Below the pieces are notes generated by a model. That model ran no database searches. It was not told where the DNA came from and saw only the letters and a list, made by a program, of their open reading frames with translations. 39,864 nt of DNA from Nitrososphaerales archaeon (GTDB taxonomy: Archaea > Thermoproteota > Nitrososphaeria > Nitrososphaerales > JACPRH01). Shown here piece after piece: positions 1 through 39,864 of this stretch. The translations under genes were made by a program, and so were the position numbers. The stretch covers positions 1-39,864 of the forward strand of contig JASLOE010000006.1 in the NCBI GenBank assembly GCA_030745655.1. Direction: 5' to 3'. The stretch's first letter is position 1, and each line of letters begins with the position of its first letter.

Positions 1-221
1 TATTTGCATCAGCAATTATAGGTGGTACTGACGGTCTGTTCTATGGAAATGCTGGTCAATTAGGAATTCAGGCTGCCAGTGTTGGAATTACTTGGATCTA
101 TGCCTTTGTAGTTACCTTCGTTATACTGAAAATTCTAGACTTGACTATGGGTCTACGTGTGGATGAGAAAGAGGAAGAAGCAGGTCTCGATATATCAGTG
201 CACGGAGAAAGAGTTCCATAA
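1..221 (+). CDS. amt: Ammonium transporter (Amt), 3' end only
   Basis: The 5' end lies outside the window; the open frame reads from base 3 to a TAA at 219-221. The visible part contains a glycine-rich stretch (GGTDGLFYGN), then a hydrophobic helix (ITWIYAFVVTFVILKI) and the tail DLTMGLRVDEKEEEAGLD. This is the typical last transmembrane helix and cytoplasmic tail of Amt/MEP/Rh ammonium channels, where a G-L-R-V/D-x-E-E-E-x-GLD motif follows the last helix. The function would be passive NH4+/NH3 uptake across the cytoplasmic membrane. A P-II gene starts 9 nt downstream, the classic amt-glnK pair in which P-II plugs the channel when nitrogen is sufficient. Identity rests on the tail motif plus the neighbour, so confidence is good although most of the protein is unseen. 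Confidence 0.88.
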   Translation, partial: FASAIIGGTDGLFYGNAGQLGIQAASVGITWIYAFVVTFVILKILDLTMGLRVDEKEEEAGLDISVHGERVP

Positions 222-230
222 TTGATTTAA

Positions 231-569
231 TTGAAAAAAATTGAAGCAATTATTAGAAGTGAAAAGCTGAGTGAGATTAGGAAAGCTCTTCTTGAAGCGG
301 ATATTCTAGGAATAACCGTCTATGAAGTTCGAGGAAAAGGGCATCAAAAAGGTCTAGAACTTCAGTTTAGAGGGAGGCAGTATAATGTTGATTTATTGCC
401 TAAAACTAAAATTGAGTTGATGGTTAGCGACAAAGATGTGGAAAAAGTTGTGGATCTAGTGAAAAAGATTGCTCATACAGGGAATATTGGAGATGGTAAG
501 ATAATGATTATTCCATTAGAAAACATAATCAGGATAAGAACAGGCGAGAGTGGCGACAAAGCTATCTAG
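231..569 (+). CDS. glnK: Nitrogen regulatory protein P-II (GlnK family)
   Basis: This 112-residue protein has the normal P-II length. It begins MKKIEAIIRSEKL and carries the T-loop (RGKGHQKG...QFRGRQYNVDLLPKTKIE) and the B-loop TGNIGDGKIMI that binds ATP/ADP. The tyrosine in RGRQY aligns with the uridylylation Tyr51 of enteric P-II, while the position of Tyr46 is Phe. P-II trimers sense ATP/ADP and 2-oxoglutarate and bind Amt trimers through the T-loop. The start is TTG at 231, which gives the canonical N-terminus; no ATG is in reach. It is probably co-transcribed with the upstream amt gene, 9 nt away. Whether the tyrosine is modified in this organism cannot be seen, since no GlnD-like gene is in the window. 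Confidence 0.95.
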   Translation: MKKIEAIIRSEKLSEIRKALLEADILGITVYEVRGKGHQKGLELQFRGRQYNVDLLPKTKIELMVSDKDVEKVVDLVKKIAHTGNIGDGKIMIIPLENIIRIRTGESGDKAI

Positions 570-597
570 GAGCAATAGTTTGTCTAAATGTTTTCAA

Positions 598-680
598 GTG
601 GGATTGTGGCGGCTTGGACAGGCTGGTCAATATTTTCCTCACGGGCGTTGGAGCCACATGCCTTCGCCCAACTCCCCCAC
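598..680 (-). ncRNA. Candidate structured RNA in a GC-rich intergenic island
   Basis: The 201-nt gap between glnK and rtcA holds a GC-rich block in otherwise AT-rich DNA. Its ends are complementary (GTGGGG at 680-675 with TCCCAC at 603-598 in the minus reading). Inside are TGTGGC (658-653) with GCCACA (610-605), and two mutually exclusive helices: GGGCG with CGCCC, and GTTGG with CCAAC. The minus strand is preferred because an A/T-rich TATA-like element (CTTTTATTTTT, about 711-701) lies about 25 nt upstream of base 680, the archaeal TATA-to-start distance. I do not recognise it as a tRNA, 5S, SRP or RNase P RNA. On the plus strand it could instead be a structured 3' UTR of the amt-glnK transcript. 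The remaining sequence, 681-770, is AT-rich with no gene. Confidence 0.45.
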
Positions 681-770
681 ATTTAAATTTTTGAATCCTT
701 AAAAATAAAAGTTCTTTGTTTCAATAAAACCAATTCACAATATTTTATACTTCTTATTTAGGTAATATCA

Positions 771-1835
771 TTATTCCATTGGTCCATCTGTTGAATCCGA
801 TTTTATTGTGATTGTGGCGGCTCCATTGTTATGTATTTCGAAATAGTATTTACGTTCAGTTAGAACACTTGCAACATGAAGAGATGTACGTATATGTTGA
901 GTTAATGATGATACTTTGAATTTTGATTCACCAGTGGCAAGAAAAAGAGGTGTGACCAGCATATCTCCTAGGTGCATATCAATCGGTGCTTCTGACAAAT
1001 ATTCTTTCAAGAATAGTTGGGCAACCTGTTCACCAACATTCTCAGCAGGCTTTCCTTGCTCACCTATATTATCAGCACCCAAGAAAGAGCCTTTATTGAC
1101 AGAGTAGAGCGTAATTGAGGAACCGGATGCAATAGCATCTATTACAGTCGTAACAACATTATTGCACTTCATATTTTGTGAATATAGGCTTTCAAGAGCT
1201 GCCCTCATCTGTCTTTCAGCAACATTTTTAGGAAGATTTGAGCAGATACTTATACAGGATAGTGGAGAATTAATTCTGGAAACTAATTGTAGTGGTTTTA
1301 ATTTCTTTAAAGGTTTGATGTTTGCTTTTACAATTCCTCCTCCTCGAGGGAAATATCCTCTTTTACCTACTTCTATTGTACAGTCCATACCCAAGAATTT
1401 AAAAGCTGGTAACACAACGAATTGGAAGTAATCAATAGTGGGACTCCACTTAACATCGGTTCCACCTTTAATTTCAAGATCACAACCAACCCCATTTAGA
1501 CTAGCAGCAGGTAAAGCAGCAATTAAAATAAGCGGAATACTGCCAGCGGTTCCAACGTCAAATTTTATTGATGAACGATGTTTCTGTCCGGGTTTAAAGG
1601 TAATCCAATTAGCTCCTACCTGGAGGTTCTGAACTTCAGCATCACACATTTCTGCAAGAAGTTTAACAGCTGTGACATGTTGAGGCCTTAACCCTGTATT
1701 TTTTCGTTTAGCTCTAATATTCTTAATTTTTATTGGCTTATTCAGAACCACAGAGAGTGTAATAGATGTACGAAGGATTTGACCACCCCCTTCTCCAAAC
1801 GATCCATCAATCTCAAAGAAAAGAGACTTTTTCAA
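771..1835 (-). CDS. rtcA: RNA 3'-terminal phosphate cyclase
   Basis: RtcA converts a 3'-phosphate at an RNA end to a 2',3'-cyclic phosphate through an adenylylated histidine and ATP. The 354-residue length matches the family. The N-terminus has the signature DGSFGEGGGQILRTS, followed by a typical N1RPHVTAVKLL segment (LRPQHVTAVKLLAE). The C-terminal HLGDMLVTPLFLA contains the histidine that aligns with the adenylylated active-site His (HLxDQ in bacteria). The initiation codon is TTG at 1835-1833, the only start that preserves the EIDGSFGEGG signature near the N-terminus. NadM lies 53 nt upstream in the same direction, so the two may share a transcript. ORFs listed on the opposite strand are shadows. 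A role in RNA end repair is known for the family; its substrate here is not known. Confidence 0.93.
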   Translation of the reverse strand: MKKSLFFEIDGSFGEGGGQILRTSITLSVVLNKPIKIKNIRAKRKNTGLRPQHVTAVKLLAEMCDAEVQNLQVGANWITFKPGQKHRSSIKFDVGTAGSIPLILIAALPAASLNGVGCDLEIKGGTDVKWSPTIDYFQFVVLPAFKFLGMDCTIEVGKRGYFPRGGGIVKANIKPLKKLKPLQLVSRINSPLSCISICSNLPKNVAERQMRAALESLYSQNMKCNNVVTTVIDAIASGSSITLYSVNKGSFLGADNIGEQGKPAENVGEQVAQLFLKEYLSEAPIDMHLGDMLVTPLFLATGESKFKVSSLTQHIRTSLHVASVLTERKYYFEIHNNGAATITIKSDSTDGPME

Positions 1836-1888
1836 CTATAACACTTCTAGAAAACCATATATTCAAAATGTCAAATAAATGAGTTTTA

Positions 1889-2422
1889 TTAATCATTAAT
1901 CATTTTATCTGACTGCATCAAATCTTTGATTCTTTGAACGCCATCTTGGAGATTTATAAAATCAGCTACACTTTTTGGGACAAGTTTTTCCCAATTATCC
2001 CCAGACAACATTCTTTTCCTTATCTCTGTAGCCCAATATATATCACGCCTAATTAAAGGTACATATTCCACTCTGTATCCAGCTTCCTTTGTGAGACGGC
2101 GAGTTAATGGTTCATTGGAGAATACAACATCAAACCTAGGAACGTATGAGAGAAGACTTGAAAACCAAGTGGAATGTAAAGTAACATCAGGAACCGGCAC
2201 TATAATATGTGTATTAAGATCTATTCGAGATTCTTTAAATGCAAGCCTCACCATATAGATACGTTCACCTGTTGTGAAAGGATTAACGGAGTCGTGACTA
2301 TGCTGCGCACTCCCTACAACTAAAATAAGTTCCTCAACTTGCTTCAGAATAAACTTAACAGCATTAAGGTGGCCTTTATGAAAAGGTTGGAATCGTCCAA
2401 CAAATAATCCTCTTTTCAACAA
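1889..2422 (-). CDS. nadM: Nicotinamide-mononucleotide adenylyltransferase (archaeal type)
   Basis: The 177-residue protein is a cytidylyltransferase-like nucleotidyltransferase that joins NMN and ATP to make NAD+. The N-terminal motif GRFQPFHKGH holds the HxGH-type ATP-binding histidines, and the C-terminal YWATEIRKRMLSG matches the ISxTxIR motif. VVGSAQHSHDSVNPFTTGER is the archaeal NadM pattern. Two adjacent TTG codons (2422 and 2419) can start it; GGAG in the leader sits about 8 nt before the first, so I use 2422. The 125-nt gap to the divergent aminotransferase gene must carry both promoters. rtcA follows 53 nt downstream. Confidence 0.93.
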   Translation of the reverse strand: MLKRGLFVGRFQPFHKGHLNAVKFILKQVEELILVVGSAQHSHDSVNPFTTGERIYMVRLAFKESRIDLNTHIIVPVPDVTLHSTWFSSLLSYVPRFDVVFSNEPLTRRLTKEAGYRVEYVPLIRRDIYWATEIRKRMLSGDNWEKLVPKSVADFINLQDGVQRIKDLMQSDKMIND

Positions 2423-2547
2423 CTCCTTATCTCCATAAGAACCTTAGTTTGTAATACGACTTGAAATATTTTACGGATAAGGCAGACATCAATGTTAAAC
2501 ACAAACATTAGCAAAGTTTACAATATATATAGATAGCAAATAATGCG

Positions 2548-3696
2548 ATGAACCCAAAAAAACTGATTATGCTTCCCGGTCCCACAAATGTTCCTGAACG
2601 AGTCTTGAATGCAATGTTGACTCCTGTAATGGGTCACAGAACTCCTGATTTTGCTGTTCTTATGAAAAATATCGTTGAAAAGTCAAAACAGGTTTATCAG
2701 ACATCAAGTGATGTTATCGTGTTTACAGCATCAGGTACTGGTGCCGTAGAGGCTGCAATCACCAATATTATAAGAAAAGGGGATAAAGCTATTGTAACTG
2801 TTTTTGGTGAGTTTGGTGAAAGAGCAGCCCTTCTGATTGAAGGCGCAGGTGGAGTAGCGATAAAGGTTGAAGCACCGTTTGGAGATGTACCGAGGATGGG
2901 TCAACTAGAAGAAGCATTTGAAAAGAATAAAGATGTCAAGGCATTAGTTATTGTTACAAATGAAACATCAACCGGAACAATGTTCAAATGGTTAAAGGAA
3001 GCAGGTGATTTGGCAGTAAAGTATGGTAGCTTTCTAATATTAGATTCAGTTTCTAATCTTACTGCAGACGATATTCCTGTTGATAAAATTGGTGCAGACA
3101 TTGTTGCAACAGGAAGCCAAAAAAGTCTTGCAGCACCACCAGGTCTTGCGTTGGTTTCAATTAGTAAAAAAGCGAAAAAGTACATAATTGATAATCCACC
3201 GCCACTCCTTTACTTTAACATCGCAAGACAACTCAAATATGCCGAAATAGGTCAGACGCCATTTACTCCAGCAATTCCGATATACCATGCATTGGATGAA
3301 GCATTGAATATGGCTTTAGAAGAAGGACTAATGCATAGAATACAAAGACATAAGTTATGTGCAGATGCATTCTATTCTTCATTTAAGGCTATGGGACTTA
3401 AACTCTTCGCAAATGAGGAAGTAAGGTCTAATACGATTATTGCAGTTAACTATCCAGAAGGAATAAATGATAAATTGTTTAGAGGTTTGTTAGATAAAGA
3501 GTATGGGGTAGTCATAGCTGGAGGATTCGGACCTTACAAAGGCAAATTATTTAGAGTAGGTTCACTTGGTGAAGTACACAGGTACCATGTAGTTACAACG
3601 GTTTCAGCAGTAAATAATACTTTTAGGTCTTTGATGGGTAAAACAAGAAGTGAAGACCCTGTTGAAATAGCAAGAACAAGATTAAAAAATCTATAG
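2548..3696 (+). CDS. Class V aminotransferase, alanine/serine-glyoxylate (pyruvate) type
   Basis: This 382-residue PLP enzyme starts with the family hallmark LPGPTNVPERVLNAM and VMGHRTPDF. It continues with the PLP phosphate and ring contacts (FTASGTGAVEAAI; LDSVSNL) and the Schiff-base lysine in ATGSQKSLAAPPG. These place it in the class V group containing alanine-glyoxylate, serine-glyoxylate and serine-pyruvate aminotransferases. The preferred amino donor cannot be read from sequence. In archaea such enzymes interconvert glyoxylate/glycine or hydroxypyruvate/serine. The 2-hydroxyacid dehydrogenase at 28.5 kb could act on the same keto acids. The ATG at 2548 follows an A/T-rich stretch (ATATATATAG at about 2524) that looks like a TATA element. 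The gene stands alone, divergent from nadM. Confidence 0.9.
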   Translation: MNPKKLIMLPGPTNVPERVLNAMLTPVMGHRTPDFAVLMKNIVEKSKQVYQTSSDVIVFTASGTGAVEAAITNIIRKGDKAIVTVFGEFGERAALLIEGAGGVAIKVEAPFGDVPRMGQLEEAFEKNKDVKALVIVTNETSTGTMFKWLKEAGDLAVKYGSFLILDSVSNLTADDIPVDKIGADIVATGSQKSLAAPPGLALVSISKKAKKYIIDNPPPLLYFNIARQLKYAEIGQTPFTPAIPIYHALDEALNMALEEGLMHRIQRHKLCADAFYSSFKAMGLKLFANEEVRSNTIIAVNYPEGINDKLFRGLLDKEYGVVIAGGFGPYKGKLFRVGSLGEVHRYHVVTTVSAVNNTFRSLMGKTRSEDPVEIARTRLKNL

Positions 3697-3794
3697 ATAA
3701 AATAATCACCTTCTTATAATTGCTTGAATTTAAAACTGGGCGCAACGTTTTTACGGGCTTCAAAAACAGTGTTGATGAATTGGAGGAATTATAG

Positions 3795-4604
3795 TTGGAG
3801 AAAGGTTCACTAGTACTTATTGATTTATCTGGAAGAGTTAAGGAAACTGGAGAAGTTATAGAAACCAATGTGGAAGCAGACGCTAAGAAGTTTGGAGTTT
3901 TTGATGAAGCCAAGAAATATGAACCAAGATTAGTTGCAGTTGGTGAAGACTGGGTTTTGAAAGGACTTGATGAAGCAATAATTTCTGCAAAACTCAACAA
4001 GAGGGTTGTTCTCGACATATCACCAGAAAAAGCCTTTGGTGCAAGAGACCCAAATAAGGTTAGACGGATACCTTTGAGGAAGCTTGGAGAGAAAGCTGCA
4101 GATCTCAGGGTTGGCGATGAAGTTGAAATTGATAACAGAATAGGTTTAGTGAGGTTCATAGGATCAGGAAGAACGCAATTAGATTTCAATCATAGATATG
4201 CAGGTAAAGTTTTGACATATGATTTTAAGATAACTAAGAAGCTGGAAACCGATTATGAAAAGACTATGTCACTTCTACGTAGAAGATTACCAATAGAAGA
4301 AGGAAAGATTTCGCTCAACATTAAGAACGATGAAATAACTATAAGCATTCCACAAGAAGCTTATCTTACTGAAGGACTACAAATAATAAAAAAAGCAGCT
4401 TCTACGGACATATTCAAGTATATTGAAAACGTTAACAAAGTAACATATTTGGAAATATATGAATCACAAAAACCTAAAAAAACTAAGATAACCGCAAAGA
4501 AGAAAATAAAATCTAAGCAGACTCAACCTCTACCAAAGACCGCGAAGAAGAAAATAAAATCTAAGCAGGCTCAACCTCTACCAAAGACCGCGAAGAGTAA
4601 ATAG
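3795..4604 (+). CDS. FKBP/SlyD-type peptidyl-prolyl cis-trans isomerase with a repetitive Lys-rich tail
   Basis: The first ~150 residues are an FKBP domain with an insert-in-flap: VLIDLSGRVKETGEVIETN, then EDWVLKGLDEAIISAKLNKR and the ISPEKAFGARDPNKV flap, then FNHRYAGKVLTYDFKI (NHPLAGK in the family). Residues ~155-225 resemble the extra C-terminal domain of the long archaeal FKBPs. The tail beyond residue 225 is lysine-rich and contains KKKIKSKQ(T/A)QPLPKTA twice, encoded by a 48-bp tandem duplication. Proline isomerisation and chaperone activity are known for the family. The basic tail suggests contact with nucleic acid or ribosomes (inference). The start is TTG at 3795 with GGAGGAATT just upstream. 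The 3' end overlaps the convergent UPF0179 gene by 44 nt. Confidence 0.92.
   Translation: MEKGSLVLIDLSGRVKETGEVIETNVEADAKKFGVFDEAKKYEPRLVAVGEDWVLKGLDEAIISAKLNKRVVLDISPEKAFGARDPNKVRRIPLRKLGEKAADLRVGDEVEIDNRIGLVRFIGSGRTQLDFNHRYAGKVLTYDFKITKKLETDYEKTMSLLRRRLPIEEGKISLNIKNDEITISIPQEAYLTEGLQIIKKAASTDIFKYIENVNKVTYLEIYESQKPKKTKITAKKKIKSKQTQPLPKTAKKKIKSKQAQPLPKTAKSK
4497..4592 (+). repeat. Two tandem 48-bp direct repeats in the 3' end of the FKBP gene
   Basis: Unit 1 is 4497-4544 and unit 2 is 4545-4592. They differ at one base (ACTCAA versus GCTCAA), changing Thr to Ala. The unit is in frame and adds 16 residues. The near identity argues for a recent duplication. The stop codon of the convergent UPF0179 gene lies in unit 2, at 4561-4563. 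Confidence 0.95.
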
Positions 4605-5001
4605 GGCAATCGCATGTCTTTTTAATTAATTTCTTCACAATATAATATTTCCCTGTTTTAATATTGTCTGGAAGACAGAGACAATTATCCCGACATGGCA
4701 CATCATTAGCTTCTCTAATTCTTATTGTAGTCCCTACAACCGCTGAGCTGCTATTAACCGCTAGATCTCTTGGTAATGGTTTTACTTGAACTACAACTGC
4801 TCTTTCTTCGCATAATTTACATTCGAGCTTATTCGTCATAACGTTTGTTATAGTATAATACTCATCTATTTCGAGTCGACCTAGGCAGGCTTTAAGTGAA
4901 GGACATGATCTACAAGTTTCAGCTTCACCCAGAAATTGAAAAGTAAATCCGAGTTTAGCTAGACATTCATTGATGATTGTGTATATCGGTTTGGAAATCA
5001 T
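4561..5001 (-). CDS. UPF0179 family cysteine-rich protein
   Basis: The 146-residue protein has cysteines in pairs: ETCRSCPSLKAC, ECKLC, PCRDNCLCLP and KTCDCP. This resembles the archaeal UPF0179 family (no established function), and the spacing suggests binding of zinc or an iron-sulfur cluster. Its ATG overlaps the stop of the G1P dehydrogenase gene (ATGA at 5001-4998), so the two are translationally coupled. Its last residues (EVEPA) are encoded inside the 48-bp repeat of the convergent FKBP gene, so the two genes overlap by 44 nt tail to tail. The family assignment is from memory of the cysteine pattern and length, so function stays open. Confidence 0.8.
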   Translation of the reverse strand: MISKPIYTIINECLAKLGFTFQFLGEAETCRSCPSLKACLGRLEIDEYYTITNVMTNKLECKLCEERAVVVQVKPLPRDLAVNSSSAVVGTTIRIREANDVPCRDNCLCLPDNIKTGKYYIVKKLIKKTCDCPIYSSRSLVEVEPA

Positions 5002-6083
5002 ATCACGTTTGTCGACCGTGCTAAGCTAAAAGCTGCCGGTTCATCTAAATTTTTCCTTCCAAGAATCGTGTAACGGTTGGGCCGGATTTTTTTTGCTTGC
5101 AATATTGCTTTCACTATTCTTTTATCTTCAAGCCCAATATCCTTTCCCTTAGTAGGTGCATGAATATCTTCAAGAGCTTTCACTATGTTTTCCCAATTAA
5201 TCCCATGAAGTTTAGCCATAAGTATAGTTCCTAAACCTACCTTTTCTCCATGTAATCCATTATTCGATCCCTGAATGTCCAAAGCATGAGCAAAAAGATG
5301 TTCAGAGCCACTGCAAGGTCTACTACTGCCTGCAATACCGGCCGCTACTCCAGCACTTAATAGAGCTTCAACAACATCTCGTACACTATCCTTAGTTCCA
5401 AGTCCAATATTCTTTGCTTCTCCAATCACTATATCAGCACTGAGATGGGCTAGACTTGCAGCATATTTTCCAAAATAAGATCCTTTATCGCTTCGTTCTA
5501 TTTCCCAATCTTTTACAGCAGTAACCTTACCAATCAAATCACCACACCCACTTGCTAAGAGTCTAATTGGTGCATTACCAATAATATCAAGGTCAGCGAT
5601 GATACCTAGAGGAGAATTAGTAATAATCGAGTATGGTCGACCTGATCCCTTTATTGACGCGAAGGGACTAGATATTCCATCATGAGAAGCACTTGTTGGA
5701 ATACTGATATATGGTAAATTTGTATTAAATGCTGTAAGTTTTGCGGCATCAACTGTTTTTCCTCCACCAAGTCCAATCATGATATCTGTCTTTTGATTAA
5801 TAGATCCAGTGATATATTGAATTGTCTTCATATCAGCAATGTTAATCTCTGACCAATTGACCTTGAATCCTTTTTTGGTTAGAATCGTTTCAACGGGCTT
5901 CTTTACTTTTTTAATAATGTGAGGACCAGTTACAATATGTACCACCTGATATCCAAGATTATCTAGAAAACTACCTAACTCCTTTATCACACCATTACCC
6001 ACAAGTATTCTCTTTGGGAGGTCCATTTCGTGCCTGTTTCCGGACAATTTGATCTCACTGTGTGGCCCTAATGGAATTGTCAA
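4998..6083 (-). CDS. egsA: sn-Glycerol-1-phosphate dehydrogenase
   Basis: This enzyme reduces dihydroxyacetone phosphate to sn-glycerol-1-phosphate, the first committed step of archaeal membrane lipid synthesis. Sequence evidence includes the NAD(P) motif GLGGGKTVDAAK, SIPTSASHDGISSPFAS, and metal-ligand motifs ASGCGDLIGK (Asp), GSEHLFAH (His) and LHGEKVGLG (His). These belong to the iron-alcohol-dehydrogenase fold. The listed start is a TTG at 6083. An ATG at 6026 gives the more usual N-terminus MDLPKRILVG, so the first 19 residues may not be translated. It is the first gene of a two-gene operon with UPF0179. Finding it is strong evidence that the source is an archaeon. Confidence 0.95.
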   Translation of the reverse strand: MTIPLGPHSEIKLSGNRHEMDLPKRILVGNGVIKELGSFLDNLGYQVVHIVTGPHIIKKVKKPVETILTKKGFKVNWSEINIADMKTIQYITGSINQKTDIMIGLGGGKTVDAAKLTAFNTNLPYISIPTSASHDGISSPFASIKGSGRPYSIITNSPLGIIADLDIIGNAPIRLLASGCGDLIGKVTAVKDWEIERSDKGSYFGKYAASLAHLSADIVIGEAKNIGLGTKDSVRDVVEALLSAGVAAGIAGSSRPCSGSEHLFAHALDIQGSNNGLHGEKVGLGTILMAKLHGINWENIVKALEDIHAPTKGKDIGLEDKRIVKAILQAKKIRPNRYTILGRKNLDEPAAFSLARSTNVI

Positions 6084-6254
6084 CAGTTTTTTAGAGTTTT
6101 TTCTGCACAGATATAATTCTTTGCATTATATTAGTCCACACTTTTTCAGATGAACATATGTTTAAAACCTGATAATGTCCGCTCCTTCAGATAAATAGGG
6201 TGTAGATAATAATCTTCAAAATTTATGGTCATATTAGTTATTGGAGTAATTAAA

Positions 6255-6917
6255 TTGGCAATTCATCTCCTCGATATCTACCGAAGTAGTAATATTGGCA
6301 TCTTTTTGAAAAGTAATGAAAATCATCTATTAGTTCCACGCGGATTGGCCAAAACCAAAATAGAGAAACTGGCTGAATATCTTAGCGTCGAATCGATAGA
6401 AATTTCAATTGGAGGGTTTAGATTGCTTGGACCATTAATTGCAATGAACAATAATGGGATTTTGGTTTCAAAATTGGCAGATGAAAACGAGATTACACTT
6501 TTGAAAAAAGTAACAGGTCTTCCTGTGGAAAGATTACAATCCAAATACACATCTGTAGGAAACCTCATTTCTGCCAATGATAGAGGAGTGATTGCTTCAA
6601 CATTATTGAAAGACGTAAAAAATCAAATTGCGGATGTGCTAAACGTCCCCATTGAATTCCTTACAATAGCTTCTTTCGACAATGTCGGTGCTCTTATGGT
6701 TTCTGGGAATGTTGGTTCAGCAATTCATCCCCAAGCATCAGATGGAGAGATAACCAAAGCTACCAAGGCATTAAAAGTAGCTGTTGAACCCATAACTATC
6801 AACCGAGGATTACCATTTATCGCTTCAGGGATTATCCTATCCAAAACAAAAGCAGTTGTTGGAAGCCTTACAACTGGGCCTGAACTCATAATGTTAAGCA
6901 GGATTTTCAAGCTATGA
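6255..6917 (+). CDS. eif6: Translation initiation factor 6 (aIF6)
   Basis: aIF6 binds the large ribosomal subunit at L14 and prevents premature joining to the small subunit. The protein has the five-fold repeated fold, visible as recurring segments: NIGIFLKSNENHLLVP, GILVSKLADENEI, GNLISANDRGVIAS and GALMVSGNVGSAIHPQAS. The ORF track begins at an ATG at 6225. I place the start at TTG 6255 (MAIHLLDIYRSSNIG) because that matches the family N-terminus and has GGAG 8 nt upstream; the ten extra residues are unlike the family. Length from this start is 220 residues, normal for aIF6. Prefoldin alpha follows 49 nt later. No L31e gene was seen in front, and no L18a/LX gene behind. Confidence 0.93.
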   Translation: MAIHLLDIYRSSNIGIFLKSNENHLLVPRGLAKTKIEKLAEYLSVESIEISIGGFRLLGPLIAMNNNGILVSKLADENEITLLKKVTGLPVERLQSKYTSVGNLISANDRGVIASTLLKDVKNQIADVLNVPIEFLTIASFDNVGALMVSGNVGSAIHPQASDGEITKATKALKVAVEPITINRGLPFIASGIILSKTKAVVGSLTTGPELIMLSRIFKL

Positions 6918-6966
6918 TACAAACAGTTGGATGAGTTTAAATTTGGTGTTAGAGGGAGTCTGAGAT

Positions 6967-7389
6967 ATGAGCGAAGAAGAAAAACAACTACAAGGCCACT
7001 TATACGAGTTTAGAATGCTAGAGGAACGAATGAAAGAAATTTCAGCGCAGGGTGAAACAATAATACGAGCTCTCATTGAAACAAGGGGTGGACTATCCAC
7101 ATTAAAGGGATTGAGTATATCATCATCAACCGAAGTTCTTGTACCCATAGGAGGAGGTATTTTTGTGGATGCCAAGGCACCACCATCAGATAAATTTCTG
7201 GTTACAATTGGGGCAGATGTAATAATTGAGAAGCCAAAAGAAGATGCTTTGAAATATGTTGAAGATAGAATTAACGAGATGGAAAACGCTGTATCAGGTA
7301 TAGAGGCCCATAAAGCAGATCTTAATAGGAAGATGCTTTCTAAACGTGAATCAATAAATGAGATGATAGCAAAGCAAAAAGGTCAGTAA
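6967..7389 (+). CDS. pfdA: Prefoldin alpha subunit
   Basis: The 140-residue protein is flanked by two long coiled-coil helices, about residues 1-45 (EEEKQLQGHLYEFRMLEERMKEIS) and 100-140 (VEDRINEMENAVSGIEAHKADLNRK). A beta-rich centre (STEVLVPIGGGIFVDAKAPPSDKFLVTIG) is the alpha-class double hairpin. Prefoldin is a hexamer of two alpha and four beta subunits that hands unfolded proteins to the thermosome. The ATG at 6967 follows GGGAG. FtsY starts 3 nt after its stop, so the two are one transcription unit, an arrangement common in archaea. Confidence 0.95.
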   Translation: MSEEEKQLQGHLYEFRMLEERMKEISAQGETIIRALIETRGGLSTLKGLSISSSTEVLVPIGGGIFVDAKAPPSDKFLVTIGADVIIEKPKEDALKYVEDRINEMENAVSGIEAHKADLNRKMLSKRESINEMIAKQKGQ

Positions 7390-7392
7390 ACA

Positions 7393-8304
7393 GTGTTTGA
7401 AAAGCTTCGTTCAGCTATAAAAACAATAACTACAACAGCTAGTCAAAGAACATTAAAAGAAGGCGACACAATAAAGATACTCACAGAATTTGAACTTGCA
7501 CTAATTGAAAGTGATATAGCACCAGTTATTGCAGAAAATCTAGTTAAAAAAGTCAAAGAAACAATAACTGGAACTAAAGTTGATCGATCTTTAGACACAG
7601 AATCACACCTAAGGGCACATCTTAAAAATGTTGTAAAAAATGTTCTTAATGAAGCCTCAGATCTAAACTTCCTCAAGGTTATCAGTGAGAAAAAGAAAAC
7701 AGGTAACCTCTTTTCGATAGTTTTTCTTGGAATAAATGGAACAGGCAAAACTACAACAATATCTAAGATAGGAAAACTCCTAAAAGACAATGGTTTCTCA
7801 GTTGTGTTTGCTGCTGCAGATACACATAGGGCAGGTGCAATTGAGCAACTTACAGAACATGCTAAACGCTTATCCTTGAAAGTGGTATCTCAGAGATATG
7901 GTGCTGACCCAAGTGCAGTAGCTCGTGATGCAATATTGTATGCTAGGTCACATAAGATAGATGTTGTGTTGATTGACACAGCAGGACGTATGCAAACAAG
8001 CAAGAATCTTATGGATGAAATGACGAAGATTATTCAGGTAATAGAACCTGACTTGAAAATATTTGTAGGTGATGCTCTTGCTGGAAGTGATACAGTTTCT
8101 CAAGCCAAGGAGTTTTCAGAATATACTGAATTTGATGCTGCGATTCTTACAAAAATAGATGCAGATGCTAAAGGTGGAGCAGCACTTTCAATTATTAGCG
8201 TTACAGGAAAACCCATTATTTTTCTTGGAATGGGACAAGAATATGAAAACCTTATACCATTCGATGTAAACAATTTTGTATCATCTATATTTGATATGAA
8301 ATGA
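7393..8304 (+). CDS. ftsY: Signal recognition particle receptor FtsY (NG domain)
   Basis: FtsY is the SRP receptor GTPase that delivers ribosome-nascent chain complexes to the Sec translocon. The N domain covers about residues 1-90. The G domain follows with G1 GINGTGKTTTISK, the insertion-box region DTHRAGAIEQL, G3 DTAGRM, G4 TKIDADAKGGAALS and the closing GMGQEYENLIPF. At 303 residues it lacks the long acidic A domain of bacterial FtsY, as expected in archaea. The start is GTG at 7393, giving MFEKLRSAIK. The gene lies 3 nt behind pfdA and 16 nt before argF. SecE, encoded 2 kb downstream, belongs to the same export pathway. Confidence 0.96.
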   Translation: MFEKLRSAIKTITTTASQRTLKEGDTIKILTEFELALIESDIAPVIAENLVKKVKETITGTKVDRSLDTESHLRAHLKNVVKNVLNEASDLNFLKVISEKKKTGNLFSIVFLGINGTGKTTTISKIGKLLKDNGFSVVFAAADTHRAGAIEQLTEHAKRLSLKVVSQRYGADPSAVARDAILYARSHKIDVVLIDTAGRMQTSKNLMDEMTKIIQVIEPDLKIFVGDALAGSDTVSQAKEFSEYTEFDAAILTKIDADAKGGAALSIISVTGKPIIFLGMGQEYENLIPFDVNNFVSSIFDMK

Positions 8305-8320
8305 GAGGAAAATATCTTAA

Positions 8321-9262
8321 ATGAAAGGAAGAAATTTACTTACATTAGCAGAATTCTCGAAAGAAGAGATAATCAAAATACTTGATTTAGCTGATAAATT
8401 TAAGAAACAAAGGAAAAATAATATTTCAAAAAAAATCCTTTCAGATAAGACTCTTGCAATGATTTTTCATAAACCATCAACTCGAACACGGGTGAGTTTT
8501 GATGTTGCTATGAATGATCTTGGAGGAAACAGTATTACACTCAATTCTAATGAAATCCAGTTATCGAGAGGAGAAACAATAGAAGATACAGCAAAAAGCT
8601 TTTCTCGTTATGTAGATGTGATAATGGCCAGAGTATATAATCATAGAGATGTAGATAATCTGGCTAAATATGCATCTATCCCAGTAATAAACGGTCTCTC
8701 AGACATTTATCATCCTACTCAAGTTCTTGCGGACCTTCAGACTATCCGAGAAAAGAAAGGAAAACTTGAAGGGTTAAAATTGACATGGATAGGAGACGGA
8801 AACAACGTCTGCAATACACTTCTTATTGGATGTAGTAGAATGGGAATAAATATGCAAGTAGCATCACCTTCTAATTATAAACCTAATCGTGAAGCATATG
8901 AAATAGCTAAGAAGTCAGCTGAAAAGAATAGAAGTAGGATAGAAGTGATAAATGATCCAAAAGAGGCGATAAAGGATGCAGACATTGTTGTAACAGATAC
9001 ATTCATCTCAATGGGTTCAGATTCTGAACGTAAAGAACGGTTGAAAGCATTCCTACCAGAATATCAGGTGAATATCAAATTAATGAATAGAGCCAAAAAA
9101 AATGCAATTTTTATGCATTGTCTTCCATCACATCGAGGAGAAGAAGTGACAGAGGGAGTTATTGATGGAGCAAAATCAATTGTATGGGATGAAGCTGAAA
9201 ATCGTTTACACAGTCAAAAAGCACTATTAGCATTCTTACTTTTAGATGAAGACTCCTTTTAA
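8321..9262 (+). CDS. argF: Ornithine carbamoyltransferase
   Basis: The enzyme joins carbamoyl phosphate to ornithine to give citrulline in arginine synthesis. The carbamoyl-phosphate loop KPSTRTR is near residue 50, HPTQVLADLQT near 135, and the ornithine-binding FMHCLPSHRGEEVTEGV near 265; the HCLP cysteine is the OTC hallmark. The 313-residue length is standard. It starts at an ATG 16 nt after ftsY with GAGAGGAAA in front, so it probably shares the transcript. Its substrate is made by CarAB, encoded at 11.9-16.2 kb, which makes the nearby carAB placement metabolically sensible. No regulator (ArgR) or other arg gene is visible nearby. Confidence 0.96.
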   Translation: MKGRNLLTLAEFSKEEIIKILDLADKFKKQRKNNISKKILSDKTLAMIFHKPSTRTRVSFDVAMNDLGGNSITLNSNEIQLSRGETIEDTAKSFSRYVDVIMARVYNHRDVDNLAKYASIPVINGLSDIYHPTQVLADLQTIREKKGKLEGLKLTWIGDGNNVCNTLLIGCSRMGINMQVASPSNYKPNREAYEIAKKSAEKNRSRIEVINDPKEAIKDADIVVTDTFISMGSDSERKERLKAFLPEYQVNIKLMNRAKKNAIFMHCLPSHRGEEVTEGVIDGAKSIVWDEAENRLHSQKALLAFLLLDEDSF

Positions 9263-9272
9263 TAACTAATGC

Positions 9273-9598
9273 CTACTTGAAGTCAGTAAAAAGAATTTCC
9301 TTAAAATTAGAAATTTTTCTGTGGATAATTACAATACCTTCAACGGATAGAAGATTAATCTTTTTATTATATCCCTTGTAATAACCACCAATAGTACCAT
9401 CGGCATAAACAACCCTATGACATGAAATGAAATAATAATTGGATAAGGATTGCAATTCAGTATTTTGCCAATTGCACGAGAAGCATTTGGTTTTCTCAGG
9501 GCTTTAGCAAGATGACCATAAGTTGAGACTTTACCTTTAGATATCTGAAAAATTAATGCATAAACATGATTCTTTTCTAAACAGTTTCTAGTGTGCAT
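9273..9598 (-). pseudogene. ogt: O6-alkylguanine-DNA alkyltransferase gene, frameshifted
   Basis: Two minus-strand ORFs in different frames together spell one alkyltransferase DNA-binding domain. The 89-aa ORF gives VYALIFQISKGKVSTYGHLAKAL...ASRAIGKILNCNPYPIIIS, matching the family helix-turn-helix (RAVGxAxxxNPxPIIIP). The 60-aa ORF gives CHRVVYADGTIGGYYKGYNKKINLLSVEG, matching PCHRVV with the alkyl-acceptor Cys. The frames separate at a 5-bp tandem duplication (TGAAATGAAA on the plus strand, 9423-9432). Deleting one unit restores IIIS-CHRVV and a 106-residue protein. As given, translation loses the active-site Cys. It may be a recent pseudogene, a slippage-switchable gene, or a sequencing/assembly error. 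The duplication falls at a biologically critical point, one codon before the Cys. Confidence 0.88.
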
Positions 9599-9617
9599 AT
9601 TAAGAGCTTAACATCCG

Positions 9618-10424
9618 CTAGAGTTTAATAATCTCTAATCCAGCTTCTTCTACAAGAGATATAACTCGATCTCTTTCTTTTATACCCTTCCAATCCAAGA
9701 TTGCATACGAAACTTTCTCTATAGACCTAGTTATCATTTGATTAAGGATAGATTTGTCTAGATTGATTATAGCATATTTTGGCATTATTGCACCTAAAGC
9801 AAAATTTGATTCAGTGATAAGTTTAGTGAATTTTTCAGAGTAATGATTTCCTCCAAAACCAATAGAAATCTTGTCTGAAGAACATCCTTTTTCAACAGTA
9901 GTCATAACTGCTTCACACACAGTTTCGATTGCATCACTATCTTGCCAATGTTCTTTAGAGGAACCTATTTCTACGAAGAGCACTGGTTTAGAGAAAGATG
10001 TGGGCCCATGATGCATTGGCTCTGTCACTATTGAATATCTAAGAACGTTACTCTTTAGATTCTTTAATTGTTTAAGATATTCTTGATGAAGACTAGGATA
10101 AGTAATTGCCAATTTAGATGGAGCGCCACCAAATTGAGCAACTTTTGAGAAATTACCGGGAAAATGCGCAGTTAAACTCGGTATTCCACTTTCTGATTTA
10201 TGATGAGATAGAAAGATGTATGCAGTGGGATCTAAGATTGGTTCATCTAGAAACAAAAGATTTTTAGAGGTTTTTATTAGTTGTATTCTGCCTTTTTTAT
10301 AAATTGGGTAACCTTCGAATCTTTGATTACTCTCTTTAAAACCATATGTTTCGATTAGATGTTGAGCCATGTTTCTGCTGGCAATGTCTTGGTTAGACGA
10401 CACCAAAATGAAATGGTCATACAT
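9618..10424 (-). CDS. dtdA: D-aminoacyl-tRNA deacylase (archaeal/plant GEK1 type)
   Basis: DtdA hydrolyses D-amino acids wrongly attached to tRNA, recycling the tRNA. The 268-residue protein shows the family signatures TAHFPGNF (THxxGN-like), MHHGPTSF, VEIGSSKEHW and the zinc-site region IGFGGNHYSEKFTKL. Sequence between residues 60 and 240 is recognisable throughout. It starts at ATG 10424, and the divergent secE starts 101 nt away, so the shared gap should hold two promoters. The disrupted ogt gene lies 19 nt downstream in the same direction, so both were probably one transcript. Function is well established for the family in archaea and plants. Confidence 0.92.
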   Translation of the reverse strand: MYDHFILVSSNQDIASRNMAQHLIETYGFKESNQRFEGYPIYKKGRIQLIKTSKNLLFLDEPILDPTAYIFLSHHKSESGIPSLTAHFPGNFSKVAQFGGAPSKLAITYPSLHQEYLKQLKNLKSNVLRYSIVTEPMHHGPTSFSKPVLFVEIGSSKEHWQDSDAIETVCEAVMTTVEKGCSSDKISIGFGGNHYSEKFTKLITESNFALGAIMPKYAIINLDKSILNQMITRSIEKVSYAILDWKGIKERDRVISLVEEAGLEIIKL

Positions 10425-10525
10425 TGTTTAATTACACTAATTCTTTATAATAGAAAGGTTTTTCGGGTTAGTAGAGTAAACTATTTACTTTATGATTTTA
10501 TGCGATTGAGTTGGTAAAATAAATA

Positions 10526-10696
10526 ATGGGGTTAGGAAGTTTTATTCGATCAGCTAAAAATACTATGAAACTAGCCCACAAATCTGACCGACAAGAATTC
10601 ATGCTTTACCTTAAATTAGTATTACTAGGTGTCAGTGTTGTAGGAACTTTAGGTTTTATCATTCAGACGATTAGTGCATTCTTGCAGCTAGGATGA
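10526..10696 (+). CDS. secE: Protein translocase subunit SecE (Sec61 gamma)
   Basis: This 56-residue ORF is below the cutoff of the supplied track. It reads MGLGSFIRSAKNTMKLAHKSDRQEF and then one hydrophobic helix (LVLLGVSVVGTLGFIIQTIS). This is the SecE/Sec61-gamma layout: an amphipathic N-terminal helix with the conserved x-K-P/S-D-x-x-E motif, then a single membrane span. SecE clamps the SecY channel in the cytoplasmic membrane. The spt5/nusG gene starts 7 nt downstream, which is the usual archaeal secE-nusG-L11 order and confirms the call. An in-frame upstream TTG at 10511 meets a stop at once, so ATG 10526 is the start. Confidence 0.93.
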   Translation: MGLGSFIRSAKNTMKLAHKSDRQEFMLYLKLVLLGVSVVGTLGFIIQTISAFLQLG

Positions 10697-10703
10697 GACT
10701 ATT

Positions 10704-11180
10704 ATGAATGAAGCAATTTCAGGAAGAATATTCGGAGTAAAAACTGCGGGTGGACAAGAGAAGACTGTTGCCACATTTGTTGCAACAAGAGTAGAGATGC
10801 GTGAAAAGAAGGTTTATTCTGTTCTGGTATTTGATGCAATGAAAGGATATATCTTTCTTGAAGCTCCAGACGCCCAGGTTGTCAGTGAAAGTATAGCTGG
10901 ATTTAAGCATGTTAAGAGTCAAGTACCTGGAATAATTAGGTTCCCAGATATAGAGAAATTCCTTGTGACAAAGTCAATATTGACTGAACTTAACGAAGGA
11001 GATAAAGTTGAGATTGTAGCTGGACCCTTTAAAGGAATGCAAGCAAATATTACCCGTATTGAGCCAGTACGTAAAGAAGTTACAGTAATACTATTAGATG
11101 CACCATATCAGCTACCGGTAACGGTTGATGCTGATTATCTCAAGATCATTCAGAAAAATAGTGAGACAAACGCTGAATAG
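10704..11180 (+). CDS. spt5: Transcription elongation factor Spt5 / NusG
   Basis: The 158-residue protein contains an NGN domain (about 5-95; FGVKTAGGQEKTVATF..., YIFLEAPDAQVV...IAGFKHVKSQVPG) and a C-terminal KOW domain (about 100-150; LNEGDKVEIVAGPFKGMQANITRIE). Spt5 binds the RNA polymerase clamp, usually with Spt4, raises processivity and links transcription to the ribosome. It is 7 nt behind secE, so both are likely one transcript. The gap to L11 (133 nt) contains a possible own promoter for L11 (CTTATAT at about 11258), suggesting that the stalk operon is expressed independently as well. Confidence 0.95.
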   Translation: MNEAISGRIFGVKTAGGQEKTVATFVATRVEMREKKVYSVLVFDAMKGYIFLEAPDAQVVSESIAGFKHVKSQVPGIIRFPDIEKFLVTKSILTELNEGDKVEIVAGPFKGMQANITRIEPVRKEVTVILLDAPYQLPVTVDADYLKIIQKNSETNAE

Positions 11181-11313
11181 ATACTTTACTAGAATCCATT
11201 ATTAACTTATCATTATAATTTATTATTTGGACTATTTTAGGCATAAACATCTCTAAGACTTATATCAGGGTCGTAAGGAACCTCCACCAAAGCTATTGGA
11301 CAAATGATGAGAA

Positions 11314-11802
11314 GTGGGAGAAAAAAAGTTTGTTAATGCTCTTGTAGTAGGTGGAGGGGCTGATGCGGGTCCACCACTCGGACCAGCATTAGGGCCTTTG
11401 GGAATGAATGTCATGATGATTGTTAAGGAAATTAATGAAAAGACTAAAGATTATTCAGGTATGCGTGTACCTATAAAAATTTCAGTTGATACTGAAACAA
11501 AAGAATTCGATGTGGAAGTGGGAATACCAACAACTTCCGCATTGATAGTTAAAGAATCCGGAGTTGAAAAGGGATCTGGTGAACCTAATACAAAATTGAA
11601 TGGTAATTTAGATTTTCAACAGTTACTAAAGATTGCTAACGCTAAGAGAGATCAATCATATGGAAAGACATTGAAAGCGGTTGTAAGAGAAGTAGTGGGT
11701 TCTTGCATAAGTATGGGGGTCAAGATAGAAGAGAAAGATCCTCGTGAGTTCCAGAAAGAATTAGGTGAAGGAAAGTTTGATTCGAAGATTACTGAAAACT
11801 AA
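11314..11802 (+). CDS. rpl11: Large-subunit ribosomal protein L11 (uL11)
   Basis: L11 binds the GTPase-associated centre of 23S rRNA together with the L10/L12 stalk. The N-terminal domain contains the universal GPPLGPALGPLGMNV near residue 20. The C-terminal RNA-binding domain has NGNLDFQQLLKIANAKRDQSYGKTLKAVVREVVGSCISMGV. The 162-residue length is typical of archaea. GTG at 11314 is the only in-frame start, since a TGA precedes it at 11308. Two ATG codons at 11304 and 11307 are out of frame and overlap the true start. carA begins 49 nt downstream, so the usual archaeal L11-L1-L10-L12 order is interrupted by carAB. Confidence 0.97.
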   Translation: MGEKKFVNALVVGGGADAGPPLGPALGPLGMNVMMIVKEINEKTKDYSGMRVPIKISVDTETKEFDVEVGIPTTSALIVKESGVEKGSGEPNTKLNGNLDFQQLLKIANAKRDQSYGKTLKAVVREVVGSCISMGVKIEEKDPREFQKELGEGKFDSKITEN

Positions 11803-11851
11803 AAAATAACTTTAATATCAACATCTTCAAAGGGGAGCCAAGGCTGCCTAA

Positions 11852-12997
11852 ATGGATGTAGAAAGGAATCCTGGATTAATAGCTAAATTAGTCCTTAATG
11901 ATGGAACAGTACTCAAGGGAGAAGGATTCGGTTTTTCAAGTATAACTGTTGGAGAAATAGTTTTTAACACAGGGATGGTTGGTTATACAGAGTCTTTAAC
12001 AGACCCATCCTACCGTGGACAGATTTTATGTTTTACATATCCATTAATAGGGAATTATGGGGTACCAGAATTCAGGCGAAGAGACAAATATAATCTGCCA
12101 GTTGGTTTCGAATCTGAATCCATTCAAGTTTCAGGAGTAATTGTTAATGAGATCTGTGAAAAACCAAGTCATTGGGCATCCAAGATAACTTTGAATGAAT
12201 GGTTGAAACAAAGTAAGGTTTCTGGAATATACGGAATTGATACAAGGGAATTGACGAAAAAGATTCGCGTTCATGGTGTAATGATGAGTATTCTTGAGGT
12301 ATCAAAAGAACCTTCATCAGATGATTTTTTAATTAAAAAACTTGAAAACAATCTAAATTACAATGATATCAATTTTGTTGAGAAGGTTTCTGTAAAGGAA
12401 CCAGTTGAGTACGGAGTAGGAGATAATAAAGTTGTACTCATAGATTGTGGAGTAAAGCTCAACATAGTTAGAGAACTCCTCCGCAGGGGTTTGAAGGTGA
12501 TTCGAGTACCTCATGATACTTCTTCAAGGGATATTTTAGATTTTCAACCAAGGGGAGTAATAGTGAGTAATGGACCAGGGAATCCAAAACAATGTGTCAA
12601 GACTGTAAGAACAGTGAATGAGCTTTTTGATGAGAGTATCCCCCTTTTAGGAATATGCTTGGGAACACAAATTATTGGTTTAGCGCTTGGAGGAGATACC
12701 TATAAACTGAAATATGGTCACAGAGGACAGAATAAGCCCTGCATAGATTTAGGAACTCTGCGAAGTTATGTTACAAGTCAGAATCATGGATATGCAATTA
12801 ATCCTAAATCACTGGAGGGTACCGGTTTAAAACCTTGGTTTGTAAATGCTGATGATAAGACTATCGAAGGTTTGAAGCATAAGAATGGAAGATGTATATC
12901 AGTTCAATTTCATCCTGAGGCTTCACCGGGTCCAAACGATACAGAATATGTTTTTGACGAATTTCTTAATATCCTAAAAGGTGATTCAAGTGAGTAG
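11852..12997 (+). CDS. carA: Carbamoyl-phosphate synthase small (glutaminase) subunit
   Basis: CarA hydrolyses glutamine and passes ammonia through a tunnel to CarB. The N-terminal domain has the CarA signature FNTGMVGYTESLTDPSYRGQ. The C-terminal class I glutaminase domain contains the nucleophile elbow LGICLGTQIIGLA, GHRGQN, and the catalytic His/Glu in VQFHPEASPGP. The length of 381 residues is standard. ATG 11852 is preceded by GGGGAGCC. That Shine-Dalgarno lies in a short complementary sequence (AGCC/GGCT) that could partly hide it. The stop overlaps the start of carB, indicating translational coupling. Its position within the ribosomal-protein operon is uncommon. With ArgF, it feeds arginine synthesis; pyrimidine synthesis is the other use. 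Confidence 0.97.
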   Translation: MDVERNPGLIAKLVLNDGTVLKGEGFGFSSITVGEIVFNTGMVGYTESLTDPSYRGQILCFTYPLIGNYGVPEFRRRDKYNLPVGFESESIQVSGVIVNEICEKPSHWASKITLNEWLKQSKVSGIYGIDTRELTKKIRVHGVMMSILEVSKEPSSDDFLIKKLENNLNYNDINFVEKVSVKEPVEYGVGDNKVVLIDCGVKLNIVRELLRRGLKVIRVPHDTSSRDILDFQPRGVIVSNGPGNPKQCVKTVRTVNELFDESIPLLGICLGTQIIGLALGGDTYKLKYGHRGQNKPCIDLGTLRSYVTSQNHGYAINPKSLEGTGLKPWFVNADDKTIEGLKHKNGRCISVQFHPEASPGPNDTEYVFDEFLNILKGDSSE

Positions 12998-15900
12998 GAT
13001 ACAAGGAATAAAAAAAGTTCTAGTTATTGGAAGCGGAGCAATTAAAATTGGGGAAGCAGGAGAATTTGATTATAGTGGTTCTCAGGCTTTAAAGGCTCTT
13101 CGTGAAGAAGGAATAGAATCAGTTCTAGTGAATCCGAATGTAGCCACTATACAGACAGACACCAGAATGGTGGATAAGATATACTATTTGCCTATTAATC
13201 TTGAATATGTAACCAAAGTAATAGAAAAAGAGAGACCCGATGGAGTATTCTTTAGTTTTGGAGGACAAACAGCTTTAAACTGCGGAGTTCAACTTGCAGA
13301 GAAAGGTATCTTAGAAAAATATGGAGTAAAAGTATTGGGTACACCTATCTCTGGAATTCAAGCAACAGAAGACAGAGATATTTTCGTTCGAACAATGGGG
13401 AAGGCAGGTATACCGGTACCGAAGAGCAAAGCAGCTTATTCTGTTGAAACAGCTCGAAAAATCGCAGATAAGATAGGATATCCCATTATGATTCGAGTAG
13501 CATATACCCTCGGTGGAAAAGGTTCAGGAGTTGCACATAACGAATATGAACTTGATGAAATAGTTCAACGAGGACTTGCTAACAGTCTTGCACATCAAGT
13601 GTTGATTGAAGAATATCTTGGTTCATGGAAACAAGTAGAGTATGAGGTAATGCGAGATCAAAAAGATAACAGTGTAATCATTTGTAATATGGAGAATATG
13701 CTTGCTATGCGAGTACATACTGGTGACAATATTGTAATTGCACCTTCTCAAACTTTATCAAATAATGAATATCATATGCTCAGGACTGCAGCCATACAAG
13801 CGACAAGAGCTTGTGGAGTAATTGGAGAATGCAATATCCAATTTGCACTTGATATGAAGTCTGAAAAGTTTTTGGCTATAGAAATAAACGCTCGTCTTTC
13901 ACGCTCATCAGCACTTGCGTCAAAGGCAACTGGATATCCTTTAGCATATGTAGCAGCAAAACTAGCTTTGGGATATACATTGCCAGAGCTTACTAACAAA
14001 GTTACAGGTGTTACCACAGCGTGTTTTGAACCTTCTTTGGATTACTTAGTGGTCAAAATGCCAAGGTGGGATCTTCAGAAGTTTGATAGAGTTAGTAGAA
14101 ACCTCGGTGCCCAGATGAAATCTGTTGGTGAAGTCATGGCAATCGGGCAAAAGTTTGAAGAAGCTATACAAAAGGCCATACGAATGATTGAAAAAGGTCG
14201 AAACGGATTAGTTTGCAACGAAGACACTGAAGAATCCCTTGACATGATTGAGATTGGGTTGAATAGACCAACTGATGATATTATTTTCGTGGTAGTACAG
14301 GCAATAAAACTCGGGATGTCATTAGAGCGTATTCAAGAATTATCATTTATTGATTTTTGGTTTCTAGAAAAGATTAAGAATATAGTCCAAGTTGAATTAG
14401 AACTTAGAAATAGAAATCAAAAACTCTCAAATGTTTCGAAGAAACTTATCTTGAAATCTAAACAATTAGGTTTCTCAGACAAACAAATCTCTAGTTGTCT
14501 CGGTGTAACAGAATTAGAAGTACGTGATTACCGAAAAAAAATCCGAGTAAATCCAATTGTGAAGCAGATAGATACATTGGCAGGAGAATGGCCTGCACAA
14601 ACCAACTACCTGTATCTAACTTATAATGGTGAAGTAGATGATGTGAAGTTCAGTGAAGAGAAGAAAGCTATAGTATTGGGAGCCGGTACATACAGAATTG
14701 GGAGCTCAGTTGAGTTTGATTGGTGTACAATGAATATGGTCTGGGGTTTGAAGGAGAATGGTGTTAATGAAGTATTGGTAATAAACTGCAATCCAGAGAC
14801 AGTTTCAACAGATTATGACGAAAGTGACCGACTATATTTTGAAGAACTGACATTTGAACATGTCTTAGACATTTATGAAAAGGAGAAACCCATAGGTATT
14901 GTTACCTGTGTAGGAGGACAGACAGCTAATAATCTTACACCGAAACTCGAAAAACAACAAGTAAAGATTCTGGGAACAAGTAGTATTAGTGTGGATATGG
15001 CAGAAAATCGATCTAAGTTTAGTAAACTTCTTGATGACCTCAATATGGCTCAGCCAAAATGGAGCAAATTTGCTTCAATTAAGGAAGCTAAAGAATTCGC
15101 CAAAGATGTAGGGTATCCTGTAATGGTTAGACCGTCATATGTATTGAGTGGAGCTGCTATGAAAGTGATTTGGACATCAGATCATATGGAAAAATTCCTT
15201 AAAACAGCATCTAAGGTTAGCCCAGAATATCCATTAGTTATCAGTAAATTCATCCAGGATGCATTGGAAGTGGAGCTTGATGCAGTTTCTGATGGTGAAG
15301 ATATTCTAATCGGTTCAACAATGGAGCACATTGAAAAGGCGGGAATACACTCAGGTGATGCTATTATGGTAGCACCTCCAAAAGGGGTAAACCAAGATAT
15401 ACAAAATACATTAAATGAATATGCTTCTAAAATCGCTCTTGCACTTCAAGTAAAGGGACCATTTAACATGCAGTTCATAGTCAAAGACAATACAGTATAT
15501 GTTATAGAATGCAATCTGAGAGCGTCAAGATCAATGCCATTCATTTCTAAATTGATGGGAATTAATCTTATGGATGCAGCTTCACTCTCAGTTTTAGGAT
15601 ATAGCATCAAACCTTTGTTAAAGACAATGAGAAGAAAAAATATTGTTGGGGTGAAAGTACCTCAATTCTCTTTCACTCAACTTGAAGGAGCAGATCTTAT
15701 CCTTGGAGTTGAAATGCAATCTACGGGAGAAGTTGCTTGTTTTGGGAAGAATTTCTTTGATGCATTAAGTAAAGCGATGATTTCTGCAGGATATAAGATT
15801 CCTCGACAAGGAGGCAACATCCTAATTACGGTCGGAGGACAAAATATGAAAAGAAGTATACTCCCTTTGGTTCATATGTTACGAGAATTAGGTTATAGTA

Positions 15901-16235
15901 TTCTTTCCACTGAACATACATCAGAATTTCTTATCGAGAATGGAGTTTCAAATGTTACAACAGTTTTTAAGATCGCGGAACCAGAACGAAAACCAAACAT
16001 TGTGGATCATCTTCTGAGTGGGTCTCTTGACCTAATAATCAATATACCTCAATCTTCAGCTATAGAGAAATACGCATATATGCTTGAGGATGAATATGTT
16101 ATCCGACGAAGATCAGTTGAACTTGGAATACCTGTATTAACAAATATAGAAACTGCAACTGTCTTTATAAAAAGTCTAGAGTGGATGCGGTCTAACAAGC
16201 CAACTGTAGATTTCCACACTTCTAAGACAAATTGA
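12981..16235 (+). CDS. carB: Carbamoyl-phosphate synthase large subunit
   Basis: At 1084 residues this is a full-length CarB with two duplicated ATP-grasp halves. Half one starts KKVLVIGSGAIKIGEAGEFDYSGSQA and carries the first ATP-grasp (IRVAYTLGGKGSG; ECNIQFALD). Half two starts KKAIVLGAGTYRIGSSVEFDWC and carries VRPSYVLSGAAMKV and GPFNMQFIV. A C-terminal MGS-like allosteric domain begins near residue 940 (GGNILITVGGQNMKRSILPLVHMLRELGYSILSTEHTSEFL). The enzyme makes carbamoyl phosphate from bicarbonate, ammonia and two ATP. Two GTG codons (12981, 12990) could start it, and both overlap the end of carA; the second gives the shorter MSRIQGIKKVLV. The next gene, L1, follows after 113 nt, so a separate promoter there is possible. 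Confidence 0.97.
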   Translation: MIQVSRIQGIKKVLVIGSGAIKIGEAGEFDYSGSQALKALREEGIESVLVNPNVATIQTDTRMVDKIYYLPINLEYVTKVIEKERPDGVFFSFGGQTALNCGVQLAEKGILEKYGVKVLGTPISGIQATEDRDIFVRTMGKAGIPVPKSKAAYSVETARKIADKIGYPIMIRVAYTLGGKGSGVAHNEYELDEIVQRGLANSLAHQVLIEEYLGSWKQVEYEVMRDQKDNSVIICNMENMLAMRVHTGDNIVIAPSQTLSNNEYHMLRTAAIQATRACGVIGECNIQFALDMKSEKFLAIEINARLSRSSALASKATGYPLAYVAAKLALGYTLPELTNKVTGVTTACFEPSLDYLVVKMPRWDLQKFDRVSRNLGAQMKSVGEVMAIGQKFEEAIQKAIRMIEKGRNGLVCNEDTEESLDMIEIGLNRPTDDIIFVVVQAIKLGMSLERIQELSFIDFWFLEKIKNIVQVELELRNRNQKLSNVSKKLILKSKQLGFSDKQISSCLGVTELEVRDYRKKIRVNPIVKQIDTLAGEWPAQTNYLYLTYNGEVDDVKFSEEKKAIVLGAGTYRIGSSVEFDWCTMNMVWGLKENGVNEVLVINCNPETVSTDYDESDRLYFEELTFEHVLDIYEKEKPIGIVTCVGGQTANNLTPKLEKQQVKILGTSSISVDMAENRSKFSKLLDDLNMAQPKWSKFASIKEAKEFAKDVGYPVMVRPSYVLSGAAMKVIWTSDHMEKFLKTASKVSPEYPLVISKFIQDALEVELDAVSDGEDILIGSTMEHIEKAGIHSGDAIMVAPPKGVNQDIQNTLNEYASKIALALQVKGPFNMQFIVKDNTVYVIECNLRASRSMPFISKLMGINLMDAASLSVLGYSIKPLLKTMRRKNIVGVKVPQFSFTQLEGADLILGVEMQSTGEVACFGKNFFDALSKAMISAGYKIPRQGGNILITVGGQNMKRSILPLVHMLRELGYSILSTEHTSEFLIENGVSNVTTVFKIAEPERKPNIVDHLLSGSLDLIINIPQSSAIEKYAYMLEDEYVIRRRSVELGIPVLTNIETATVFIKSLEWMRSNKPTVDFHTSKTN

Positions 16236-16348
16236 TGAAAACATTATTAAGGCAATATTAAAGGATAAAAAGAAGACAATTAATCTTGAAGTGATAGGTT
16301 GATAAAGGTCTAATTCAAGAAGTGGTCGAGTCGGAGGCGTATTAATAA

Positions 16349-17005
16349 TTGGTAAGTCTTAAAGAATTTGTAAAAATGGTTAAGGAGTCTAGGGAGAAGT
16401 CCAAAAAGAGGAACTTCAATCAATCATTTGAAATTATAGTTACTCTTCGTGATATTGATGTCAAGAAACAAGATTTTAACATAAGTGAAACTGTATATTT
16501 AGCTCATAAGTTCACTAAGAAACCTGGAATTTGTGTATTTGCAGGAGGAGATATGGCGTTGAAAGCTAAACGAAGCAAAGCAGATAGAGTAATTGAACCA
16601 GAAGAATTAGAAAAGAATGCATCAGACAAAAGGCAATTGAGAAAGATAGCAAAAGGATATTCATTCTTTCTTTCAGAAACTACCCTTATGCCCAAAATAG
16701 GTAAGATATTAGGACAGTTCCTTGGGCCAAAAGGAAAAATGCCTGCACCAGTTCCGCCTAACGCACCAGTGGAAAATATGGTGGAACGGTTTATTTCTGC
16801 AGTTAGAATACGAAGCAGAGGACAATTGGCTGTAACAGGTAAAGTTGGAGATGAATCTATGAACGATGAAGCTGTTGCAGAAAATGCCGTAATAATCCTT
16901 AACGCAATAGAGAAAAAACTTCCATCAGGTAATAACAATATTGATAAAGTTATGCTAAAATTGACAATGGCTGAACCTGTAACAATACCGGCGATGAGTA
17001 AATGA
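16349..17005 (+). CDS. rpl1: Large-subunit ribosomal protein L1 (uL1)
   Basis: L1 forms the mobile L1 stalk that helps move deacylated tRNA out of the E site. In archaea and bacteria it also represses its own mRNA. The 218-residue protein shows NQSFEIIVTLRDIDVKK, the archaeal insertion ICVFAGGDMALKAK, the core GKILGQFLGPKGKMPAPVPPNAP, and the closing GNNNIDKVMLKLTMAEPV. The start is TTG at 16349; GGAGGCG lies at about 16334. Its stop overlaps the ATG of L10 (ATGA at 17002-17005), so the two are coupled. An L1 operator in the leader is expected from other archaea, but I could not confirm one by eye. Confidence 0.96.
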   Translation: MVSLKEFVKMVKESREKSKKRNFNQSFEIIVTLRDIDVKKQDFNISETVYLAHKFTKKPGICVFAGGDMALKAKRSKADRVIEPEELEKNASDKRQLRKIAKGYSFFLSETTLMPKIGKILGQFLGPKGKMPAPVPPNAPVENMVERFISAVRIRSRGQLAVTGKVGDESMNDEAVAENAVIILNAIEKKLPSGNNNIDKVMLKLTMAEPVTIPAMSK

Positions 17006-17868
17006 GAGACCCCACAGGACGTGAATATTCCACAAAAAAAGTGGAAACAATAAGAAAGATAAACGAATATGCTGAAAAAAAATCTGTTTTAGCACTTTCA
17101 AAGATACGTAAAGTTAGAGCTCGTCAAATGATGACACTTAGAAAACAGTTCAGAGATGAAATGAATATTGTAGTTGCGAAGAATAAGATATCCAAAATGG
17201 GTTTAAAGAATTCAAAAAAGAATATTGATAATTTCATAGAGAAAATAACTGATCAGAATGCAATAATTTTTACGGATATGAACCCATTTAAAATCCAACT
17301 TGTACTTGAGAAGAATAAAGTTGATTTGCCTGCAAGAGTTGGAGATATCGCAACAGACCCGGTTTCTTTGCCTTCAGGTAATACAAGTATTCCACCTGGC
17401 CCAGTTCTAAGTGAATTCAAAGAGCTGAATGTACCCACAAAAATTGATGCTGGCAGTATTTTCATATCCAAAGATACAGAGGTATTGAAGAGGGGAGAAG
17501 TGATAAAACCAAAATTGGCTTCTCTTCTATCCAGGCTTGGTTTGAAGCCCATTAAGGCAGGGTTATCTCTAAGCGCGGCCTACACGGATGGTGTTGTTTT
17601 TAGTGCCGAAGATTTAAAAATAGATCTGGAAGAATATCGAAATAAGATTCAAAAAGCACATACCACAACATTAGCACTAAGCATAGAAGCAGCATATTTG
17701 ACAAAAGAAACTATTCCAATGGTCTTAGGAAAAGCATCTTTGAATGCAAAGACACTTGCTTTAGAATCAGCATACACAACAGAAGAAATGCTACCAGATA
17801 TCCTGACTTCAGGTCAATATAAAGCGAATTCCCTGCTTAACTTAGTTAAGCAAAAAGGCTACAATTAG
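17002..17868 (+). CDS. rpl10: Large-subunit ribosomal protein L10 (uL10/P0)
   Basis: L10 is the base of the ribosomal stalk; its N-terminal domain binds 23S rRNA and its C-terminal helices carry L12 dimers. The RNA-binding part (RKVRARQMMTLRKQFRDEMNIVVAKNKI), the domain-II region (LPSGNTSIPPGPVLSEF) and the L12-binding helices (LALSIEAAYLTKE...LALESAYTTEEML) are visible. The protein is 288 residues and ends LVKQKGYN. It lacks the alanine/acidic hinge and the terminal GLGxLFG-type tail commonly found on longer archaeal P0 proteins. It overlaps rpl1 by 4 nt. The gene for L12, usually the next gene in the same direction, is instead inverted and converges on it, 18 nt away. Confidence 0.93.
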   Translation: MRDPTGREYSTKKVETIRKINEYAEKKSVLALSKIRKVRARQMMTLRKQFRDEMNIVVAKNKISKMGLKNSKKNIDNFIEKITDQNAIIFTDMNPFKIQLVLEKNKVDLPARVGDIATDPVSLPSGNTSIPPGPVLSEFKELNVPTKIDAGSIFISKDTEVLKRGEVIKPKLASLLSRLGLKPIKAGLSLSAAYTDGVVFSAEDLKIDLEEYRNKIQKAHTTTLALSIEAAYLTKETIPMVLGKASLNAKTLALESAYTTEEMLPDILTSGQYKANSLLNLVKQKGYN

Positions 17869-17886
17869 AATAATTATTGGATGCCT

Positions 17887-18195
17887 TTATCCGAATAGGC
17901 TTGATAAGCCTGCAAGTGCTTCTTCATCCTTCTTTTCATCTACTTCTTCCTTCTTCTCTTCTTTGCCTTCTTTTTCTGGTGCGGCTTCACTCGATGCTGG
18001 TGCTGCAGCCGTTGGTGCAACAACAGCACTCTTCAGAGCTTCACCAATATCAACTTCGCTTAATGCAGCAACTAATGCCTTTGTTCTAGTATCATCAGGT
18101 GTTGCCCCAGCTGACTGTAAAACCTTTTTCAATGTTGCTTCATTTATTTCCTTATCCAATTTATGAAGTAGCAATGCGGCGTATATATATTCCAT
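17887..18195 (-). CDS. rpl12: Large-subunit ribosomal protein L12 (P1/P2 type), inverted
   Basis: The archaeal stalk protein recruits translational GTPases. It has the N-terminal dimerisation domain [30 protein letters not shown], an Ala/Pro-rich hinge, a charged stretch ([19 protein letters not shown]) and the factor-binding tail [10 protein letters not shown]. The ORF track starts at a TTG (18219), adding eight residues. I choose ATG 18195 because [12 protein letters not shown] is the family start and the TATA box at about 18232-18241 predicts transcription to begin near 18212, downstream of that TTG. It faces rpl10 tail to tail and diverges from alaS, so it has left the L1-L10 operon and depends on its own promoter. 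Confidence 0.95.
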
Positions 18196-18229
18196 TTCTG
18201 TTTGACTCGCAACAGGCAAACTTTGTGAA

Positions 18230-18243
18230 GGCTATATAAGATT
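18230..18243 (-). promoter_or_regulatory. TATA box for rpl12
   Basis: On the minus strand AAATCTTATATAGCC has a good archaeal TATA core (CTTATATAG) with an A-rich element before it. Start of transcription is expected about 25 nt downstream, near 18212, leaving a leader of some 17 nt before ATG 18195. It explains how an inverted L12 gene is expressed outside the ribosomal operon. Confidence 0.6.
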
Positions 18244-18378
18244 TTTCAGTAAATATTATTTTTAACTCTAATGAATACGATAAGATATTAATTGTAACCA
18301 AAAAGGTAATTCCAACAATCAATTGAAATAATAAAAAGACAGTATTATTAAACCCCATCTTAAAACACTAGTATGTAG

Positions 18379-21111
18379 ATGAAGGAAAAGGATGTTCTAA
18401 AAGCAAAGTTTTCCAAGGACCCTAAACGATACTATGAAGTAGATTTATTCACTAGAGAAGGATTCATCAGAAAACAATGTTCTAATTGTGATAGATTCTT
18501 TTGGACACTTAATCATGACCGTGAAACCTGTCCTGAACCTCCTTGTCAACAATATGACTTTGTAGGTAATCCACCCACAAACAAAAGATTTGATTATGTA
18601 GATGCTTGGCGTAAAATTGAAAGTTTCTTTGTAAAGAAGGGACACACAAGCATTAAGCGCTACCCAGTAGTATGTAGGTGGAGACCTGACTTATTTTTTA
18701 CAGTGGCCTCAATTATAGCTTTTCAGCGGATTGAAGGGGGAGAGATTGTATTTGATATGCCAGCAAATCCATTGATAATCCCACAAACATGCCTACGTTT
18801 TAATGATATTCAGAACGTAGGAATTTCTGGCAAACATTATTCATCATTTGGAATGATAGGACAACATAGTATAATGGATGGTGAAGGTTATTGGAAGGAT
18901 AGATGTATAGACCTTGACTTTGAACTTTTGACAGGACCTTTTGGGATAAAACCAGAAGAGGTGATATTTACTGAAGATGTATGGGTGGGATTTGGTGCAT
19001 TTGGATATTCACTTGAATATAATGTGAGGGGTTTAGAACTTGGAAATGCAGTGTTTACAGAGTTCAAAGGTACACCAAGCAATTACAAGATAATGCAAGA
19101 TAAAGTGATAGATATGGGTGCAGGATTAGAACGTTTTGCTTGGATTACACAAGGAACCCCAACAAGTTATGACTCGGTATTTGGTCCAGTAATGAAAAAG
19201 TTGATTACAAGATCCAATATAGAATACGACAAAGAATTCTACTTAAAATACTCTCGAATAGCAGGGATGTTTAATATTGATGAAATGCCCGATATAGACG
19301 CTGCAAAAACTCATGCATCTAAAATCTTGAAAGTATCTAAGGAGGAGTTAACAAATCAGACCTCAAAATTAGAAGCACTCTACGCGTTGGCTGACCATGT
19401 AAGGACCCTGGTATTCGCTATATCAGATGGAGGCTTACCAAGTAATGTTGGAGGAGGATATAATTTAAGGGTGGTCCTTCGACGGGCGCTAAGTTTTCTA
19501 GATAAATTCAAATGGAATATTTCTCTAGAAGAAGTCGCCACATGGCACATAGATTATCTAAGAGAAATTTATCCTGAGCTAGAAGAACACCGTGATGAGA
19601 TTGCCACTATTCTTCATGTCGAGAAACAAAGGTACCAAAAAACAATGGAAAGGACGAACAAAATAGTTCACAATATAACAAAGAACAAAAAACCTCAAAG
19701 TATTGCTGAACTTATTCAATTATATGATTCTGAAGGAATAACACCAGACATGTTAAAGAAGCAAGGACTTCAGATAGAAATTCCCTCAGACTTCTACGCT
19801 AAAGTAACAGATCTGCATATGATGGATAAAGAAGATAAAGATAAGCCTAAGTTTGATATCGATAAATTACCCCCAACAAGGCTTCTATTCTATGAAAACC
19901 AACATCAATTTGAGTTTACTGGAACTATTATAAAAATAATTAATGATAAATACATCATTCTTGACCAAACAGCATTCTATCCAAGATCTGGAGGGCAAGA
20001 ACCTGATCATGGTTTCATTGGTAGCTCTGAAGTGTATGAAGTAGAAAAATATGGAAATGTGGTAATGCATAAAGTAAAGGAGAAACACCTTGTTGAAGGC
20101 CAGAAAATAAGATGCAAAGTAGATGAGAAAAGAAGGACAACACTTGCACGACACCATACTGCTACACATCTTGTTAATGGAGCAGCCCAAAAGATACTTG
20201 GCTCATGGGTATGGCAACATTCAGCCTACAAAGATATCGACAAAGCAAGATTAGATATAACCCATTTTGCACACCTTACAGATATTGAAATCGCAAAAAT
20301 TGAATCTTTAGCTAACAGCGCTATCAGATTAAACTTACCTGTAAAAACTGAATTGCTTACACGCAGCAATGCGGAACAAAAGTATGGGTTCAGGTTATAT
20401 CAAGGGGGTGTGGTACCGACTAGAGAATTGAGAGTATTGAATATTTCAGGCTGGGATATAGAAGCGTGTGGAGGAACTCACACATCCATGACTGGAGACA
20501 TAGGCATCATTAAAATATTGAAGAGTGAGCGGATACAAGATGGAATTGAAAGAATAGAGTTTGTTGGTGGTGAACCAGCTCTCGAACATACTCAACAACG
20601 TGATGATACACTAAAAAAATTGTCTGAGATTGTTGAAAGCCCACAAGATAAAGTTGTAAAAGTAGTTACTGATCTAAAAAAGACTAATGATATATTGAAG
20701 AAAAAGCAGAAGCAACTAACCAAAGAACTAGCATATTTTCAGATTCCAGTTATATTGAAGAAAGCTACGAAAATAAATGATCTTAAAATGTATCTTTCAA
20801 CAAAAGAAGGAATTGGAGAGGAATATCATATATTGGTAGGTGATAAAGCGATTTCTACTCAACCAAACTTAATTTATTGTGGGATAACTCTACTAGAGAA
20901 AAGTGTTAGAATTTTCATCTTTAGCGGTGATGAAGCTCAAAAGAATGGAATAAAGGCTAATGAGATTGTTAAAGATATTGCATCTACACTTAATGGTTCC
21001 GGAGGTGGAAATTCCAGATTTGGTCAGGGAGGAGGTAGTAGAATTAACAATATAACTAAACTAGAAGATTCCTTGAAAAACATCATATTGTCACATTTAA
21101 AGAGAGAATAA
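18379..21111 (+). CDS. alaS: Alanyl-tRNA synthetase (archaeal type)
   Basis: The 910-residue enzyme charges tRNA-Ala. It has the archaeal N-terminal extension with a CxxC...CxxxPC zinc-like segment (QCSNCDRFFWTL...CPEPPC). The class II catalytic core includes TSIKRYPVVCRWRPDLFFTVASI and GAGLERFAW. The editing domain carries HHTATHLV and CGGTHTS, the zinc-binding His and Cys/His motifs for removing serine and glycine. A C-terminal DHHA1 domain has GSGGGNSRFGQGGG. ATG 18379 fits the family start. leuS begins 2 nt after its stop, so the two synthetases form one operon. The cognate tRNA-Ala(TGC), with its G3:U70 pair, is encoded at 26.9 kb. Confidence 0.97.
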   Translation: MKEKDVLKAKFSKDPKRYYEVDLFTREGFIRKQCSNCDRFFWTLNHDRETCPEPPCQQYDFVGNPPTNKRFDYVDAWRKIESFFVKKGHTSIKRYPVVCRWRPDLFFTVASIIAFQRIEGGEIVFDMPANPLIIPQTCLRFNDIQNVGISGKHYSSFGMIGQHSIMDGEGYWKDRCIDLDFELLTGPFGIKPEEVIFTEDVWVGFGAFGYSLEYNVRGLELGNAVFTEFKGTPSNYKIMQDKVIDMGAGLERFAWITQGTPTSYDSVFGPVMKKLITRSNIEYDKEFYLKYSRIAGMFNIDEMPDIDAAKTHASKILKVSKEELTNQTSKLEALYALADHVRTLVFAISDGGLPSNVGGGYNLRVVLRRALSFLDKFKWNISLEEVATWHIDYLREIYPELEEHRDEIATILHVEKQRYQKTMERTNKIVHNITKNKKPQSIAELIQLYDSEGITPDMLKKQGLQIEIPSDFYAKVTDLHMMDKEDKDKPKFDIDKLPPTRLLFYENQHQFEFTGTIIKIINDKYIILDQTAFYPRSGGQEPDHGFIGSSEVYEVEKYGNVVMHKVKEKHLVEGQKIRCKVDEKRRTTLARHHTATHLVNGAAQKILGSWVWQHSAYKDIDKARLDITHFAHLTDIEIAKIESLANSAIRLNLPVKTELLTRSNAEQKYGFRLYQGGVVPTRELRVLNISGWDIEACGGTHTSMTGDIGIIKILKSERIQDGIERIEFVGGEPALEHTQQRDDTLKKLSEIVESPQDKVVKVVTDLKKTNDILKKKQKQLTKELAYFQIPVILKKATKINDLKMYLSTKEGIGEEYHILVGDKAISTQPNLIYCGITLLEKSVRIFIFSGDEAQKNGIKANEIVKDIASTLNGSGGGNSRFGQGGGSRINNITKLEDSLKNIILSHLKRE

Positions 21112-21113
21112 CT

Positions 21114-24026
21114 TTGGATTGGGATGCAATACAGCAAAAGTGGAATGAAAGATGGTGTAAGGATCAAATATTTGAAACCGATCCTGTACCAGGAAAACCC
21201 AAATATTTCATTACTGTAGCATACCCATACCCTAACTCACCTCAACACATAGGACATGGGCGAACTTATACTCTGACAGATGTTTATGCGCGATATAAAC
21301 GGATGAATGGTTTTCAAGTTCTGTTTCCCATGGCTTTTCATTATACTGGAACCCCAATTCTTGCAATGTCAAAGAGAATTGCTGAGGGAGATAAAGAACT
21401 GATAGATACGTTTAAGAAAATATACAAAATTAATCCAGAAATAATTCCAACTTTAATTGAACCAATAAAGATAGCCAAATATTTTCACGAAGAAATAAAA
21501 GCAGGTATGAAAGAAATAGGCTATTCAATAGACTGGAGACGAGAATTCACTACCATCGACCCTCAATACAGTGCCTTTATTCATTGGCAATTCAACAAAC
21601 TCAGAAAAAAAGGATTGATTATCCGTGGAAGCCACCCTGTAGGTTGGTGTCCAAAAGATAGAAACCCCGTTGGACAACACGATACTTTAGGAGATGTGGA
21701 ACCAGAAATAGGTGAGTACACACTTATTATGTTTAAACTAATGGAATATCGCATCCCGACAGCTACACTTAGGCCTGAAACTGTATTTGGTGTTACAAAT
21801 ATCTGGATAAATCCAGAAGCAACATATGTAAAAGCTACCGTGGATGGTGAATTATGGATATTAAGTCAAGAAACAGTTGAAAAATTGCAGCACATTTCAA
21901 TGAAAATAACTGTGAAAGAAAAAATGAAAGGGTCAGATCTTATTGGAAAGGAAGTCGAAAATCCATTAACAAAGACCAAAGTATCTGTATTACCAGCATC
22001 ATTTGTAGACCCAAGAAATGGAACCGGTGTTGTCATGTCTGTTCCAGCTCATGCACCATATGACTTTCAAGCATTGAAGGATTTAGGAAATAGACCTGAG
22101 ATATTACTGAAGTACAAATTGAAGAATGAACTTATCCACTCTATCAAAATACCGGTAATTGTTACTTCAGATGGATATTCAGAGATTCCATCAGAGCAGA
22201 TTATCAAGAAGATGAAGATAAACAATCAAAATGATCCAAAACTCGAAGACGCTACATCAAGTTTGTATAAACATGAATTTCATATAGGTAAAATGGCAGA
22301 AAGGACAGGAAAATTTAGAGGAATGTCAATTTCGATTGCCCGAGACAAAGTAAAGGATCACATTCTGTCTGCCGGAAATGGAAAGGTAATCTATGAAATA
22401 TTGAATAGACCAATAAAATGTAGATGTGGAACAGAATGTTTGGTTAAGATATTTGAGAAACAGTGGTTCATAAACTATGGTGAATCTAAATGGAAAGATC
22501 TTGCAAGAAAATGTATTGACAAAATAGAGATCATACCTGAAGATATCCGACCAGAATTTGATTATACTATTGGTTGGTTGAAGAGAAAGGCATGCGCAAG
22601 AAAATCAGGTCTTGGAACCAAACTTCCATGGGATGAAGAATGGGTAATTGAGAGTTTATCTGATTCTGTTATTTATATGTCCTACTACCTAATCTCAAAG
22701 TATGTAAATGAACACAAGTTACTGGAAGACCAGCTTACCGACAAGGTGTTCGATTACATTCTTCTTGGAGAAGGAGACCTCAATGAGGTGTCCCAAAATA
22801 GTAGGATTAACAATAAGATCTTAAAGAAAATGCGAGAAGAGTTTGAATATTTCTATCCAGTTGATAGTAGACATTCAGGTCGGGATCTAATACCTAATCA
22901 TCTTACATTTTTCATTTTCAATCATTCAGCCATTTTCCAAGAGGAAAATTGGCCAAGGCAAATAGTGGTTAATGGAAGCGTTTTGATGGGTGGAAAGAAG
23001 ATGTCTAAATCATTCGGAAATATTATTCCACTTAGAGAAGCTGTAAAAACCTACGGAGCAGACCCATTAAGGCTCGCTATACTCGCAACCGCTGAGTTAT
23101 TGCAAGACGCAGATATTAGTCTGAATCTTGTAAAATCTTTCAACGAGAGACTTGAAAGACTTTATGGAACGATTGTCTGGGCAATAGAGAAACGGGGGCA
23201 TCTAGATAAAAAAGAGTTTAGGGTAGAAGACAGGTGGATGCTTAGTAGGCTTCAGATGATAATCAAGCAATCTACTGAGGCATTGGAAAAACTTCGTTGC
23301 CGTGAGGCTATTCATAATATTATCTACCTTGCTGATCAAGATGTCCAGTGGTATCTTCGTCGAACCAAAGTCAATTTGGATAAAGAAAGAACAGAAATTA
23401 TTACAGCAGTGGTCTACGAAGTGATACAAACTCGAATAAGACTTCTTGCACCATTAGCACCTTTTATCTCAGAAGAGATATGGGAACTTATGGGAAATGG
23501 AGACAGTATATCATCAGCTACCTGGCCAAAACTAGAAAATTCCAAGATCGATGTAGAAGCTGAAGATGGAGAAGAGTTGATTAAGAATCTGTTAGAAGAT
23601 ACTCTAAACATAATCAGAGTTACTAATATCAAACCGAAAAAAGTGACATATTACACATCTTCAAAGTGGAAATGGGGCGTATATCAAGAAATGTTACATC
23701 TAGCGGATATTGATTCATTGGACATGCGATCATTAATGAATCATATTATGAAGAAAAAAGAAATGAAAGAAAGAGCGAAAGAGATTTCATTATTCACCAA
23801 GAAGCTGATTAAAGAAGTTAGAACAGTTCCAATTGATATGCGCAGGAGAAGATTAAAAACAAAAATCCTTAATGAATTCACTATCTTGAAGACAGCAACG
23901 GATTTTCTAGAAAATGAATTTGAAGCTAAAGTTTCTGTTTTTAGCGAAGATGATCCAGACAAATATGATCCAAAAGCAAGGTCAAGTCAATCAAAACCAT
24001 TTAGACCAGCCATATTTATTGAATAG
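21114..24026 (+). CDS. leuS: Leucyl-tRNA synthetase (archaeal/eukaryal type)
   Basis: The 970-residue class I synthetase has the HIGH motif in YPNSPQHIGHGRTYTL and KMSKS in GGKKMSKSFGNIIPL. A CP1 editing domain lies between them (TATLRPETVFGVTNIWINP...VVMSVPAHAPYDFQAL), which hydrolyses misacylated tRNA-Leu. The KMSKS loop is followed by the anticodon-binding helical domain (LRCREAIHNIIYLADQDVQWYLRR) and the archaeal C-terminal extension. The insertion pattern is the archaeal/eukaryal form. The start is TTG at 21114, two bases after the alaS stop. The downstream gap to the DtxR-type gene holds that gene's promoter and palindrome. Confidence 0.97.
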   Translation: MDWDAIQQKWNERWCKDQIFETDPVPGKPKYFITVAYPYPNSPQHIGHGRTYTLTDVYARYKRMNGFQVLFPMAFHYTGTPILAMSKRIAEGDKELIDTFKKIYKINPEIIPTLIEPIKIAKYFHEEIKAGMKEIGYSIDWRREFTTIDPQYSAFIHWQFNKLRKKGLIIRGSHPVGWCPKDRNPVGQHDTLGDVEPEIGEYTLIMFKLMEYRIPTATLRPETVFGVTNIWINPEATYVKATVDGELWILSQETVEKLQHISMKITVKEKMKGSDLIGKEVENPLTKTKVSVLPASFVDPRNGTGVVMSVPAHAPYDFQALKDLGNRPEILLKYKLKNELIHSIKIPVIVTSDGYSEIPSEQIIKKMKINNQNDPKLEDATSSLYKHEFHIGKMAERTGKFRGMSISIARDKVKDHILSAGNGKVIYEILNRPIKCRCGTECLVKIFEKQWFINYGESKWKDLARKCIDKIEIIPEDIRPEFDYTIGWLKRKACARKSGLGTKLPWDEEWVIESLSDSVIYMSYYLISKYVNEHKLLEDQLTDKVFDYILLGEGDLNEVSQNSRINNKILKKMREEFEYFYPVDSRHSGRDLIPNHLTFFIFNHSAIFQEENWPRQIVVNGSVLMGGKKMSKSFGNIIPLREAVKTYGADPLRLAILATAELLQDADISLNLVKSFNERLERLYGTIVWAIEKRGHLDKKEFRVEDRWMLSRLQMIIKQSTEALEKLRCREAIHNIIYLADQDVQWYLRRTKVNLDKERTEIITAVVYEVIQTRIRLLAPLAPFISEEIWELMGNGDSISSATWPKLENSKIDVEAEDGEELIKNLLEDTLNIIRVTNIKPKKVTYYTSSKWKWGVYQEMLHLADIDSLDMRSLMNHIMKKKEMKERAKEISLFTKKLIKEVRTVPIDMRRRRLKTKILNEFTILKTATDFLENEFEAKVSVFSEDDPDKYDPKARSSQSKPFRPAIFIE

Positions 24027-24041
24027 AAATAGTATAGTTAG

Positions 24042-24057
24042 AAATATATTTATATTC
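24042..24057 (+). promoter_or_regulatory. TATA box for the DtxR-type regulator gene
   Basis: The segment GAAATATATTTATATT, between the leuS stop and the regulator gene, is a good archaeal TATA/BRE candidate. Transcription would start near 24075, inside the palindrome described next. Confidence 0.5.
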
Positions 24058-24069
24058 CCATTTAGTCAT

Positions 24070-24081
24070 TCCTAATTAGGA
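24070..24081. promoter_or_regulatory. 12-bp perfect palindrome, candidate autoregulatory operator
   Basis: TCCTAATTAGGA is a perfect 12-bp inverted repeat. It lies about 15 nt behind the TATA box and 16 nt before the GTG of the DtxR-type gene. Metal-dependent DtxR/MntR repressors bind palindromes of this kind over transcription starts, so binding by the neighbouring gene product would block its own transcription. The GGAGA that overlaps its right arm may also serve as ribosome binding site. Confidence 0.45.
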
Positions 24082-24097
24082 GAAACTAATTCATTAA

Positions 24098-24562
24098 GTG
24101 ATTATGATGGAGTTTTCTGGTTGCAGCCTTCTTTATGTTGATCCTGTAGATTCTGAGAACAAAGAAGAGTATCTTGAAGCTGTTTGGATAATCGGAGAAA
24201 CTGGTGAATCTCCAGTAAGAATATCATCTATTTCACAAAAATTGAAGATAACACCACCTAGTGCTGTTCAGATGCTTAAGAAATTAGAAAAAGAAGGATG
24301 TATAAATTACAAAAATCGTGAAGGAGTAACTTTAACTAGAAAAGGTAGGATAATTGGTCAACGGATGGTTAGAAACGGTATGCTTATTGAAAGTCTTATG
24401 GTTAAATCTTTGGGAATAGAAATTGATTCCAAAGTAGCTTGTGGAATAGAACATCATATGACAGATGAATTTGCTAATGCTCTTTGTTCCTTGATGAAAC
24501 ATCCTATAAAATGTCCACATGGAAACTTAATTCCAAAAGGTAATTGTTGTAATAAAAATTAA
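24098..24562 (+). CDS. Metal-dependent transcriptional regulator, DtxR/MntR family
   Basis: The 154-residue protein has an N-terminal winged helix (about 20-80: EEYLEAVWIIGETGESPVRISSISQKLKITPPSAVQMLKKLEKEGCINYKNREGVTLTRKG). The dimerisation and metal-binding domain (about 85-154) carries IEHHMTDEFANALC and the C-terminal CPHGNLIP, both typical of DtxR/IdeR/MntR. Such proteins bind Fe2+ or Mn2+ and repress metal uptake genes. The extra Cys-Cys pair near the C-terminus (GNCCNKN) is unusual. Candidate starts are GTG 24098 and ATG 24104 or 24107. It has its own promoter and a palindromic operator candidate. No metal transporter is adjacent; the zinc ferredoxin 0.4 kb downstream could be a target (inference). 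Confidence 0.9.
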   Translation: MIMMEFSGCSLLYVDPVDSENKEEYLEAVWIIGETGESPVRISSISQKLKITPPSAVQMLKKLEKEGCINYKNREGVTLTRKGRIIGQRMVRNGMLIESLMVKSLGIEIDSKVACGIEHHMTDEFANALCSLMKHPIKCPHGNLIPKGNCCNKN

Positions 24563-24566
24563 TCTG

Positions 24567-24650
24567 AGCCTCGAGTGGGGATTGAACCCACGATCTCCTG
24601 CTTACTCGATGGTTTACGAGGCAAGCGCTTTACCACTAAGCTATCGAGGC
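24567..24650 (-). tRNA. tRNA-Thr(CGT) with a 12-nt intron
   Basis: The minus strand folds into a complete cloverleaf: acceptor GCCTCGA/TCGAGGC, D-stem GCTT/AAGC, anticodon stem CTTGC/GCAGG, T-arm GTGGG-TTCAATC-CCCAC, discriminator T. The anticodon loop holds 19 nt. Removing 12 nt (24603-24614) at the canonical site 37/38 leaves CTCGTAA, anticodon CGT. In the precursor CTCG pairs with CGAG as the 4-bp central helix, with two TAA bulges, each cut after the second base. The loop beyond is too short for an inner helix, so this is the relaxed bulge-helix-loop form. G1-C72, C2-G71 and U73 agree with threonine identity elements reported in archaea. CCA is not encoded. Confidence 0.93.
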
Positions 24651-24744
24651 ACGAATAGGTGCTATAAACTTAGATTGTTTATCTTTTTCCATATTAATTA
24701 TGTGAATCATAAAAAAATAAACAAAAAAGTTTATTGTGAAAAAT

Positions 24745-24858
24745 ATGAGTAAAACAGAAAAGAATTTGCGGAAAGCCTTCGCAGGAGAAGAAACCAAAAT
24801 CATTAACTGCCTTTACTTCACTGTTATCCACATGATTTTTATTTATTTACAACTATAA
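24745..24858 (+). pseudogene. Possible rubrerythrin N-terminal remnant (37 codons)
   Basis: An ATG ORF begins MSKTEKNLRKAFAGEE, closely resembling the conserved rubrerythrin start (TEKNLxKAFAGESQAN). After residue 16 it continues with unrelated hydrophobic residues and a stop. The first helix of a ferritin-like fold and one metal-ligand Glu would be present, but nothing else. I read it as a degraded fragment; it could also be a chance match or a small expressed peptide. The remaining parts of this gap between tRNA-Thr and the ferredoxin (24651-24953) hold no other gene that I can see. Confidence 0.35.
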
Positions 24859-24903
24859 AAAAATTGTAAGATTAACAAGAGAATTTTCTTCAAGGACTCG
24901 TAA

Positions 24904-24919
24904 TATTTTTATATACTTA
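24904..24919 (+). promoter_or_regulatory. TATA box for the zinc ferredoxin gene
   Basis: ATTTTTATATACTTAT is a strong archaeal TATA element. Transcription would start near 24940, giving a leader of about 15 nt before the TTG start at 24954, in line with short archaeal leaders. Confidence 0.6.
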
Positions 24920-24953
24920 TAATCAAGCACAAAGCAATATCTAGTGAGTATAA

Positions 24954-25373
24954 TTGGCAATAGATGAAGAATTTTATAAGAATTTAAAACCTGTTGAGAA
25001 GCATAATGACCACATCGTTTGGGGACCTGGGAAAATTGGTGCAGGAGGAGAAGATCCAAATGTGAAAGCAGCTTATGAAGCAGCTGGAAAGAAAATAGAG
25101 CCGTTAGGAATACATGGAACATATGTTGCTGTGGATTTTGATGATTGTGAAGGTGAAGGTACGTGTCTGACAACATGTCCAACAACCGTCTTTGAATGGT
25201 GGATGAACCCAGGAAATAGTGGGCAAGATGATAGATTAGATTATAGAGACAAGTCTGATCCTACAAGAGAAGCTGATTGCATTTTCTGCATGGCATGTGT
25301 AACAGCTTGTCCAACACAAGCGATAAAAGTGGATGAGTCACTAGTAGACGTTCACAATAATACGAATCTTTAA
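24954..25373 (+). CDS. zfx: Zinc-containing 7Fe ferredoxin
   Basis: This 139-residue electron carrier has a 3Fe-4S motif (C65-x5-C71-x3-C75-P, from DDCEGEGTCLTTCP) and a 4Fe-4S motif (CIFCMACVTACP, C109/112/115/119). The N-terminal extension (EKHNDHIVWGPG, then GIHGTYV) contributes His17, His20 and His54. With an Asp such as D102, these would coordinate the structural zinc seen in Sulfolobus-type ferredoxins. The family accepts electrons from 2-oxoacid:ferredoxin oxidoreductases in the cytoplasm. A 20-residue insertion follows residue 26 (IGAGGEDPNVKAAYEAAGKK) relative to my memory of the Sulfolobus protein. TTG at 24954 gives the family N-terminus. It stands alone behind its own TATA box. 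Confidence 0.93.
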   Translation: MAIDEEFYKNLKPVEKHNDHIVWGPGKIGAGGEDPNVKAAYEAAGKKIEPLGIHGTYVAVDFDDCEGEGTCLTTCPTTVFEWWMNPGNSGQDDRLDYRDKSDPTREADCIFCMACVTACPTQAIKVDESLVDVHNNTNL

Positions 25374-25619
25374 TTTAAGATACCGTAAATATTCGTATAA
25401 TCATTACTCCTAGATTTAGTGAAAGATTCAAGAATAATACTATTGTATAATCTAGATTAAAAATCTTCGATTTGATATTTATAAAAAAGTTTCTTTAGGA
25501 TCTCATAATGTAATACAGTATGATTAAGAGAAAATTTTCATTTATCTTGAATAGAAAAACAATAATTATTCGTAATTATTCTGAAGAATAAGAGTTATTG
25601 ACTTAAAGTAGACTGATAT
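25374..25619. other. AT-rich gap without a recognisable gene
   Basis: This stretch between the ferredoxin and tRNA-Gln is very AT-rich and has only tiny ORFs, the longest clear one about 23 codons near 25520. I see no convincing structured RNA, repeat or promoter pair. It probably contains the ferredoxin terminator and the trailer of the minus-strand tRNA. Confidence 0.5.
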
Positions 25620-25754
25620 TGGTAGCCCGGGCCAGATTCGAACTGGCGTCACCGGCTCTCTTCCAATTATTGGCCAAAGGCCGATATTCAAGAGGTTTCT
25701 CACCTGTGCTTGACCACTACATTCGGTAGAGAAATATTTCTCTTCCACCGGGCT
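25620..25754 (-). tRNA. tRNA-Gln(TTG) interrupted by three introns, CCA encoded
   Basis: The minus strand gives a 73-nt cloverleaf only after removal of three segments. Mature parts: acceptor AGCCCGG/CCGGGCT, D-stem GTGT/GCAT, anticodon stem TCGGC/GCCGG, loop CTTTGGA (anticodon TTG), variable TGAC, T-arm GCCAG-TTCGAAT-CTGGC, discriminator A, then CCA. Intron 1 (25722-25744, 23 nt) sits at 10/11, intron 2 (25687-25706, 20 nt) at 24/25, intron 3 (25658-25673, 16 nt) at 37/38. Each has a 4-bp central helix (CGGT/ACCG; CAAG/CTTG; CTTT/GAAG), 3-nt bulges cut after the second base, and an inner hairpin. A copy of the acceptor strand 16 nt upstream could mark a fourth intron. Confidence 0.9.
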
Positions 25755-25770
25755 AAACCGGAACCGGGCT
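25748..25770. repeat. Direct repeat of the tRNA-Gln 5' acceptor strand in the leader
   Basis: CCGGGCT occurs at 25748-25754 (tRNA bases 1-7) and again at 25764-25770, offset by 16 nt. The upstream copy is preceded in the transcript by GGT, so GGTAGCCCGG can pair for 10 bp with the tRNA 3' end including part of CCA. It may be a slippage duplication, a competing leader structure, or an additional 16-nt intron. Confidence 0.8.
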
Positions 25771-25928
25771 ACCTTTAGCTAATGGTTAACAACGATTAAA
25801 TCTTTCTAGATTACAAAATAAATCAAACTTAATACCTAGATTTATTGAAAAAAAGTCAACATAATAAAACTACATTGTACGCTTGTCATAGTTTATAAAA
25901 TAGAGAAATAAACAATTCACATATTTAG

Positions 25929-25951
25929 AAGACATTAAGAAAGAATGTCTT
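25929..25951. other. 8-bp hairpin in the tRNA-Gln to DUF454 gap
   Basis: AAGACATT and AATGTCTT form a perfect 8-bp stem with a 7-nt loop (AAGAAAG). It lies about 95 nt before the DUF454 start and upstream of a TATA-like CATATTTTTATAG (about 25977). It may be an operator or a terminator-like structure. The rest of 25755-26046 is AT-rich without a visible gene. Confidence 0.4.
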
Positions 25952-26046
25952 GATGAGAATTTATTAGATTCTACCATATTTTTATAGAAAACAGCTTTTT
26001 AGGAAGATACAAAATTATATACCTGATAGTGTAGGAGAAAATTCCC

Positions 26047-26433
26047 TTGCAAGAACATAAGTCTAATAAATTCATGAGAGGAGTTTTAATTGTTGCGGGA
26101 ACTTTTTTCTTAGGATTAGGGGTCCTCGGGATAATACTGCCAATTCTGCCTACGACTCCTTTTCTTTTACTTTCTGCTGCTTGTTATTCTAGAGGTTCAA
26201 ACAGATTTTACAAATGGTTAATAGGAAATCGATGGTTTGGAAAATATATTAGTGATTATCGATCAGGAAAAGGGATACCAATAAGAGCTAAAATAATTGC
26301 CGTCATAACGCTTTGGGCCACAATATTATTTACGGTATTCACCATCGTCACCCACCCAATTTTAAGATTAATCCTTTTCATAATAGCTATCTCAGTAACA
26401 ATTCATCTGTTAATGACCAAGAATGCAAAGTAA
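26047..26433 (+). CDS. DUF454 (YbaN-type) small inner-membrane protein
   Basis: The 128-residue protein starts with a membrane helix (about 10-32: GVLIVAGTFFLGLGVLGIILPILP) followed by the family signature LPTTPFLLLSAACYSRGSNRFYKWLIGNRWFGKYISDYRSGKGIP. A second hydrophobic region of two helices follows (about 80-122: IIAVITLWATILFTVFTIVTHPILRLILFIIAISVTIHLL). This is the DUF454/YbaN family of unknown function. The TTG start at 26047 follows GGAG at 26034. The gene stands alone between tRNA genes behind a TATA-like element. YbaN-like genes in bacteria sit in varied contexts, so no role can be given. Confidence 0.9.
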   Translation: MQEHKSNKFMRGVLIVAGTFFLGLGVLGIILPILPTTPFLLLSAACYSRGSNRFYKWLIGNRWFGKYISDYRSGKGIPIRAKIIAVITLWATILFTVFTIVTHPILRLILFIIAISVTIHLLMTKNAK

Positions 26434-26610
26434 TAACTTTACATTTTTTAGAATGATTAGATGGAGAATTGATTTAACAAATCATTGTTAGTGAATAAAC
26501 AAATAAAAAAGATAATCTCTTTCTGATAAATAAATTGAAAAATATAGAAATAATAAAGCAAAGACCGATAATACAAAAAAGAGAAATAGGTCGAAACTTT
26601 GTCTTTGGTT

Positions 26611-26739
26611 ATGCCAGAAATTATGAATGAAATCTGCTCAAAACATAAGATTAAGATGAATCCTTCAGGTGAAGGGTCATTTGAATGTCCAGTATGTACA
26701 AAGTTAAGTCAACGCACCTTCAAAAGAAGAGGCAGATAA
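26611..26739 (+). CDS. Small putative zinc-ribbon protein (42 aa)
   Basis: This ORF is too short for the track. It begins MPEIMNEICSKHKIKM and continues to FECPVCTKLSQRTFKRRGR. Cys9-x2-His12 and Cys26-x2-Cys29, separated by 13 residues, make a four-ligand zinc knuckle. The basic C-terminus (KRRGR) suggests nucleic acid contact. Archaea encode many such mini zinc-finger proteins. An in-frame TTG two codons upstream is an alternative start. I do not recognise a named family. The rest of the region from 26434 to 26861 shows no other gene. Confidence 0.5.
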   Translation: MPEIMNEICSKHKIKMNPSGEGSFECPVCTKLSQRTFKRRGR

Positions 26740-26861
26740 TCCAATAGTGTTGAATAAAAGAATAGTCTTAAGGTTGTATTAAACTAAGTTGTCTAAACAT
26801 TATTTTATGAAAATGCTTTTATCATAATTTCTTACTTTCAATAATATCTTTTTTCAATATT

Positions 26862-26933
26862 GGGCCGGTAGTTCAGTGGTAGAATATCCGACTTGCACTC
26901 GGAAGGTCGGGGGTTCAAATCCCCCCCGGTCCA
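26862..26933 (+). tRNA. tRNA-Ala(TGC)
   Basis: A 72-nt intronless cloverleaf: acceptor GGGCCGG/CCGGTCC with the G3:U70 pair that is the universal alanine determinant, D-stem GTTC/GAAT, anticodon stem TCCGA/TCGGA, loop CTTGCAC (anticodon TGC), variable AGGTC, T-arm GGGGG-TTCAAAT-CCCCC, discriminator A. CCA is not encoded (CTT follows), in contrast to the tRNA-Gln above. A T-rich TATA-like element (CTTTTATCAT) is about 40 nt upstream. Confidence 0.97.
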
Positions 26934-27059
26934 CTTACCCTATAAATTATATTCTAAAGCATTTTAGATTCAAGCAGCATTCTTTCTTTGCACTTGAAAA
27001 AAACAGTCTACATAATCCAAGTTTATGGAACAAATGAATACAATATTTTTTGGTAATTT

Positions 27060-27506
27060 TCATAATGGCATTCTAAAATCTTCTTTTATTGAATTCAGAA
27101 CAAGATGAGTGTTGGTTCGTTCCACGTGACGGAGAGAAAGCAGAAGCCTAGTAAAATGACTTAACTCTGTCTTATTTCTATATTTACCAATTACTAATAC
27201 ATCTGATAGACCAGTAACATCATACACTGCACAAGTAGACGGTAGTTTTGCTATCTTGTTTTCTACTTGCAAAAGCTTTCCTTCCGAGACTGTTATTTCA
27301 GTAACGGCAGTTAGAGGATATCCCAATTTATCATTGTTCAATAAAACAGTATAATTCTGGATAACTCCATCTTTTTCCATCTTCTTAGTTCTGGAAAGTA
27401 CAGTTCCAACTGAAACATTAATCCGGTTAGCTATTTCCCTAAAAGATAATCGGGCATCTCTAGAATATTCTTTCAGAATTTTTCGATTTATTTCATCAAT
27501 ATTCAA
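27060..27506 (-). CDS. Lrp/AsnC-family transcriptional regulator
   Basis: The 148-residue protein has the AsnC-type winged HTH at 1-60 (IDEINRKILKEYSRDARLSFREIANRINVSVGTVLSRTKKMEKDGVIQNYTVLL) and a RAM/effector domain from 65 on (LTAVTEITVSEGKLLQVENKIAKLPSTCAVYDVTGLSDVLVIGKYRNKTELSHFTRLLLSLRHVERTNTHLVL). Lrp proteins form octamers or dimers and respond to amino acids. The start is TTG at 27506. A TATA-like CTATATATTATAG at 27531-27543 would place the transcript start near the TTG, so the mRNA is nearly leaderless. An inverted repeat GAATAT-N6-ATATTC (27551-27568) just upstream could be its operator. A second, more divergent family member is encoded upstream in the same direction. Confidence 0.93.
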   Translation of the reverse strand: MNIDEINRKILKEYSRDARLSFREIANRINVSVGTVLSRTKKMEKDGVIQNYTVLLNNDKLGYPLTAVTEITVSEGKLLQVENKIAKLPSTCAVYDVTGLSDVLVIGKYRNKTELSHFTRLLLSLRHVERTNTHLVLNSIKEDFRMPL

Positions 27507-27550
27507 GATTCTGATTTCATATTAGTGAAACTATAATATATAGACATATG

Positions 27551-27568
27551 GAATATATACAAATATTC
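27551..27568. promoter_or_regulatory. Inverted repeat upstream of the Lrp gene
   Basis: GAATAT at 27551-27556 and ATATTC at 27563-27568 form a dyad with a 6-nt spacer immediately upstream of the TATA-like element of the Lrp gene. Lrp-family operators are AT-rich dyads of this size, so autoregulation is possible. In AT-rich DNA such a dyad may also occur by chance. Confidence 0.3.
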
Positions 27569-27598
27569 AGATAATAAAGGAATTTCAAAAAATTTGAA

Positions 27599-28186
27599 TT
27601 AAGCTACAAAGATAGCGGATTCATCCCAATCGCTTTTGATTTTACCTTTTTCCATATTTACCATAGGTAGATAATTATGAAATAAACGAATAGGTTTTCC
27701 GATCCTTAATGTAGTGATTTGTATTATAGAACCTCTCCCATGGTTTTTTTCAAGTGATGGAATAATTATTTCATTAAAACTTGTATTTATTTCATCATCA
27801 GATGAACCTTCAATTATTAGAACAAGAGCTGTATGTCCCTCTATTTCAGCTAAATGTGATTCGTAAATAAATTCAGTGAAAATAGTTCCAACATTAGGTT
27901 CTACTTTCACTTCATCTATTATTTGGTTTTGAGAAATACCAATTCTAAACTTTACAAGATACATGTGTCTTGCATTGAATCTTTCAGTTCCTTTAGACCC
28001 CATTTTGAGTTCAGCATAATAACGCAGTAAACCTTTTTCTTCCATTTTCTTTCTTTTACGGTTTACTGTCCGTATTGGAACTCCAGTTAGATTACCTATT
28101 TTATTATCTGATAATCTCGGATTCTTAATTAGAGAACGGATTATTTTTTTATCTTGAATGTTCAATTTTTCACTCATATAAATCAT
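27599..28186 (-). CDS. Divergent Lrp/AsnC-type winged-helix regulator
   Basis: The 195-residue protein starts with an AsnC-like HTH (about 8-60: LNIQDKKIIRSLIKNPRLSDNKIGNLTGVPIRTVNRKRKKMEEKGLLRYYAEL). The C-terminal part (about 70-185) is longer than a normal RAM domain and only loosely similar to it (MYLVKFRIGISQNQIIDEV..., EIEGHTALVLIIEGSSDDEINTSFNEIIIPSLEK). The family name therefore rests on the DNA-binding half. The start may be ATG 28186 or ATG 28177; both are close to a poor TATA-like element, so the mRNA is probably leaderless. It lies 92 nt upstream of the other Lrp gene with an own promoter between them. Effector and targets are unknown. Confidence 0.8.
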   Translation of the reverse strand: MIYMSEKLNIQDKKIIRSLIKNPRLSDNKIGNLTGVPIRTVNRKRKKMEEKGLLRYYAELKMGSKGTERFNARHMYLVKFRIGISQNQIIDEVKVEPNVGTIFTEFIYESHLAEIEGHTALVLIIEGSSDDEINTSFNEIIIPSLEKNHGRGSIIQITTLRIGKPIRLFHNYLPMVNMEKGKIKSDWDESAIFVA

Positions 28187-28258
28187 CTTGTCATATTTAG
28201 GTCAATAATATCAAGTAGCACCTATAAATACGTTCCCAGTGGCTAATTGTAGACCAAC

Positions 28259-28345
28259 ATGGATAATAGATTAAGTATGAATCAAGTTAAAATAGCGGTT
28301 GAACAATTAAATAGACACACATCTAAAGATGTGGCTATTCATTGA
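28259..28345 (+). CDS. Possible 28-residue mini-gene behind a TATA box
   Basis: The ORF MDNRLSMNQVKIAVEQLNRHTSKDVAIH lies in the 336-nt gap between the second Lrp gene and the dehydrogenase. A well-formed TATA element (CCTATAAATACG, 28221-28232) precedes it at a distance that puts the transcript start a few bases before the ATG, as for a leaderless archaeal mRNA. I recognise no family. It could equally be the start of a non-coding transcript that ends in the hairpin at 28389-28418. Confidence 0.28.
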   Translation: MDNRLSMNQVKIAVEQLNRHTSKDVAIH

Positions 28346-28388
28346 GTTAACTTTTATATTGAAATTTTCATAAACTAAAAAATCCATA

Positions 28389-28418
28389 TTAAGAAGAATC
28401 AGTGCTACCTCTTCTTAA
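28389..28418. other. 9-bp perfect hairpin before the dehydrogenase gene
   Basis: TTAAGAAGA (28389-28397) and TCTTCTTAA (28410-28418) form a 9-bp stem with a 12-nt loop. It lies 105 nt upstream of the dehydrogenase start. It may end the short transcript from the 28221 TATA box or serve as an operator. It is AT-rich and not followed by a strong T-run. Confidence 0.4.
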
Positions 28419-28522
28419 GCAGTGAAGTTTATTCTAAAATTCAGAGAACTTTGATTGATATCTATTATTCATTTTTATGATATATAACCTACAGATTTAT
28501 TTGCATCCAATAAAGTGGCTAA

Positions 28523-29539
28523 TTGGTTTTGAATAAACCTAGTATTTACGTAACGCGTAAGATTCCAAAAATAGGACTTGAATTATTATCTAGTCACTGT
28601 GATATTACTGTACATGAAGGAGCAGAACCTCCAGATCATAAAAAGATTCTTTCAAACATCCAAGGTAAAGATGGATTACTCTGTATGCTTACAGATAAAA
28701 TTGATGCTGAGATTATGAATGCTTCGCGTAAATTAAAAGTTATTTCGTCATTTAGTGTTGGAGTAGACCATATAGATATCAGTCAAGCAACTAAAATGGG
28801 TATTTATGTAACACATACTCCTGGAGTACTAACGAATGCAACTGCTGATTTAGCATTTGCTCTTATGATATCAGCTGCACGCAGGATACCTGAGGGAGAT
28901 GAAAATATCAGAAATAATAATTGGAAAGGAGGTTGGTCTCCCGATATGCTTCTTGGAGAAGGAGTATATGGTAAAACTCTAGGCATCATAGGGTTAGGAA
29001 GAATAGGGAGCGCCTTAGCAGAAAGGGCCTCAGGTTTCAAGATGAAAATATTGTATAATAATCGAAAGCGGTCACGTAGTAAAGAGAAAAAACTCAATGC
29101 AGAATATAGGTCTCTTGAAGACCTTCTAAAAGAGAGTGACTTCATCTCATTACATGTTCCTCTCACTGTTGAAACACATCATCTTATAGACAATCAGAAA
29201 TTAAAGAAGATGAAAAGAAACGCAATTTTAGTTAACACATCTAGAGGTCAGATTGTGGATGAAAATGATTTGGTAGACACATTGGAAGAAGGTCTAATAT
29301 CTGGAGCAGGCATAGATGTTTTTTCATCTGAGCCTCTTCCTAGAGATAGTCGTATATCAAAGCTGAAGAACGTAGTGTTAACTCCACATATAGGTAGTGC
29401 AACTCATCATACAAGAAATCTAATGTCAGAAATCTCAGTTAGAAATCTGCTTAAAGTATTAAAAGGAGAAAATCCTTTCTATCTCTTTAATCCTGAAGTG
29501 ATGAAAGTAAAATCTTTATCCTCAATAAAGATGTTCTAA
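28523..29539 (+). CDS. NAD(P)-dependent 2-hydroxyacid dehydrogenase (glyoxylate/hydroxypyruvate reductase type)
   Basis: The 338-residue protein has the D-2-hydroxyacid dehydrogenase pattern. The Rossmann motif GKTLGIIGLGRIGSALAERASGF is near residue 150. The catalytic Arg is in VNTSRGQIVDENDL, the Glu in DVFSSEPLP, and the His in LTPHIGSATHHTRNLM. Substrate-side SFSVGVDHIDISQATKMGI is typical of glyoxylate reductases, which reduce glyoxylate or hydroxypyruvate. The true substrate is uncertain. The start is TTG at 28523 or the TTG two codons later. The stop overlaps the stop of the convergent AAA protease gene by 3 nt in a shared CTAA (29536-29539). The class V aminotransferase at 2.5 kb may use the same keto acids. 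Confidence 0.92.
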   Translation: MVLNKPSIYVTRKIPKIGLELLSSHCDITVHEGAEPPDHKKILSNIQGKDGLLCMLTDKIDAEIMNASRKLKVISSFSVGVDHIDISQATKMGIYVTHTPGVLTNATADLAFALMISAARRIPEGDENIRNNNWKGGWSPDMLLGEGVYGKTLGIIGLGRIGSALAERASGFKMKILYNNRKRSRSKEKKLNAEYRSLEDLLKESDFISLHVPLTVETHHLIDNQKLKKMKRNAILVNTSRGQIVDENDLVDTLEEGLISGAGIDVFSSEPLPRDSRISKLKNVVLTPHIGSATHHTRNLMSEISVRNLLKVLKGENPFYLFNPEVMKVKSLSSIKMF

Positions 29540-32500
29540 CGATTGCTCTCTTCTTCCTCATATATTCTAACTAATGCTTTGAGAGATTTTCCGAAATATT
29601 TTAAGTATAATTCTTCACTATAAATTTCATCTATCATTGCCTGAGTTAACTCTTGTACAATATCAGGACGAATTTTTTCAAGAAACATCAAGAAATGGGC
29701 AGAAGTTTGATACGCACCTAAAGCCTTTCCTTGCTCAAAATGGGCTTTACTTCCAAGAAATGTCCCTTTAGCTTCCCTCTGGAATCCTAATTTATCTCTA
29801 ACAAAATCAGCTATACCTTCAATTAACCAGGATGTATTTTCATCATATCTAGGCGCCCACATTATTGCATGGTCAATTTCGTGAACAATTGCACCATCAT
29901 CTGCGTCTCTACTTCCATAGATTTCTGCAATTTTATCGAAATGGTCAAGGTTTATGAAGATTTTTTTTCCTTCAGTGGCTGCAGGCCATTTACAGTTTCT
30001 AGCAAAAATAACATTAAGAGCTTCCCCAGGACTTCTTCCTCCATGTATTAATCTCACTTTCGGCATCGTGTTCTCAACCAAGGAAATAACATGGGTTGCA
30101 TATCCTTTTTCAGACGGGAATCCAGAGTAATCAACCTTACAATTTTTTCCAATTAATATCGATTCTTGATTTTTAAAGAAATTAGGATTACTCCTTAGTT
30201 TTTTCTTGGCTTCTTCTTTATCTAACCCAGAAGCTAAACTTAGATAATCAAAAAAGTCCTTGCCTCCGATAATTCCTGTCCCTTTTTCCCTTATCGCCTC
30301 TACATATTCCTTGTAATCTTCAATCAGCTTCTCAAAACCTTGATTTGGAATGATTATCTTCTCAAATTTCTCATCTACTGCGATATCAATCTTACCTGAT
30401 CCTTTCTTTGGGTGAATACCACCCACTAGTCCAGCCAAACCGCTTTTCATCTCAATCTTTCCAGTCATACAGACATCTGGGCTTAGGGGTATACTCCAAA
30501 TAGCAGATGCAATTGAAACAGCAATCGCTAAACCTGCAGACGGCCCCCAAAGCTTAAGCTCTTCCCTATCAGACCCTTCTGCAGGGGAGATTATGTGAAC
30601 ATCGACATCATGATTATTTATGTTCGGGTAATACTCTCTAAGAAATTCAACTGCAATTTTCGCACTTTCCTTTACAGATTCCGTTACTGTCCCCAATATA
30701 AGCATGTTTTCACCTCTTTTTGAGCGTGGAAAAACATTAGATTCAACTATTATTATTAATCCACGACGTTCATCTTCACTTTCAGCAGCTGCTAATCCAT
30801 AAGATTTCCCTATCTCAGGTCCCGTTCCTCTGTAAATCCTTTGCATTTCTTTCAGTTCATCAAAGTCCTCACTTTTCAGTGCCATCTCAAAAGCTCTTTC
30901 TAAATGATGTAAGGTCAATGGGTATGACATCGAATCATGAAATGCTGCAGCTACTTTCTTAAACAGAGATTTAATTTTTATTTTCTTAACCTTTGCCAGA
31001 TTCTCAAGATAGGTAAGTTGCTCTCCATAATTCTTCCGAATTGAAGCATTTTTTTCGCTATCATTTTTCTTTAAAGCTGAAAGAATTTCTTGACTGGCAA
31101 CAACCTCCTTTGTGCGTTCAGCTACCGCTGACCTCATCGTATATGCAACTACCCTTGGAGAGAATGTTCGCTGTAAGAATATTTTCATAACTTCATCAAT
31201 AGTTACATCTTTAGACAAGAATGATTCTATTTTTCTAAGATGTACCTCAATGATTTCTCGTCTTTCTTCAGCATTCTTAGGATAAGGGAATTCCACAGAG
31301 AGAAGTCGATTAAGCAACGCCTCATCAATGATGTCTTTTCTATTGGTAATTCCAATAAATAGTACATTCCCACCACCTGATTTCAGACCTTCCAATTCGC
31401 TCAGTAATATCGTTGTGGCTGGTGCATGTACAGGGTCGCCAAGTCGGGATCCTCTTCTCACTGCTACAGCATCAATTTCATCCCAGATTATAATACTGGG
31501 TGATTCCTTCCTAGCCTCGCTGAATATTCTTCTAATATTTCTTTCCGTCTCTCCAACCTCTTTCTGATAAACCTCAGAACCACTTACCACTCTGATTTTC
31601 GTCCCTTCTTCTCCTGCTATAGCCTTCGCCAACAATGTCTTACCTGAACCTGGGGGACCAAAAAATAGAAAACCTATGGGCGGTTCATACCCTAATTGAG
31701 TAGCCAATTCTGGGTTTAAAGAGGCCTTAATCTCAGTTATCACTTTTCCAATTACATCATGTAAACCACCAACATCGCGATACCTCTCTGTAGGTTTAGT
31801 GAATTGTCGTGTCTCTTTAACCATAGTAGAGACCTCTTCTTCTGTATAGGCAGCTACATCAGGAGCGACAGAGACGAAATCATCTATAGTTGGTTTTGGA
31901 ATTGAAACAACATTTCTTTTTTTAATCCTCTTTCGGAAAGATTCTCTAAAGGGTGCTTGCACTTTATTTGTTGCTAATATGAAAGCTTTGTTAATATCCG
32001 AAGGTGTTAAATCACTCTTACCAAGAGTTCTTAATGATTGTGATAGTGCATGAAATAGCTTTTTTGGATTTACATTAAGACCAATTTTCTTGTTCCTTCT
32101 TCTGCAAATTTCAATTAGCGACTCTTCCTTCATTTCGTTTAGGTTTATCCTTTCAGCTATCAATCTGAGTGATTCAGGGATATTTGCAAAATTATTTGTT
32201 GAAAGAAGAGCCACCCCCCTTATCGGATTATCTTTCAAATGTTCTAATGACCTCTCTAAAGCTTCACCGATTCTTCGGCTTTCCCTATCAATATCTCCAC
32301 TAATACCTTGACTTTTTTCTGAAAATGCCTGCGCCTGTTCTATAAAAATCAAAGTAGGATTAGAAAAGATAGAATTCATTTTATTTTCAAGTTGTTTTTC
32401 AGAAACACCCATAAGCCATGATGAAATATCAGATGATTTCAGTGTTTCAGGAATAACTTTAATACCCTCTTTAACACCTCGCTCTAATGCTTCTCTCTGA

Positions 32501-32898
32501 ATTGCTTTAGCGAGAAATTTCTTTCCCCATCCAGGATCGCTTTCAAGAATAAAGATTTTCGGTGGAGGAGTCGCATACATCTTGGCGAATTTAGGATCGT
32601 CATCCTGTAAACGTAATATATGGTAATCTATTGAATCGATTAGAATTGAAATAATATCTCCTCGTCCAACAACCTGGTCTAAAGATATATCTGGAAATCT
32701 TGGATCAATGCTGAATTTCTTTGCCCAGTTTTCTGCTTTTTTAATGCGTTTTTTCCGTGAAAGCTTCCGAAATCTATATGCACGATAGTCTTTGCTTATG
32801 AGTAGAAGTGGAAAATGAAAAATAATCCTGAGCCATCTTCTTCTTCCCCAGAGAAATTGTGAAAATTGAACTTCATCGCTGAGTAACTCATCAGCCAT
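29536..32898 (-). CDS. Tandem AAA ATPase - Lon protease - HExxH metallopeptidase fusion
   Basis: This 1120-residue protein has four modules. Residues ~70-340: an AAA module with damaged motifs (Walker A DPGWGKKF, Walker B LIFIEQ), probably unable to hydrolyse ATP. Residues ~365-600: an intact p97/FtsH-like AAA (VGGLHDVIGK, GPPGSGKT, IIIWDEID, sensor GITNR, Arg finger region NRLLSVEFPYP). Residues ~690-895: a Lon/S16 protease domain with Ser787 in GPSAGLA and the catalytic Lys831 in VGGIHPKK. Residues ~930-1115: HEIDH (1006-1010), WLIEGIADFVR and GAYQTSAHFLMFLEKI, the pattern of the basic-secretory-protein zinc metallopeptidase family. A basic N-terminus with a short hydrophobic stretch (IIFHFPLLL) may touch the membrane. 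A membrane protein gene ends 6 nt upstream, so both are co-transcribed. It is probably an energy-dependent protease with two catalytic centres; substrates are unknown. Confidence 0.9.
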   Translation of the reverse strand: MADELLSDEVQFSQFLWGRRRWLRIIFHFPLLLISKDYRAYRFRKLSRKKRIKKAENWAKKFSIDPRFPDISLDQVVGRGDIISILIDSIDYHILRLQDDDPKFAKMYATPPPKIFILESDPGWGKKFLAKAIQREALERGVKEGIKVIPETLKSSDISSWLMGVSEKQLENKMNSIFSNPTLIFIEQAQAFSEKSQGISGDIDRESRRIGEALERSLEHLKDNPIRGVALLSTNNFANIPESLRLIAERINLNEMKEESLIEICRRRNKKIGLNVNPKKLFHALSQSLRTLGKSDLTPSDINKAFILATNKVQAPFRESFRKRIKKRNVVSIPKPTIDDFVSVAPDVAAYTEEEVSTMVKETRQFTKPTERYRDVGGLHDVIGKVITEIKASLNPELATQLGYEPPIGFLFFGPPGSGKTLLAKAIAGEEGTKIRVVSGSEVYQKEVGETERNIRRIFSEARKESPSIIIWDEIDAVAVRRGSRLGDPVHAPATTILLSELEGLKSGGGNVLFIGITNRKDIIDEALLNRLLSVEFPYPKNAEERREIIEVHLRKIESFLSKDVTIDEVMKIFLQRTFSPRVVAYTMRSAVAERTKEVVASQEILSALKKNDSEKNASIRKNYGEQLTYLENLAKVKKIKIKSLFKKVAAAFHDSMSYPLTLHHLERAFEMALKSEDFDELKEMQRIYRGTGPEIGKSYGLAAAESEDERRGLIIIVESNVFPRSKRGENMLILGTVTESVKESAKIAVEFLREYYPNINNHDVDVHIISPAEGSDREELKLWGPSAGLAIAVSIASAIWSIPLSPDVCMTGKIEMKSGLAGLVGGIHPKKGSGKIDIAVDEKFEKIIIPNQGFEKLIEDYKEYVEAIREKGTGIIGGKDFFDYLSLASGLDKEEAKKKLRSNPNFFKNQESILIGKNCKVDYSGFPSEKGYATHVISLVENTMPKVRLIHGGRSPGEALNVIFARNCKWPAATEGKKIFINLDHFDKIAEIYGSRDADDGAIVHEIDHAIMWAPRYDENTSWLIEGIADFVRDKLGFQREAKGTFLGSKAHFEQGKALGAYQTSAHFLMFLEKIRPDIVQELTQAMIDEIYSEELYLKYFGKSLKALVRIYEEEESNR

Positions 32899-32904
32899 TT
32901 TTCA

Positions 32905-34230
32905 TCAAATTCCAATTCGTCGAACTACTTCTCCAAGTATGAAAATGATGAGTAGAATCACTAAGAAAGGCCACCATTGTTTCATCATCCCAAGTGAAAG
33001 AGTCCCACGCTTCCATTTGTCATAAATTATTGAACCTATAAAACCAATAATATAAATAGAAATTAATCCAATAATATACCAAATATTGGGAAGAATATAA
33101 TTAATCCACCCCTCATGCATTACCGCCAAGGCTAGCATAGCTGTGTTTGGTGGAGCCCAAACTCCCTTCTGATCTACGAGTTGGATCTGGGTTCCAGATT
33201 TTGATGTCCAGAACTTTGTAAGAAAACCTGATTCCTTGTCATAAGTGTATGCAGAACTACAGCCTCCACCATCACAATCGTCGAATGCAACAACAAATTT
33301 TCTGTAAGTATGCTGAAGAATAATAGGATCTGGCTGGTCATCATTTGGTAATTCTTCATTTATTACGGCTTGAACATCAGGATATATAGGATCGCCTTTA
33401 GCCAGTCCGGAAGTAACAACAAAATATTTGAAAAAACCTGAGCCATGGTTTATTGGTTGATCGGTCTCGAAATTTCTCAATAATATAGTTCTATCTGATT
33501 CACCATCATAGATGATGCTAATCTTAGATATTTTTCCTCTATCAAGCTCATCCTGTGGGATTGTGTTAAAGTTGAACAACTCTTTCTTGTCCCATATAAT
33601 GAACTTAGATTTTCTTGGCTCATTCACATCAAAATCAATAGGAAAAAATTTGCTTTTTCCGGTAGTGTCAGTCATCCAAATAGTATATCTTTCGCCTTCA
33701 GATAGACCATTAATTGAAATAAAATAGTAGAAGTATGACACGTCCCATATATCTAAAGGTTCTTGGAATGAATATTCCATTTCAGCATAACCATCTTTTG
33801 GAATCATATTTATCTCGAGGTGATCATCAATTACGCTGATTGTGTTAGTTCCGTGAGTTGATGTCCATCCTTCATCTTGATTTGTTGGAAGAATGATAGT
33901 CTTTTCACTACTACCAATATTTATTGTGATAATTTCTTCATTTACGTTTCCATTATAGTAGTTAGAAATAGTATTTAGCTTAACTAAATTACCTTCCACA
34001 TCTACTACTGTCACAATAGCATCCTTGATATCGGGGTAGTGTAAGAACTCATATTTCACCTCCATGCCTGGTTTAAGTCCAGGTTGATAAGTGACCGCAA
34101 AAGCCGAAATAAAGATAATAGTGGAGACTAAAATGATAATAAGAATAGGATTCATAATAAATAGTCCTTTTTTTATTATTGGTAGTCTCAATTCTTCTCT
34201 ACTGTAATAAATGAGACCGAATTTTCTCAT
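32905..34230 (-). CDS. Membrane-anchored protein with a large beta-rich ectodomain
   Basis: No named family is recognised. The 441-residue protein has a signal-anchor helix (about 27-47: NPILIIILVSTIIFISAFAV), a ~330-residue presumably external part, and two C-terminal helices (about 383-403 and 419-436). A cytoplasmic linker (YDKWKRGTLSLGMMKQWW) lies between the latter two. Within the ectodomain, residues ~155-255 (WDVSYFYYFISINGLSEGERYTIWMTDTTGKSKFFP...) run in the rhythm of a carbohydrate-binding jelly roll; this is an impression, not a match. DDCDGGGC near 317 may form a disulfide or metal loop. Translation may start at ATG 34155 (MNPILIII) rather than 34230. It sits 6 nt before the AAA-Lon fusion gene and 87 nt behind the mannosidase gene, suggesting a shared operon. 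Confidence 0.75.
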   Translation of the reverse strand: MRKFGLIYYSREELRLPIIKKGLFIMNPILIIILVSTIIFISAFAVTYQPGLKPGMEVKYEFLHYPDIKDAIVTVVDVEGNLVKLNTISNYYNGNVNEEIITINIGSSEKTIILPTNQDEGWTSTHGTNTISVIDDHLEINMIPKDGYAEMEYSFQEPLDIWDVSYFYYFISINGLSEGERYTIWMTDTTGKSKFFPIDFDVNEPRKSKFIIWDKKELFNFNTIPQDELDRGKISKISIIYDGESDRTILLRNFETDQPINHGSGFFKYFVVTSGLAKGDPIYPDVQAVINEELPNDDQPDPIILQHTYRKFVVAFDDCDGGGCSSAYTYDKESGFLTKFWTSKSGTQIQLVDQKGVWAPPNTAMLALAVMHEGWINYILPNIWYIIGLISIYIIGFIGSIIYDKWKRGTLSLGMMKQWWPFLVILLIIFILGEVVRRIGI

Positions 34231-34317
34231 ATAAAGGAGTTACTTTGAATATTTGGTTTCCATTATATGTTAATAAATTGATAAATTCTTAACCATTTAA
34301 GAGATCTTTAATGAAAA

Positions 34318-37005
34318 CTAGAAATCTATTCGTAATGTGATGATCTGAGAACGATTTAATTTGAATAGAATTCTGTGTTCTAGTATATCTATATTTTTTT
34401 CTGAATCTTTACTTTCTTTCTCATTGAGATTTACAATAGAGGCATTCAATATTTTTTTATGACTGTGTACTTCTACTTCAGTTTTTTTTGATTCAGGATT
34501 GTAGATTCTTAATATGAGGCTTTGACTTAGTTCTCGTCTTTTAATAGCGGAAATAATTAACGATTCCGGCTTTATTTTTAAGAATGAAAATTCTGGAGGA
34601 AAAGATCCTTTATGCTGAGAAGTGGGGGTTACAATCAAAGGTGTATTGTGGTTGTATGCGTCTTGCCATACTTTATTCTGATTCCAATCACCTTCATGAA
34701 TTACAAGGGAATATTTGAATTCATGTCTCCCAAGGCATTGAGCATCGGGTGTTGCAAGATGGGGGTAAAGTCGGGGTCCTGCTCTTCCCTTCCTTGTCAG
34801 GAGATCATCACGACTTAACCAACCAACACATCGAAGAAGTGACAACAAAATGGAAGAACCTTTCTCAGTATGAATAGCCTCATATTCCGGTAATCCTTGA
34901 TTGATTAGAGTCAAACCTTTTTCATCATCATTAATACTCACAAACGATTGTTGCGGTTTGGTTGTAGAAGGTGATTCTTTCCAATTAGTTGCAGGTGGAG
35001 GAACGATTGGTCTTTGAATAACATCAAATGCACTTTCAGCATAAGTGTAGTTAGTTACTATATCTGTTGGAAAAATGACTCTTAATCGATGATCTTTTAC
35101 ACGATTATTGAAAATCGTTCTAAAATCGATTCGCCTTATCTTTGGATAAAGAGTTACAAAACTTTGGAGTAAACAGTTAACAAGTTTATCGCTTCGAGTA
35201 GTTCTATCTATAGAAATCTCTTTTGGTAATTTCAACTGTATTTCTATTTTGAGAGTAATAGAAACTGGATTATCATCAAGAACTGATACATTCGCTATAC
35301 AATTTTTAGTTGTGATTTTATTTGAGGTCCTAGCGGGTGAGAAGTTATATTCATCACCCACATCTTCCACGTCCTCAAAAAGAAGAACATCATCAAACAT
35401 AACATTTGTAGGTTTATAGATAATCTTCAACGTCCCATTTATGTTAGATGTTATATGGAAGTATTCATTTTCTATAAAATCCTTGTTCCCTTTCAATGTG
35501 GATGATAAGCATTTATTTTGATTAGATGAAGTAAGATAATAGATTTTATATCCAAAAGCAGGAATCTCTTCCGCCAAAAAAGAAACCTTAACTTTTACAG
35601 GTTTCTCCTTTTTAGATTCTGTTGGTCTACTTATATTTGTAAGAGCCCTCTTCTTTTTTTTATCTAAAACATAATAATTGGAGGTAATATTTTCTATATT
35701 TGGTACAGATAGATTAATACTTACAGACTCGTTACGAATCCAATTTAGAGTGTTAAAGACAATTATTGGAATGGAATCAGGGTTTGAAAAAGTAGTATCG
35801 ATCTTTTTATTGAGATAATTGATTGAATTGCAGGAGATATTTTGAGATATCTGAAGAGATCTGATGAAACGGTTGACAACATCTCGATGAACTGCGTCAA
35901 TGTAACAGCCACAAATGCTGTCATGAAATTGTGATTGAAGAAGATATTTCCAAGCCATCCAAATATTACGTTCTGGATATTCAAGTCCTTCCAACCAAGC
36001 TAGTGCTGCTAATGGTTCAGCGATTTTCTCTAACTTGGTTTGTGTCCTTTCATTATATTTTTTAATGGTCATCCGAGTAGATAGCACACTGTAAAGCATA
36101 AACCAGTATTTAGCTGCACGGAGCTCGCCTTCATAAATATCTAACTTGGGTTTACTGGCTACTATTTTTTTGATAAGATTCTCGAAATTACTATGTATTA
36201 CTTTTGCATCCACCATATTATCATTTAAGTATTTTATAATTGATGGTATTTCTGGCTGTGGTTCAAAAAAGTCTTCACCATTATTTAGGAGAAGATATTT
36301 GGTTCTAGCATATTTGGAAAGAATTAATTTATTATGATTTACAGATTCAAGAGCTTTTTGTAGATTTAATTGATTCTTACTAACTCCAAATTCATCAGGG
36401 TTTTCATATCCCAAAGCAGAAGTTGACATATATCCACCTATCTGATGAATTGCTAAAACGTCGCTTCCATCCGGTGCTTTCCAGATAAACTCTGACCCTA
36501 ATTTCTCTCCTTCATCACCCAATCCTCTTGAGAATACTGCCGAATCAAGATTGAAGCCTCTGAGAATCTGTGGAAGTTGAGAGATATGGCCGAATTGGTC
36601 CGGCATATAACCTACTTTCATCGCCCGTCCAAATCGTGCAATTATTTTATATCCCAGCATTAAATTTCTTATCAGTGACTCACCACTAACTAAAAATTCA
36701 TCAGAAGCAATATACCAAGGACCAATGAAAATCTTTTTCTGAGTAATTAGTTTTCTTAATAACATCTCTTTTTCTGGATGTATTTCTAAATAATCTTCCA
36801 AAATAACTGCTTGACCATCTAAGATAAAAAATCGATAATCTGGGTTTGAATCCAGTAACAAGAGTAACTTATCGATTATTTTCACTAATTTTGTTCTGGA
36901 ATCATTAAATGTACGATACCATTCCCTATCCCAATGGATATGTGAAACTAAATGCATTTCATATGGATCTCTCACCACTGAATTTCGTTTGATATGACTA
37001 ACCAT
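34318..37005 (-). CDS. Alpha-mannosidase, glycoside hydrolase family 38
   Basis: The 895-residue protein begins with the GH38 zinc motif MHLVSHIHWDREWYRTF (His24, Asp26). The catalytic nucleophile Asp136 is in GYMPDQFGHISQLPQIL, and the later zinc/active-site motif is QSQFHDSICGCYIDAV near residue 360. A middle three-helix domain and a beta-rich C-terminal region (about 400-895) complete the family layout. GH38 enzymes remove alpha-mannose from oligosaccharides; some relatives hydrolyse mannosylglycerate. There is no signal peptide or membrane helix, so it acts in the cytosol, like eukaryotic MAN2C1 or bacterial MngB. The start at 37005 adds a short leader before MHLVSHIHWD; an internal ATG 16 codons later is possible. 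It is the first gene of the minus-strand cluster and diverges from ppdK. Confidence 0.93.
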   Translation of the reverse strand: MVSHIKRNSVVRDPYEMHLVSHIHWDREWYRTFNDSRTKLVKIIDKLLLLLDSNPDYRFFILDGQAVILEDYLEIHPEKEMLLRKLITQKKIFIGPWYIASDEFLVSGESLIRNLMLGYKIIARFGRAMKVGYMPDQFGHISQLPQILRGFNLDSAVFSRGLGDEGEKLGSEFIWKAPDGSDVLAIHQIGGYMSTSALGYENPDEFGVSKNQLNLQKALESVNHNKLILSKYARTKYLLLNNGEDFFEPQPEIPSIIKYLNDNMVDAKVIHSNFENLIKKIVASKPKLDIYEGELRAAKYWFMLYSVLSTRMTIKKYNERTQTKLEKIAEPLAALAWLEGLEYPERNIWMAWKYLLQSQFHDSICGCYIDAVHRDVVNRFIRSLQISQNISCNSINYLNKKIDTTFSNPDSIPIIVFNTLNWIRNESVSINLSVPNIENITSNYYVLDKKKKRALTNISRPTESKKEKPVKVKVSFLAEEIPAFGYKIYYLTSSNQNKCLSSTLKGNKDFIENEYFHITSNINGTLKIIYKPTNVMFDDVLLFEDVEDVGDEYNFSPARTSNKITTKNCIANVSVLDDNPVSITLKIEIQLKLPKEISIDRTTRSDKLVNCLLQSFVTLYPKIRRIDFRTIFNNRVKDHRLRVIFPTDIVTNYTYAESAFDVIQRPIVPPPATNWKESPSTTKPQQSFVSINDDEKGLTLINQGLPEYEAIHTEKGSSILLSLLRCVGWLSRDDLLTRKGRAGPRLYPHLATPDAQCLGRHEFKYSLVIHEGDWNQNKVWQDAYNHNTPLIVTPTSQHKGSFPPEFSFLKIKPESLIISAIKRRELSQSLILRIYNPESKKTEVEVHSHKKILNASIVNLNEKESKDSEKNIDILEHRILFKLNRSQIITLRIDF

Positions 37006-37120
37006 AACTGTTTTGAATTAAAGAAGGTAATTATTTAATGGTAATGATGTACATAATTTTGTTGAATCATTCTATTTATATCATGGTTAAGTTTTGCCCT
37101 CATAGGCAAGGAATCCAATT

Positions 37121-39751
37121 ATGAGTGAAAAAATAACATCAGACATATTCTCCTTTGAGGATGGAAATAGTGATGACAAGAAGCTTCTAGGAGGGAAAGG
37201 TGCAGGATTAGCAAAGATGACTCAACTTGGATTACCAGTTCCTCCAGGTTTCACAATTACAACTTTAGAATGCATAAAATATTATGAGAATAATCAACGA
37301 TTATCTGACGAATTAATCCGAAACACATATTCAGCTATGAATATTCTTGAACAGAAGACAGGATCAATCTTTGGAAGTTCAAAGAATCCTCTGCTTGTAT
37401 CTGTGAGGTCAGGTTCAGCAGTTTCTATGCCAGGGATGATGGATACAGTTCTTAATGTAGGGTTAAATGATAAAACTATCCAAGGTTTGATCGAGCAGAC
37501 TGGCGACCCCAGATTTGCATATGATGCATACCGCCGATTTATTCAGCTTTTTGGTAAGGTTGTGTTACATGTAGATGATGATAAGTTTCCCAAAATATCT
37601 GAAGAAATTGATATGACTACTGGAGAATTAAAAGAGTTAGTAAAGAAACTCAAAGATATATGTCAGAAAGAAACTGGAACTGAATTTCCAGATGACCCAT
37701 ACGAGCAGCTGAATAGTACTATTGCAGCTGTATTCAGAAGCTGGAACGTGAAGAGATGTGTGGATTATCGGCGTGAGTTCAATATTGGACCGGAAATAGC
37801 TAATGGAACAGCTGTTAATGTTGTGACAATGGTTTTTGGAAATATGGGAAACAAAAGTGGTACAGGAGTAGTTTTTACACGTGATCCAGGAACAGGGGAG
37901 AAAACATTGTATGGAGAATATCTTTTGAATGCACAAGGAGAAGACGTGGTAGCTGGAATAAGAACACCGAGTCCAATCCGTGGAATGGAAAAAGAACTTT
38001 CAGATGCTTATAATGAACTTTTAGGTTTAACAGAAAAACTCGAAAAGTACTACAAGTATCCTCAGGATATTGAGTTCACAATAGAGAAAGGAAAACTTTA
38101 CCTTCTTCAGACCAGAAATGCCAAAATGAATGCAATAGCAAGAGTCAGAGTAGTAGTTGAAATGGAAAAAGAAGGGCTCATCACAAAAGAAGAAGCACTT
38201 ATGGGAATAACACCAGATACCCTTGAACAGATGCTTCATAGGAGTATTGATCCAACAGTCCATATCGAGCCCAAGGCTAAAGGATTAGGAGCATCTCCTG
38301 GTGCATCTAGTGGCATAGCGATATTTGATGCTGATACAGCAGAAGAAAAAGGAAGAGCAGGTGAAAAGGTGATTTTAGTGAGAGAAGAAACGAAACCAGA
38401 AGATGTCCATGGTTTTTTTGCGTCTCAAGGCATTCTCACTAGCAGAGGAGGAAAAACGAGTCATGCAGCAGTGGTAGCTAGAGGAATAGGAAAGCCCTGT
38501 GTATCTGGTGCTGCTGAGATCAAAATAGACACCAGAAAGCGTCAGTGTTCTATTGGGAAGAACATAGTAAAGGAAGGAGAATACATTACGATTGATGGTA
38601 CAAGTGGTGAAGTCTTTTTAGGTGAGATACCAACAGTAGAGCCTGAACCCACTCCAGAAATGGAAGAAATCCTGAATTGGGCAGATAATGTAAGGAAATT
38701 AGGAATACAAGCAAATGCAGATACTCCGGAAAATGCTAGATTAGCTCGTGAAATTGGTGCAGAAGGGATAGGGCTTTGCCGGACTGAAAGAATGTTCAAT
38801 GCCACAGATAGGTTACCCATAATGGTTTCAATGATACTTGCAGATAGTGACGATGAACGAAAAATCTTTCTTGACAAGCTTAAACCAATGATGAAGCAAG
38901 ATTTTAAGGAGATATTTGCAGCAATGGATGAAAATCCTGTTACAGTCAGGTTGCTTGATGTACCGTTGCATGAATTTCTTCCTAATATTGAAGAACTTCA
39001 TGAAGAGATAAGGAAGTTACAAGAATCTGGAGCAACTGAAACCGATTTATCTAGAAAAAATAGAGTTTTAAATAAAGCTAGAGAACTCTCAGAAGTCAAT
39101 CCAATGTTAGGACATAGAGGGGTTCGAGTAGGAATCACACACCCCGAGATATACGAATCTCAGATATTTGCTATCTGTGAAGCAGCAGCTGAGTTAGTAA
39201 AAGAGGGAAAAAAAGCAAATCCTAAGATAATGATACCTCAAATTGCTTTAAATCAAGAGTTAATGAAAATCTTTGAATTAGTTAAACGTGTAAAAAAAGA
39301 AGTGGAAAAAGAAAAAAATGTAAAACTTGAAATAAAGTTTGGTACAATGATAGAAGTTGTTAGAGCTTGCGTAACTGCTGATGAAATAGCTAATATTGCT
39401 GAATTCTTTAGTTTCGGGACCAATGATCTGACTCAGGCAGTATTTAGCTTCAGCAGGGAAGATGCAGAAAACAAATTCTTACCTCTTTTTGAAGAAAAAG
39501 GAATAATCAATCAGAATCCCTTCCAAACTTTAGATAATGAAGGCGTAGCTGAACTTATGAGGATAGCTATAACAAAAGGCAGAAAAATAAGAAAAGATCT
39601 TGAAATAGGTATATGTGGAGAACATGGTGGAGACCCAGAATCAATAGAAATATGCCATAATCTAGGGATAACATATGTTAGTTGTTCTCCTTACCGCATA
39701 CCAGTTGCAAGACTCGCAGCAGCACAATCAGTGCTAAAGGCAAATAATTAA
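37121..39751 (+). CDS. ppdK: Pyruvate, phosphate dikinase
   Basis: PpdK interconverts pyruvate + ATP + Pi with PEP + AMP + PPi. The 876-residue protein has the N-terminal ATP-grasp domain (LLGGKGAGLAKMTQLGLPVPPGFTITT; SVRSGSAVSMPGMMDTVLN). The phosphohistidine domain has GGKTSHAAVVARGIGKPCVSGA, with the swinging His near residue 448. The PEP/pyruvate TIM barrel carries EGIGLCRTERMF, HRGVRVG, SFGTNDLTQ and the catalytic Cys near residue 855 in VSCSPYRIPVARLAAAQ. All key residues are intact. It starts at ATG 37121 with AAGGAATCC in front, and a TATA-like TTTATATC (about 37074) lies upstream. In archaea it supports gluconeogenesis or PPi-linked glycolysis. Confidence 0.98.
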   Translation: MSEKITSDIFSFEDGNSDDKKLLGGKGAGLAKMTQLGLPVPPGFTITTLECIKYYENNQRLSDELIRNTYSAMNILEQKTGSIFGSSKNPLLVSVRSGSAVSMPGMMDTVLNVGLNDKTIQGLIEQTGDPRFAYDAYRRFIQLFGKVVLHVDDDKFPKISEEIDMTTGELKELVKKLKDICQKETGTEFPDDPYEQLNSTIAAVFRSWNVKRCVDYRREFNIGPEIANGTAVNVVTMVFGNMGNKSGTGVVFTRDPGTGEKTLYGEYLLNAQGEDVVAGIRTPSPIRGMEKELSDAYNELLGLTEKLEKYYKYPQDIEFTIEKGKLYLLQTRNAKMNAIARVRVVVEMEKEGLITKEEALMGITPDTLEQMLHRSIDPTVHIEPKAKGLGASPGASSGIAIFDADTAEEKGRAGEKVILVREETKPEDVHGFFASQGILTSRGGKTSHAAVVARGIGKPCVSGAAEIKIDTRKRQCSIGKNIVKEGEYITIDGTSGEVFLGEIPTVEPEPTPEMEEILNWADNVRKLGIQANADTPENARLAREIGAEGIGLCRTERMFNATDRLPIMVSMILADSDDERKIFLDKLKPMMKQDFKEIFAAMDENPVTVRLLDVPLHEFLPNIEELHEEIRKLQESGATETDLSRKNRVLNKARELSEVNPMLGHRGVRVGITHPEIYESQIFAICEAAAELVKEGKKANPKIMIPQIALNQELMKIFELVKRVKKEVEKEKNVKLEIKFGTMIEVVRACVTADEIANIAEFFSFGTNDLTQAVFSFSREDAENKFLPLFEEKGIINQNPFQTLDNEGVAELMRIAITKGRKIRKDLEIGICGEHGGDPESIEICHNLGITYVSCSPYRIPVARLAAAQSVLKANN

Positions 39752-39797
39752 AAATGATTGATATATATATTAGAATAGAAAGTTATTGGCGAATATA

Positions 39798-39863
39798 TCA
39801 CCATACATAGTCTTTACGCCACCATAAAAAGAATATATTTCTGACACCTTGAGCGATTGGGAG
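39798..39863 (-). CDS. Possible C-terminal end of a minus-strand gene (partial)
   Basis: At the window edge a minus-strand frame is open to the border and ends with TGA at 39800-39798, reading ...GVRNIFFLWWRKDYVW. The hydrophobic/aromatic string could be the tail of a membrane protein convergent with ppdK. Only 21 codons are visible, so the call is weak and no function can be given. Confidence 0.25.
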   Translation of the reverse strand, partial: LPIAQGVRNIFFLWWRKDYVW

Positions 39864-39864
39864 C

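Follow-up and report, generated by a model that had tools for sequence, protein, structure and literature searches.

A Dispersed Family of Structured Intergenic Elements, Candidate Small RNA Genes, in One Family of Nitrososphaerales

The GC-Rich Block between glnK and rtcA

Regulatory RNA in thaumarchaea is, to our knowledge, little known. In the stretch of DNA analyzed here (39,864 nt of a Nitrososphaerales archaeon, hereafter the window), the 201-nt spacer between glnK and rtcA contains a block at positions 598–680 that raises the question of whether it is a structured RNA, a part of the adjacent nitrogen operon, a mobile DNA or a chance sequence. A reading made from the letters alone had described a GC-rich island in AT-rich surroundings located between these two genes, and both points were borne out: G+C reaches 60% over 601–680 versus 16–44% in the flanking sequence, and both genes were confirmed by Pfam matches (glnK, 231–569, plus strand, PF00543; rtcA, 771–1835, minus strand, PF01137, convergent to the element). 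The folding energy of the single sequence, relative to shuffled sequence, indicated a stability at the level of chance on both strands (z of −0.03 for plus and −0.98 for minus), so composition and single-sequence folding alone make no case, and the evidence for the predicted structure derives only from relatives.

The window holds two minor features of its own. Positions 599–614 of the element recur as a 16-nt direct repeat at 807–822, in the 3′ end of rtcA (15 of 16 positions; 13 exact, GATTGTGGCGGCT), where a plus-strand RNA of the element could pair with the rtcA mRNA; this repeat is probably due to chance, because the matching letters are missing from the rtcA of another contig of the same bin (G000:C44). 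The two tRNA predictors also disagree twice: Infernal reports a tRNA at 24567–24650 (minus strand) where ARAGORN finds none, and ARAGORN reports a tRNA-Ser at 6574–6656 (plus strand), within a 230-aa ORF, where Infernal finds none.

Copies and Carrier Genomes

The block is one member of a previously undescribed family of dispersed repeats of ~85 nt, with 2–17 copies per genome. By DNA searches of the genome of origin (G000) and 60 relatives, we identified one copy here, 2 in G001, 12 in G002, 6 in G003, 14 in G004, and none elsewhere. A covariance model (R1) built from an alignment of 20 copies (A1) retrieved a total of 41, distributed as 2, 2, 14, 6, and 17 in G000 to G004, respectively, and a second model (R2) was built from an alignment of 41 copies (A2). 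In the window, the element core (model positions 1–86) corresponds to 591–675 on the plus strand (R1, 90.9 bits, E = 6.0e−18; R2, 86.3 bits). Altogether, the family comprises 41 strong copies (E ≤ 1e−3) and four weak ones in five genomes, all apparently assembled from metagenomes and belonging to a single Nitrososphaerales family.

Searches with R2 covered 400 genomes from the order, 300 from the class, and 398 from the phylum and yielded nothing beyond the known copies; outside the five carriers, no copy was found among ~390 other genomes of the order. Divergent members could escape R2 at this scale, where each genome contributes only a few scored candidates; applied to fewer genomes, the model did bring up additional weak matches. 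When 84,980 species genomes were scanned for the pattern, hits came from only three Nitrososphaerota MAGs, ETNP2_MAG_84, NC_groundwater_674, and XS84Bin3, whose matched contigs correspond to G001, G004, and G003, respectively.

Covariation and the Predicted Fold

On the plus strand, the 41 copies support a topology in which helix P2 is nested inside P1, a third helix, P3, lies behind P1, and the P3 loop is complementary to the P1–P2 joint. In the window, P1 would be formed by GTGGGA (598–603) and CCTCAC (637–642), the innermost pair (A603–C637) being unformed in this copy; three of its six pairs show changes on both sides, from G-C to A-U and C-G. P2 (CGGCT, 610–614, with GGCTG, 621–625) is paired in 99% of cells and shows both-side changes in two pairs. 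P3 (GGGCGTTGG, 643–651, with CCTTCGCCC, 661–669) has both-side changes in four of nine pairs and shows several pair types; in the genus of the window it carries an internal mismatch (T648/T649 opposite T664/T663). The single-stranded joint from P2 back to P1 (GTCAATATTTT, 626–636; A2 columns 40–51) is highly conserved, and a single-stranded C-rich tail (AACTCCCCCAC, 670–680) marks approximately where conservation among relatives stops.

Across the 41 copies, pairing holds in 96.0% of cells, versus 36–46% when partners are slid, and both-side changes affect 10 of 25 pairs, in 43 cells versus 15.6 in shuffled alignments (none of 500 shuffles reaches this value). The helices of the element are thus backed by the covariation that characterizes structured non-coding RNAs, and these compensatory changes support predicted helices P1, P2, and P3. 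The pairing of TGTGG in the P1–P2 joint (605–609) with CCACA (654–658) in the P3 loop (652–660, AGCCACATG), present in 98.5% of cells, would form a pseudoknot; it rests mostly on nearly invariant pairs, one of which shows a change on both sides (G-C, G-U, once A-U). For A1, RNAalifold favors a longer P2 instead of this pairing, so that pseudoknot and extension may compete. In many copies, an additional variable hairpin, P0, lies directly 5′ of P1; it is significant by itself in 15 of the 41 copies, too few for a helix common to every copy, and was seen neither in the window copy nor in two close copies of the same genus. We consider it highly probable that the family represents a conserved nucleic-acid structure.

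Covariation among relatives had been named beforehand, in the sequence-only reading, as a test of its structured RNA, and it is present in the 41 copies. One of the three pairings proposed there, GGGCG/CGCCC, coincides with covarying pairs of P3 (643–647/665–669). The other two were not conserved: the outer pairing of GTGGG (598–602) with CCCAC (676–680) is replaced in relatives by that of GTGGGG with CCCCAC (637–642 here), the 3′ CCCAC being absent outside the genus of the window, and the alternative GTTGG/CCAAC fails because most copies have GCAGG instead of GTTGG. The proposed minus-strand start with its TATA-like element also found no support. A single P2 pair reads G-U in 40 of 41 copies; all pairs together comprise 98 G-U versus 23 A-C cells (58 versus 23 without that conserved P2 column), a bias that favors the plus strand as the putative RNA. 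The element is unlikely to be coding, because length changes between copies are not multiples of three.

The weak matches can be placed with respect to this fold. An orthologous pair in the two genomes of the window genus (G001:C22 and G000:C11, the latter retrieved by an unfiltered search) has P1 recoded to AATGG/CCATT, and each member lies ~70 nt past the stop codon of a pyrroloquinoline quinone (PQQ)-dehydrogenase gene. Two others resemble diverged copies, G001:C44 with P3 and the pseudoknot complement intact, and G002:C13 with P3 intact. A match in a genome of another family (G027) was rejected as due to chance, as it sits within a protein-coding frame.

Gene Neighborhoods and Transcription Signals

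Approximately 25 of the 45 copies are located 70–265 nt past a gene for a PQQ dehydrogenase, with which they share the strand. The adjacent genes are paralogous and encode secreted PQQ-dependent dehydrogenases of ~700–760 aa (PF01011); one study places such enzymes among the most expressed genes of heterotrophic marine thaumarchaea (PMC7300363). A hairpin followed by a T-run (GACGATCC...GGATCGTC...TTTT) lies between the PQQ gene and the element, which thus seems to stand beyond the terminator of that gene. A recognizable element was found within 420 nt of 20 of the 52 PQQ ORFs examined, so that over half are without one.

The PQQ genes show features of their own. G002 and G004 (2.2–2.3 Mb) each encode ~30 PQQ-dehydrogenase paralogs (59 and 56 domain matches, respectively; loci L070–L134), many of which are followed by the conserved terminator-like hairpin, and a promoter-like GTCTTACCCCACCTTATATC block is common to several spacers. 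At one locus (L074, G002:C17), a decayed copy (TAGCGGGGGATTGTGTCGGCTTAGATG...) missed by the model lies ~60–160 nt past the PQQ ORF starting at 10072 and keeps a conserved upstream TTGCTCCTCAAACGC block.

Other copies have different neighbors. Four adjoin a divergent MptE-like gene and have a deoxyhypusine synthase gene downstream, which in G001 starts ~100 nt after the element; the divergent orientation of the upstream gene would fit transcription of these copies on their own. Two orthologous copies sit after a tRNA, with an HSP20 gene nearby; here a BRE/TATA-like GAGATAAACTTATATTTA precedes the element and has been kept within a spacer that has otherwise drifted, which would likewise suit independent transcription. 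Over all copies, no common TATA box, promoter profile, or T-run terminator was clear, and the genes downstream vary in identity, strand, and distance. Where loci of G002 and G004 can be paired, the element is 80–98% identical versus 28–68% for the next 40 nt downstream, although in two pairs this downstream sequence may not be homologous; the upstream sequence is often conserved too.

We also examined complementarity to the 5′ ends of PQQ mRNAs. The duplex test gave no enrichment, the best duplexes being weaker than those of control genes, which is consistent with a lower G+C, and antisense action on these 5′ ends was rejected as a candidate function.

Known RNA Classes

Searches of Rfam 15 (all 4227 families) with the window and several copies gave no match over the element at the gathering cut-off. 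The best sub-threshold match, to the H/ACA snoRNA SNORA12 (16.6 bits versus a cut-off of 45; E = 0.27 in a 221-nt search), reflects some local sequence likeness and a stem with ACA-like letters behind it, and a second copy gave no SNORA12 match. Whereas the H/ACA plan has a 3′ ACA box, the element has a P1–P2 stem, P3, and a putative loop–joint pseudoknot that includes the ACA letters within the P3 loop; an H/ACA guide RNA was thus rejected. A tRNA or tRNA-like identity was likewise discarded, as neither ARAGORN nor RF00005 matched over the element.

No description of the element was found in the literature by title or abstract, and we know of no multi-copy pseudoknotted family of such a kind among archaeal intergenic sRNAs. 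The family is thus a new one of a known broad kind. Orphan structured-RNA motifs and multi-copy sRNAs of bacteria and archaea, such as those of PMC2864571, are likewise intergenic, GC-rich, and covarying, and were of unknown function at discovery; the present element differs from such motifs in Rfam, none of which it matches, by its restriction to one thaumarchaeal family and its link to PQQ-dehydrogenase genes. A possible working likeness, as small RNAs between genes, is to Methanosarcina sRNA162 (PMC3510493) and Haloferax sRNA132 (PMC6560208).

Nature of the Element

The reading that we favor, and consider reasonably probable, is that of a lineage-specific, multi-copy family of small structured RNA genes that bind a protein partner. 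It relies on the 41 copies and their covariation, the four weak copies, the G-U strand bias, the constraint on the elements of G002 and G004, the signs of independent transcription at some loci, the non-coding pattern of length changes, and the lack of an Rfam match. The new small RNA of the sequence-only reading fits best here, with covariation in its favor, and is retained without its strand and without two of its three pairings. In the proposed scheme, P1 enclosing P2, followed by a P3 whose loop pairs back, would give a compact pseudoknotted module with unpaired nucleotides that hardly vary (those of the GUCA-AUAUUUU joint and the P3 loop). A stable RNA of ~85–120 nt would be produced; some loci would use a promoter of their own, and others perhaps read-through past PQQ-dehydrogenase genes and glnK. 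The conserved module may bind a common protein, and the variable parts (loop 2, and P0 in many copies) may be copy-specific. A gene-regulatory or RNP-scaffold role is our guess. Several observations go against RNA genes: no shared TATA box or T-run stands out, the duplex test showed no sign of targeting of PQQ 5′ ends, the pseudoknot is mostly invariant and yields to a P2 extension in the RNAalifold prediction, and only five genomes carry the family. More tentatively, the family may be a novel class of archaeal small RNA, pseudoknotted and with up to 17 loci per genome, that works with the expanded set of ~30 PQQ-dependent dehydrogenases in a common regulatory or RNP system without known counterpart in other organisms. 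For such questions, the present data supply a specified fold, an alignment tested for covariation, 45 candidate loci, and the PQQ-dehydrogenase link.

A less probable alternative, though one with real weight, is a mobile DNA of miniature size (MITE- or REP-like), the hairpins of which would be ends recognized by a transposase or recombinase, and which would have inserted beside terminator hairpins where it follows PQQ genes. REP/RAYT and IS200/IS605-derived elements are short, dispersed, intergenic hairpins, often located behind genes. The family shares this placement and dispersal, at 2–17 copies per genome; related glnK–rtcA and PQQ-gene sites lack it; and the relatedness of elements does not follow that of the adjacent PQQ proteins (Mantel r = −0.06, p = 0.62, n = 20). 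This last result indicates that copies move or convert independently, and led us to reject that they were passengers of PQQ gene duplication. Against mobility, compensatory changes and the G-U bias extend across old copies, individual copies are kept at orthologous sites under constraint, and the entire unit is conserved rather than its ends alone; the element is also longer than the REP/RAYT and IS200/IS605 hairpins, with a putative internal pseudoknot and covariation throughout. No recurrent transposase is linked to it among the clustered ORFs of the flanks examined. No target-site duplications were established. Comparison with the element-free sites gave inexact insertion boundaries. Retro-mobility was rejected, as the five genomes contain no reverse transcriptase (RVT_1), as was a viral, phage, or plasmid origin, those collections containing no match.

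Somewhat less likely still is a 3′ element acting in cis on the upstream gene, serving in stability, 3′-end processing, or exosome blocking of highly expressed mRNAs (those of PQQ dehydrogenases, and amt–glnK here). The ~25 same-strand copies behind PQQ genes agree with it, as does the window copy, which starts ~22–29 nt past the glnK stop codon on the same strand. However, the terminator-like hairpin and T-run separate PQQ gene and element, most PQQ ORFs examined are without one, and at the MptE/deoxyhypusine synthase loci the upstream gene is on the opposite strand.

It is highly improbable that the element serves the downstream gene as a riboswitch or 5′ leader: the compact, putatively pseudoknotted fold and the position ahead of deoxyhypusine synthase in G001 would suit such a role, but the copies show no constant placement upstream of co-directional related genes, the downstream gene even being convergent in the window, so that the context largely refutes this reading. 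A functionless GC-rich sequence, to which the chance-level folding energy of the single sequence would conform, has next to no probability and is refuted by 41 homologous copies with covariation.

Origin of the Window Copy

The window copy and its closest counterpart, the MptE/deoxyhypusine synthase copy of G001:C6, share a unit of 109 nt (587–695, plus strand, 93% identity), beyond which their sequences are unrelated, and the glnK–rtcA loci of G000:C44 (same bin) and G001:C55 are devoid of the element. The window copy is thus most simply viewed as a moved duplicate, which probably arose from an MptE/deoxyhypusine synthase copy kept by relatives. A deoxyhypusine synthase of that kind has no close match in the window genome (best identity 27%). 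That the element might be a 3′ part of the nitrogen operon, as first proposed for the plus strand, does not agree with these two element-free loci, nor with the unrelated genes beside other copies (PQQ dehydrogenase, MptE/deoxyhypusine synthase, tRNA/HSP20, and others); as far as sequence comparison goes, nothing ties the window copy to nitrogen control.

The G000 bin contains two rtcA–glnK loci, that of the window (C62) and that of C44 (L107), with RtcA proteins 78% identical, which suggests that the operons are paralogs or that the bin includes a second strain. G001 likewise has two MptE/deoxyhypusine synthase loci, the synthases of which are 89% identical.
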